From contig WGLR01000038.1 of assembly GCA_016125475.1 (NCBI GenBank), positions 1 through 42,414 on the forward strand: a DNA stretch of 42,414 nucleotides, in the 5' to 3' direction. Below the pieces are notes generated by a model that saw nothing but the letters and a program-made list of their open reading frames with translations, ran no database searches and was not told where the DNA came from. Positions 1 to 42,414 of this stretch are shown in pieces (position 1 is the first letter of the stretch; every line of letters starts with the position of its first letter). The translations under genes were made by a program, and so were the position numbers. This stretch comes from Betaproteobacteria bacterium. GTDB taxonomy: Bacteria > Pseudomonadota > Gammaproteobacteria > Burkholderiales > Ga0077523.

Positions 1-81
1 CCTCCGAATGCCGACGTCGACGTCGCCGTCCCGCAATCAACTGTCCTTCGATAGTGCCCATGTGTCCACCATGACCCTTGA

Positions 82-498
82 TGGACACGATCCTCCTTCG
101 CGCTTCTACACACGACAAGATGGGTTCGCCGGACGCTTACGGACCAAGTTCCTGCCAGTAACCTCATCTTTGTCCGTTCTCGCCGCGAGGAGCACATCAA
201 GGAACGTCAATCAGCCCTCGCCGACCGATGCTGGCCATTCCACGAATGCGTCATTGCGACACTTCGGCCAAGGGCAATCTTGTGTCTTGGGGCAACGGCC
301 GGAAACTACGTGCGCAAGCGGTTTTCCGCCTCTCGCCTTTTGGGCCAGTTTATCGAGCAGAACAATCGTCGGTGGAAGAGCCAAACGTTCGCAGCAGCAT
401 CGGGTCCCCGAGTCGTCATTGCCACCCATCCGAGCATCGCTGACTGGTCTGCGTCAGCTACTGACCCAAGCCGTCTTGTTCAAGAGGCTCTGCAATGA
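82..498 (+). pseudogene. Broken uracil-DNA-glycosylase-like gene, C-terminal part
   Basis: In frame 1 this stretch encodes a protein-like sequence with no stop until TGA at 496-498. It includes NLIFVRSRREEH, then ILCLGATAGNYV, then VVIATHPSIADW. A 'GATA' turn followed by an 'HPS' motif is the pattern of the C-terminal half of the uracil-DNA glycosylase superfamily, where the His-Pro-Ser loop contacts DNA. Upstream in the same frame there are stops at 52-54 and 79-81, and the first ATG is at 280, inside the conserved part, so the catalytic N-terminal half is missing or frameshifted. The stop lies 1 bp from attC1, so the gene abuts an integron recombination site in the opposite orientation to the neighbouring cassette genes. 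The family call rests on two motifs only; it could be an unrelated Rossmann-like fragment. Confidence 0.45.
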
Positions 499-499
499 T

Positions 500-565
500 G
501 CCCAACAGAACGCTCGTTCGGACTGTCCGCCTGCGGCGTCCGGCCGCACAGCGCAGTCGTTATGC
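500..565 (-). other. Integron attC recombination site 1
   Basis: Read on the minus strand, the 66-bp site begins with GCATAAC (R'' core, consensus RYYYAAC) and ends with GTTGGGC (a perfect R' core, GTTRRRY). Between them are imperfect inverted arms (around GGAC/GTCC and GCC/GGC with a TGC loop). It begins 1 bp beyond the TGA of the 567-1310 gene, the usual position of attC after a cassette gene. Its R'' is the exact complement of GTTATGC, the core that opens the same cassette at attC2, which is what excision/integration at attC requires. The sites are near-palindromic, so the orientation is inferred from the gene directions. Confidence 0.7.
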
Positions 566-566
566 G

Positions 567-1310
567 TCACTTGGTGGCTCCAACAAAAACTATTCGAATC
601 TGAAGGGGATTTTCTTCGTCACCACCCCGAAGAATGATGTTTCCGTCGCGAACGAAACGCAAGTCTTTCAGCTTGTCTTGAAACTCGGCGATCTTGTGTG
701 ACTGGCCTTTGAAAATGGTCTTTGCCGATTTTTCATAAACACGGTCTATTACAGACGTTACCGCCTTGCAATGCTCGAGAATTGCGTCATCGAGTTTGAC
801 TGTCCGAGTTTCGCTACCTCTGTTCTCGGTGACCATGCATGCAAACCCTGACAGGCCGATACGAACCGGCACGAAGGCTTGTGTTTTACTTCCGCCAGGA
901 GAAAGAAAGTCAAGGCTGTGCGAAGCAAGTTGATGTCGAAGAGTTCTTATTTCGAGTGTGTTGAACTCGGCTTGAACCTCCTTGGGCTTCGGACAATTCA
1001 TCAATGAGTAGAGCTTGAGCACCGCTTGTTGCTGGACGTAGGCGGCGCTCAATAGTCCGTAAAGTCGAAGATACCGTTCGCCCACGTCTTCGTAGCGCGA
1101 TGGACCATCCAACGAAAAACGAAGAAAGTTCTGCAAAGCGAGTGTGGCATCACCTACAACGTCCATTGCTACGCATATGAACTCCCAGTCTCTCCGATCA
1201 TTTAGCCTGAGAGCTTGATCGGGGGACTCATCTCGTCCCCAAACTCGGGCATTCACCAGCGAGCGAAAGGCGTCTGCGTAACGCTCAAGAACGGTAAGCG
1301 GGCTATTCAT
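567..1310 (-). CDS. HEPN-like helical protein in an integron cassette
   Basis: 247-residue soluble protein with no signal peptide or membrane segment. Its helix-rich middle contains IRTLRHQLASHSLDF, in which R125 and H131 form an R-x5-H motif. That matches the R-x4-6-H signature of HEPN ribonucleases, many of which act in toxin-antitoxin and phage-defence systems. I do not recognise a named family; the HEPN call is an inference from this motif and the helical character. The start at 1310 (MNSPL) is preferred over the upstream in-frame ATG at 1364, because that ATG lies inside attC2. The coding region then starts about 20 bp after the attC core and ends 1 bp before attC1, so one gene fills the cassette. 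Base composition is less GC-rich than the chromosomal genes after 3.5 kb, consistent with acquisition. A structural or other HEPN-fold role is equally possible. Confidence 0.7.
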   Translation of the reverse strand: MNSPLTVLERYADAFRSLVNARVWGRDESPDQALRLNDRRDWEFICVAMDVVGDATLALQNFLRFSLDGPSRYEDVGERYLRLYGLLSAAYVQQQAVLKLYSLMNCPKPKEVQAEFNTLEIRTLRHQLASHSLDFLSPGGSKTQAFVPVRIGLSGFACMVTENRGSETRTVKLDDAILEHCKAVTSVIDRVYEKSAKTIFKGQSHKIAEFQDKLKDLRFVRDGNIILRGGDEENPLQIRIVFVGATK

Positions 1311-1328
1311 GTGCGGGCGGGGTTTGAC

Positions 1329-1409
1329 GCATAACGACCGGCATGACCGGCGCCCAAACAGCAAGCGAAGCGCAGCTGTTTGGGCATCCGGTCGATACCG
1401 AGGTTAGCC
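1329..1409 (-). other. Integron attC recombination site 2
   Basis: On the minus strand this 81-bp site runs from GGCTAAC (R'') to GTTATGC (R'). Its centre is an 11-bp perfect inverted repeat, GCCCAAACAGC (1352-1362) and GCTGTTTGGGC (1375-1385), closed by a small GCG-AAG-CGC loop, with outer GACCGG/CCGGTC arms. It therefore folds into the long bulged hairpin typical of attC. R'' is the exact complement of GTTAGCC, found on the minus strand at 3213-3219 where the two-gene DUF262/HEPN cassette begins. R' matches the R'' of attC1. This double match across consecutive sites is hard to get by chance. Confidence 0.8.
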
Positions 1410-1460
1410 GTCGACATGTCGCTGCCACAACGAGTCATGAGTGACCGCCGGGTGCGTTCA

Positions 1461-1985
1461 CTACGGTTTTGCGATCGTCCGGGCAAAGGCGACTACCACG
1501 CTGGCCTCGAGCTGGTCGAGCATTTTGCCAATGATCCTCTGTTGGTTAATTGTCCAGCTCGGCGCATTGACTGTCTGCTGCTGAACGACCGGGGCACCGG
1601 TATGAGTGTGTGCGAGCAGGCCGCGACTCTTCCAAAGCGTCGTCAAGGCACCCTTCAACTGCTCTAGCTTTCCGGGACTGGACTGCTCAAAGGTGAACTC
1701 CAGATGGGCGATGCCGGACTCGCCGACTACCTTCGAAAGCATCTTGCGGAGGTGATCTTGGTAAGTAAAGCCGTGGTTGTCCTTGAGCACATTGCTGACG
1801 ACCCACTCTGGATCGAGCCCCGCTAGCGTTCCTGCGGCTTGCACCATGGAATCCAGACGGTGCTCAAGCCAACCACACAACTCCAGCGTGGCGAGCTTCG
1901 CGAGGAACTTGGGGCGATCAGTTCCGCCAGGGAGTTCGCCGTACCACCGGTCCAGCTCCTTGAGGCTGTCCTCAATCTGGGCCAC
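1461..1985 (-). CDS. HEPN-family protein paired with DUF262 protein
   Basis: 174-residue helical protein. Near the C-terminus it has LWKSRGLLAHTHTG, in which R121 and H126 form an R-x4-H motif (H128 also fits R-x6-H), the active-site pattern of HEPN ribonucleases of the MAE_28990/RiboL-PSP type. Translation starts at GTG 1985, only 8 bp after the TAG of the DUF262 gene at 1994, so the two genes are almost certainly co-transcribed and translationally coupled. HEPN proteins encoded next to DUF262 proteins are a known association in defence contexts. The likely role is an RNase or abortive-infection effector controlled by the DUF262 partner. attC2 begins 51 bp after its stop, so the pair forms one integron cassette. 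HEPN family confidence is moderate, and the biological role is inference. Confidence 0.72.
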   Translation of the reverse strand: MAQIEDSLKELDRWYGELPGGTDRPKFLAKLATLELCGWLEHRLDSMVQAAGTLAGLDPEWVVSNVLKDNHGFTYQDHLRKMLSKVVGESGIAHLEFTFEQSSPGKLEQLKGALTTLWKSRGLLAHTHTGAPVVQQQTVNAPSWTINQQRIIGKMLDQLEASVVVAFARTIAKP

Positions 1986-1993
1986 AGTGGCAC

Positions 1994-3088
1994 CTATGCG
2001 AACGCTGCGATAGCCTGACGCAGTCGCTCCTTCACGGTTTGAGCACTTGATAGTGCATAGCGCGCACCTGCTGAGAACGTAGGCAGAGTCTTAAACTTCT
2101 CAGCACGCTCCTTCGCCCAAGTGGTTGCTTGTGCGCTTGCGGGTGCTGGCGCGGTTGAGAGATTTGCGGTAACCCCAACAAGGATGCCTTCCATGAAGGT
2201 CAAAGACCGCTTGCCAGAGCCTAGCGAGTCCACCACCTTCGCAGCGAGCGCGGTTGACCTCTCAAGCGAGGCTCGCCAATTCGCGATCTCCTCGGCCGAC
2301 GACTTGGATGCAAAGAGCATGTACTCGTTGAGGAACCCAGCCAAGTTGCCTTCGTACTTTTCAAGCCAATCGCTGAAGGCAAGCATCCGCAAGAGAATCT
2401 CAACTGAACGGAAGCGGTCCATCTTTCCCCAGATGCGGCGATGGACGAGGTGCCACGGCTTGTGGGCTCGGTCCACGGACTTCAGCATGTCGTTGAACTG
2501 ACCGGAGTAGATGCAATTGCGAATTTCTTGGTTATTTAGCCGGACGCCGCCGGAGTTGAGTCTGTTGAAGATCGTGAAGAGATAGCGCATGTGCGACGGA
2601 TTGCGATAGTCGCATCGAATTACTGTGATCGGAATGGATATATCTTCAACGCTAGCATAGAGCTTCCGTTCCTCCTCAGACCCGTTGCGCAGTTGTACAT
2701 TCTTCTTGCCTTTAAGTAGCGGGTGGATGTCGTCAGCGGGTGCGATTCGCCACTCGGCAGTCCCGAGGAAAGAAGTGATGGTGTGCATCCGTTGCAGGCC
2801 ATCAATGACCTTCCAAGTCTTGGAGTTCGCATCTAGACTAAAGCACATGCTGGGGATCGGGAGCTGCTTGACCAGAGAGTCGATAAAACGAGCTTGCTCT
2901 TCGACCTTCCAAACCACATCACGTTGAAAGTCCGGCTGGATCTCCAGCTTGCCAGACGCGTGCATTCGGTGGAGATCAGCACAAGACCGAAGCTCGTTGT
3001 AGGCGACGACGTTCTCAGGTGGGATTGGCTGATCCCGGTCTTCCTCGAAGAAGGTCTGCTCTTCTTCAGCCTTTGCAGTTGTAGTCAA
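1994..3088 (-). CDS. DUF262 domain protein (GmrS-N/ParB-like NTPase family)
   Basis: 364 residues. The N-terminal half carries DUF262 hallmarks: IQPDFQRDVVW at residues 50-60, the DGLQR motif at 96-100 (D-G-Q-Q-R in most relatives) and FNRLNSGGVRLNNQEI near 170-190. DUF262 is the ParB/sulfiredoxin-like module of GmrSD-type restriction enzymes and other defence proteins, where the DGQQR motif serves nucleotide binding or hydrolysis. No C-terminal HNH nuclease (DUF1524) is visible, so this is the short single-domain form, probably relying on the HEPN gene as effector. Start is TTG at 3088, chosen because GAGGAG lies 8 bp upstream on the minus strand; no better ATG is in frame. It is the first gene of the cassette that opens at GTTAGCC (3213-3219). 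Its composition is less GC-rich than the rest of the window. Confidence 0.85.
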   Translation of the reverse strand: MTTTAKAEEEQTFFEEDRDQPIPPENVVAYNELRSCADLHRMHASGKLEIQPDFQRDVVWKVEEQARFIDSLVKQLPIPSMCFSLDANSKTWKVIDGLQRMHTITSFLGTAEWRIAPADDIHPLLKGKKNVQLRNGSEEERKLYASVEDISIPITVIRCDYRNPSHMRYLFTIFNRLNSGGVRLNNQEIRNCIYSGQFNDMLKSVDRAHKPWHLVHRRIWGKMDRFRSVEILLRMLAFSDWLEKYEGNLAGFLNEYMLFASKSSAEEIANWRASLERSTALAAKVVDSLGSGKRSLTFMEGILVGVTANLSTAPAPASAQATTWAKERAEKFKTLPTFSAGARYALSSAQTVKERLRQAIAAFA

Positions 3089-3159
3089 TCCTTGCTCCTC
3101 AAGCGGACGGAAGTACTTGTACCCTACGTCGGCGTCATTCTAGCCCCGACAGTGCGGGC

Positions 3160-3191
3160 CTAGCACAGGCTGGCCTTCAGTGCTGTGCTAG
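3160..3191 (-). other. Leader hairpin upstream of DUF262 gene
   Basis: CTAGCACAG (3160-3168) and CTGTGCTAG (3183-3191) form a perfect 9-bp inverted repeat with a 14-base loop, 72 bp upstream of the DUF262 start codon within the same cassette. It could be an mRNA leader structure, an operator, or part of a degenerate recombination site. No GTTRRRY/RYYYAAC pair brackets it convincingly, so attC is not claimed. Confidence 0.4.
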
Positions 3192-3212
3192 CCAACTTCC
3201 GTGCCCGTCGAC

Positions 3213-3338
3213 GGCTAACTTGATTTCTGGAGACAGATCTGCCGGATATCCCGGACGCGGTTACATATCACAGGGCAAAGTCTCCCGCCTTCTCCAGAAC
3301 TTGAATCCGATACCTCTGCATTCCGTGCCGTGTTGAAC
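3213..3338 (-). other. Candidate degenerate attC/attI at cassette-array edge
   Basis: On the minus strand the segment ends with GTTAGCC (3213-3219), the 5' core of the DUF262/HEPN cassette, and begins with GTTCAAC (3332-3338, fits RYYYAAC). Inside are TTCTGGAGA and TCTCCAGAA arms (3225-3233 and 3291-3299). This fits a long attC of about 126 bp or an attI-like end, but the stem is weaker than in attC1 and attC2. No integrase gene is seen on either side, so the array may be a CALIN (attC cluster lacking integrase) or the edge of a truncated integron. Confidence 0.3.
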
Positions 3339-3429
3339 GTACACAGCCACTCCCCCGTCAAGTTCATCTCGTCCACGCCGCATCCAGACCATCAGGCAGA
3401 ACGTTTACCACAAGTCACTCGCAATCGCG

Positions 3430-3445
3430 TGTGAACTATTTCACA
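3430..3445. promoter_or_regulatory. CRP/FNR-like palindromic operator
   Basis: TGTGA-ACTATT-TCACA matches the 5-6-5 consensus of CRP-family sites exactly. It lies 342 bp upstream of the DUF262 start and 64 bp beyond the helicase stop. No matching -10/-35 pair is obvious next to it, so binding is inferred from pattern alone. Confidence 0.35.
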
Positions 3446-3507
3446 AACTCGCCCGGGTTTCGTCCAGTCAGCGCATCGCTCCTCGGATGGTGGCCCCTCA
3501 CCTAGGC

Positions 3508-6042
3508 TCATCGGCCAGAGCCCCGCCCGACCCGCCTCCCCACCTCCCGCTCCGCCGCCCTCTCCAGATCCGCCACCATCCGTTCGACGCGATCGCTCAC
3601 CTTTTCGGTCGAGAGCTTCTCCCGAATGCGTTCCACGAGGATCGGGAACGAGAATGGCGTCGGACGGGATGCGTGGACGATGCGGATACGTTTGGCCGTG
3701 ATCTCGCGCAGAGTGATGGCGAGGCGCGTGAATTCGAGTTCCTGTTCGAGCACTTCGCGGCGCGACTGGAGGAGGAGCAGGTTGCGGGGGTCGTACTTCT
3801 CGAAGACCTCGTAGAAGAGCTGGCTGGAGGCCTGGAGTTGCCGGGTGCTCTTCGGCTGCCCAGGGTAGCCCTGGAACACGAGGCCGGCCACGCGCGCGAT
3901 CTCGCGGAAGCGACCGCGTGCGAGCTGACCGAAGTTGAGGCTGTCGAGGACGTCGGCTTCGAGCTTGGTGTCGCTGAAGAGTCCGTCGGCCATCGCGCCT
4001 TCCCAGTCGATCGGCTCCGGGCAGAGCAGTTCCAGGCCGTAGTCGGTGGCGCAGATCGAAAAGCTTGCCGGTCGTGTACGTGCAATACGCCAGGCGAGCA
4101 GGCTCGCGAGGCCGGTGTTGGCGTGCCGGCCCGCGAAGGGGTAACAGAAGAAGTGATGGCCCTCGCGCGTCTTCAGGATCTCGATGAGCAGTTCGTCTTC
4201 GGCCGGAATGTGGGACCACCGGGCCTGCAGCCGGAACAGGGGGGCGAGGGCCTGGAGCTCGGGTTCGGCGTAGTCCTCGCGGCCCGCGCGCTCGACGAGG
4301 TCGACGACGGCGTGGGCAAGCTCGGACGAGAGCGGCATCTTGCCGCCGTTCCATCGGGGCACGGCACCCTTCCCGGCCTTGCCGCGGCGCACGTAGGCGG
4401 TCATCTCGTGCACGCGCACGAGTTCGAGCAACCGACCTGCGAACAGGAAGCAGTCGCCCTTGTCGAGCCGGCCGATGAACGATTCCTCCACGTAGCCGAT
4501 GCGCCCGCCCGAGAGCCAGCGCACTTCCATCGCGGCGTCGCTCACGATCGTGCCGACCGACATGCGGTGGCGCCGCGCGATGCCGGCGTCACGGACGACG
4601 TGCACGCCCGTCTCGTCGACGACGACACGGTGATACTCCGGATAGGCGTGCAGCGACGAGCCCCCGCGGATCACGAAGTCGAGCGCCCACTGCCATTCGT
4701 CGTCCGTGAGCGCGCGGTACGCGTGCGTGGCGCGGACCTCGTCGCGCATCGCATCGGGCAGGAAGCCGCCGCCGAGCGCGACGGTGACGAGGTGCTGCAC
4801 GAGGACGTCGAGAGGCTTCTCCGGCGGGCGGCGGGATTCGATGTGCCCGGCTTCGGCGGCACGTCGCGCGGCGGCGGCCTCGACGAGTTCGAACGCGTGC
4901 GACGGCACGCACGTCACGCGCGAGGTCCGTCCCGGCGCGTGCCCCGACCGCCCGGCACGCTGCAGCAGCCGCGCGACGCCCTTGGGGCTGCCCACCTGCA
5001 GCACGCGTTCGACCGGAAGGAAGTCCACGCCGAGATCGAGGCTCGACGTGCAGACGCACGCCTTCAGCGTGCCCTGCTTGAGCCCCTGCTCCACCCAGTC
5101 GCGCAGGCTGCGGTCCAGCGAACCGTGGTGCAGCACGATCAGCCCCGCCCAGTCCGGGCGCGCATCGAGCAGGGCCTGGTACCAGAGTTCCGCCTGCGAG
5201 CGCGTGTTCGTGAACAGCAGCGTGGTCGCTGCCCCGTCGATCTCGCGAACGACGCGGTCGAGCAGCCGCACGCCCAGGTGCCCCGCCCACGGAAAGCGCT
5301 CCATCGACGCCGGGATCACGGTGTCGACCGCGACACGTTTCGGCACCCGACCCTCGACGCGAAGACCGGCGTGTCCCGGTCCAAGCAGCACCTCCATGGC
5401 GACGTCGAGATTGCCGAGCGTGGCCGACAGCCCCCACACGACGAGATCCGGGTTCCAGCGGCGCAGCCGCGCGAGTGCGAGCTGGGTCTGCACGCCGCGC
5501 TTGTTGCCCATGAGTTCGTGCCACTCGTCGACGATCACGACCCGGACGCGCTGCAGCTGCTCGCGCGAGTCCGCCCGGGAGAGCAGCAGGCTCAGGCTCT
5601 CGGGCGTGGTCACGAGCGTCTCCGGCAGACGCCGGGCCTGTCGGGCACGCTCGCCGGACGACGTGTCGCCGGTGCGAACGCCGACGGTCCACGGCAGTTC
5701 GAGCGCACCGAGCGGTACTTCGAGCGCGCGCGCCGTGTCGACGGCGAGTGCGCGCATGGGCGTGAGCCAGAGGACGGCGAGGCCGCGCGGGTCGGCCCCC
5801 GCCGTGGCGAGCACGTGCCTCAGTGCGCCCATCCAGACGGCGTAGGTCTTGCCGGCTCCGGTCGTTGCGTGCAGCAGGCCGCTCCGGCCGGCGGTCATGC
5901 CGGACCACACGGTTTCCTGGAACGGGAACGGTTGCCAGCCCCGGGAGACGAACCACTGCCGGACGAGTCGATCGAGAGGCTCGGTGTCCCCGACATCGTC
6001 GCGACGCGGCCGGGTCGCCCGGCGTTGCCGGACGTCGCTCAT
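3508..6042 (-). CDS. Ligase-associated DEXH-box DNA helicase (Lhr-like)
   Basis: 844 residues, about the usual length of ligase-associated DEXH helicases. Superfamily 2 motifs appear in order: Walker A in [10 protein letters not shown] (K65), motif Ia [12 protein letters not shown] box ([12 protein letters not shown], about residue 174), motif III GLSATLG (about 206), and motif [12 protein letters not shown]. The C-terminal ~400 residues are the Lhr-specific winged-helix/DUF4145-like region. The family unwinds DNA and is encoded beside an ATP-dependent ligase and an MBL-fold exonuclease in a conserved repair set thought to act on DNA damage; both partners are present upstream on the same strand. 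Here a gene for an exported protein and a 311-bp gap separate it from the ligase. Start ATG 6042 gives a normal N-terminus. Confidence 0.93.
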
Positions 6043-6353
6043 CGCGCGTCGAATCCGCTTACAGACACGCCGCCGACCTCGACCATCGTGCGCCGGGACC
6101 CTGCCCAGTCACGAAGAAGGCGGACATGGCACCCGCCTTGCTCGCAACGCCAGCGTTGCCGCACATGCCCGTGCACCCGGCCTCTCCGGAGGCACGATGC
6201 ACGACAACAAGAGGAGACCATCGCCCGACGCGCGTCGGGCGGACATCCCCCGGCAGCCGCCACGGCCGCCCCTTCCTCGCGATACGCGCACGGGAGGATC
6301 GGGCGGCCGGTGCCGCGTCGTCACCGACGCTTGCCCCGGAGCACCCTCCGCGA
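6043..6353. other. Intergenic gap within the repair gene set
   Basis: No convincing gene. A 74-codon minus-strand reading frame (6039-6263) is rejected because its composition is arginine/cysteine-rich and family-less. The main landmark is a 20-bp perfect palindrome at 6222-6241. The gap probably contains the 3' end of the exported-protein transcript and the helicase promoter. Confidence 0.5.
6222..6241. terminator. 20-bp perfect palindrome, possible terminator or operator
   Basis: CGCCCGACGCGCGTCGGGCG is its own reverse complement over all 20 bases. It lies 113 bp downstream of the stop of the 6354-7031 gene. There is no T-run on the minus strand side, so a classical intrinsic terminator is doubtful; a cruciform or dimeric regulator site is possible. 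Confidence 0.35.
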
Positions 6354-7031
6354 TCATTTCGCCGGTTCGGACATGTCCACGCCCGCGGGCTCCGAGAACA
6401 GGGTCATGTCGAGCGGCACGTCGTTCGCGTACTTGTCGTAGCGCACCGCATACTCGACCTTCTCGTTCTTCAGCGACACCTGAACGGCCTTGTTGGTCCC
6501 CTGCCTGAGCCAGAGCCGCAGTTCGGTACCGTCCTGGTCGATCTTCAGCACGTCGCATTCGATCCCGTCCAGCGTCTCGGGCGACTGCGGCACCCCGCCG
6601 TGCGACTGGAAGAACGCTGCCTCGCGGCCCATCTGCAGGCCCTTCAGGCTGTCGGGCATGCCCGAAGGAAAGACCGGGAAGACCACGTTGTAGGTCGGCC
6701 CCGGATCGATGCCGTGATGGCCGCGCTTCGAGACCTGGTCGACGACCCAGGTGTCGGGCTCGTTCGTGACGAGCAGGCCCTGGGCGCCCGTCACGGGATT
6801 CAGCGGCTCCTCGAAACGCAGGAAGCGGTCCTTGTAGCGCCAGAGCTTGCGCGTTTCGCCGTCGAAGCTGTCCGGCTTGATCCAGGCGGCGACGAAGTGG
6901 AATTCGATCACCGTCATCCGGGCGTCTGCGGCCCGTGCGTTCGCGGCCGGCAGGAACGGGAGCACGGCCGCGATCCAGCCGATCAGAACGGGTGCCGCGA
7001 GGAGCCGCCCGAAGCGGCGCAATGGGTACAT
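6354..7031 (-). CDS. Exported protein of unknown function
   Basis: 225 residues. The N-terminus MYPLRRFGRLLAAPVLIGW shows an Arg-rich n-region and a hydrophobic core up to about residue 28, then an AxA-type cleavage region (ANARA-AD, about 31-35). It is therefore a Sec signal peptide and the protein is probably periplasmic. The mature part is beta-rich by appearance, with GREAAFFQSHGG and ECDVLKIDQDGTELRLWL. This resembles outer-membrane lipoprotein-sorting-like or DUF4412-type periplasmic folds, but I do not recognise the family. It sits between the ligase stop side (33 bp away) and the helicase on the same strand. No DNA-repair role can be claimed from the sequence; it may be a passenger in the operon. 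Confidence 0.75.
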   Translation of the reverse strand: MYPLRRFGRLLAAPVLIGWIAAVLPFLPAANARAADARMTVIEFHFVAAWIKPDSFDGETRKLWRYKDRFLRFEEPLNPVTGAQGLLVTNEPDTWVVDQVSKRGHHGIDPGPTYNVVFPVFPSGMPDSLKGLQMGREAAFFQSHGGVPQSPETLDGIECDVLKIDQDGTELRLWLRQGTNKAVQVSLKNEKVEYAVRYDKYANDVPLDMTLFSEPAGVDMSEPAK

Positions 7032-7064
7032 GGGAGTGAGCCTCGAATGGTTGATTGACTGGAG

Positions 7065-8678
7065 TCACGCGGGGACGGCTTCGAGCAGCCGGCGCAGGGT
7101 GTCGAGCGTGTCGGCGTCGGCGGCCTTCTTGTCTCCGCGGAGCCGAAGTATGCGCGGGAATCGGACCGCGATGCCGCTCTTGTGGCGCGGCGAGCGCTGG
7201 ATGCCCTCGAACCCGATCTCCATCACGAGTTCGGGCGTGACGCTGCGTACCGGGCCGAACTTCTCGCGCGTGTTCCGGCGGATGAAGGCGTCGACCTCGC
7301 GGATCTCGGCGTCTGTCAGCCCAGAGTAGGCTTTCGCGAAGGGGACGAGTTCGTCACCGCGCCACACGGCGAACGTGTAGTCCGTGTAAAGGCTCGCGCG
7401 CCGGCCGTGACCGCGTTGCGCATAGACGAGCACGGCGTCGACGCTCAGCAGGTCGACCTTCCACTTCCACCACTCGCCGCCGGGGCCGAGCTTCACGCGC
7501 CCCGCGCCATAGGGCGAGCCGCGCCGCTTGAGCATGAGCCCTTCGACGCCCCGCGCCCGCGCTTCCCCGCGCAGCGCCGCGAGGCCGGCCCAGTCGGCGG
7601 CGCGTACCGCGGACGACAGCACGAACCGCGAGTCCGCCACCTGCTCCACGAGGCCTGCGAGCGCGGCACGACGATCCTCGAAGGGCCGCGCGCGGATGTC
7701 CTCCCCGGCAAGTTCCAGCAGGTCGTAGCCGACGAGCGCGGCCGGGGCGGCGTCGAGCACGCGGGCCGTGAGCTGCCTGCGCCCGATGCGCTGCTGCAAC
7801 GCTGCGAACGGCAGCGGCCTGTCGTCCCGCCACGCGAGCAGTTCGCCATCGACGACCGTGCCGTCCGGCAGTCGTGTCCCGAGGTCGGCCAGTTCGGGAA
7901 ACCGGTCGGTGATGAGTTCGTCGCCACGCGACCAGAGATGCACGCCGCCGCCGCGCACGACGAGCTGCACGCGGATGCCGTCCCACTTCCACTCCGCGTG
8001 CCAGTCCTCGATGGGGCCGAGCTCCTCGACGGTGCGGTCGAGCGCGTGCGCGAGAAAGAACGGGTACGGACGCCCGGAGCGTTCGCGTTCCTGCGCGTGC
8101 TCGTCGGCACGCAGCGCGCGGTAGCTCGCGGCGGTGGGGGTCCACGCGCCCATGAGCCGTTCCGCGACGAGGTTCGGATCGAGGCCCGCCACCTCCGCCA
8201 CCGCGCGCGTGACGAGCTGTTTCGAGACCCCGACACGGAAACCGCCCGTGATGAGCTTGTTCCAGAGGAAACGGCTCGGCCGGTCGAGGTCGTCCCACGC
8301 GGCGACGAGCGCGGTCTCGAGCGCGTCGTCCCGCAGGTCACGCAGCGCCAGGAGTCGACCCTCGATCCACGCTGCGAGCGATTCGTCGGAATCGCGGACG
8401 GGCTCGGGCAGCAGGTGCGCGATCGTCTCCGCGAGGTCGCCCACGGCCTGATAGGACTCCTCGAAGAGCCAGTCGGGTACGTCCGCGAGGCGCCGGGCGA
8501 GATCCCGAAGCGTCCGCGTCGGCACGACCCGCTTCGGCTTCTCGCCGCTCAGAAAGTACACCGCCCACGCCGCATCGGCGTCTGGCGCGGACGCGAAGTA
8601 CTCGCGCAGCGCGGCGAGCTTCGCGTTCGTGGAAGTCGTCGCGTCGAGGGCCTCGTAGAGGCGAGCGAAGCGCTTCAC
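7065..8678 (-). CDS. ATP-dependent DNA ligase, ligase-associated repair set
   Basis: 537 residues. An N-terminal DNA-binding domain (about 1-200) precedes the adenylation domain with nucleotidyl-transferase motif I in EWKWDGIRVQ (K231 forms the ligase-AMP). Motif III-like VDGELLAW, motif IV-like EGLMLK and motif V WKWKVD follow, then the OB-fold with FAKAYSGLTDAEI. The length fits the ATP-dependent ligases encoded with the DEXH helicase and MBL exonuclease (single ligase, no polymerase or nuclease domain, so not full LigD). Start is GTG 8678, which overlaps the exonuclease TGA as GTGA, implying translational coupling. The usual fourth partner, the phosphoesterase PdeM, is not in the window. 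Confidence 0.93.
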   Translation of the reverse strand: MKRFARLYEALDATTSTNAKLAALREYFASAPDADAAWAVYFLSGEKPKRVVPTRTLRDLARRLADVPDWLFEESYQAVGDLAETIAHLLPEPVRDSDESLAAWIEGRLLALRDLRDDALETALVAAWDDLDRPSRFLWNKLITGGFRVGVSKQLVTRAVAEVAGLDPNLVAERLMGAWTPTAASYRALRADEHAQERERSGRPYPFFLAHALDRTVEELGPIEDWHAEWKWDGIRVQLVVRGGGVHLWSRGDELITDRFPELADLGTRLPDGTVVDGELLAWRDDRPLPFAALQQRIGRRQLTARVLDAAPAALVGYDLLELAGEDIRARPFEDRRAALAGLVEQVADSRFVLSSAVRAADWAGLAALRGEARARGVEGLMLKRRGSPYGAGRVKLGPGGEWWKWKVDLLSVDAVLVYAQRGHGRRASLYTDYTFAVWRGDELVPFAKAYSGLTDAEIREVDAFIRRNTREKFGPVRSVTPELVMEIGFEGIQRSPRHKSGIAVRFPRILRLRGDKKAADADTLDTLRRLLEAVPA

Positions 8679-9715
8679 GCGGCGTCTCCGCCTTCCGCCG
8701 CCGCGGTGTCGGCTTCGTCATCCGTGGTCCCGAACTGCGTCTCGAACGCGCGCGCGTCCAGGCCCTGTTCGGTGAGCCACCGCACCATCACGGGCACGTA
8801 CCCGTGGGTCACGAAGACGCGGTGCGCGCCGCTCTCGCGAATCGCCGTCTGGAGGCCGGGCCAGTCCGCGTGATCCGAGACCACGAAGCCACGGTCGACA
8901 CCGTTGCGCCGCCGCGCGCCGCGGAGCTGCATCCAGCCCGACGCGAATGCGTCGCTGTAGGCTCCGAAACGCCGGAGCCAGGTCGTGCCCTGCGCGGAGG
9001 GGGGCGCGAGCGCGATCGCGTGCCGGAACGCCGACCGGTCCGCGACGTCCGTCACGCGCAGCGTGGGCGGCAACGGCACACCGGCGGCACGATAGGCCTC
9101 GTTCAGGGTCTCGACCGCGCCGTGACAGACGATCGGCCCGATCGAAGGGTCCAGCCCTGCGATGAGCCGTTGCGCCTTGCCGAACGCATAGGCGAACAGC
9201 ACGCTCGCGCGTCCCGCATCGGCGTTCGCGCGCCACCAGTCGTTCACCGAGGCGAGCAGCTCGTGCTCCGGACGCCAGCGGTACACCGGCAGCCCGAAGG
9301 TCGATTCCGTCACGAAGGTGTGCGCACGCACGGGCTCGAACGCGCGGCAGGTGGGATCGCGGGCGAGCTTGTAGTCGCCGGACAGCACCCAGACTTCGCC
9401 ACGCGATTCGATGCGCACCTGCGCGGAGCCGAGCACGTGTCCCGCGGGATGGAGCGAGACGCGGACGCCGTTGAGGTCGACCGGATCTCCGTATTCGACG
9501 CAGTCGAGGGAGATGTCGCCGAGACGGTTGCGCAGCACACCCTCGGCATCGCGGTGTGCGAGGTAACGGGTGTGCCCGCGGCGGGCGTGGTCGCTGTGCG
9601 CGTGCGTGATGACCGCACGATCGACAGGTCGCCACGGGTCGACGTAGAAGTCACCGGCCTCGCAGTAGAGGCCGTTCGGCGTGAGGCGGATCAGGTCGGT
9701 GGACGGGAGGGACAT
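8675..9715 (-). CDS. Ligase-associated MBL-fold DNA exonuclease
   Basis: 346 residues, metallo-beta-lactamase fold. The zinc-binding HxHxDH motif is THAHSDHA (H38, H40, D42, H43). Further family marks are HPAGHVLGSAQV, SGDYKL and FVTESTFGLPVYRW, then a C-terminal SDHADW and VFVTHGY typical of the beta-CASP/SNM1-like group. These enzymes are co-encoded with an ATP-dependent ligase and a DEXH helicase and are annotated as ligase-associated DNA exonucleases. It is the first gene of the minus-strand set, its stop overlaps the ligase start, and the 184-bp repeat block lies directly upstream of it. Confidence 0.92.
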   Translation of the reverse strand: MSLPSTDLIRLTPNGLYCEAGDFYVDPWRPVDRAVITHAHSDHARRGHTRYLAHRDAEGVLRNRLGDISLDCVEYGDPVDLNGVRVSLHPAGHVLGSAQVRIESRGEVWVLSGDYKLARDPTCRAFEPVRAHTFVTESTFGLPVYRWRPEHELLASVNDWWRANADAGRASVLFAYAFGKAQRLIAGLDPSIGPIVCHGAVETLNEAYRAAGVPLPPTLRVTDVADRSAFRHAIALAPPSAQGTTWLRRFGAYSDAFASGWMQLRGARRRNGVDRGFVVSDHADWPGLQTAIRESGAHRVFVTHGYVPVMVRWLTEQGLDARAFETQFGTTDDEADTAAAEGGDAA

Positions 9716-9815
9716 CGAACAGGCGTCATCGCAGCGGCCGGGAACGACCGGCGGTTGGATGATCGCACGGGGGAGAGGTTCCGGCCGGGGGAAGGCTTTG
9801 CAGGTGAATATGCTG

Positions 9816-9852
9816 CCCCCTCCCTCACCCTCCCCCGCACGCCGGGGAAGGA
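9816..9852. repeat. C-rich/G-rich hairpin repeat
   Basis: A CCCCCTCCCTCACCC-type arm, then CCCCCGCACGCCGGGG. It belongs to the interspersed family also found at 14143, 14203, 24389, 24532, 40618, 40801, 40861 and 42328. Confidence 0.6.
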
Positions 9853-9856
9853 CTCA

Positions 9857-10287
9857 GTGCGTAGGATGCTCAAGGCGCACCGGGCGGCGCCCCGTCGCTC
9901 GCGGAACTTTCGGGTGGGGAACGACGCATTGCGTTGTCCGCGTGGGCCGTGCCCACCCTACGGGCCGAGGTAATTGTTAGCTCACGCGCACGGGGGAGGG
10001 AATTATCTGTGGGATACGCCTGCTTCGTCGACAACGCAGAGTGCGTAGGGTGCGCAAGGCGCACCGGGCGGCGCCCCATCGCTCGTGGAGCTTTCGGGCG
10101 GGGAACAACACATTGCGTTGTCCGCGTGGGCCGTGCCCGCCCTACGGGCCGAGGCAATTCCTGGCTCACGCGCACGGGGGAGGGAACCATCTGTGGGATA
10201 CGCCTGCTTCGTCGACAACGCAGAGTGCGTAGGGTGCGCAAGGCGCACCGGGCGACACCCCGTCGCTCGCGGACGTTTCGGGTGAGG
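9857..10287. repeat. 184-bp tandem repeat carrying paired REP hairpins
   Basis: Copies start at 9857, 10041 and 10225 (partial), an exact 184-bp period. Copies 1 and 2 differ at about 15 positions. Each unit contains one forward GTAG-headed hairpin (GTAGGGTGCGC...GCGCACC at 9861, 10045, 10229) and one reversed hairpin (GTGGGCCGTGCCC...CTAC at 9942-9961 and 10126-10145). This is the head-to-tail organisation of bacterial interspersed mosaic elements. A partial relative is at 24668-24740. Confidence 0.85.
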
Positions 10288-10293
10288 GGCCTC

Positions 10294-12675
10294 TCAGCGC
10301 CCCTTCAAAGCCCGCGCCAGCGCCTCCGCCATCGCGCCCGACGCCGGCGGCGCCGACTTCTGCGGGTGCGCCGCGGGCCGGCCGCCACCGGCAGGCTTCC
10401 CGCCACCCCCTGGCTTGCCGCGACCTTCCCCGTCACGTCGCGGGGCATCGCCGCGCTTCGCCGCGGGCGCTTCCTCCAGCTTCATCGTGAGCGCGATGCG
10501 CTTGCGCTTCTCGTCCACCTCCAGCACCTTCACGCGCACGACGTCGCCCGCCTTCACGACCTCGCGCGGATCCTTCACGAAGCGGTTCGACAGCATCGAC
10601 ACGTGCACGAGGCCGTCCTGGTGCACGCCGATGTCCACGAACGCACCGAAGTTCGTCACGTTCGTGATCACGCCTTCAAGCAGCATGCCGGGTTCGAGGT
10701 CCTTCAGGTCCTCGACGCCGTCCTTGAAATTCGCGGTCCTGAACTCCGGCCGCGGATCCCGGCCCGGCTTCTCGAGTTCGCGCACGATGTCCTGCACCGT
10801 GGGCAGCCCGAACTTCTCGTCCGTGTACTTGCGCGGGTCGAGTGCGCGCACCACGTCCGCGCGTCCCATGAGATCGCGCACGCCACGCTTCACGTCCGCG
10901 AGGATCCGCTCGACGACCGGATAGGCTTCCGGGTGCACGGCCGAGGCGTCCAGCGGGTTCTCGCCCGCCATCACACGCAGGAAGCCCGCCGCCTGCTCGA
11001 ACGTCTTCGGGCCCAGGCGCGGCACGGCCTTCAGCGCTTCCCGGCTCGCGAACGGTCCGTTCGCGTCACGATGGCGCACGATGTTCTCCGCGAGGGACGC
11101 CGTGAGGCCCGCGATCCGTGCGAGCAGTGCCACGGAGGCCGTGTTCACGTCGACGCCGACGGCGTTCACGCAGTCCTCCACGACGGCGTCGAGCGAGCGT
11201 GCGAGCTTCGTCTGGCTCACGTCGTGCTGGTACTGGCCGACGCCGATCGACCTGGGATCGATCTTCACGAGTTCCGCGAGCGGGTCCTGCAGCCGGCGCG
11301 CGATCGACACCGCGCCGCGCAGGCTCACGTCCAGATCGGGGAATTCGCGCGCCGCGAGCTCGGATGCCGAATAGACCGACGCACCCGCCTCGGACACGAC
11401 GATCTTCGTGAGGTTGAGTTCGGGGTGACGCTTCATGAGATCCCCCGCGAGCTTGTCGGTCTCGCGCGACGCCGTGCCGTTGCCGATGGACACGAGCCGC
11501 ACGGCGTGCTTCGCGGCGAGCTTCGCGAGCACCGCGATCGCGCCGTCCCAGTCGTTGCGCGGGGCGTGCGGGTAGATCGTCGCGGTGTCCACGACCTTGC
11601 CCGTTTCGTCGACCACCGCGACCTTCACGCCGGTGCGCAACCCCGGATCGAGACCGATCGTCGCGCGCGGCCCGGCGGGTGCGGCGAGCAGGAGGTCGTG
11701 CAGGTTCTTCGCGAACACGCGGATGGCTTCTTCCTCGGAACGGGCGCGCAGGTCACCGAGCAGGTCCGTCTCGATCTGCCACGAGACCTTGACGCGCCAC
11801 GTCCACCGCACCGTCTCCGCGAGCCACGCGTCGGCCGCGCGCCCCTGATCCCGGATGCCGACGCGCGCCGCGATCATGCGCTCGCACGCGCCCGGCCCCG
11901 TGGGCTTCGTGGCCTCGTCCAGTTCCTCCGGCAGTTTGAGTGCGAGCCGCAGCACGTCCTCGTTCCGACCGCGGAACATCGCGAGCGCGCGGTGCGACGG
12001 GATCTCCCGCAGCGGTTCGGAGTAGTCGAAGTAGTCGCGGAACTTCGCACCCGATTCCGCCTTGCCTTCGGCCATGGTCGAGACGAGCACGCCGTTGTCC
12101 TGAAGGTGCGTGCGCAGCTGGGCGAGGAGGTCGGCGTCCTCCGCGAAGCGTTCCATGAGGATCTGCCGGGCACCGTCGAGGGCGGCCTTCGTGTCCGGGA
12201 CGCCCGGGTTGTCGCCGTCGTCGGTCGTGAACGCGGGCCGCAGGAACTTCTGCGCTTCCTCTTCCGGGGCTAGGGTCGGGTCCGCGAGCAGCGCGTCGGC
12301 CAGGGGTTCGAGCCCGGCCTCGCGCGCGATCTGTGCCTTGGTGCGGCGCTTGGGCTTGTAGGGGAGATAGAGATCCTCGAGGCGCTGCTTCGTATCCGCG
12401 TCCTCCACCTGGGCGCGCAGCTCCGGCGTGAGCTTGCCCTGCTCCTCGATGCTCGCGAGCACCGCGGCGCGACGGTCCTCCAGCTCGCGAAGGTAGCCGA
12501 GCCGCTCTTCCAGCGTGCGCAGCTGCGTGTCGTCGAGACCGCCGGTCACCTCCTTGCGGTAGCGCGCGATGAAGGGCACTGTCGCACCCTCGTCGAGCAG
12601 CGCGACGGCGGCCTCGACCTGTGCGGCACGGACCTGGAGTTCGGTGGCGATTCGTTGCGGGATCGGAGGAAGCAT
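10294..12675 (-). CDS. tex: Tex family S1 RNA-binding transcription accessory protein
   Basis: 793 residues, full length for Tex. The N-terminal helical region starts with [32 protein letters not shown]. The YqgF/RNase H-like domain has [19 protein letters not shown] (about residues 330-350), a helix-hairpin-helix region follows ([34 protein letters not shown]), and the S1 RNA-binding domain lies at about 650-725 ([21 protein letters not shown]). The C-terminal tail is rich in Gly/Arg/Pro/Lys, a disordered RNA-binding extension. Tex is a conserved cytoplasmic factor affecting transcription and virulence-gene expression. Transcribed alone; start ATG 12675. Confidence 0.97.
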
Positions 12676-12756
12676 GGATCGGACGCTCTGGACTCGAAAA
12701 AAAGAAGGGGCGCAATATGGCGAAAGCGGCCCGAATGCGCAAGGCCGGGCGGGAAG

Positions 12757-14007
12757 CTACGCCTGCCGCGCCGCGAGCGTGTCCTTGTGGATGCGCCCGT
12801 CCTGCATGATCAGCCGCAGCCGGGACGTGTCCGCGAGGATCCGCACGTCCTCGAGCGGATCGCCGTCGACGATGATCAGGTCCGCGAGGAACCCCGGCTT
12901 CACGAGCCCCACGTCGAGCTCCATGAGTTCGCCCCCGATGCGCGTCGCGCACTGCAGGGCCTCGCTCGGGGAATACCCGAACAGCTTCACGAACAGCGCG
13001 ATGTCGCGTGCGTTCGTGCCCTGAGGGGTCGTGACGAACCCGTAGTCGCCGCCGATCACGACACGGATGCCGCGACGACGCATCTCGCCATAGGCGCGCT
13101 GCGCGGACGCCAGGCAGCGTTCGAGATCCGCGATCCGCGCCGGATCCTCGGGCACGCCCTGCGGGCCGGGATCGTGCAGCGCATTGTGGATGGGTGCGAT
13201 CGCGGGTCCGACGAACACGTGATCGCGCGCGGCCTCGAGTGCGTCGAGCGCCCGCGCATCCGCAAGCTCGCAGTGATAGACGACGTCCACGCCGCACGCG
13301 AGCGACCGGAGCACCGAGGACGACGCACGCGCGTGCGCGGCGACCCTGCAGCCGAAATCGTGCGCGACCTCGCACGCCATGCGGGCCTCGGCCTCGCGCA
13401 TGACGGTCATGTCGCTCTTCGCGGCGCGGATTGGCCCATCGCCGGACACATTGATCTTGATCGTGTCGACGCCTTCGCGCGCGCAGAGCCGCACGGTGCG
13501 CGCGATCTCGTCGGGCCCGTCCGCGATGAGGCCGAAGCTGCTGCGCGTGGCGTGCAGCCGGTTCTCGTCGCCGAGTCCACCGGTGACAGTGATCTCGGGG
13601 CTCGCGGCGCGCAGGCGCGGACCGGGAATGCGGCCGGCCTCGATCTCGTTGCGGATGACGACGTCGAGGCGCAGCTTCGCCGACGCCGCACTGAACGCGC
13701 TCGTGAACCCCGCGTCGAGCAGGACACGTGCGTTGTGCATCGTCGCGAGCGTGTGTTCCTCGGGCGGAATCTCGCCGAGATCGGTGCTGCGCGGCATGCC
13801 GCAGAACGTGAGGTGCGCGTGCCCTTCCACGAGGCCGGGCATGAGCGTCGCGCCACCACCTTCGATCACCCGTGCACCGGCGTCGGGCAGCCGCGCGGGG
13901 CGGGGCGCGACCGACACGATCCGGTTGCCGTCAACGAGCACTTCGCCGGCAAACGGCTCCGCCCCGGTGCCGTCCCAGATCCTCACGTCGCGAATGATCA
14001 TGCGCAT
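12757..14007 (-). CDS. Metal-dependent amidohydrolase
   Basis: 416 residues. It opens with the composite beta-sandwich of cyclic amidohydrolases (RDVRIWDGTG...VLVDGNRIVSV) and has the metal-binding HxH in EGHAHLTFCG (H63, H65). Further metal-ligand candidates are in AHARA and YHCELA, and VIGGDYG supplies the late Asp. It ends with KPGFLADLIIVDGDPLEDV, the standard C-terminal sandwich. The pattern is that of the imidazolonepropionase-like/Xaa-Pro-type amidohydrolases; the substrate cannot be read from sequence. Start ATG 14007 is preferred to the longer frame (14058) because it begins the conserved strand and has GGAGCGGAA upstream. Single transcription unit, Tex downstream. Confidence 0.9.
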   Translation of the reverse strand: MRMIIRDVRIWDGTGAEPFAGEVLVDGNRIVSVAPRPARLPDAGARVIEGGGATLMPGLVEGHAHLTFCGMPRSTDLGEIPPEEHTLATMHNARVLLDAGFTSAFSAASAKLRLDVVIRNEIEAGRIPGPRLRAASPEITVTGGLGDENRLHATRSSFGLIADGPDEIARTVRLCAREGVDTIKINVSGDGPIRAAKSDMTVMREAEARMACEVAHDFGCRVAAHARASSSVLRSLACGVDVVYHCELADARALDALEAARDHVFVGPAIAPIHNALHDPGPQGVPEDPARIADLERCLASAQRAYGEMRRRGIRVVIGGDYGFVTTPQGTNARDIALFVKLFGYSPSEALQCATRIGGELMELDVGLVKPGFLADLIIVDGDPLEDVRILADTSRLRLIMQDGRIHKDTLAARQA

Positions 14008-14091
14008 CGTTCCGCTCCCCCGGGGTCTGACTGGATGACGGCGAACTTTAGCCTGCATTCGGGAGGACGGGAAATCGCGGCCGCGGACGGC

Positions 14092-14143
14092 GGCCGTAGG
14101 CCGTAGGCGAGGGGCTATAGGCTATAGGCGATGGGCGATGGGC
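14092..14143 (+). repeat. 7-bp tandem repeat array, GGCNATR type
   Basis: Seven heptamers in strict register (GGCCGTA twice, GGCGAGG, GGCTATA twice, GGCGATG twice) plus a partial unit. Same heptamer family as 24443-24484 and 42366-42414. Confidence 0.85.
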
Positions 14144-14183
14144 CCCCTCCCCAGCCCTCCCCCGCGAGCGAGGGAGGGAGAAC
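14143..14183. repeat. C-rich/G-rich hairpin repeat
   Basis: CCCCCTCCCCAGCCC arm, GCGAGCG turn and GAGGGAGGGAG arm; the second family of interspersed hairpins in this window. Confidence 0.6.
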
Positions 14184-14202
14184 ACGCGGCCTTTGCATAG
14201 AC

Positions 14203-14243
14203 TCCTCCCTCCGCTTGGCGGGGGGAGGAAGGGAGGGGGGAAC
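14203..14243. repeat. C-rich/G-rich hairpin repeat
   Basis: CTCCTCCCTCC arm, GCTTGGC turn and GGGGGGAGG arm followed by a purine-rich tail; a divergent member of the same family, 20 bp from the previous copy. Confidence 0.55.
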
Positions 14244-14248
14244 CCAAC

Positions 14249-14353
14249 GCCCATCGCCTCTCGCCTCTCGCCTCTCGCCTCTCGCCTATAGCCTATCGCC
14301 CCTCGCCTATCGCCTATAGCCCATCGCCCCTCGCCTATCGCCTATAGCCCATC
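14249..14353 (-). repeat. 7-bp tandem repeat array, 15 units
   Basis: Fifteen heptamers in exact register (GCCCATC, four GCCTCTC, then mixed GCCTATA, GCCTATC, GCCCCTC and GCCCATC). The last 50 bp repeat at a 28-bp higher-order period. This is the reverse complement of the type in array A. The array ends 8 bp before the stop codon region of the 14362 gene. Confidence 0.85.
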
Positions 14354-14361
14354 GTCTGCCT

Positions 14362-15132
14362 CTACCTCCCCTTCCTCGCCGCCGCGAGCTTCGCCTGCAG
14401 CTCGTCGATCCGGCGGTGGTTCTCCTCCGATCCGATGTAGGTGCGGAACAGCCACTCCTGCGTGCGCATGGCGGTATCGAGGTCCTGCGCGAGGATCTGG
14501 TTGCCGAGCTGCTTGGTCTCGCGCAGGCACTGGCGGTCGTACCCCGCCATCTCGCGTGCGATCGCCAGCACGCCCTCGAGCATCTGTCCTTCCGGAAAGA
14601 CCCGGCTCACGTACCCCATGCGCTCGGCCTCTTCCGCGCCGTAGATCCGGCCGGTCAGCGTCAGTTCCTTCGCGCGGCCGAGACCGATGATCCGCCAGAG
14701 CGGGTCCATGATCGGCGTGAGCGCGAGCACGATCTCCCGCTGGCCGAACTTCGCGCGTGCCGACGCGTAGCGGATGTCGCACATCATCGTGAGGTCGAAG
14801 CCGCCCGCGATCGCGGGGCCGCCGACCGCGGCGATCACGGGCTGCGGGCAGAACAGGATCGCGCGGTAGGTCCGGTGGAACATCGCGGTGTAAGCTTCGT
14901 TCGATACCTTCTCGAGGCGGCGGATCTCGTTCAGGTCGAAACCTGCCGAGAAGTACTTCTCGCCACCGGTCAGCACGACCACGTTCACGTCCTCCCGCGT
15001 GCCGAGGCTCAGGAACGCGTGTTCGAGTTCCTCGAGCACGGCCGGCGCGAGGGCGTTGCCCTTGTCGGGACGATGTATCGTTACGGTGGCGACGGCGTCC
15101 TCGACGCCCAGAAGCAGATATTCGTAATCCAT
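14362..15132 (-). CDS. Enoyl-CoA hydratase/isomerase family protein
   Basis: 256 residues, a standard crotonase length. Oxyanion-hole segments are FSAGFDLNEI (about 66-75) and VGGPAIAGGFDLTMMCD (about 109-125). The usual Glu acid/base positions are not clearly preserved (LALTPIMDPLWR lies at the second site), so hydratase activity is uncertain; other crotonase chemistry is possible. Start ATG 15132 (MDYEYLL) is preferred over the GTG/ATG-type start at 15171 because AGGAAAGG sits just upstream. It is divergent from the NAD(P)H oxidoreductase with only 37 bp between start codons, so promoters must overlap the coding regions or leaders. Confidence 0.9.
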   Translation of the reverse strand: MDYEYLLLGVEDAVATVTIHRPDKGNALAPAVLEELEHAFLSLGTREDVNVVVLTGGEKYFSAGFDLNEIRRLEKVSNEAYTAMFHRTYRAILFCPQPVIAAVGGPAIAGGFDLTMMCDIRYASARAKFGQREIVLALTPIMDPLWRIIGLGRAKELTLTGRIYGAEEAERMGYVSRVFPEGQMLEGVLAIAREMAGYDRQCLRETKQLGNQILAQDLDTAMRTQEWLFRTYIGSEENHRRIDELQAKLAAARKGR

Positions 15133-15169
15133 TGGCTTTTCCTTTCCTGCGTTTGCGACGGTCACATCC

Positions 15170-15874
15170 ATGAAGATCCTGCTGGTCCACGCACACCCGG
15201 AGCCCCAGTCGTTCTGCGCGGCCCTGAAGTCCGAAGCGCTCGCCCGTCTGCCCGGGCACGGCCACGAGGTGCGTGTCTCCGACCTCTACGAGATGAACTT
15301 CGACCCCGTGGCCCGGGACACCGATTTCGGCAGCCGCGCGAATCCGGATTATCTCGTCTACGCGCTCGAGCAGCGCCACAACCAGAAGGCGGGCACGCTG
15401 AAGGCCGACATCGCCGCGGAAGTCGACAAGCTGCTCTGGTGCGACCTGCTGCTGCTCAACTTCCCCGTGTTCTGGTTCTCGATGCCGGCCATCCTGAAGG
15501 GCTGGATCGACCGCGTGTTCGTATCGGGCGTCTGCTACGGCGGCCTGCGCTTCTACGACAGGGGAGGTCTCGCCGGGAAGAAGGCCATGACCACGATCAC
15601 GATCGGCGGTCAGCGCCACATGTTCGGACCGGATGCGGTGCACGGCGAACTCGAGACCATGCTGCGCCCGCTGCTGCGCGGCACGCTGTACTACGTGGGG
15701 ATGGAGGTGCTCCCGCCCTTCGTCGCGTGGCACGTGCCCTACGTCTCGAACGAAGTGCGGGCCGGGTATCTGGAGGACTACCGCGCCCGCCTCGCCACCC
15801 TGGACGACATCGAGCCGCTCGCGTTTCCGTCTCTGGACGACTTCGACGAGAAGCTCCATCCGCGCCGACGGTAA
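15170..15874 (+). CDS. NAD(P)H oxidoreductase, flavodoxin-like fold
   Basis: 234 residues. N-terminal KILLVHAHPEPQSFCAALK is the phosphate-binding strand-loop of the NQO1/MdaB/KefF flavin family. CDLLLLNFPVFWFSMPAILKGWIDRVF is the classic second signature, with FWFSMPAILKGWIDRV contacting FMN/FAD. Such enzymes catalyse two-electron reduction of quinones or other acceptors in the cytoplasm. It opens the plus-strand run that continues into the CMD-family and molybdenum-enzyme genes, 38 bp ahead of the former, and may supply or dispose of reducing equivalents. The physiological acceptor is unknown. Confidence 0.92.
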   Translation: MKILLVHAHPEPQSFCAALKSEALARLPGHGHEVRVSDLYEMNFDPVARDTDFGSRANPDYLVYALEQRHNQKAGTLKADIAAEVDKLLWCDLLLLNFPVFWFSMPAILKGWIDRVFVSGVCYGGLRFYDRGGLAGKKAMTTITIGGQRHMFGPDAVHGELETMLRPLLRGTLYYVGMEVLPPFVAWHVPYVSNEVRAGYLEDYRARLATLDDIEPLAFPSLDDFDEKLHPRRR

Positions 15875-15912
15875 ACTGCGGCGCTCCCTGAACACACACC
15901 GGATGACCCGAC

Positions 15913-16290
15913 ATGGACGACTACGAACGCGGACGTGACCAGTTCCGAAAGATGGTGGGCGACGACAGGATCGATGCCCTCGTGAAGCGCTTCGGGGCGG
16001 TCTGCCCCGATTTCGAGAAGGAGGTGGTCTCGGTCGTCGGCGGCCGCATCTGGACTCGTGGCGGCATCGACCTGAAGACACGCTCGCTCTGCAGCATCTG
16101 CGTGCTCGCGGCGCTGGGCCGCATCAACGCGCTGAAGCTCAACTTCCAGATGGCGATCAACAACGGCGCGTCGATCGAGGAGATCTTCGAGGCACTGTTC
16201 CAGGTGGCCGCGTACGCCGGCTTCCCCGCGATGTGGGATTCCCTCGTGATGCTCGAGGAAGTCCTGGACGAACGTGCACGCGCCGCGTGA
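15913..16290 (+). CDS. Carboxymuconolactone decarboxylase family protein
   Basis: 125 residues, one all-alpha CMD domain: RIWTRGGIDLKTRSLCSICVLAALG, then a helix ending NGASIEEIFEALFQVAAYAGFPAMWDSL, the PcaC/AhpD family core. There is a CSIC pair (Cys-x-x-Cys), but no downstream His in the exact AhpD spacing. PcaC-like enzymes decarboxylate a lactone; AhpD-like members are peroxidase reductants. The gene lies 33 bp upstream of the large subunit of the furoyl-CoA-dehydrogenase-type enzyme and in the same frame, so they are co-transcribed. Since that pathway passes through an unsaturated lactone-type CoA intermediate, a lactone-handling role is plausible but unproven. Confidence 0.88.
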   Translation: MDDYERGRDQFRKMVGDDRIDALVKRFGAVCPDFEKEVVSVVGGRIWTRGGIDLKTRSLCSICVLAALGRINALKLNFQMAINNGASIEEIFEALFQVAAYAGFPAMWDSLVMLEEVLDERARAA

Positions 16291-16323
16291 CAACGCGAAC
16301 CGTGCACGGGCGGGCGCGCGCAG

Positions 16324-19300
16324 TTGAACGCGCCTGAGCGGGCGACGGGCGTCGGGACGGACCCCTGGCTCGGGCGTTCGCCGGAGCGCGTCGAGGACCT
16401 CACGCTCCTCGCGGGACACGGGGCCTTCCTCGACTATCTGCCGGTCAGGCCCGGCACGCTGCACGCGGCCGTGCTCCGCTCCCCGCACGCGCACGCGGTG
16501 CTCGTGCGCGTCGCGACCGACCGTGCGATGTCCTGCCCGGGCGTGCGGGCAGTGCTGACGGGCGAGGACGTCACGCGCTGGGCACAGCCGTTCGTCGTGG
16601 GCGTCAAGCAGCCGATGCAGCACTGGCCGCTCGCGATCGACCGCGTGCGCTACGTCGGCGAGCCCGTGGCGGTCGTGATCGCCGAGGACCGCGCGCGCGC
16701 GGAAGATGCGCTCGACGCGATCGACGTCGACTACGACCCGCTCCCGGTCGCCGTGGAGATCGCCGACGCGATCGCACCCGGGGCCCCGCTGCTGCACCCC
16801 GAGGTCGGCTCGAACATCGTGAGCGACCGGTCGTTCCGGTACGGCGACCCCGAGACCGCGTTCGCAACCGCGGCCAGGCGCGTGGCGGTGACGGTGCAGT
16901 ACCCCCGCAATTCCTGCACGCCGATCGAATGCGGCGCAGTGCTCGCCGAGTACTCGCCCGGCGAAGGCGCGTACGACGTCACGTCGAATTTCATGGGGCC
17001 GTTCTCGCTGCACACCGTGATGGCTCTCGCGCTGAAGGTGCCCGCGACACGCCTGCGACACCGCTGCCCGCGCGACTCGGGCGGCAGTTTCGGCGTGAAG
17101 CAGAGCGTCTTCCCCATGGTCGTGCTGATGTGCCTCGCGGCCCGGAAGGCGGGCGCCCCCGTGAAGTGGGTCGAGGACCGGCTCGAACACCTGACCGCGG
17201 CCACGTCGGCCACCGGCCGGTCGTCCACGCTCGAGGCGGCGGTGGACCCGGACGGCCGCATCCGCGCGCTTGCGTACGACCAGTTCGACGACGTGGGCGG
17301 CTACCTGCGCGCGCCCGAACCCGCGACGTTCTACCGCATGCACGGCTGCCTCACCGGCGCCTACGACATCCCCCATCTCGCCGTGCGCAATCGCGTCGTC
17401 GTCACGAACAGGACGCCCGCAGGCCTCGTGCGCGGCTTCGGCGGCCCGCAGGTGTACTTCGCGCTCGAGCGCCTGATGCAGCGCATCGCCGTCGAACTCG
17501 GCCTGGACCCGCTCGACGTCTACCGGCGCAACTTCGTGCCCTGCGACGCGTTCCCGTTCCGCGCGGCGGCCGGCGCACTGCTCGACTCCGGCGATTACGC
17601 CGCCGCACTCGACAAGGCGCTCGCGGAAGGCGGCCACGACGAACTCCTGCGCCGTCGCGACGCCGCCCGTGCCGAGGGCCGGCTGTACGGCATCGGCTTC
17701 GCGGCGATCGTGGAACCCTCGATCTCGAACATGGGCTACATCACGACCGTGCTCACGGCCGAGCAGCGCGCGCGCGCCGGCCCGAAGAACGGTGCGATCG
17801 CCGCCGCGACCGTGAACGTCGATCCGCTGGGCGGCGTGTGCGTCACGATCGCCTCCGCACCGGCGGGACAGGGACACCGCACGGTCTGTGCGCAGGTCGT
17901 CGCGGACGTGCTCGGCGTGCGGCCCGAAGACGTGACCGTGAACACGGAATTCGACACTCACAAGGACGCGTGGTCCGTCGCGGAAGGCAACTATTCGAGC
18001 CGCTTCGCGGGCGCGGTGGCCGGCACTGTCCATCTCGCCGCGACGCGTCTGCGGGACCGCCTCGCGCACATCGCGGCGACATCGCTCGACTGCGAGAGCA
18101 GGGAGGTCGTGTTCGCGGGCGGGCGCGTCCACGCGCGCACCGCACCGGACCGGTCCCTGCCGTTCGCGCGCGTCGCGAGCGCGCCGCACTGGGCACCGGC
18201 GCTAGTGCCCGAGGGCGTCGGCATCGGCATGCGGGAGACGGTGTTCTGGACGCCGGAATCGCTCGCGGCGCCCGACGCGGAGGACCACATCAACACGTCG
18301 GCCGCGTACGGTTTCGCGTTCGACCTGTGTGGCGTGGAGATCGATCGCACCACCGGTCGCGTGCGGATCGACCGCTACGTGACCTGCCACGACGCGGGAC
18401 GACTGCTGAACCCCGCGCTCGCCGACGGGCAGGTGCGCGGCGGCTTCGCGCAGGCGGTCGGCGCGGCGCTCATGGAGGAGTTCCGCTACGGCGCGGACGG
18501 CTCCTTCCTGTCGGGCACGCTCGCGGACTACCTCGTGCCCACCGCGTGCGAGATTCCCGATCCCGTCATCGTGCACCTGGAGACGCCGTCGCCCTTCACG
18601 CCACTCGGCGCGAAGGGGATCGGAGAAGGCAACAGCATGAGCACGCCCGTCTGCATCGCGAATGCGGTGGCGGACGCGCTCCATCCCGTCGTGGGAACCG
18701 TGGACATCCGCCTGCCGCTCACACCGGGACGCGTGCTCGACCTGCTCGGCATCGACGACCCGCCTCCGTCGGTCGCGCCCACCGCGCCGCCCGCCACGCC
18801 GGCGCGCGGCACGGGCAGGACGATGCGGATGTCGGGGTCCGTCGTCGTCGCCGCACGACCGGAGGACGTGTTCCGCACGCTGCTCGACCCCGATGCGCTC
18901 GCGCGCGTGATCCCGGGCTGCCACGGACTCGTGGAAACGGCACCGCACCGCTACGCCGCGGACGTCACGATCGGCGTGAGCGGGGTGAAGGCCCGGTACC
19001 GCGCCGAAATCGCGCTCGACGACGTGGATGCGCCGCGCGGCCTGCGGCTCTCGGGACGCGGCACCTCGTCGCTCGGCACCGCGAGCGGCTCGGGCACCGT
19101 GCGACTCGAGGCGGTCGATCGCGGCACGCGCGTGGACTACGACTACGCGGTGGACGTCGGCGGCAAGGTGGCCGCGGTCGGCAGCCGGCTGCTCGACGGC
19201 GCGGCCCGTGCGATCCTCGCGCAGCTCTTCGAAAGACTCGGCCGGGAAGCCGCCGGTGCCGTCGCCCCGTCACCCGCCCCGTCGTCCTGGATCGCGCGCA

Positions 19301-19329
19301 TCCTGCGCTGGCTCGGAATCGGATCGTGA
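16324..19329 (+). CDS. hmfA: 2-furoyl-CoA dehydrogenase-type large subunit with C-terminal CoxG-like domain
   Basis: 1001 residues. About 15-815 is a molybdopterin-binding xanthine-oxidase-family large subunit: GRSPERVEDLTLLAG and YVGEPVAVVIAEDR in the a/b hammerhead, RDSGGSFGVKQ (Mo-cofactor contact), VRGFGGPQ, and GAKGIGEGNSMSTP with the catalytic Glu. The CO-dehydrogenase AYXCSFR loop is absent, so it is not a CO oxidiser. Residues about 835-985 form a CoxG/SRPBCC domain (VVVAARPEDVFRTLLDPD, VIPGCHGLVE). Start TTG 16324 is the first start after an in-frame stop; the RBS is weak. The large, FAD, Fe-S, CoA-ligase, crotonase order equals hmfABCDE of 2-furoate degradation. Substrate is inferred from order alone; a 4-hydroxybenzoyl-CoA-reductase-like role remains possible. 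Confidence 0.75.
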   Translation: MNAPERATGVGTDPWLGRSPERVEDLTLLAGHGAFLDYLPVRPGTLHAAVLRSPHAHAVLVRVATDRAMSCPGVRAVLTGEDVTRWAQPFVVGVKQPMQHWPLAIDRVRYVGEPVAVVIAEDRARAEDALDAIDVDYDPLPVAVEIADAIAPGAPLLHPEVGSNIVSDRSFRYGDPETAFATAARRVAVTVQYPRNSCTPIECGAVLAEYSPGEGAYDVTSNFMGPFSLHTVMALALKVPATRLRHRCPRDSGGSFGVKQSVFPMVVLMCLAARKAGAPVKWVEDRLEHLTAATSATGRSSTLEAAVDPDGRIRALAYDQFDDVGGYLRAPEPATFYRMHGCLTGAYDIPHLAVRNRVVVTNRTPAGLVRGFGGPQVYFALERLMQRIAVELGLDPLDVYRRNFVPCDAFPFRAAAGALLDSGDYAAALDKALAEGGHDELLRRRDAARAEGRLYGIGFAAIVEPSISNMGYITTVLTAEQRARAGPKNGAIAAATVNVDPLGGVCVTIASAPAGQGHRTVCAQVVADVLGVRPEDVTVNTEFDTHKDAWSVAEGNYSSRFAGAVAGTVHLAATRLRDRLAHIAATSLDCESREVVFAGGRVHARTAPDRSLPFARVASAPHWAPALVPEGVGIGMRETVFWTPESLAAPDAEDHINTSAAYGFAFDLCGVEIDRTTGRVRIDRYVTCHDAGRLLNPALADGQVRGGFAQAVGAALMEEFRYGADGSFLSGTLADYLVPTACEIPDPVIVHLETPSPFTPLGAKGIGEGNSMSTPVCIANAVADALHPVVGTVDIRLPLTPGRVLDLLGIDDPPPSVAPTAPPATPARGTGRTMRMSGSVVVAARPEDVFRTLLDPDALARVIPGCHGLVETAPHRYAADVTIGVSGVKARYRAEIALDDVDAPRGLRLSGRGTSSLGTASGSGTVRLEAVDRGTRVDYDYAVDVGGKVAAVGSRLLDGAARAILAQLFERLGREAAGAVAPSPAPSSWIARILRWLGIGS

Positions 19330-20162
19330 AGCCCGCACCGTTCGATCACGTACGCATCGACTCGCCGGAGGAAGCCTGCGACCTGCTCGCGGAACACGGC
19401 GACGACGCGCGCGTGCTGGCCGGCGGACAGTCCCTCATGCCGATGCTGAACATGCGCCTTGCGAAACCCGCGGTGCTCCTCGACATCTCGCGCTGCGCCG
19501 CGCTCGACTACGTGCGGGTGGAGGACGGCACGCTCGCGATCGGCGCCGCCACCACGCAGGCCGCGATCGAATGGCGGCCTGCACTCGCGACCGAGGTGCC
19601 ACTGCTCGCGGCAGCGCTGCCCGCGGTCGCGCACTTCCCGATCCGCAATCGCGGCACGGTGTGCGGCTCGCTCGCGCACGCGGATCCGAGCGCCGAACTG
19701 CCGCTGTGCCTCGCCGCACTCGACGGCGAGGTCGTCCTGCGCTCGCGCGCCGGAACCCGCAGACTGAAAGCCGCGCAGTTCCAGGCGGGCGTGCTCGCGA
19801 CGGCCTGTCGTGCCGACGAACTGCTCGTGGAGGCACGGTTTCCGCTGCGGTCACCGGACGAGGCCTGTGCGTTCGAGGAGTTCTCGCTGCGACACGGCGA
19901 CTACGCGATCGTCGCGGTGGCGGCGGTGGCATCGCCGCGCGGCATCCGGATCGCGGTCGGCGGGGTGGCGGACCGGCCGGTGGTCGCCGACTGGCCCGAT
20001 CTCGACGACGCCGCCCTCGACACCGCCCTGAACGATCTCGCGTGGTCGCTCGGTGCACGCGACGAGGGCGAGGTCAGCGCGAAGATGCGTCGCCACCTCG
20101 TGCGCGGGCTCGGCCGGCGGGTCGTCCGGCGCGCGCGCCCCACGGCCGGAGGACTTTCGTGA
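19326..20162 (+). CDS. hmfB: Molybdenum hydroxylase FAD-binding subunit
   Basis: 278 residues of the CoxM/FAD-subunit family. The flavin-contacting motifs are LAGGQSLMPMLNMR (about 38-51) and GTVCGSLAHADPSAELP (about 110-126), the canonical 'AGGQSL' and 'GGSLAHADP' signatures. The C-terminal cluster domain follows. It passes electrons from the Fe-S subunit to an acceptor, or the reverse, in the heterotrimeric xanthine-oxidase-type enzyme. Start GTG 19326 overlaps the hmfA stop as GTGA, implying coupling. A longer frame running back to 16929 is only the shadow of hmfA in another frame. Confidence 0.82.
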   Translation: MKPAPFDHVRIDSPEEACDLLAEHGDDARVLAGGQSLMPMLNMRLAKPAVLLDISRCAALDYVRVEDGTLAIGAATTQAAIEWRPALATEVPLLAAALPAVAHFPIRNRGTVCGSLAHADPSAELPLCLAALDGEVVLRSRAGTRRLKAAQFQAGVLATACRADELLVEARFPLRSPDEACAFEEFSLRHGDYAIVAVAAVASPRGIRIAVGGVADRPVVADWPDLDDAALDTALNDLAWSLGARDEGEVSAKMRRHLVRGLGRRVVRRARPTAGGLS

Positions 20163-20674
20163 AACGCACCGGCCGCGACGAATCCGCGGAGATCCGGCTC
20201 ACCGTGAACGGCCGTGCGTGCGCGGGCCGCACCACGAGCCGCACGCTGCTCGCGGATTTCCTGCGCCACGAACTCGGGCTGACCGGCACGCACGTCGGCT
20301 GCGAACACGGCGTGTGCGGGGCCTGCACGGTGCTGATCGACGGCGTCGCGCAGCGCAGCTGCCTCACGCTCGCGGTGCAGGCGGAAGGCCGGCACGTCGA
20401 AACCGTCGAGGGGCTCGCGACCGAGGACGGCTCGCTCGGCACGCTGCAGGCCGCCTTCCGCAGCCACCACGCGCTGCAGTGCGGCTTCTGCACGCCCGGC
20501 ATCCTGATGTCGTGCACCGACTATCTCCGGCGCGTGCCCCGCCCGACCGAAACACAGGTGCGCGAGATGCTCTCGGGCCACCTGTGCCGGTGCACCGGGT
20601 ACACGAACATCGTCGCGGCCGTGCTCGCGTGCGCGGCGGCCACGACTCCGGCGGAGGACGCAGACGATGCTTGA
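20159..20674 (+). CDS. hmfC: Molybdenum hydroxylase [2Fe-2S] subunit
   Basis: 171 residues. Plant-type [2Fe-2S] cysteines are C48, C53, C56 and C68 (VGCEHGVCGACTVLI...RSCL). The all-helical second cluster uses C108, C111, C143 and C145 (CGFCTPGI and CRCTGY). All eight ligands are present, so both clusters should form. Start GTG 20159 overlaps the hmfB stop as GTGA. The upstream in-frame extension to 19028 is a shadow frame. It shuttles electrons between molybdenum site and FAD. Confidence 0.88.
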   Translation: MKRTGRDESAEIRLTVNGRACAGRTTSRTLLADFLRHELGLTGTHVGCEHGVCGACTVLIDGVAQRSCLTLAVQAEGRHVETVEGLATEDGSLGTLQAAFRSHHALQCGFCTPGILMSCTDYLRRVPRPTETQVREMLSGHLCRCTGYTNIVAAVLACAAATTPAEDADDA

Positions 20675-22223
20675 ACTCGGTCACACCTTCCTGCAGAGCG
20701 TCGAGCGCAGCCCCGATGCGCTCGCACTCGTCGACGGCGACGTGCGTCTCACGTACTTCCAGTGGCACGAGCGCGTGGCCAGAGTGGTCCAGGGCCTCGC
20801 GGACCTCGGCCTGAGCCGGAGCGACCACGTCGTCGTGATCCTGCAAAACCGCTGGGAGATGGCGACGCTGCACTGGGCCTGCCAGTTCCTCGGCATCGTC
20901 GTGACGCCGCTCAACTGGCGTGCGAAGGCCGAAGAGATCGACTACTGCCTGCGCGACTCGGACGCCGCGGCGGTCGTCTTCGGGTCCGAGAGCGCGGACG
21001 CGGTGTCCGCCGCGCAGTCCGCCGCGGACATCGTGCGCATCACGATCGACGGCGCGGTCCCGGGGGCCCGGCCGTTCGACACGCTGCTCGCTGCGCGCCC
21101 GTGGGCCGACCCGCCTCGCGCAGTGCCCGAGTCGACCTCGGTCATGCTCTACACGTCCGGCACCACGGGACCGCCCAAGGGTGTGCCGCGCACGCACCGC
21201 GCCGAACGCGCCGCGGCGCTCGCGCACGTCGCGCAGAACGTCTGGCGACGCGGGGAACGCACGCTCGGCGTGATGCCCCTCTACCACACGATGGGCGTCC
21301 GCGCGCTGCTCGCGACGGCGCTGCTCGACGGCACGTTCGTGTGCATGCGCCACTTCCATGCGGGCGACGCGCTCGCGCTGATCCAGTCGGAAAGGATCTC
21401 GAGCCTCTATCTCGTGCCGACGCTCTACCACGACCTCGTGCACCACGGGTCGTTCTCGCCCGTGCGGGTCGACTCCGTGAAGCGGATCGGGTTCGCGGGC
21501 GCGCCGATGCCCGATGCCCTGGTGCAGAAGGTCCGGGCCGCGTTCCTGCCCGAGATCTTCGTGAATCACTACGGCAGTTCGGAGGTGTACACGTTCACGG
21601 TCGAGCCGGACGCCTCGCGAAAGCCGGGGAGCGCCGGACGCGCGGGCCTCAACGCGCGCATCCGCATCGTGCGCCTCGATGCGCGCTCGCCTGACGATCG
21701 TGTGGCGCCCGGCGAAGAGGGGCAGATCGTCGCGGACCTGCGCGGCGACGAGGCATTCTCCGGCTACTGGAACCGGCCCGACGCGGACACGAAGGCCCTG
21801 CGTTCGGGCTGGTACTTCACGGGCGACACGGGCTACGTGGACGTGGACGGTGACCTTTTCGTCACCGGACGCGTGGACGACATGATCCTGAGCGGCGGCG
21901 AGAACGTCTCGCCCGTCGAGATCGAGTCCGTGCTCTCGCTGCACCCCGCCGTCGACGAGGTCGCGGTCGCCGGGCTCGCCGACCCCCGCTGGGGACAGCG
22001 CGTCGTCGCGTTCGTGAAGCGCCGCAGCCCCGTCGATGCCGACGCGCTCGACGCGCACTGCCAGGCGTCGAGCCTCATGAACTTCAAGCGCCCGCGCGAG
22101 TACGTGTTCGTGCGCGAGATCCCGAAATCCCCCGTCGGCAAGATCCTGCGCCGCAAGCTCGGCGCGGGCGAATACGACGCCGACCTTCCGTCCCCCGATC
22201 CCGTTCCGACCGATCCGACATGA
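20667..22223 (+). CDS. hmfD: Acyl-CoA ligase, candidate 2-furoyl-CoA synthetase
   Basis: 518 residues, AMP-forming acyl-CoA synthetase family. The P-loop-like motif is MLYTSGTTGPPKGV (about 160-173), then NHYGSSEVYTF (A4/A5), GWYFTGDTGYVD (A7) and the C-terminal catalytic lysine motif PKSPVGKILRRKL (about 490-502). It activates a carboxylic acid to its CoA thioester. It overlaps the hmfC stop by 8 bp and the crotonase start by 4 bp, so the five genes form one translationally coupled block. By position it is the HmfD-type furoate activator; a benzoate or other aromatic acid substrate cannot be excluded. Confidence 0.8.
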   Translation: MLELGHTFLQSVERSPDALALVDGDVRLTYFQWHERVARVVQGLADLGLSRSDHVVVILQNRWEMATLHWACQFLGIVVTPLNWRAKAEEIDYCLRDSDAAAVVFGSESADAVSAAQSAADIVRITIDGAVPGARPFDTLLAARPWADPPRAVPESTSVMLYTSGTTGPPKGVPRTHRAERAAALAHVAQNVWRRGERTLGVMPLYHTMGVRALLATALLDGTFVCMRHFHAGDALALIQSERISSLYLVPTLYHDLVHHGSFSPVRVDSVKRIGFAGAPMPDALVQKVRAAFLPEIFVNHYGSSEVYTFTVEPDASRKPGSAGRAGLNARIRIVRLDARSPDDRVAPGEEGQIVADLRGDEAFSGYWNRPDADTKALRSGWYFTGDTGYVDVDGDLFVTGRVDDMILSGGENVSPVEIESVLSLHPAVDEVAVAGLADPRWGQRVVAFVKRRSPVDADALDAHCQASSLMNFKRPREYVFVREIPKSPVGKILRRKLGAGEYDADLPSPDPVPTDPT

Positions 22224-23029
22224 CCTCTGCCATCAGCCATCCCGCCCAGACTCTGCCCGACAGCTTCGACGGATTCCGCGTCGAGATCGACGCAGAGCAC
22301 GAGCGCGCCGACATCGTGCTCGACCGCCCGCCGCTCAACATCGTGTCCATGCCGCAGCGCGACCAGATGCGTCTCGTGTTCGAGGCGCTCGACGCCGACG
22401 CGCGCGTGCGCGTGATCGTCGTGCGCGCGACCGGCCAGCACTTCTCGAGCGGCGGCGACATCCGGGGCTTCCTCGAGGCTTCGCCCGAACGCGTGTCCCA
22501 ACTCGCCTGGAACATCGCTGCGCCCGCGCGCTGCGCGAAGCCCGTGATCGCGGCGAACCGCGGTTTCTGCTTCGGCGTCGGCTTCGAACTCTCGCTCGCG
22601 TGCGACTTCCGGCTCTGCACCGACACCACTTTCTACGCACTGCCCGAGCAGAAACTCGGCCAGATCCCCGGCTCCGGCGGCTCGGCCCGCCTGCAGAAGA
22701 TGATCGGGATCACGCGCACGAAGGACGTCGTGATGCGGTCACGCCGGATCTCCGGACAGCAGGCGCTCGACTGGGGCATCGCGACCGAGTGCGTGCCGGA
22801 CGCCGAACTGGAAAGCGCGACCGACGCGCTCGTCGAGGAACTGCGTGCGTTCTCGCCACTCGCGCAGCGCACCGCGAAGAAGCTGCTGAACGACAGCGAG
22901 GACGCGACCGTCACCGTCGCGATCGAACTCGAAGGACACTGCTACAGCCGCCTGCGCATGTCGGACGACTTCCGCGAGGGTGTCGAGGCGTTCCACGGCA
23001 AGCGCAAACCCGTGTTCCGGGGGTCCTGA
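22220..23029 (+). CDS. hmfE: Crotonase-family protein, candidate 2-oxoglutaroyl-CoA hydrolase
   Basis: 269 residues, enoyl-CoA hydratase/isomerase fold. Oxyanion-hole segments are FSSGGDIRGFL (about 75-85) and ANRGFCFGVGFELSLACDFR (about 112-131). The LPEQKLGQIPGSGGSARL region carries a Glu (EQKLG) near the usual first acid/base position. In hmf clusters the last gene is a crotonase homologue handling the ring-opened intermediate and releasing CoA to give 2-oxoglutarate. The start ATGA overlaps the stop of the ligase gene. The product assignment rests on operon order, not on a diagnostic residue. Confidence 0.78.
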   Translation: MTSAISHPAQTLPDSFDGFRVEIDAEHERADIVLDRPPLNIVSMPQRDQMRLVFEALDADARVRVIVVRATGQHFSSGGDIRGFLEASPERVSQLAWNIAAPARCAKPVIAANRGFCFGVGFELSLACDFRLCTDTTFYALPEQKLGQIPGSGGSARLQKMIGITRTKDVVMRSRRISGQQALDWGIATECVPDAELESATDALVEELRAFSPLAQRTAKKLLNDSEDATVTVAIELEGHCYSRLRMSDDFREGVEAFHGKRKPVFRGS

Positions 23030-23104
23030 ATACACCCGCGCCATGCGGTGCGTCACACCGCCGCGATACCATCGCGGATCACTCCCCAGACAACGACGTT
23101 CACG

Positions 23105-24385
23105 ATGCTCGCCAACGCCCTGAACCATCCCCAGCGCCTCGTGCTCGCAGCCGAGATCCACGCCCGGCCCTTCATGATCGTGCGCGCACCCGCGCGTGCC
23201 TCGCACCTCGCCGTCTACACGGGCCTCGACGCCACGCGGAGCCACCGCCTGATCGAGGCGTTCTGCGAGCGCTTCGGCGTCGCACCGCCTTCCGACAAGG
23301 CGCAGCACTTCGTGCACGATTTCGGTCACGTGCAGCTCAAGTGGGAACGCCACAGCGAGTTCTGCTCGTTCACGTTCGTGGAAGAAGGGATACGCAGCGA
23401 CGACCCGTTTGCGGAGCCCGCACTGCGCCACGCGCCTTCCGACTGGCTCGAACAGCTGTCGGGCTCGGTGCTCGTCGCGTGTCACCTCGTCGTCGAGTCC
23501 GGCGAACCGCTCGACTTCCAGAGCCCGCGCCTGAAGGCGATGTTCCCGGCCCCGCCGCTGGTCGGCAGCCAGGTAATCAGCGGCGGCGAGGTGTGGACCG
23601 ATTTCCAGGTGGGGCCCGACGGCTTCTCGCGCTTCCTGCTGCGCGACGTCGGCCTGCGCGAGATGCAGGCCGGTCGGCTGGTGCAGCGCGTCTGCGAGAT
23701 CGAGACCTACCGGATGATGGCGCTGCTCGCCTTGCCCGTCGCACGCGACAGCGCGGCCGCACTCGGCGAGATGGAACAGGAACTCACGGAACTCTCCGCA
23801 ACGATCGGCCAGCCGGAGCGTCCGTATTCGGATGCGAAGGTGCTCGAGCGACTGTCGAGTCTCGCGGCGCGCGTGGAGGCGATGTCGCTGCGCACGAACT
23901 ACCGGTTCAGTGCCGCACAGGCCTATTACCGCATCGTTCGCGCACGCATCGCGGACCTGCGCGAGACCCGGATCGAGGGCGTGCCCACGATCGACGAGTT
24001 CATGGAACGCCGGCTCGCGCCCGCGATGGAGACCTGTGTGTCCGCGGCGAGCCGCCAGGAAACGCTCGCGGCGAAGGTGGGACGCACCGACGACCTGCTG
24101 CGCACGGCTGCGACGCTCGCGCAGGAACAGCACAACCAGCGCATCCTCGAGCAGATGAACCGCAGCGCGCAGCAGCAACTGCAGTTGCAGCACGCGGTCG
24201 AGGGCCTGTCTGTCGTCGCGATCACCTACTACACGCTCGGGCTCGCGGGTTATCTGCTCAAGGCCGGAAAAGGATTCGGCCTGCCCGTGAACGTCGACCT
24301 GTCACTCGGCATCATGATGCCGATCGCGTGCGGGCTCACGTGGTTCGGGCTGCGGCGGCTGCATCACCGGATCTCGAAGCACTGA
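23105..24385 (+). CDS. DUF3422 family membrane-anchored protein
   Basis: 426 residues. N-terminal LNHPQRLVLAAEIHARPF and WERHSEFCSFTFVEEG are hallmarks of DUF3422, a proteobacterial family of unknown function. The long middle region (about 230-360) is helical and probably coiled coil. Two hydrophobic segments lie at the C-terminus (SVVAITYYTLGLAGYLL and LSLGIMMPIACGLTWFGL), so the bulk should be cytoplasmic and tail-anchored. Start ATG 23105 is preferred over GTG 23048 because it begins the conserved region. It is 75 bp past the hmfE stop on the same strand and may be co-transcribed, but DUF3422 is also found away from furoate genes. Confidence 0.88.
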   Translation: MLANALNHPQRLVLAAEIHARPFMIVRAPARASHLAVYTGLDATRSHRLIEAFCERFGVAPPSDKAQHFVHDFGHVQLKWERHSEFCSFTFVEEGIRSDDPFAEPALRHAPSDWLEQLSGSVLVACHLVVESGEPLDFQSPRLKAMFPAPPLVGSQVISGGEVWTDFQVGPDGFSRFLLRDVGLREMQAGRLVQRVCEIETYRMMALLALPVARDSAAALGEMEQELTELSATIGQPERPYSDAKVLERLSSLAARVEAMSLRTNYRFSAAQAYYRIVRARIADLRETRIEGVPTIDEFMERRLAPAMETCVSAASRQETLAAKVGRTDDLLRTAATLAQEQHNQRILEQMNRSAQQQLQLQHAVEGLSVVAITYYTLGLAGYLLKAGKGFGLPVNVDLSLGIMMPIACGLTWFGLRRLHHRISKH

Positions 24386-24388
24386 GGG

Positions 24389-24428
24389 CGCCCCCCTCCT
24401 GGCCTCCCCCCGCGAGCGGGGGGAGGAA
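24389..24428. repeat. C-rich/G-rich hairpin repeat
   Basis: CCTCCCCCCGCGAGCG-GGGGGAGG forms a nearly perfect stem. It begins 4 bp after the DUF3422 stop and could also act as a transcription-ending hairpin. Confidence 0.65.
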
Positions 24429-24442
24429 CCAACCGGTCAGAC

Positions 24443-24484
24443 GATAGGCGATAGGCGATAGGCGATAGGCGATAGGCGATAGGC
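24443..24484 (+). repeat. Heptamer array, six GATAGGC units
   Basis: Six perfect, uninterrupted copies of GATAGGC. Perfect copies suggest recent expansion by replication slippage. Confidence 0.95.
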
Positions 24485-24531
24485 AAAGAGGATAGGTTCG
24501 GTACAACACTGCCTCCGCGTCAGCGCACAAA

Positions 24532-24571
24532 GCCCCCTCCCCCGCTCGCGGGGGAGGGTCGGGGTGGGGGA
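24532..24571. repeat. C-rich/G-rich hairpin repeat
   Basis: CCCCCTCCCCCGCTCGCG-GGGGAGGG stem with a GGTCGGGGTGGGGG tail; reverse orientation to the 24389 copy, with the heptamer array between them. Confidence 0.65.
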
Positions 24572-24617
24572 AGCGCGCGCCGAAGCATTCATATCACGCA
24601 CGCGAGAGACGTTCGCC

Positions 24618-24692
24618 GGTGCGTCGTACGCACCCTACGCCCCCGTGTTCACGCAGCCGGCGGTCCAGTGCGTAGGGTGCGCAAGGCGCACC
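24618..24692. repeat. Pair of GTAG-headed REP hairpins
   Basis: A reversed hairpin (GGTGCGTCGTACGCACC-CTAC, 24618-24638) and a forward hairpin (GTAGGGTGCGC...GCGCACC, 24672-24692), the same pair seen in the 184-bp repeat. Confidence 0.75.
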
Positions 24693-24742
24693 GGGCGACG
24701 CCGCATCCCTCGCGGAGGGTCTGGTGGGGAGGGGATGACCCG

Positions 24743-25291
24743 TCACGTCGGCAACGGAAACGCCTCCAGGTATTGCCGATAGTCGTCCTCCACGTCGATC
24801 TTCACCGCGCCGAGGAACCGTACGACTCCGCAGTAGAAGGAGATCGTGATGAGCAGATCGACGATGCGTTCCTTGTCGAGCCCGGCCTCGAGTGCCTCGA
24901 ACGTTGCGTCGGACAGTTCGGTGCCCGCGACCATCTCGCGCGCCGCGCGCAGCACGGCCTTCTCGATCGGTGCGAGTGTCGTGTCACGCCCCTCGGTCTC
25001 CGCGACGATGGCCCGGATGTCGTCGTCGCTCACGCCGAAGGCGTGTCCGATCTTGATGTGGTGCGAGTACTCGTAGGGCGACTTCGTCGCGTACCCGACC
25101 TGCAGGATGGCCATCTCGCGCAGACGCGGATCCAGCCTGCTGTGGTGCCGGATGTAGTTCGCGAGGACGAGGAAGCTGCGCGTGCCGTCCGGGCTGTGGG
25201 TCATCGCGCGATAGATGTTCACGTTGCGCGCGAGGAGATCACGGTTCTCGGGAGCGAGATCGGCGGGGTCGAGATAGGGGAGACGTGCCAT
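24743..25291 (-). CDS. Carboxymuconolactone decarboxylase family protein
   Basis: 182 residues. The CMD fold is visible in SRLDPRLREMAILQVGYATKSPYEYSHHI (the SPYEYSHH stretch takes the place of the AhpD Cys-x-x-Cys, so there is no peroxidase-type pair), then GVSDDDIRAIVAE and DLLITISFYCGVVRFLGA. A gamma-carboxymuconolactone or related lactone/decarboxylase role is possible; substrate unknown. Start ATG 25291 begins the conserved N-terminus MARLPYLDPADL. It is the last gene of a three-gene minus-strand unit, 44 bp after the DUF2252 gene. The same-frame reading to 26377 is a shadow of DUF2252. Confidence 0.88.
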   Translation of the reverse strand: MARLPYLDPADLAPENRDLLARNVNIYRAMTHSPDGTRSFLVLANYIRHHSRLDPRLREMAILQVGYATKSPYEYSHHIKIGHAFGVSDDDIRAIVAETEGRDTTLAPIEKAVLRAAREMVAGTELSDATFEALEAGLDKERIVDLLITISFYCGVVRFLGAVKIDVEDDYRQYLEAFPLPT

Positions 25292-25335
25292 GAAGGATTG
25301 TTCCTGTTCGACGTTGAAGGACGGAGGCGCTCGGG

Positions 25336-26586
25336 TCAGTGTGTGCGGACGAAGAGCGTCGACAGACCCGGGCCCGCGCAATACGACTGCCACTGCGCGA
25401 TGGTTTGCGTGGCGAAACGTCCGGTCGCCCGAAGCAGCTGTCGCTGCCACGATGGCGTCTGCGCCCACGCCATGAGATCGTCGGCCACGGCCGCACCGGC
25501 GCGACCGCTCGCGCGCAACTGGTTCCACGCCAGCACGGCGCCGAGCTGGGGCAGCAGGGACGCCAGATCGTCGGGTCTGCGCGCAGCCGCCTCGAACGCA
25601 AGACGGTCCTCGCTCGGCTGAAGTTCGCGCACGACGTATGCGGCCGCGCCGATCGTCATCACGCCGAGGAATGCGGGGCTCGCGGCCTGCATCACGCGCT
25701 GCACCCAGACGACGCGGTCGGCCTCGGATCGCCATACCGGCTGCGGGATCGGACACTTCGGGACGGCAGCCGACGCCGGCGCACGCTTGATGTCGACGAG
25801 GACCGTCGACTCCCCGGCGAGATGCTGCGCGAGCGCGACGTAGCGTTCGGTACCGAGGCTGCCGTTGCCGGCGATCCGGCGCGCGACGTCGACGACGCGC
25901 GGCGCGTCCTCGCCGATGTGCGCCGCGCGTTCGCGCAGCCAGCCGTCGAGGTGGTCCCACAGGCGGAGCTTCTCGTGCCGTGCGGCGGGCAGCGCACGAA
26001 CGCCGTCCGTGACGAGCTTCGGGGATTTCCCGAGCACCGCGCGGTGTGCAAAGAGCTTGCGCGGCTTGCGCTTCGCGGCGCGTCTGACGAGCGTTCTCAC
26101 CGCTCCGCTCGCGACGGCACGTTCGACCCACATCGCACGCCCCCACGCGAGCGCGCGGGCGTACGCATCGAGACACGACGACGCCCACGCGTCCTCGTCG
26201 GCCCGCGAATGTGCGCCGATGCGTGCCGCGACGCGCAGCCCGGTCAGCAGCCGCGCGATGTCCCACGTCGCGGGTGCGAGGCAGGCTTCGTCGAAATCGT
26301 TCATGTCGAAGTAGACGAGCCGGTTGAATCCGCGGAACGTGCCGAAATTCTCCGAGTGCGCGTCGCCGCAGGACCACGCCGCGGGTGCATCGTCCAGCGT
26401 GCCACCGGGCCAGTCCGACCAGAACAGGAATGCCGTGCCCCGCAGGAAGCTGAACGCGTCGCGACGCAGCAGGGCGTCCTTCAGCACGAGGCGTTCCGGG
26501 TCGCGCCCTTCGTGCTGGCGAACGATGCGGTCCGTGAGGCTCCGCGCCGCTTCGCTTTCCCGGGACGGATTTCGTTGCCGACTCAT
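25336..26586 (-). CDS. DUF2252 family protein (kinase-like fold)
   Basis: 416 residues. WSCGDAHSENFGTF (about 75-88) is the DUF2252 version of the aminoglycoside-phosphotransferase catalytic HGDxxxxN, and VYFDMNDFDEACLAPATWDIARLL supplies the downstream metal-binding Asp pattern. DUF2252 proteins are of unknown function, and relation to protein/small-molecule kinases is inferred. Start ATG 26586 shares its A with the TGA of the preceding small membrane-protein gene (TGATG), so they are coupled. The longer frame to 26874 is a shadow. Confidence 0.88.
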   Translation of the reverse strand: MSRQRNPSRESEAARSLTDRIVRQHEGRDPERLVLKDALLRRDAFSFLRGTAFLFWSDWPGGTLDDAPAAWSCGDAHSENFGTFRGFNRLVYFDMNDFDEACLAPATWDIARLLTGLRVAARIGAHSRADEDAWASSCLDAYARALAWGRAMWVERAVASGAVRTLVRRAAKRKPRKLFAHRAVLGKSPKLVTDGVRALPAARHEKLRLWDHLDGWLRERAAHIGEDAPRVVDVARRIAGNGSLGTERYVALAQHLAGESTVLVDIKRAPASAAVPKCPIPQPVWRSEADRVVWVQRVMQAASPAFLGVMTIGAAAYVVRELQPSEDRLAFEAAARRPDDLASLLPQLGAVLAWNQLRASGRAGAAVADDLMAWAQTPSWQRQLLRATGRFATQTIAQWQSYCAGPGLSTLFVRTH

Positions 26587-26795
26587 CAGCGCCAGAGCCA
26601 GAGCCCCGCGCAGAGCAGGACGCCGACCGCGTAGATCGCCCACGTGTTGGAAACGAAGTATGGGAAGACCATCAACGCGATGCCTAGCACCATCGGGGGC
26701 ACCAGCGTCCCGCGCTTGCCGTACATGAACGCCCCCATCCCGATCGATCCGAACAGGATGGCCCCGAACAGCGCACCTCCGCTGGGCAGCGTCAT
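26586..26795 (-). CDS. Small two-helix membrane protein
   Basis: 69 residues. Two hydrophobic segments (GALFGAILFGSIGMGAFMYG and VPPMVLGIALMVFPYFV, with IYAVGVLLCAGLWLW at the end) indicate an inner-membrane protein with two to three helices. Amino-acid pattern resembles the small 'YGKR..LVPPMVLGIALMVFPYFV' family seen in proteobacteria. It leads the DUF2252/CMD unit; no function can be assigned. Confidence 0.75.
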   Translation of the reverse strand: MTLPSGGALFGAILFGSIGMGAFMYGKRGTLVPPMVLGIALMVFPYFVSNTWAIYAVGVLLCAGLWLWR

Positions 26796-26953
26796 CGCCA
26801 GACTCCGTCATGCCGATGCCCGATTGTGCCGGCATGGCCGTCGTCCCGAAAGCACTTCCGGTCCGCTGGATCATTCCGGCCCCCTCTCATCGCGTGTTAC
26901 CGTTACCGGAGAGCCGCGGACACGCGGCCCATTGCCCCGGGGAGGATGGTGCC

Positions 26954-28363
26954 GTGCACGACGAGACGCTGTGTTTCACACCTGCAACCGAACTGGTCAG
27001 GATGATCCGGGACCGCACGCTGTCCCCGGTCGAACTGATGGACGCCGTGATCGCCCGGGCCGAATCGCTCGAGCCGAGGCTGAACGCGATCTGCACCCCC
27101 ACTTTCGAGACGGCACGCGCCCAGGCCCGCGAAGCGGAAGCCGCCGTGATGCGCGGCGAACCGCTGGGCGCACTGCACGGCATTCCGACGACCGTGAAGG
27201 ACGTCGCGTTCACGAAGGGCGTGCGCACGATGGCCGGCAGCCGCATCTTCGAATCGCGGATACCCGACGTCGACAACGTGCACGTCGAGCGCATGCGCGA
27301 CGCAGGCACGATCTCGCTGGGCAAGACGACCGTCTCCGAATTCGGCTGGAAGGGCAACGGCGACAGCCCCGTCACGGGCATCACGCACAATCCGTGGAAA
27401 CGGGGCACGAACGCGGGCGGCTCGAGCGCAGGCGCCGCGGCGTGCACCGCCGCCGGCATCGGGCCGATCCATCAGGGCTCGGACGGCGCGGGCTCCGTAC
27501 GCATGCCCGCCGCGTTCTGCGGGGTGTTCGGCCTGAAGCCGTCGTTCGGCCGCATCCCGTACTGGCCCATGCCGAACAACGGGCTGATCTCCCACGTGGG
27601 CACGCTCTCGCGCACCGTCGGCGATGGCGCGCTCATGCTCCAGGCACTCGCGGGGCCGGACGACCGGGACGTGACGAGCCTCGAGGCAACGCCGGAAGAC
27701 TACGTGGGCCGGCTCGGCGAAGGCATCGAGGGCCTGCGCGTCGCCTACAGCCCGGACCTCGGCTACCTGCGCGTGGACCCCGAGGTCGCGACACTCGTGC
27801 ACGCGGCCGCGTCCGCGTTCGAGGATCTCGGCTGCCACGTCGAGGAAGTAAACCCCGGGTGGGGTGACCCCATCGCGATGGAGCACTGCCTCTTCAGTGC
27901 GACGTTCGCGGGCATGCTCGGGCACCTGCTGGACGAGTGGGGGTCACGAATGGACCCGGGCCTCGTCGCGCTCGTGGAACACGGGCTCGGCTACAGCGCG
28001 GCCGACTTCTGCCGGGCGCAGGGAGAACGGCACGCCTACTACGACCGCGTGCATGCGTTCTTCGAACGCTACGATTTGCTGCTCACACCCTCGCTCTCGG
28101 TCGTCGCGTTCGATGCGACGAGGCTCATTCCCGAGCACTGGGAACAGCATCCCTGGGACTGGCTGCGCTGGGCGGGATTCAGCTATCCGTTCAACCTCAC
28201 GTGGCTGCCCGCGGCGACGTGCCCGTGCGGCTTCACGGGGGAAGGTCTGCCGGTCGGACTGCAGATCGTCGCGGGGCGTTTCCGGGATCTCCGGGTGCTG
28301 CAGGCCGCACATGCATTCGAGCAGGCGCGGCCGTGGGCGCACGCGAGGCCGATCGTCGAGTGA
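26954..28363 (+). CDS. Amidase signature family amidase
   Basis: 469 residues. The Ser-cisSer-Lys triad is present: K82 in TTVKDVAF, the cis-Ser in AGGSSAG (S157/S158), and nucleophile S181 in GSDGAGSVRMPA (one G of the usual GSDxGGSIRxPA is Ala). These enzymes hydrolyse linear amides; the substrate cannot be told. Start GTG 26954 is chosen because GGGGAGG lies at 26938-26944, the strongest RBS nearby; the upstream ATG at 26810 gives an unconserved extension. Divergent from the DUF2252 unit across 158 bp. Confidence 0.92.
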   Translation: MHDETLCFTPATELVRMIRDRTLSPVELMDAVIARAESLEPRLNAICTPTFETARAQAREAEAAVMRGEPLGALHGIPTTVKDVAFTKGVRTMAGSRIFESRIPDVDNVHVERMRDAGTISLGKTTVSEFGWKGNGDSPVTGITHNPWKRGTNAGGSSAGAAACTAAGIGPIHQGSDGAGSVRMPAAFCGVFGLKPSFGRIPYWPMPNNGLISHVGTLSRTVGDGALMLQALAGPDDRDVTSLEATPEDYVGRLGEGIEGLRVAYSPDLGYLRVDPEVATLVHAAASAFEDLGCHVEEVNPGWGDPIAMEHCLFSATFAGMLGHLLDEWGSRMDPGLVALVEHGLGYSAADFCRAQGERHAYYDRVHAFFERYDLLLTPSLSVVAFDATRLIPEHWEQHPWDWLRWAGFSYPFNLTWLPAATCPCGFTGEGLPVGLQIVAGRFRDLRVLQAAHAFEQARPWAHARPIVE

Positions 28364-28401
28364 ATGAAGACACGGGCGGCGCGGCGGGTGTCAATTGGGA
28401 C

Positions 28402-28459
28402 GGTGCGCCGTGCGCACCCTACGGCATGGCGAGCGTTACGTAGGGTGCGCAGCGCGCAC
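28402..28459. repeat. Pair of GTAG-headed REP hairpins
   Basis: A reversed GGTGCGCCGTGCGCACC-CTAC (28402-28422) and a forward GTAGGGTGCGCAGCGCGCAC (28440-28459), 38 bp beyond the amidase stop; the pair form a head-to-head arrangement. Confidence 0.75.
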
Positions 28460-28526
28460 GCCGCACGACCCGTCGACGGAACCGCCTCGAGGAAGGGCAA
28501 CACCCGCAGCGCGTGACCATCCGAAC

Positions 28527-28547
28527 GGTGCGCCGTGCGCACCCTAC
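28527..28547 (-). repeat. REP hairpin overlapping the Ldh stop codon
   Basis: On the minus strand it reads GTAGGGTGCGCACGGCGCACC-like (GTAG head, GGTGCG/CGCACC stem). The TAG of the head (28544-28546) is the stop codon of the Ldh-family gene. A matching case is at 40964-40984. Confidence 0.8.
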
Positions 28548-29608
28548 CCGGCGTTCACCCCGACGCTTCGCGCACACTCCCCGAGCAGGGACCAGGTCTC
28601 GTCCGACAACGGGATGCCGTTCGCGAGGCGTTCCTCTCGCATCCGCTTCTCGGGTTCGCCCGGCAGCAGGATCTCCTGCCCCTCCGCTGCGGGACGCGCG
28701 CTCTTCACGAACGCCAGATAGCGCTTCACTTCCGCCGGGAACATGTCGTCGGGATCGAGCCGCGCGGGATCGATGTAGATCGAGAGCATCCCGTTCGCGA
28801 ACCTGCGGTCGGGGGCCGTGCAGCCGTTCCCGGACAGGGCGCCCCCGAGGACCTCGCACATGAGTGCGAGACCGGAACCCTTGTGATCGCCGAAACTGCG
28901 TATCGCACCGCTACCGTTGCGGACGTCGCGGCGCCCCGTCGACTCGTAGTCACCGTAGAGCAGATGCGGGTCGTTGCCCGGCGTGCCGTCCGGCCCGATC
29001 AGCGCGTCTTCGGGGACGGGCTTGCCACCCTGGCTCGCGACGAACACCTTCCCTTCGGCAACGACCGACGTCGCGAAATCGAGCATCACGGGCTCGCGTC
29101 CCGCGACCGGCACCCCCACGCAGTAAGGGGCGGTCGAGAACCGGCGATCGACGCTCCCGAACGGCGCGACGAGCACGCTGCCCGCGGCATTCACGAAGTG
29201 GATCGAGACGAACCCTTCCCGCGCCGCGAGTTCCGCCCAGTCCGCGATGCGGCCGAGGTGCCCGGCGTTGCGCACGCCCACGGCTGCGAGACCCGCGTCG
29301 CGGCACTTGCCGACACCCACCGCGACCGCCTGCTCCGCGACCGTCTGGCCGAAGCCGAACTTCCCGTCCACGACGGCCAGCACCGGCGTGTCGACCACCA
29401 CGTCGACGACCTGATCGGCCACCATCACGCCGGAACCCAGCATCTGCACGTATCGCGGCAGGCGTGCCACGCCGTGGCTGTCGTGCCCCGCGAGATTGGC
29501 GCCGACCAGATAGCCGGCGACCCGGTCCGCCTCGGCCCGGGAGCACCCGGCACCCGCGAGAATGTCGGCACCGAGCCGCTCGAGCCGTGAGGCCTGAAGT
29601 GTCTTCAT
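28544..29608 (-). CDS. Ldh family oxidoreductase (malate/L-lactate dehydrogenase type)
   Basis: 354 residues. The family hallmark GHDSHGVARLPRYVQML (about 54-70) contains the catalytic His, and the second signature is VGVRNAGHLGRIADWAELAAREGF. The protein ends ARSVGVNAG. The family uses NAD(P)H to interconvert 2-oxo and 2-hydroxy acids (malate, lactate, ureidoglycolate, sulfolactate, 2,3-diketogulonate). It is the last gene after the ABC importer on the same strand, 67 bp beyond the ATPase stop, so it may oxidise the imported hydroxy acid. Confidence 0.92.
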   Translation of the reverse strand: MKTLQASRLERLGADILAGAGCSRAEADRVAGYLVGANLAGHDSHGVARLPRYVQMLGSGVMVADQVVDVVVDTPVLAVVDGKFGFGQTVAEQAVAVGVGKCRDAGLAAVGVRNAGHLGRIADWAELAAREGFVSIHFVNAAGSVLVAPFGSVDRRFSTAPYCVGVPVAGREPVMLDFATSVVAEGKVFVASQGGKPVPEDALIGPDGTPGNDPHLLYGDYESTGRRDVRNGSGAIRSFGDHKGSGLALMCEVLGGALSGNGCTAPDRRFANGMLSIYIDPARLDPDDMFPAEVKRYLAFVKSARPAAEGQEILLPGEPEKRMREERLANGIPLSDETWSLLGECARSVGVNAG

Positions 29609-29674
29609 CGTTGTTCGAATGGTCGTGAACGCACGGCGAAGACCGGAGTCCCCGTCCGTGCGTGCGGAATCCGG

Positions 29675-30775
29675 CTAGAGCACCTTGCCCGTGGCGTCGT
29701 CGATCAGGTGCATGTTGTTCAGGTCCGCGACGAGCTTCATGCGCTCGCCGGGGCGTGCGCCCGCGTTGGGGTTGACGCGGCCGCACACCTCCGAACCGTT
29801 CACCCGGAAATAAACGAGCGTGTCCATGCCCATCGGTTCGGTCACGTCGAGGCCGACCTCGAACACCTGCTGATTGGGCTCGAGCTGCGAGCGCTGCTCC
29901 AGCACATGCTCCGGGCGGATCCCGAGACACAGCTTGCCGGACCCCGCGTGTGGACGGTAGCGCCCGGCCCGTTCCTCCGGCACGAGGAACCCGATGTCGT
30001 CCGTGAGCCGGATCCGCAGGCCCTGCCCGGCTTCCTCGAGCGAACACGGAATGAAGTTCATCGCGGGCGAGCCGATGAAGCCCGCCACGAACTTGGTGGC
30101 CGGTGCATGATAGAGATCCCCGGGTGCGCCCACCTGCTCGATGCGCCCGCCGTTCATAACGACGACGCGGTCGGCGAGCGTCATGGCCTCGATCTGGTCG
30201 TGCGTCACGTACACGGTCGTCGTGCGGACCTTCTGATGGACCTTCTTGATCTCCGTGCGCATCTGAACGCGGAGTTTCGCATCGAGGTTCGACAGCGGCT
30301 CGTCGAACAGGAACACCATCGGGTCCCGGACGATCGCACGTCCCATCGCGACGCGCTGCCGCTGGCCGCCGGACAGCTGCTTGGGCTTCCGGTCGAGCAG
30401 TTCGGTGATGTCGAGAATGCGCGCGGCGTTCTCGACCCGCGCGCGGATCTCGTCCTTCGCGGCCTTCTTGAGCCGCAGCGCGAAGGACATGTTCTCGAAC
30501 ACCGACATGTGCGGATAGAGTGCGTAGTTCTGGAACACCATCGCGATGTTCCGGTCCTTCGGCGGCACGTCGTTGATGACGTCGTCCCCGATCATGATCT
30601 CGCCGCCCGTGATGTCCTCGAGGCCCGCGATCATGCGCAGTGTCGTGCTCTTCCCGCACCCCGACGGCCCCACGAGCACCACGAACTCCTCGTCCGCGAT
30701 GTCGAGATCGATCCCGCGCACCGCGGGCGTTTCGTCGTACATCTTCACGACCTGACGCAGCTTGACTTCGGCCAT
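29675..30775 (-). CDS. ABC importer ATP-binding protein (MalK/UgpC type)
   Basis: 366 residues. Walker A is VGPSGCGKSTT (about 36-46), signature LSGGQRQRVAMGRAIVRDP (about 135-153), Walker B VFLFDEPLSNLDAK and the switch His in VYVTHDQIEAM. The C-terminal ~120 residues form the MalK-like TOBE/OB domain (KLCLGIRPEHV). It energises uptake through the two permeases upstream. Start ATG 30775 (MAEVKLRQV); the longer frame to 31528 is a shadow of the permease gene. Confidence 0.95.
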   Translation of the reverse strand: MAEVKLRQVVKMYDETPAVRGIDLDIADEEFVVLVGPSGCGKSTTLRMIAGLEDITGGEIMIGDDVINDVPPKDRNIAMVFQNYALYPHMSVFENMSFALRLKKAAKDEIRARVENAARILDITELLDRKPKQLSGGQRQRVAMGRAIVRDPMVFLFDEPLSNLDAKLRVQMRTEIKKVHQKVRTTTVYVTHDQIEAMTLADRVVVMNGGRIEQVGAPGDLYHAPATKFVAGFIGSPAMNFIPCSLEEAGQGLRIRLTDDIGFLVPEERAGRYRPHAGSGKLCLGIRPEHVLEQRSQLEPNQQVFEVGLDVTEPMGMDTLVYFRVNGSEVCGRVNPNAGARPGERMKLVADLNNMHLIDDATGKVL

Positions 30776-30813
30776 CCCCCGTCTCCAGATCCTGGGCAAA
30801 GCGCCCGTAACGT

Positions 30814-31725
30814 TTATCCCTTGGTGGCGCCTGCCGTGAGGCCGGCGATGTAGTAGTCCATCAGGAACGCGTAGAGGATCAGCGGGGGCGCGGCTCCGAG
30901 CAGCGCACCGGTCATGATCTGACCCCAGTTGAAGACATCGCCCTTGATGAGCGTCGTCACGATCCCGACCGGCAGCACGAGCTGGTCGGTGGAGGTCGTG
31001 AACGCGAGCGGATAGAGGAACTGCGCCCACGAGACCGTGAACGCGAAGATCGCGGCCGCGATGATGCCGGGCAGCGCGACCGGAACGAAGATCTTCGTGA
31101 GCAGCTGCATGTACGAGGCCCCGTCGATCAGGGCGGCCTCGTCGAGTTCCTTCGGGATGCTGCTGAAGTACCCGATCATGATCCACGTGCAGAACGGGAT
31201 CGTGAGCGTCGGGTAGATGATCACGAGCACCCACCAGTGGTTGATGAACTCGATCCCGGTCAGGTCGTGCAGGAACGCGAACGTCTTGAACATCGGGATG
31301 AAGAGCAGCGTGTCCGGGATGAGATAGGTCAGGAACACGCCGGTCGCGAGCGTCGCCGACCCCCAGAACTTCATCCGCGCGAGCGAGAAGGCCGCGAGGA
31401 TGCTCACGACCATGGTGATCGCGACCACGAAGGTCGACACGAGGATCGAGTTCCGGAAGAACGTGAGGTACACCGGACTCGTGAGCAACTGGATGTAGTT
31501 CGCGAGTGTCGGCGAGAACACCCACCACGGCGAGACTTCCGCCGAGATCTCCGCGCTCGTCTTGAGCGAGGTGATGAACATGTACAGCGGCGGCGTGAGG
31601 AAGAAGATCACGAACAGCACGAGGAACACGTACGACAGGATCAGCACCTTGCGACGGTTGCGCGTGATGCTGCCGCCCCTGGCGGAGGGTGCGGCGCCGG
31701 CGTAGGTCTGGGCAGTGGTGGTCAT
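30814..31725 (-). CDS. ABC importer permease (MalG type)
   Basis: 303 residues from the MTTTAQTYAG start. The family EAA loop is present as SIPKELDEAALIDGASYMQLLTKIFVPVALPG, which docks with the ATPase. It has six probable membrane helices, from ILSYVFLVLFVIFFLTPPL to PLILYAFLMDYYIAGL. Start ATG 31725 lies 4 bp past the TGA of the MalF-type gene; an upstream GTG at 31761 would overlap it. The genes are contiguous and form a binding-protein-dependent carbohydrate-type importer. Confidence 0.93.
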   Translation of the reverse strand: MTTTAQTYAGAAPSARGGSITRNRRKVLILSYVFLVLFVIFFLTPPLYMFITSLKTSAEISAEVSPWWVFSPTLANYIQLLTSPVYLTFFRNSILVSTFVVAITMVVSILAAFSLARMKFWGSATLATGVFLTYLIPDTLLFIPMFKTFAFLHDLTGIEFINHWWVLVIIYPTLTIPFCTWIMIGYFSSIPKELDEAALIDGASYMQLLTKIFVPVALPGIIAAAIFAFTVSWAQFLYPLAFTTSTDQLVLPVGIVTTLIKGDVFNWGQIMTGALLGAAPPLILYAFLMDYYIAGLTAGATKG

Positions 31726-31729
31726 GGTC

Positions 31730-32662
31730 TCAGGCCTCGTTGCCGCGGCGGTTGATGTCACGAAGGATGAAGATCGCCGCGAATGCGAGCACCGGGAACA
31801 TGAACAGCGACACCGATGCGCCGAGCGGGATGTCGTTGCTCTCGATCCCGAGGCGGAACGCCCAGGTCGCGAACACCTGGGTCTGGTCCAGCGGTCCGCC
31901 GTTCGTGAGCACGCGGACGATGTCGAAGTTCGCGAAGGTGACGATGAGCGAGAACAGCACCGTGATCGAGATGATGTTGCGCATCATCGGGAGCGTCACG
32001 TACCAGAGCTTCTGGAACCAGTTAGCGCCGTCGATCTCGGCCGCCTCGTAGAGCTGGTCCGGCACGGACTTAAGCGCCGCGAGATACATGATCATGAAGA
32101 AGGGCGCACCCACCCAGACGTTCACGAGGATCACCGCGAACCTCGCCCAGTACGGGTTCCCGAGCCAGGGCACCGGATCGATGCCGAAGTGCGCGAAGAT
32201 CCAGTTGAACGCACTGTACGACGGGTCGAACAGCCAGAGCCACGCGAGCGTGCTCATCGCGGGCGGGATCACCCACGGCACGAGCAGCATGCCACGCCAC
32301 TTGCGCTGGCCCTTCGCGGGAAGGTTGTGCACGAAGTGCGCGACGACGAGCCCGATCACCGCCTTGAAGAGCACCGCCGTCACCGCGAAGATGACCGACT
32401 GCTCGACGACCATCCAGAACGAGTCGCGCTTGAACAGGAACAGGAAGTTCCCGAACCCGACGAAGCGCTCCATCGTCTTGTTGAGCGTCGAGAGGTACAC
32501 GGCGTAGGACGCCGGGTAGAGCACGAGCAGTGCGACGATCAGGATCAGCGGCAGGGCCATGAAGAAGGCCACGGTGGACCGGCGCCGCAGGAAGCTCTTC
32601 CTGCGCCGGACGGCGGCTCCCGGTGGCGCCTGGATCCTGTCGGCGTGCGCGATGACGCTCAT
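31730..32662 (-). CDS. ABC importer permease (MalF type)
   Basis: 310 residues. It has six predicted membrane helices (first VAFFMALPLILIVALLVLYP). The EAA loop is SVPDQLYEAAEIDGANWFQKLWYVTLP. An N-terminal basic cytoplasmic tail (PGAAVRRRKSFLRRRS) precedes the first helix. It pairs with the MalG-type permease as the membrane pore. Start ATG 32662; substrate is set by the two binding proteins upstream. Confidence 0.94.
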   Translation of the reverse strand: MSVIAHADRIQAPPGAAVRRRKSFLRRRSTVAFFMALPLILIVALLVLYPASYAVYLSTLNKTMERFVGFGNFLFLFKRDSFWMVVEQSVIFAVTAVLFKAVIGLVVAHFVHNLPAKGQRKWRGMLLVPWVIPPAMSTLAWLWLFDPSYSAFNWIFAHFGIDPVPWLGNPYWARFAVILVNVWVGAPFFMIMYLAALKSVPDQLYEAAEIDGANWFQKLWYVTLPMMRNIISITVLFSLIVTFANFDIVRVLTNGGPLDQTQVFATWAFRLGIESNDIPLGASVSLFMFPVLAFAAIFILRDINRRGNEA

Positions 32663-32703
32663 GTTCCCCCTCCTCCTTGCGATGGCTGCCGGCTCCGCGG
32701 CGC

Positions 32704-34041
32704 TCAGGTTCGCATCATTCCTTCGAGTTCCGACTCGGTGCGGTCGAGCGTGCGCGCGAGCGACTCCCCGCCGAACGCGTATCGCGCGACCATCTTGGGC
32801 AGCGTGCCCTGCGCGTAGATCTGATTCGCGATCGCCGTGGGTGCCGGCGCGGCCGCAATCGCGACGATCTGGTCACTGCGTGGCGGATAGTTGTACAGCG
32901 TGCCTTTGGGCGGCCCCTCCCGGGACCAGATGCCGAAGTCGCGCAACCCCGAAAACCCCGGAATGTCGAACCCCCCGCTGCCGTTGACGAGTTTTTCGAC
33001 CTGGGGCCTCAGCGACAGGTACGTGAGCAGGCTCTTGGCCGCCGCCTTGTTGCGCGAGAACTTCCAGATGCCCCAGTAGAACGGCAGGCCCGGCTGGACG
33101 CGCCCCTTCGGACCCTTCGGCGACGGAAAGGTCCAGAGCTGCTCGGCCACCTTCGGCGCATCGCGCTTCGCGACCGCCCAGGCGCTCGGCGGATTCATGA
33201 TGAGCGCGCCCTTGCCGGAGATGAGCCACTTGTTGTTCGACGCGTCGTCCCACGCGGAAACATCGGGCGCCAGCGCATGCGCGAGACGCTTCGCGAATTC
33301 CAGCACCTCCCGGACCGCGTCGGTCCGCACGCGGATCTCCCCCTTCGCGTCGACGAGTTCGGCGCCATATGCCGCGAACAGTGCGCCCACCCAGTCGGTG
33401 GAGTCCGTCGTCTGTCCGAGACCGAGACCGAACGGGTGGCCCGCCTGGCGGCATTTCTCGGCCGCGGTCGCGAAAGTGTCCCAGGTCCAGCGGTCGGCAA
33501 GGGAAGCGTCCGGGGCGTGCCCCGCCGGGTACATCTTCGTGAGGTCGAGGCCGACGTGCTTCTTGAACAGGTCGATGCGCCCGCAGGGCGGCTTTATCTG
33601 GCTGCCCGGCGTCGCGGGCACCGCGAGCCAGCGGCCATCCTGCCTGCCGAGATACTCGACGACGTCCACGACCTTGCCGTTCTGCTTGATCAGCGTTGCC
33701 ATCACGTCGTCCACCGGCTCGAGGTGGCGCTCGTGCCCGGTCGCCCAGAAGGTGGGCATGGCGAGGACGTCGTGCCCGGCGCCGGCCTGCGCCTCGGACG
33801 CGATCGTGAGCATGAGCTTGTTGCCCTGCGTCGTGATGAAGTCGATCTTGAGCTCGACCTTCTCGCGCGCGGCCCACTCGTTGCAGAGCCCGGTGAACAC
33901 CGCATTGGCACCCGGCACCCAGTGGTCCCAGACACCGATGTTGAGCGTGCCGGCCGCGCGCGACGTGCGCACGTACGGAGCAGCCGCCAGCCCGGCGGCA
34001 ATGGTCATGAATCTCCTGCGACCCGACTGCAGTTCCCGCAT
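32704..34041 (-). CDS. ABC importer substrate-binding protein 2 (Tat-exported)
   Basis: 445 residues, the extracellular sugar-type binding-protein family (SBP_bac_1). The N-terminus MRELQSGRRRFMTIAAGLAAAPY has a twin-arginine motif and hydrophobic stretch, so export by Tat is expected. Start ATG 34041 is chosen because a purine-rich RBS (GGAGGGG) lies just upstream; the longer frame to 34152 has no signal peptide at its N-terminus. Near-duplicate of the 34154-35491 gene, 112 bp apart. Two binding proteins for one importer could broaden the substrate range. Confidence 0.92.
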   Translation of the reverse strand: MRELQSGRRRFMTIAAGLAAAPYVRTSRAAGTLNIGVWDHWVPGANAVFTGLCNEWAAREKVELKIDFITTQGNKLMLTIASEAQAGAGHDVLAMPTFWATGHERHLEPVDDVMATLIKQNGKVVDVVEYLGRQDGRWLAVPATPGSQIKPPCGRIDLFKKHVGLDLTKMYPAGHAPDASLADRWTWDTFATAAEKCRQAGHPFGLGLGQTTDSTDWVGALFAAYGAELVDAKGEIRVRTDAVREVLEFAKRLAHALAPDVSAWDDASNNKWLISGKGALIMNPPSAWAVAKRDAPKVAEQLWTFPSPKGPKGRVQPGLPFYWGIWKFSRNKAAAKSLLTYLSLRPQVEKLVNGSGGFDIPGFSGLRDFGIWSREGPPKGTLYNYPPRSDQIVAIAAAPAPTAIANQIYAQGTLPKMVARYAFGGESLARTLDRTESELEGMMRT

Positions 34042-34153
34042 GTCGACCCCCCTCCCCCCCGACGCGGCTCTCTCGGCCGGCCGATCGGATTCGCACATCA
34101 CGCCATGCACGACTGGCACGGGCCGCACGACCGGCCCGGCGGTCGTGCGCATT

Positions 34154-35491
34154 TCAGGTACGCATCATCCCCTCGAGCTCGTCCTCCGCCCAGGCGAGCG
34201 TGCGATCGAGCGAGTCGCCCGCGAACGCGTAGCGCGCGACCATCTTCGGCATGGTGGCCTGTGTATAGATCTGGTTCGCGATCGCCGTGGGGGCGGGCGC
34301 GGCCGCGATCGAGACGATCGTGTCGCCGCGTGGCGGGTAGTTGTAGATGGTGCCCTTGGGCGGCCCTTCCTCCGCCCAGACCTTGAAGTCACGCAGCCCC
34401 GAAAAGCCCGGGATGTCGTAGCCGCCACTGCCCTCGACGAGCTTTTCGACCTGCGGGCGCTGCGAAAGGAACGTGATGAGGCTCTTCGCGGCGGGCTTGT
34501 TGCGGGAGAAGTTCCAGACGCCCCAGTAGAACGGCAGGCCTGCCACGAAGCGCCCCTTCGGCCCTTTCGGCCCGGAGAACGTCCACAGTTCGCGCGCGAT
34601 CTTCGGCGCGTCGCGCTTCGCGACCGCCCACGCGCTCGGCGGATTCATGATGAGCGAACCCTTCCCGGAGATGAGCCACTTGTTGTTCGACGCGTCGTCC
34701 CATGCCGTGACGTCGGGCGGCAGGAAACTCGCGAGGCGCTTGGCGTATTCGAGGACCTGTTTCACGGCGTCGGAGCGCACCGTGATGTTGCCCTGCGCGT
34801 CGACGATGTCGGCACCGAACGCGGAGAACATGGCGCCGACCCAGTCGGTCGAGTCGGTCGTCTGCCCGAGGCCGAGGCCGAACGGGAAACCCGCCTTCTG
34901 GCAGCGCTGCGCGGCGTTCGCGAATTCGTCCCAGGTCCAATGATCCGTCAGCGCCTTGTCAGGTTCGCCGTGTCCCGGGTACATCTTCGTGATGTCGAGG
35001 CCCGCGGCTTTCCTGAAGATGTCGATGCGCCCGCACGGCGGCTTGGTCTGACTGCCCGGCGTCGCGGGCACCGCGAGCCAGCGGCCGTCCTGTCGGCCGA
35101 GGTACTTCACGACATCGACGACATCGCCGTTCTCCTCGATGAGCCGCGACATGATGTCGTCCATGGACTCGAGGTGCCGCTCCTGGGCGGTGACCCACCA
35201 CGTGGGCATGGACAGGATGTCGTGACCGGCCTTGGCCTGCGCCTCGGACGCGATCGTGAGCATGAGCTTGTTGCCCTGCGAGGTGATGTAGTCGATCTGA
35301 ATGTCGACCTTTTCCTTCTTCGCCCATTCGTGGCAGAGCTTCGTGAGCACCGCATTGGCACCTGGCACCCAGTGGTCCCAGAAGCCGATGTTGAGCGTCC
35401 CGGCGGCGCGGGAGGTGTGAACGTACGGTGCGAGACCGAGACCTGCCGTGGTGGCGAGAAAGCGGCGCCGATCGAACTTCGCAGACGTCAT
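34154..35491 (-). CDS. ABC importer substrate-binding protein 1 (Tat-exported)
   Basis: 445 residues, same length as its neighbour. Most positions are identical, including stretches such as LMLTIASEAQA, GQTTDSTDWVGA and SAWAVAKRDAPK. Twin-arginine signal in MTSAKFDRRRFLATTAGLGL. Start ATG 35491 with GGAGGAG upstream on the minus strand. It is the first gene of the importer operon. Tandem duplication followed by divergence is likely; the differences fall mainly at ligand-facing positions by inference only. Confidence 0.93.
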   Translation of the reverse strand: MTSAKFDRRRFLATTAGLGLAPYVHTSRAAGTLNIGFWDHWVPGANAVLTKLCHEWAKKEKVDIQIDYITSQGNKLMLTIASEAQAKAGHDILSMPTWWVTAQERHLESMDDIMSRLIEENGDVVDVVKYLGRQDGRWLAVPATPGSQTKPPCGRIDIFRKAAGLDITKMYPGHGEPDKALTDHWTWDEFANAAQRCQKAGFPFGLGLGQTTDSTDWVGAMFSAFGADIVDAQGNITVRSDAVKQVLEYAKRLASFLPPDVTAWDDASNNKWLISGKGSLIMNPPSAWAVAKRDAPKIARELWTFSGPKGPKGRFVAGLPFYWGVWNFSRNKPAAKSLITFLSQRPQVEKLVEGSGGYDIPGFSGLRDFKVWAEEGPPKGTIYNYPPRGDTIVSIAAAPAPTAIANQIYTQATMPKMVARYAFAGDSLDRTLAWAEDELEGMMRT

Positions 35492-35936
35492 GAAAAACTC
35501 CTCCATCCAGATTTTTCGTGATGGCCGTTTTCTTGGAGTTGTAGTCGGTCTGGCGCATGGTCGACCGCACGTATGCTAGTCGTGCTTTCGACCCGGGTCG
35601 AGGGAATTTGGTTCGCCGGTGATGGTGCAGCGCAACGGAATCATCCCCGGCAGTGATTTGTTCTGCAGTGCAATGTCGGCACGCCGCACGCGTCCCGCCG
35701 GTCGCGCCACGCCGGGCGGGTTCTCCGTCCGTTCTCGCCGTCGCGGCACGTCGCCGCTGTCATCGCGGACGCGCCGCGCGCGTTGCGCCACACTGGGCGC
35801 CCGCACCTTTTGACTTATGATCGGCGCGACGCCGCGGCCGGGAGCCCGATCGGACATACCGCTCACGCCGCGATTCCACGAGCGCCCGCCATGCGGGCGG
35901 CTCACGCGCAGGATCCATTCGACGAGGGGTGACGAG
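35492..35936. promoter_or_regulatory. Divergent control region between importer and aldolase genes
   Basis: 445 bp without a gene, between the divergent binding-protein gene and the HpcH/HpaI gene. Landmarks are an inverted repeat GCACG-N9-CGTGC (35567-35585) about 76 bp upstream of the importer start, a sequence TATGAT (35816-35821) resembling a -10 box for the rightward gene without a clear -35, and no obvious repeats. Both operons could respond to one regulator; none is encoded in the window. Confidence 0.35.
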
Positions 35937-36725
35937 ATGAGAGAGAACAAGGTGCGGTCGGTCTGGCAACGCGGCGAGGCCGTCGTGAACGGGTGGCTCG
36001 GCATTCCGAGCGCGGCCGCCGCCGAGAACATGGCGCAGGCCAACTGGGACTCTCTCACCGTGGACCTGCAGCACGGGCTCGTGGACTACCAGACTGCAGT
36101 CACCATGATGCAGGCCGTGAGCACGACGGACATCACGCCGCTCGCACGCGTGCCGTGGTGCGAGCCGGGCATCATCATGAAGCTGCTCGACGCCGGCGCC
36201 TGCGGCATCATCTGCCCGATGATCAACACGCGGAAGGACTGCGAGGCGTTCGTCGGCGCGTGCCGCTATGCCCCGGCCGGTTACCGCAGCTTCGGTCCCG
36301 TGCGCGCACTGTGGTACCAGGGCGCGGACTACTTCAAGCACGCGAACGACTACATCGTCGCGATCGCGATGATCGAGACGCGCCAGGCCGTCGACAACCT
36401 CGACGACATCCTGAGCGTGCCCGGTCTAGACGGGATCTACATCGGCCCGAACGATCTCGCGATCTCGCTCGGCCGCCCCCCTTCAGGCGTGCCGACGGAC
36501 AAGCTCGTCGTCGACACGATCAAGACGATCCTGGCGGGCACGAAGAAGCACGGCAAGCCTGCCGGCATCCACTGCGGGTCGACCGCGATGGCGAAGGAAA
36601 TGATCGAACTGGGCTTCCAGTTCGTGACGCTGCTCGCGGACAACGCATTCCTGAACGCGGCAGCGAAGAGCGCCGTGAGCGAGGTGCGCGAAGGCATCTC
36701 CGTGAAGGCGAGCGGTTCGTACTGA
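35937..36725 (+). CDS. HpcH/HpaI family aldolase
   Basis: 262 residues. Conserved sites are VNGWLGIPSAAAAENMAQANWDSLTVDLQHG (catalytic His in DLQHG), the metal-binding Glu in MIETRQAVDNLDDI, and GIYIGPNDLAISLG with the metal Asp. The family performs class II retro-aldol cleavage of 2-oxo-4-hydroxy acids such as 4-hydroxy-2-oxoheptanedioate to pyruvate plus an aldehyde. Start ATG 35937 with GACGAG upstream; the 302-codon frame to 35817 has an unconserved extension. Seven bp before the amidase, so one operon. Confidence 0.94.
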   Translation: MRENKVRSVWQRGEAVVNGWLGIPSAAAAENMAQANWDSLTVDLQHGLVDYQTAVTMMQAVSTTDITPLARVPWCEPGIIMKLLDAGACGIICPMINTRKDCEAFVGACRYAPAGYRSFGPVRALWYQGADYFKHANDYIVAIAMIETRQAVDNLDDILSVPGLDGIYIGPNDLAISLGRPPSGVPTDKLVVDTIKTILAGTKKHGKPAGIHCGSTAMAKEMIELGFQFVTLLADNAFLNAAAKSAVSEVREGISVKASGSY

Positions 36726-36732
36726 GGCATTC

Positions 36733-38139
36733 ATGAAGAAGCCCCACGAACTGTCCGCTCCCGAACTCACGGCCGCGTACGCGGCCGGCTCGCTCTCGCC
36801 GGTCCAGGTCACGGAGCACCTGCTCGACCACATTGCGCGCTCGGAGCCGCACGTGAACGCGATGTACGTCGTCGACCGCGACGGTGCGATGGAACAGGCG
36901 CAGTCATCGGCCCGACGCTGGCAGGCCGGCAAGGCGCTGTCGCCGCTCGACGGCGTTCCGGTCACGCTCAAGGACAACATCGTCACGCGCGGTCAGCCGG
37001 CCCCGATCGGCACGAAGGCCAACGAAGGATTGCCGGCAGCGGCCGCCGACGCCCCGCCGGCCGCACGCGTGCGCGAGGCCGGCTGCGTGATGCTCGGCAA
37101 GACGACCATGCCCGACTACGGGATGCTCAGTTCCGGCCTCTCGAGCCTCCACGGCGTCACGCGCAATCCGTGGCAACTCGATCGCAACACGTCGGGATCC
37201 AGCTCGGGGGCCGGCGCCGCCGCGGCAGCGCGTTACGCACCGCTGCACCTCGGCACGGACATCGGCGGGTCCGTGCGCCTGCCTGCGACGCACTGCGGCA
37301 TCTTCGCGCTCAAGCCGAGCTACGGACGCGTGCCCATCCATCCTCCGTTCATGGGCCGCATCACGGGGCCGATGACACGCTCCGTGCACGACGCCGCACT
37401 GCTCATGAACGTGCTCGCGCAGCCGGACGCGCGCGACTACACGAGCCTGCCGGACCTGCGCATCGACTTCACGCACGAACTCGACGCGATCGAGCCGAAG
37501 CGGCTGCGGATCGGCTTCCTGCCGGACATGCGCGTGGGCCTTGCCGTGGATCCCGAGGTGCGGGCCGCGGCGAAGGCGACTGCCGACGCACTCGCAAAGG
37601 CCGGTGCGGTCGTGGAGGAGATCCCCTCGTACCTGACCCCCGACATGATCGAGGGCATGTGCCGGTTCTTCGAGGTGCGGCTCTACAACGACTTCGCGGC
37701 ACTGCCGCGGGAACGTCAGCAGAAGGTCCTGCCTTTCGTGGCCGAGTGGTGCACCTGGCGCGCCGGACAGGCCACGGGCAGCGACGTGATGGCCGCGTAC
37801 ATGCAGATCCTCGCGATGCGCGAGGCCGCGGTGGCCGCCTGCGAGCCGTACGACTTCGTGATCTCGCCGACGTCGCCGATCCTGCCCTACGAGGCGGAAC
37901 TGGCCTGTCCCGGCAACGACCCGCACGACGCGCTGCCCCACATCGCATTCACGCTGCCGTACAACATGTCGGAACAGCCGGCCGCGTCGATCAACTGGAC
38001 CGCATCGGCGTCTGGTCTGCCGATCGGCGTGCAGATCATCGGCCGCCGGTTCGACGACGCGGGCGTGCTGCGACTGTCGCGGCTCGTGGAACAGCTGCGG
38101 CCGGCACAGAAGGACTGGCCGGCAGTCCCGGGCGAATAG
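36733..38139 (+). CDS. Amidase signature family amidase
   Basis: 468 residues. Triad residues are K80 in VPVTLKDNI, the cis-Ser in SGSSSGAG (S157/S158) and nucleophile S180 in GTDIGGSVRLPA. In sequence it differs clearly from the other amidase (26954-28363) beyond the catalytic core. Seven bp downstream of the aldolase, so it probably acts on the same compound class, releasing the acid from an amide. Substrate unknown. Confidence 0.93.
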   Translation: MKKPHELSAPELTAAYAAGSLSPVQVTEHLLDHIARSEPHVNAMYVVDRDGAMEQAQSSARRWQAGKALSPLDGVPVTLKDNIVTRGQPAPIGTKANEGLPAAAADAPPAARVREAGCVMLGKTTMPDYGMLSSGLSSLHGVTRNPWQLDRNTSGSSSGAGAAAAARYAPLHLGTDIGGSVRLPATHCGIFALKPSYGRVPIHPPFMGRITGPMTRSVHDAALLMNVLAQPDARDYTSLPDLRIDFTHELDAIEPKRLRIGFLPDMRVGLAVDPEVRAAAKATADALAKAGAVVEEIPSYLTPDMIEGMCRFFEVRLYNDFAALPRERQQKVLPFVAEWCTWRAGQATGSDVMAAYMQILAMREAAVAACEPYDFVISPTSPILPYEAELACPGNDPHDALPHIAFTLPYNMSEQPAASINWTASASGLPIGVQIIGRRFDDAGVLRLSRLVEQLRPAQKDWPAVPGE

Positions 38140-38485
38140 AAGGCCGCGCAGCACAAGAGATCCACCGTAGGGTGCCGCAGCGCGCACCGGCGATCGTCAG
38201 CCTGCGGCGAACCCGCGCATGCACACGCGGCGTGGGCCGTGCCCACCCTACCCGAACACCACGGTAGGGTGCCGCACCGCGCACCGGCGATCGTCGGCCT
38301 GCGGCGAACCCGCGCATGCATGCACGGCGTGGGCCGTGCCCACCCGACGGCCGGTGTCGGGTGCCGCACCGCGCACCGACCGGCGCCCGCCATCGCGGTC
38401 GCATCTGACGCGACCCACCGGTCACGTCCACGCGTCCGTCGCGCATCGACGACCGCGGACCGCCCGTCGACTCTATCGTCGAGGC
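38140..38485. repeat. REP array upstream of the RAYT gene
   Basis: No gene. Contains three REP-pair units: 38167 (GTAGGGTGCCGCAGCGCGCACC type), 38264 (97 bp later) and a degenerate one at about 38356. Each is followed by a reversed hairpin GTGGGCCGTGCCCACCC. A core containing CGGCGATCGTC and GCGGCGAACCCGCGCATG is repeated between them. Confidence 0.8.
38167..38378. repeat. Tandem REP/BIME array
   Basis: Period 97 bp then about 92 bp. Copies 1 and 2 keep the intact GTAG head, copy 3 has GTCG. The arrangement of forward head hairpin plus reversed tail hairpin is that of a BIME, lying 108 bp upstream of the transposase that probably moves it. Confidence 0.85.
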
Positions 38486-39031
38486 ATGTCCCGCTATCGC
38501 CGTGCGCCCGTCGAGGGCGCCACCTACTTCTTCACGGTCGTCACGCACCACCGGCGCCCCTGGCTCGTCGACGATCGCGTGCGGGCCGTCCTGCGCGAGG
38601 CGATCATCCAGACACGTCAGGCGCTGCCCTTCACCCTGGACGCAATCGTGCTCCTTCCGGACCATCTGCACTGCATCTGGACCCTGCCGCGCGACGATGC
38701 CGACTTCGGCAAGCGGTGGGGTCTCATCAAGGCGCGCGTGAGCCGGGTCGCGGCGGGCGATATTCCGGACGTCCGTGCGGTGTCACGGTCACGAGGCCGC
38801 CGACGCGAGCACGCGTTCTGGCAGCGACGCTTCCGGGAGCACCGCATCCGCGACGAAGAAGATTACGCGCGCCACGTCGACTACATCCACGCGAACCCGG
38901 TGAAGCACGGTCTCGCGATGGCCGCGGCGGACTGGCCGTATTCCTCGTTTCACCGTTTCGTCGCGCGCGGCATCTATCCACTCGACTGGATGGCGACCTC
39001 GAAGGACGACACCCACACCTTTGGCGAATGA
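38486..39031 (+). CDS. REP-associated tyrosine transposase (RAYT, Y1_Tnp)
   Basis: 181 residues. Y1 transposase motifs are complete: HUH-type H60-L-H62 in LLPDHLHCIW, FWQRRFREHRIRDEEDY and the catalytic tyrosine motif DYIHANPVKHGL (Y133). The family excises and copies REP hairpins headed by a GTAG-type tetranucleotide. The gene is flanked by GTAG-headed REP arrays on its left (38167-38378) and right (39185), a REPtron arrangement. Start ATG 38486 (MSRYRRAPVEG) is chosen as the beginning of the conserved domain; longer frames to 38219 run back through the repeats. Confidence 0.93.
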   Translation: MSRYRRAPVEGATYFFTVVTHHRRPWLVDDRVRAVLREAIIQTRQALPFTLDAIVLLPDHLHCIWTLPRDDADFGKRWGLIKARVSRVAAGDIPDVRAVSRSRGRRREHAFWQRRFREHRIRDEEDYARHVDYIHANPVKHGLAMAAADWPYSSFHRFVARGIYPLDWMATSKDDTHTFGE

Positions 39032-39184
39032 CGACGGCAGGCACCTTGCGCGATCTGCCACGCCCCGTTGCATGCGCGTGAGGCACCGGGTCTTCAAGGC
39101 CTACGCATTCAGTCGGATCCCCGGCTTCGCAGTCGATTCGCGCATTCGACGTCCGCCTGCCGCGATGGTCACGACCAGCAAGAT

Positions 39185-39204
39185 GTAGGGTGCGTACGAC
39201 GCAC
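39185..39204 (+). repeat. REP hairpin, GTAG head
   Basis: GTAGGGTGCGTACGACGCAC: GTAG head then GTGCGT/ACGCAC stem, 154 bp downstream of the RAYT stop. Confidence 0.75.
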
Positions 39205-39305
39205 AGGACGTCGGCCGGATTGAAAGTGAGGGCGAACCACGACACGTTCCAATCGGCGGTGTGGCATTTCGCGATGACCGCGTGCGCGGTGCGCACCCTG
39301 CGCGC

Positions 39306-39407
39306 CGCTGGCCATACTCGTCGTTTCACCGTTTCGTCGCCCGCGGCATCCATCCGCCGGACTGGACGGGACGCGTGGAAGGCGACGTGGACGACCGTGG
39401 TGAATGA
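39306..39407 (+). pseudogene. 3' fragment of a second RAYT gene
   Basis: This stretch reads RWPYSSFHRFVARGIHPPDW followed by 13 further codons to TGA at 39405. It matches the C-terminus of the intact RAYT (residues 149-181), where DWPYSSFHRFVARGI is nearly the same. Everything upstream is missing and the fragment starts right beside a REP hairpin (39282-39300), so it is a 5'-truncated copy, probably from recombination or aborted transposition. Confidence 0.85.
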
Positions 39408-39465
39408 CGGCGACGACGGGCCACCGCGTTCCGGCCCGACACGCCCGTGTCACAATCCGGCTCTC

Positions 39466-39479
39466 GTTGAACGGTCAAC
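39466..39479. promoter_or_regulatory. Short inverted repeat upstream of enolase-family gene
   Basis: GTTGA-ACGG-TCAAC, 5-bp perfect arms, 22 bp upstream of the GTG start and about 8 bp before the AAGGAG ribosome-binding site. GntR- or LacI-type operators often have this form. No regulator gene is nearby. Confidence 0.3.
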
Positions 39480-39501
39480 ATTCCACGAAGGAGCTGTCCA
39501 C

Positions 39502-40596
39502 GTGAAGATCACGAACATCGAAACGATCGTCGTCCGCATCCCCCGCTCCGCCGCAGCGGGCTCGTCCGGTTTCGGCGGCAAGGCCTGGGCGACGATCGAC
39601 ACCCTGCTCGTGCGCGTCGATACCGACGAGGGCATCACGGGCTGGGGCGAGGCGTTCGGATACAACATCATCCCCGCGACCAGGGTCACGATCGACGAGG
39701 TGATCGCACCGCTCGTGATCGGGCGCGACGCCTCGCAGATCGAGCCGATGATGGCCGAACTGCACCACAAGCTGCACATCTTCGGGCGCAGCGGGCCCGC
39801 GATCTTCGGACTCGGCGGCATCGACATCGCTCTCTGGGACATCGCGGGCAAGCGTGCGGGGATGCCCGTGCACCAGCTGCTCGGCGGGACTGCCCACAAG
39901 GACCTTCCCGCGTACGCGAGCCTCATGCCGTACGGCGACCCGAAGCGCGTCGCGGACGTCGTCGGCAGGACGCTGGAAGAAGGCTACGAGTACGTGAAGC
40001 TGCACGAGACGACCACCCCTGCCACGCGCGCCGCGCGCGACGCCGCACCGGACGTGAAGCTCATGCTCGACACGAACTGCCCGTGGACGCTCCGCGAGGC
40101 GAGCCGGATGGCGATCGAGCTCGAGGAGTGCAACCTCTTCTGGCTCGAGGAACCCATCTGGCCCCCCGAGAACTACGCGGGCCTCGCGCACCTGCGCACG
40201 ATCTCCGGCATTCCGCTCGCGGCAGGCGAGAACGCGACGACGGTGATGCAGTTCGAGCAGATGTTCGAGGCGGGCGCGGTGGACGTCGCACAGCCGAGCC
40301 CCACCAAGGTGGGCGGCATCACGGAACTGCGCAAGGTCGCGACGCTCGCAGCCGCACACAACGTGACGGTGGTTCCGCACACGCCGTACTTCGGGCCGGG
40401 CTTTCTGGCGGGGCTGAACGTCTCGTCGACGCTGGCTCGCGAGACACCGATCGAGTGGCTCTACACGGGGATGACCACGACCCTCTACGGCGATGCGATC
40501 GAGCCGAAGAACGGGCGCGTGACGGTACCGACCGGACCGGGGCTCGGGATCGATCCCGATCCGAAAGTCATCGCGGAATTCCGGGACAAGGCGTAG
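39502..40596 (+). CDS. Enolase-superfamily enzyme (mandelate racemase/MLE type)
   Basis: 364 residues. Barrel residues: K166-L-H168 in YVKLHE at the second-strand lysine site (the usual KxK is KxH here), metal ligands D190 (MLDTN), E216 (WLEEP) and E243 (AAGEN), and H293 in VPHTPYFGPG as base. The N-terminal capping domain begins KITNIETIVVRIP. The active site supports abstraction of the alpha-proton of a carboxylate, giving dehydration, racemisation or cycloisomerisation. GTG start 39502 is fixed by AAGGAG at 39488-39493. The substrate is unknown; KxH placements differ from mandelate racemase and may mark another subgroup. Confidence 0.9.
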   Translation: MKITNIETIVVRIPRSAAAGSSGFGGKAWATIDTLLVRVDTDEGITGWGEAFGYNIIPATRVTIDEVIAPLVIGRDASQIEPMMAELHHKLHIFGRSGPAIFGLGGIDIALWDIAGKRAGMPVHQLLGGTAHKDLPAYASLMPYGDPKRVADVVGRTLEEGYEYVKLHETTTPATRAARDAAPDVKLMLDTNCPWTLREASRMAIELEECNLFWLEEPIWPPENYAGLAHLRTISGIPLAAGENATTVMQFEQMFEAGAVDVAQPSPTKVGGITELRKVATLAAAHNVTVVPHTPYFGPGFLAGLNVSSTLARETPIEWLYTGMTTTLYGDAIEPKNGRVTVPTGPGLGIDPDPKVIAEFRDKA

Positions 40597-40617
40597 GGGA
40601 AGCGCCGGCCCGCGGGT

Positions 40618-40663
40618 GCCCCCCACCCGGCCTCCCCCGCTCGCGCGGAGGGAGGGGCCGGAG
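40618..40663. repeat. C-rich/G-rich hairpin repeat
   Basis: CCCCCACCCGGCCTCCCCCG arm, CTCGCG turn and CGGAGGGAGGGG arm. Confidence 0.6.
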
Positions 40664-40672
40664 AGGCAGACC

Positions 40673-40753
40673 GTAGGATGCGCACGGCGCACCGCGTATC
40701 GGCCCGGGCAGCAACTCCGCTTTCGCCACGCCGGTGCGTGGTACGCACCCTAC
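40673..40753. repeat. Forward and reversed REP pair
   Basis: GTAGGATGCGCACGGCGCACC-type forward hairpin at 40673-40693 and GGTGCGTGGTACGCACC-CTAC reversed hairpin at 40733-40753. Confidence 0.75.
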
Positions 40754-40800
40754 GGTCGCCGTCGCGGAGGGGGCAAGTTCACGCACGGCACACCGGCACG

Positions 40801-40891
40801 CGCCCCCCTCCCATCCTCCCCCCGCTCGGGCGGAGGGAGGGGCCTGCGCAGGGGCCGCATGTTCTCCCTCCCTCGCTCGCGGGGGAGGGGA
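40801..40891. repeat. Two C-rich/G-rich hairpin repeats
   Basis: One at 40801-40855 (CCCCCCTCCCATCC arm, GCTCGGGC turn, GGAGGGAGGGGCC arm) and one at 40861-40891 (CTCCCTCCCTCG arm, GCTCGC turn, GGGGGAGGGG arm). Confidence 0.6.
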
Positions 40892-40963
40892 GTCGTTCGC
40901 GCGCGCGAGGTGTTGTACGCGCCCCCCCCCCCGCAAGCGGCAGCGGGAATTCGGGCGACGCCC

Positions 40964-40984
40964 GGTGCGCCGTGCGCACCCTAC
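40964..40984 (-). repeat. REP hairpin overlapping the racemase-family stop codon
   Basis: On the minus strand GTAG followed by GGTGCGCACGGCGCACC. The TAG of the head (40981-40983) is the stop of the mandelate-racemase-type gene, just as at 28544-28546. Confidence 0.8.
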
Positions 40985-42060
40985 GACGCGCGGTGCTTCG
41001 CGACCATCTCCTCGTTCCACTCCATGCCGAGGCCGGGACGATCGGGCGGCGTGAGCGTGCCGTCGACGAGCGGGAAGGGATCCTTCAGCAGCTGCCCCAT
41101 GACGTCCATGTGCTCGAGCCAGTGCGCCGTCGGCGTTGCGCACAGCAGATGGCTGCTCGCCTCCACGAACGTGTGTGACGACATCTCCACGCCCGACACG
41201 CGCGCGAGTGCAGCGGTGTCGAGCCAGCCGGTCACGCCGCGGATGAACTGCGGATCGATCATCACGTAGTCCATCGACTTCGCCGCAAGCGCGGTCTGCA
41301 TGTCCTCGGGACCGTTGAAGTTCTCCCCGATCTGGATCGGCGTGGTGACCGCGTCGGCGAGCCGCGCATTGCCGTCGTAGTCGTCCGCGAGGATCGGTTC
41401 CTCGATCCACTCGAGCCCTTCGTCGTCCAGTGCCCGGCAGCGGATCATGGCCTCGGCGAGCGTGAGCGACTGGTTGTAGTCGATCATGAGCGCGCGATCA
41501 CCGAGCACCTTCTTCGCGGCACGAATCGCGGCGAGATCTTCCGCGAGCGTCGGGAAGCCCGCCTTGATCTTGAGGCCCGGGTAGTTCTCGCGCACGGCTT
41601 CCTCGGCGACCTCGACCACGCTCTTCGCGTCGTACAGGCCCACGCTGTAATAGGGCTTCAGCGCGCGCGGCTGCGCACCGAGCGTTGCGTAGAGGGGTTC
41701 GTTACGGGATTTCGCATAGGCGTCCCAGAGCGCCATGTCCAGACCGCCCATCGCCGTCGCGAACGTGTTCTTCACGCCCCAGAGCCGCATGCGCTTCAGC
41801 AGAAAGTCGTGAACGTCGCGCGGCGCGGCGGGCATGCCCTTCACGAGCGCGCCGAGCGACTGGATCGAGCCCTCGAGCGCGGGCAGCAGTTCACCGAAGT
41901 AGATCTGCGAATACGCGCGCCCGATCACGCCGTCCTCGCGTTCGACGTCGATCAGCACGACCGGAAAGTGCGGAATGAAACCGGATGCGTTGCGCAACGG
42001 ACGACGGATCGGCGCATTGACGCGGGTCGTGCGGATCTCGCGAATCCCGGCGACGCTCAT
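40981..42060 (-). CDS. Mandelate racemase-type enolase-superfamily enzyme
   Basis: 359 residues. Every catalytic residue of Pseudomonas putida mandelate racemase is aligned: K164-x-K166 (LKIKAG), D194 in IDYNQS, metal ligands E220 (WIEEP) and E246 (IGENF), H296 in SSHTF and E316 in TAHWLE. IDYNQSL and TPTAHWLE match the racemase closely. The enzyme should interconvert the enantiomers of a 2-hydroxy acid by proton transfer at the alpha carbon. Start overlaps the stop of the tautomerase gene (ATGA, 42057-42060), so they are co-translated. The natural substrate is not mandelate with certainty. Confidence 0.93.
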   Translation of the reverse strand: MSVAGIREIRTTRVNAPIRRPLRNASGFIPHFPVVLIDVEREDGVIGRAYSQIYFGELLPALEGSIQSLGALVKGMPAAPRDVHDFLLKRMRLWGVKNTFATAMGGLDMALWDAYAKSRNEPLYATLGAQPRALKPYYSVGLYDAKSVVEVAEEAVRENYPGLKIKAGFPTLAEDLAAIRAAKKVLGDRALMIDYNQSLTLAEAMIRCRALDDEGLEWIEEPILADDYDGNARLADAVTTPIQIGENFNGPEDMQTALAAKSMDYVMIDPQFIRGVTGWLDTAALARVSGVEMSSHTFVEASSHLLCATPTAHWLEHMDVMGQLLKDPFPLVDGTLTPPDRPGLGMEWNEEMVAKHRAS

Positions 42061-42248
42061 CGGCCGAGCTCCTTCGCGGTCTTGCCGCCGATGCCGAAGT
42101 CGGTTTTCGGAATGTCGGTGAACCAGATCCTGATGGTTTCCGGCGGCGCGCCGAGCGCTTCCTGCAGCGCGACCGTGACCTTCTGGATCGCGACGCGCTT
42201 CTGTTCCTCGGTGCGGCCTTCCATGAGATTGATGTGTACGAGTGGCAT
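42057..42248 (-). CDS. 4-oxalocrotonate tautomerase family protein
   Basis: 63 residues, canonical subunit length. After Met removal the residues of 4-oxalocrotonate tautomerase are all kept: P1 (catalytic base), R11, R39 and F50. The family isomerises 2-oxo/enol acids in the cytoplasm as a hexamer. First gene of a two-gene operon with the racemase-type enzyme, which could feed it an enolisable 2-oxo or 2-hydroxy acid. Confidence 0.93.
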   Translation of the reverse strand: MPLVHINLMEGRTEEQKRVAIQKVTVALQEALGAPPETIRIWFTDIPKTDFGIGGKTAKELGR

Positions 42249-42327
42249 CGGGTTGCTCCTGTGAGACGGGTCGATCGATGGTCGTCGAGGTTACCCCAAA
42301 GGGAAGCGGGCGGGGGATGGGTGACAG

Positions 42328-42362
42328 CCCCCCGCCTGACCTCCCCCCGCGAGCGGGGGGAA
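42328..42362. repeat. C-rich/G-rich hairpin repeat
   Basis: CCTCCCCCCGCGAGCG-GGGGGG hairpin, close to the 24389 copy, followed directly by heptamers as at 24389/24443. Confidence 0.65.
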
Positions 42363-42365
42363 CGG

Positions 42366-42414
42366 GATGGGCGATGGGCGATGGGCGATAGGCGATAGGC
42401 GATAGGCGATAGGC
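42366..42414 (+). repeat. Heptamer array, seven units, cut by window end
   Basis: Three GATGGGC then four GATAGGC in perfect register, running off the end of the window, so the true length is unknown. Confidence 0.9.

Follow-up and report, generated by a model that had tools for sequence, protein, structure and literature searches.

The window, by which we mean the whole 42,414-nt stretch of DNA analysed here (contig C2 of the assembly), opens with a short array of gene cassettes followed by an attI-like site and a helicase gene, as listed in Table 1. The initial annotation had described this block as a cassette array without a visible integrase, less GC-rich than what follows, and both points hold: the GC content is 54-58% in positions 1-3000 versus 61-73% in the later 1-kb intervals, and contig C2, which begins at base 1, carries the cassettes but no integrase gene. 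The assembly comprises 48 contigs; the left flank beyond base 1 is absent from it, and a misjoin at the 12-nt repeat is possible.

Table 1. Features of the cassette array and its neighbour in the window.
Feature	Position	Strand	Details
Uracil-DNA-glycosylase-like gene, 3' part	82-498	+	Stop codon just before attC 500-565
attC	500-565	+	R'' GCCCAAC, R' GTTATGC; ends the glycosylase-like cassette; covariance model, geometry
12-nt inverted repeat	558-569 (left arm), 1325-1336 (right arm)		Extends the GTTATGC cores; bounds the second cassette; part of repeat I1
Second-cassette gene	567-1310	-	Protein of 247 aa; no family assigned
attC	1329-1409	-	R'' GGCTAAC, R' GTTATGC; attC of the PD-T4-2 cassette; covariance model, folding
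PD-T4-2_B (predicted)	1461-1985	-	HEPN-type, 174 aa, GTG start; same cassette as PD-T4-2_A
PD-T4-2_A (predicted)	1994-3088	-	DUF262/GmrSD_N, 364 aa, TTG start; first gene of the first cassette
attI-like site	3213-3283	-	Its core GTTAGCC (3219-3213) is where the first cassette opens; outer side lacks an integrase gene
Possible degenerate Pc-like promoter	3438-3466	-	TGGACG-N17-TGAAAT, 247 nt from the core; pattern relaxed after looking
Lhr-type helicase gene	3508-6042	-	PF19306, PF08494, PF00270; outside the array

Since Rfam gave no match at gathering scores across the whole window, we derived an attC covariance model from 12 reference sites and ran it on both strands of the window with filters off. 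It matched at 500-565 on the plus strand (45.2 bits, E 2.8e-10) and at 1329-1409 on the minus strand (36.2 bits, E 8.7e-8); the initial annotation had placed attC-like sites at exactly these positions and had suggested a covariance-model search, which, with our own model, recovers both. The runner-up matches, at 4549 (20.1 bits, E 0.0024) and 25870 (18.3 bits, E 0.0072), are taken as chance, so an E value of about 0.001-0.01 from this model, whose calibration was brief, should not be trusted by itself. No match spanning either site was found on its opposite strand down to 7 bits; a 32-nt plus-strand match of 9.9 bits lies at 1353-1384, inside the minus-strand site. Folding energy strongly supports attC 1329-1409 (z -7.2 and -6.7 versus shuffles). 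It hardly supports attC 500-565 (z -0.3 and -1.5, with many shuffles folding equally well); that site is called from the covariance model and from geometry, namely 5-nt and 6-nt spacers and an extrahelical base, with the plus strand scoring best (14 versus 12). A crude finder demanding strict RYYYAAC had reported only attC 1329-1409, on both strands; looser finders, geometry-based ones and finally the covariance model took its place.

The two attC sites lie on opposite strands, convergent and about 0.8 kb apart; the usual, though not obligatory, layout has all sites in one direction, and here one is plus and one minus. The core GTTATGC occurs at 559-565 (plus) and 1335-1329 (minus), while GTTAGCC at 3219-3213 pairs with GGCTAAC at 1409-1403, both on the minus strand. 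Positions 1-3219 hold two closely spaced attC sites, the minimum for a CALIN, with R'' cores complementary to the cassettes' opening cores (GTTAGCC with GGCTAAC, GTTATGC with GCATAAC). An earlier proposal that the R'' of each site complements the core opening its own cassette stands for GTTAGCC and GGCTAAC but not for GTTATGC at 559-565: because attC 500-565 reads on the plus strand, and attC 1329-1409 with its cassette on the minus strand, this core is the R' end of attC 500-565. The same proposal had overlooked the attI-like anchor at 3213-3283 and the convergent orientation of the attC sites.

The cassette that opens at 3219 carries adjoining A (DUF262) and B (HEPN) genes, the pair by which PD-T4-2 is recognized. 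The A protein matches PADLOC profile PDLC04027 over 10-361 of 363 positions (E 6.7e-132) and Pfam PF03235 (E 2.4e-24), and an IDGLQR motif can be read by eye in its translation; the B protein matches PDLC04028 over 5-163 of 168 (E 4.9e-38), contains the R-x4-H motif RGLLAH and has no match in Pfam or NCBIfam. From these sequences the first cassette is predicted to carry PD-T4-2 as a complete anti-phage system of two genes, in keeping with the suggestion that such an array may harbour defence genes. By analogy with its family, the DUF262 protein would serve as the sensing or NTPase partner and the HEPN-domain protein as the effector. Compared with PD-T4-2 as described in the part of PMC10952713 available to us (DUF262 plus HEPN), the genes here are alike in adjoining each other and in their nearly full-length profile matches, but differ in being packed as one integron cassette; no paper in the literature searched names both PD-T4-2 and integron. 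Relatives of the A protein at E up to 1e-60 are found in 2 of 399 genomes of the order, the source genome and G325. The two closest PD-T4-2 homologues found share 53% and 56% identity, and the fetched flanks of the homologous loci in R. leguminosarum (L190) and G325 (L192) contain no attC. Among plasmids, 39 records encode DUF262 proteins that are only distantly related, and none of those tallied covers 80% of the query.

The 247-aa protein of the second cassette has no family match in Pfam, PADLOC or NCBIfam and no relative in viral contigs; plasmid homologues occur in Acinetobacter (37% over 84%) and Tenacibaculum (29% over 45%). Its structural model (pLDDT 42.5) was too poor and a match to moesin in the PDB was weak (E 0.026), and neither was used. 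The uracil-DNA-glycosylase-like gene matches PF03167 (E 1.9e-4) and TIGR00758 (E 3.9e-4), both below their cut-offs, and its 5' end is unreadable in frame, possibly owing to a frameshift near 160 or to a start off the contig.

The attI-like site is 70.6% identical over 68 columns to the region upstream of the integrase gene (intI) on contig C17, and a global alignment of the two scores 65, whereas the best of 1000 mononucleotide shuffles reaches 31. Across 300 genomes of the order, the attI motif TGATTTNNGGAGACAGRTYT, with at most one mismatch allowed, turns up 5 times, always adjoining an array or an intI and only within the source genome and G002; viral contigs contain it 0 times. Further attI copies without an intI occur on contig C8 (one) and in a congener (two). 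Over the first 60 bases before the core, the window copy agrees with C17 at 34, and the other in-register copies at 50 and 56. Being anchored on an attI-like site, the array looks like a decayed integron and not like cassettes of unknown origin.

None of the genome's 8 matches to the integron-integrase model falls on the window, including the region from 3283 to 42414, and hence no intI adjoins this attI. The genome's sole intI above the family cut-off is that of C17. Its product shares 77% identity with class 1 IntI1, against 54-56% with eight IntI proteins from congeners and 50% with the truncated IntI of G002. The gene matches the model at 1-284 and then, 248 nt later, at 287-315; it is split, ahead of the part that encodes the catalytic tyrosine, by a MITE-like insertion that has 19-nt inverted ends and relatives on C38, C11 and C31. 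Given that the only intI above the cut-off is cut at this point, the genome's arrays are now probably frozen. Beside the window attI, alignment to intI scores 97 versus a shuffle maximum of 116, and the best tblastn match (E 0.026) lies at another distance from attI than in C17. As no remnant stands out, we infer the loss of intI at this copy from its sister copies. Truncated intI stumps adjoin arrays in other congeners, an erosion of the same kind.

We consider it very probable that 1-3219 is a CALIN whose array grew from the attI-like site of an IntI1-type integron, with intI lost later and attI still attached. The array would have grown on the minus strand from the site at 3219-3283, and the integrase gene of this copy would have disappeared afterwards. 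The PD-T4-2 cassette would thereby sit closest to the expected position of the integron promoter, where no intact Pc is seen. The second cassette retains both the core that opens it and the R'' core that belongs to it, but then meets attC 500-565 backwards. In the simplest reading, a single integrase reaction would have linked attC 500-565, by its R' end, to the R'' end of the attC belonging to the second cassette, the latter attC being used on its non-preferred top strand, which would leave the glycosylase-like cassette inverted.

Alternatively, the convergent attC pair could be an assembly artefact uniting two unrelated array ends. Among 11 genomes with an intI match, a contig ends at most 1.6 kb from the attI side of intI in 8 and inside the gene in a ninth, indicating that these arrays assemble badly; however, the shared inverted repeat of only 12 nt is short for a misjoin, and two other congener arrays each show one reversed attC match, both weak, so that we regard an artefact as unlikely. 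We give little credence to the possibility that the array is one end of a large integron, with the C17 intI locus as the other and attI copies facing each other at both ends. C17 does stop 134 bases beyond its core, and C2 ends within the glycosylase-like gene with an attC that points away from the missing left side, but C2 shares no exact end overlap of 15-200 nt with other contig ends, and other joins are as likely, because a third attI lies on C8 and the left end of C11 holds an array. That an integrase placed the cassettes behind the Lhr gene into an ordinary secondary site of the chromosome (attG type), where there was never an integron, is hard to credit, for while such insertions are published (work cited in the accessible part of PMC12444791) and the window site is the least C17-like of the in-register copies before the core, the homology of its flank to the attI that precedes intI extends beyond a mere core, and the attI motif occurs in no genome of the 300 besides the source genome and G002.

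The window array, then, is best read as a CALIN of a known kind, with an attached attI, one reversed attC and a defence cassette in first place as its distinctive features. In the strict sense, a sedentary chromosomal integron is a large array with uniform attC sites, whereas contig C2 stops after two of them. Class 1 integrons are defined by a near-identical IntI1; at 77% identity, the C17 integrase is IntI1-like and not class 1. The Xanthomonas arrays away from ilvD, as far as PMC12444791 was available to us, are similar in being attC arrays without an adjoining intI, and further points in common are truncation and loss of intI in chromosomal integrons and some defence genes among the cassettes; here, by contrast, attI is still attached, several copies of this attI type occur in one genome and one attC is reversed. 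Relative to the class 1 platform (IntI1, attI1 and a Pc within intI1; accessible portion of PMC2791841), the likeness lies in the integrase and in an attI that can be aligned with attI1 (1 of 1000 shuffles was as good), whereas the integrase gene is interrupted and, judging by its neighbours, apparently chromosomal. Delta-attI-type cassettes of mobile integrons, in what we could consult of PMC12901181, also have attI-derived sites away from intI; there, attI fragments end cassettes within arrays, whereas the attI-like site of the window stands at the head of its array, facing an ordinary gene.

The Pc of this genome (TGGACA-N17-TATGCT, 269 nt from the core) resembles that of class 1 (TGGACA-N17-TAAACT, 252 nt; PMC2791841, in part). 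A class-1-type Pc is retained in 2 of 4 integrase-less attI copies, while the flanking sequence on either side has decayed: in these two copies the Pc hexamers stand between neighbouring bins at chance level, with 100 mononucleotide shuffles per bin as controls and the Pc bin picked after the motif was seen; the 0-60 bin, in which negative shifts leave fewer bases to compare, is excluded. This suggests selection for cassette expression after mobility was lost. The window copy does not clearly keep such a promoter, as a strict promoter scan of 1-3520 found none and the bin holding the Pc-like stretch shows no similarity above control. Inspection by eye of the congeners' own intI genes revealed no class-1-type Pc either, and we therefore restrict the claim of a retained Pc to IntI1-type copies. 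It is a tentative idea that integrons of this genus repeatedly drop the integrase yet keep attI, and in some copies the Pc that lay within the former intI, as a maintained expression dock that other integrases might still load in trans, of which the window would be a worn copy with a defence operon first.

A CALIN may form when intI is lost or when cassettes come to rest at secondary sites. PMC12444791 touches on either route. Arrays that still bear an attI or an intI stump, as described here, would provide direct sequence evidence for CALIN origin by intI loss, and PD-T4-2, as predicted, would join the defence systems packed as integron cassettes.

The initial annotation had described an integron cassette array at 1-3340, with two attC-like sites at 500-565 and 1329-1409. 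For an attC covariance model we took 12 reference sites (six of class 1 integrons on plasmids, six of congener arrays); it was run over the whole window with filters off. Both proposed sites were matched, the first on the plus strand (45.2 bits, E 2.8e-10) and the second on the minus strand (36.2 bits, E 8.7e-8). We regard the third- and fourth-best matches (20.1 and 18.3 bits), which fall among ordinary genes, as chance; Rfam returned no family over the window at gathering scores. On six plasmid loci the model gave 12 matches with E <= 0.01, each with the expected orientation; six of the 12 are sites from which the model was built. Given this, and a best wrong-strand match of only 19.9 bits (E 0.012), scores of 36 and 45 bits allow a meaningful strand assignment. 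A finder that uses geometry only agreed: it scored the first site 14 on the plus versus 12 on the minus strand, and the second 15 on the minus strand with no plus-strand match at >= 12; elsewhere in the window (38.4 kb, both strands), four sites reached 12 and one 14. In terms of folding energy, the second site is striking and the first unremarkable.

The window is the complete contig C2 of a 48-contig, 4.88 Mb genome, so that the assembly has no sequence left of base 1. Read on the minus strand, the PD-T4-2 cassette is complete, with an opening core, both genes of this anti-phage system and its own attC. The R'' of that attC is the complement of the opening core, as had been noted from the sequence, and the second cassette likewise reaches the complement of its own opening core, GCATAAC at 565-559. 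From there on, the sequence is that of the other attC (500-565), in reversed orientation. At their R' ends the two attC sites carry inverted copies of GTTATGCGTCA plus one preceding base.

Features of the window array and of related loci (G000, genome of the window; G001-G011, congeners; C, contigs; L, loci taken from these genomes)
Feature	Location	Strand	Remark
attI-like sequence	3283-3220	-	ends at core GTTAGCC
Core GTTAGCC	3219-3213	-	opens first cassette
PD-T4-2_A	3088-1994	-	nearly full-length PADLOC match
PD-T4-2_B	1985-1461	-	nearly full-length PADLOC match
attC of PD-T4-2 cassette	1409-1329	-	R'' GGCTAAC
Second-cassette opening core GTTATGC	1335-1329	-	within the attC at 1329-1409
Second-cassette protein, 247 aa, no assigned family	1310-567	-	reading frame
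UDG-like gene	stop codon 496-498	+	attC 500-565 is its cassette end
Anchor-facing attC	window 500-565	+	45.2 bits
Anchor-facing attC	L180 8108-8171		E 0.0015
Anchor-facing attC	L198 59-122		E 1.5e-4
AAA_21 + DUF4276 cassette	L080 10207-11998 (G000 C17 right end)		first gene's frame open to contig end
intI stumps	G007 C14, C46, C22; G003 C39; G001 C30; G008 C39, C155; G006 C17		
Longer intI stump	G006 C35		with stop

Between the start of PD-T4-2_A and the core of the array, an imperfect palindrome (3142-3219) contains a hairpin stem of 9 bp without mismatch; it folds at z -2.2, matched by 6 of 200 shuffles, and is possibly an operator or leader hairpin. Beside the array, 3508-9715 holds a repair-type cluster of an Lhr-type helicase, an ATP-dependent DNA ligase and a metallo-beta-lactamase-fold gene, with a 225-aa gene without assignment between helicase and ligase.

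The direction of attC matches (E <= 0.01) was tallied by hand in arrays anchored on intI, an intI stump or attI. The tally comprised 15 matches from L049, L051, L052 and L053 (six in the model, one cut by a contig end), 14 from L179, L180 and L184, 22 from L194-L200 and L202, and the window's two. Not counted were the plasmid loci, L203 (which repeats the sites of L052), L204 (whose recombinase piece, 39% identical, is no integron stump), the genome's own arrays on C11 and at C17's right end (where no anchor is visible), the two window matches regarded as chance and every row with E > 0.01. Fifty of the 53 matches point away from the anchor and three towards it; the reversed matches in L180 and L198 are weak enough that they can be chance. 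According to PMC2727003, extrahelical bases govern attC strand choice, and inverting them moves the exchange point to R''. At the window junction, the R' of one attC is joined to the apparent R'' of another cassette's attC, and one top-strand recombination event with exchange at R'' would leave such a junction. The reversed attC is well supported at the sequence level and needs confirmation by reads.

PD-T4-2 is described as DUF262 plus HEPN (PMC10952713). Its prediction in the first cassette agrees with the annotation's view of such arrays as reservoirs of defence genes. The cassette at C17's right end, which has an attC of 27.5 bits behind it, codes for an AAA_21 ATPase and a DUF4276 protein, a HEC-01/PARIS-like pair. 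With the PD-T4-2 cassette, at least two of the genome's cassettes thus look defence-related. Defence systems in integrons are already in print (PMC12444791), and among the papers covered by our literature search none names both PD-T4-2 and integron. Two DUF772 transposase genes whose N-termini are almost identical (L079 956-2467 on C11; L080 9239-10069 on C17) each start at a distance of 57 nt from where an attC match ends, the match on C11 being weak (19.6 bits); they are possibly an attC-targeting insertion sequence. The left end of C11 (L079 1-16400) holds an array of small cassette-like genes with eight attC matches at E <= 5, all on the plus strand; three of the eight reach E <= 0.01.

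The flank of the core at 3213-3219 aligns with the region upstream of intI on C17 at 70.6% identity over 68 columns (global alignment score 65 versus at most 31 in 1000 shuffles). A motif of 20 positions from this attI-like site, with at most one mismatch, has five occurrences in 300 genomes of the order, namely C17, C8 and C2 of this genome and C21 and C34 of the congener G002; the reversed-pattern control in these genomes gave none among the matches listed. The C8 copy has a complete DUF2806 cassette with its attC (331-420) on the expected strand, the C21 copy has eight attC matches (E <= 0.01) pointing away, and the C34 copy has four pointing away and one pointing back. Integrase searches of these genomes found no integron integrase beside any of the four copies outside C17. 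A tyrosine-recombinase gene inside the C34 array, 3 kb from the attI copy (C34:1133816-1134301; 31% identical to the search query, E 3.8e-12), neighbours what is by eye an IS91-type transposase, and is taken as part of that adjoining putative element.

Pc, the cassette promoter, is located within intI1 in class 1 integrons (PMC2791841). Pc of the class 1 comparison locus (TGGACA-N17-TAAACT, 252 nt from the core) has counterparts on C17 (TGGACA-N17-TATGCT, 269 nt), C8 (the same hexamers as C17, 268 nt) and G002 C21 (TGGACA-N17-TATCCT, 267 nt). In the Pc-holding bin, picked once the motif had been seen, each pair of these three agrees at 72% versus a control maximum of 0.50-0.56, and the flanking bins are at control level. 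Pc is kept in two of the four integrase-less copies (C8 and G002 C21); the C34 copy lacks it, and in the window there is just a degenerate candidate at 3466-3438 (-), which we would not defend as Pc. Our search of titles and abstract openings, including few subscription papers, found no report of an attI with Pc surviving intI loss.

The intI on C17 covers positions 1-284 of the integron-integrase model and, after a gap of 248 bases, 287-315; the second piece holds the catalytic tyrosine of the family. The insert has inverted ends of 19 nt and resembles stretches on C38, C11 and C31 (72-78% identity, with another 39-nt piece at 87%), so that intI is interrupted by a MITE-like insertion. The repeat, about 245 bp (L009 1192-1439), sits in the genome's only intI over the cut-off. 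The protein is 77% identical to IntI1, 54-56% to eight congener integrases (67-97% among themselves) and 50% to the truncated G002 one, in a comparison that left out a G009 fragment. We infer that it was acquired from a lineage other than the genus's own. Of the 12 genomes of the genus, 11 (among them the present one) have an integron integrase over the model cut-off.

In addition to their main intI, congeners carry short 5' fragments of an intI of their own type, in most cases its first 80-105 codons. Eight of the nine stumps have attC matches (E <= 0.01) on the attI side, all but one of these matches pointing away; the G007 C22 stump has none there. One break and new junction is common to G007 C14, G007 C46 and G003 C39 (L196, L198 and L197, respectively). 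As two of these loci belong to one genome, copying within a genome has occurred for at least one stump, with duplication of a stump-attI unit. The remaining stumps are broken at different places. Arrays with a stump and attC, or with an integrase-less attI, occur in seven of the 12 genomes (G000, G001, G002, G003, G006, G007 and G008) and were not found in G004, G005, G009, G010 and G011. In Xanthomonas, intI loss or truncation and CALINs at other loci are already known (PMC12444791).

The window array is most plausibly a CALIN, a cassette array with no integrase next to it on the contig, and as such an ordinary kind of object. Its origin is informative, as it most likely derives from an IntI1-type integron that lost its integrase and kept its docking site. 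The wider pattern, in which the integrase is repeatedly lost while attI and sometimes Pc are retained, is worth following.
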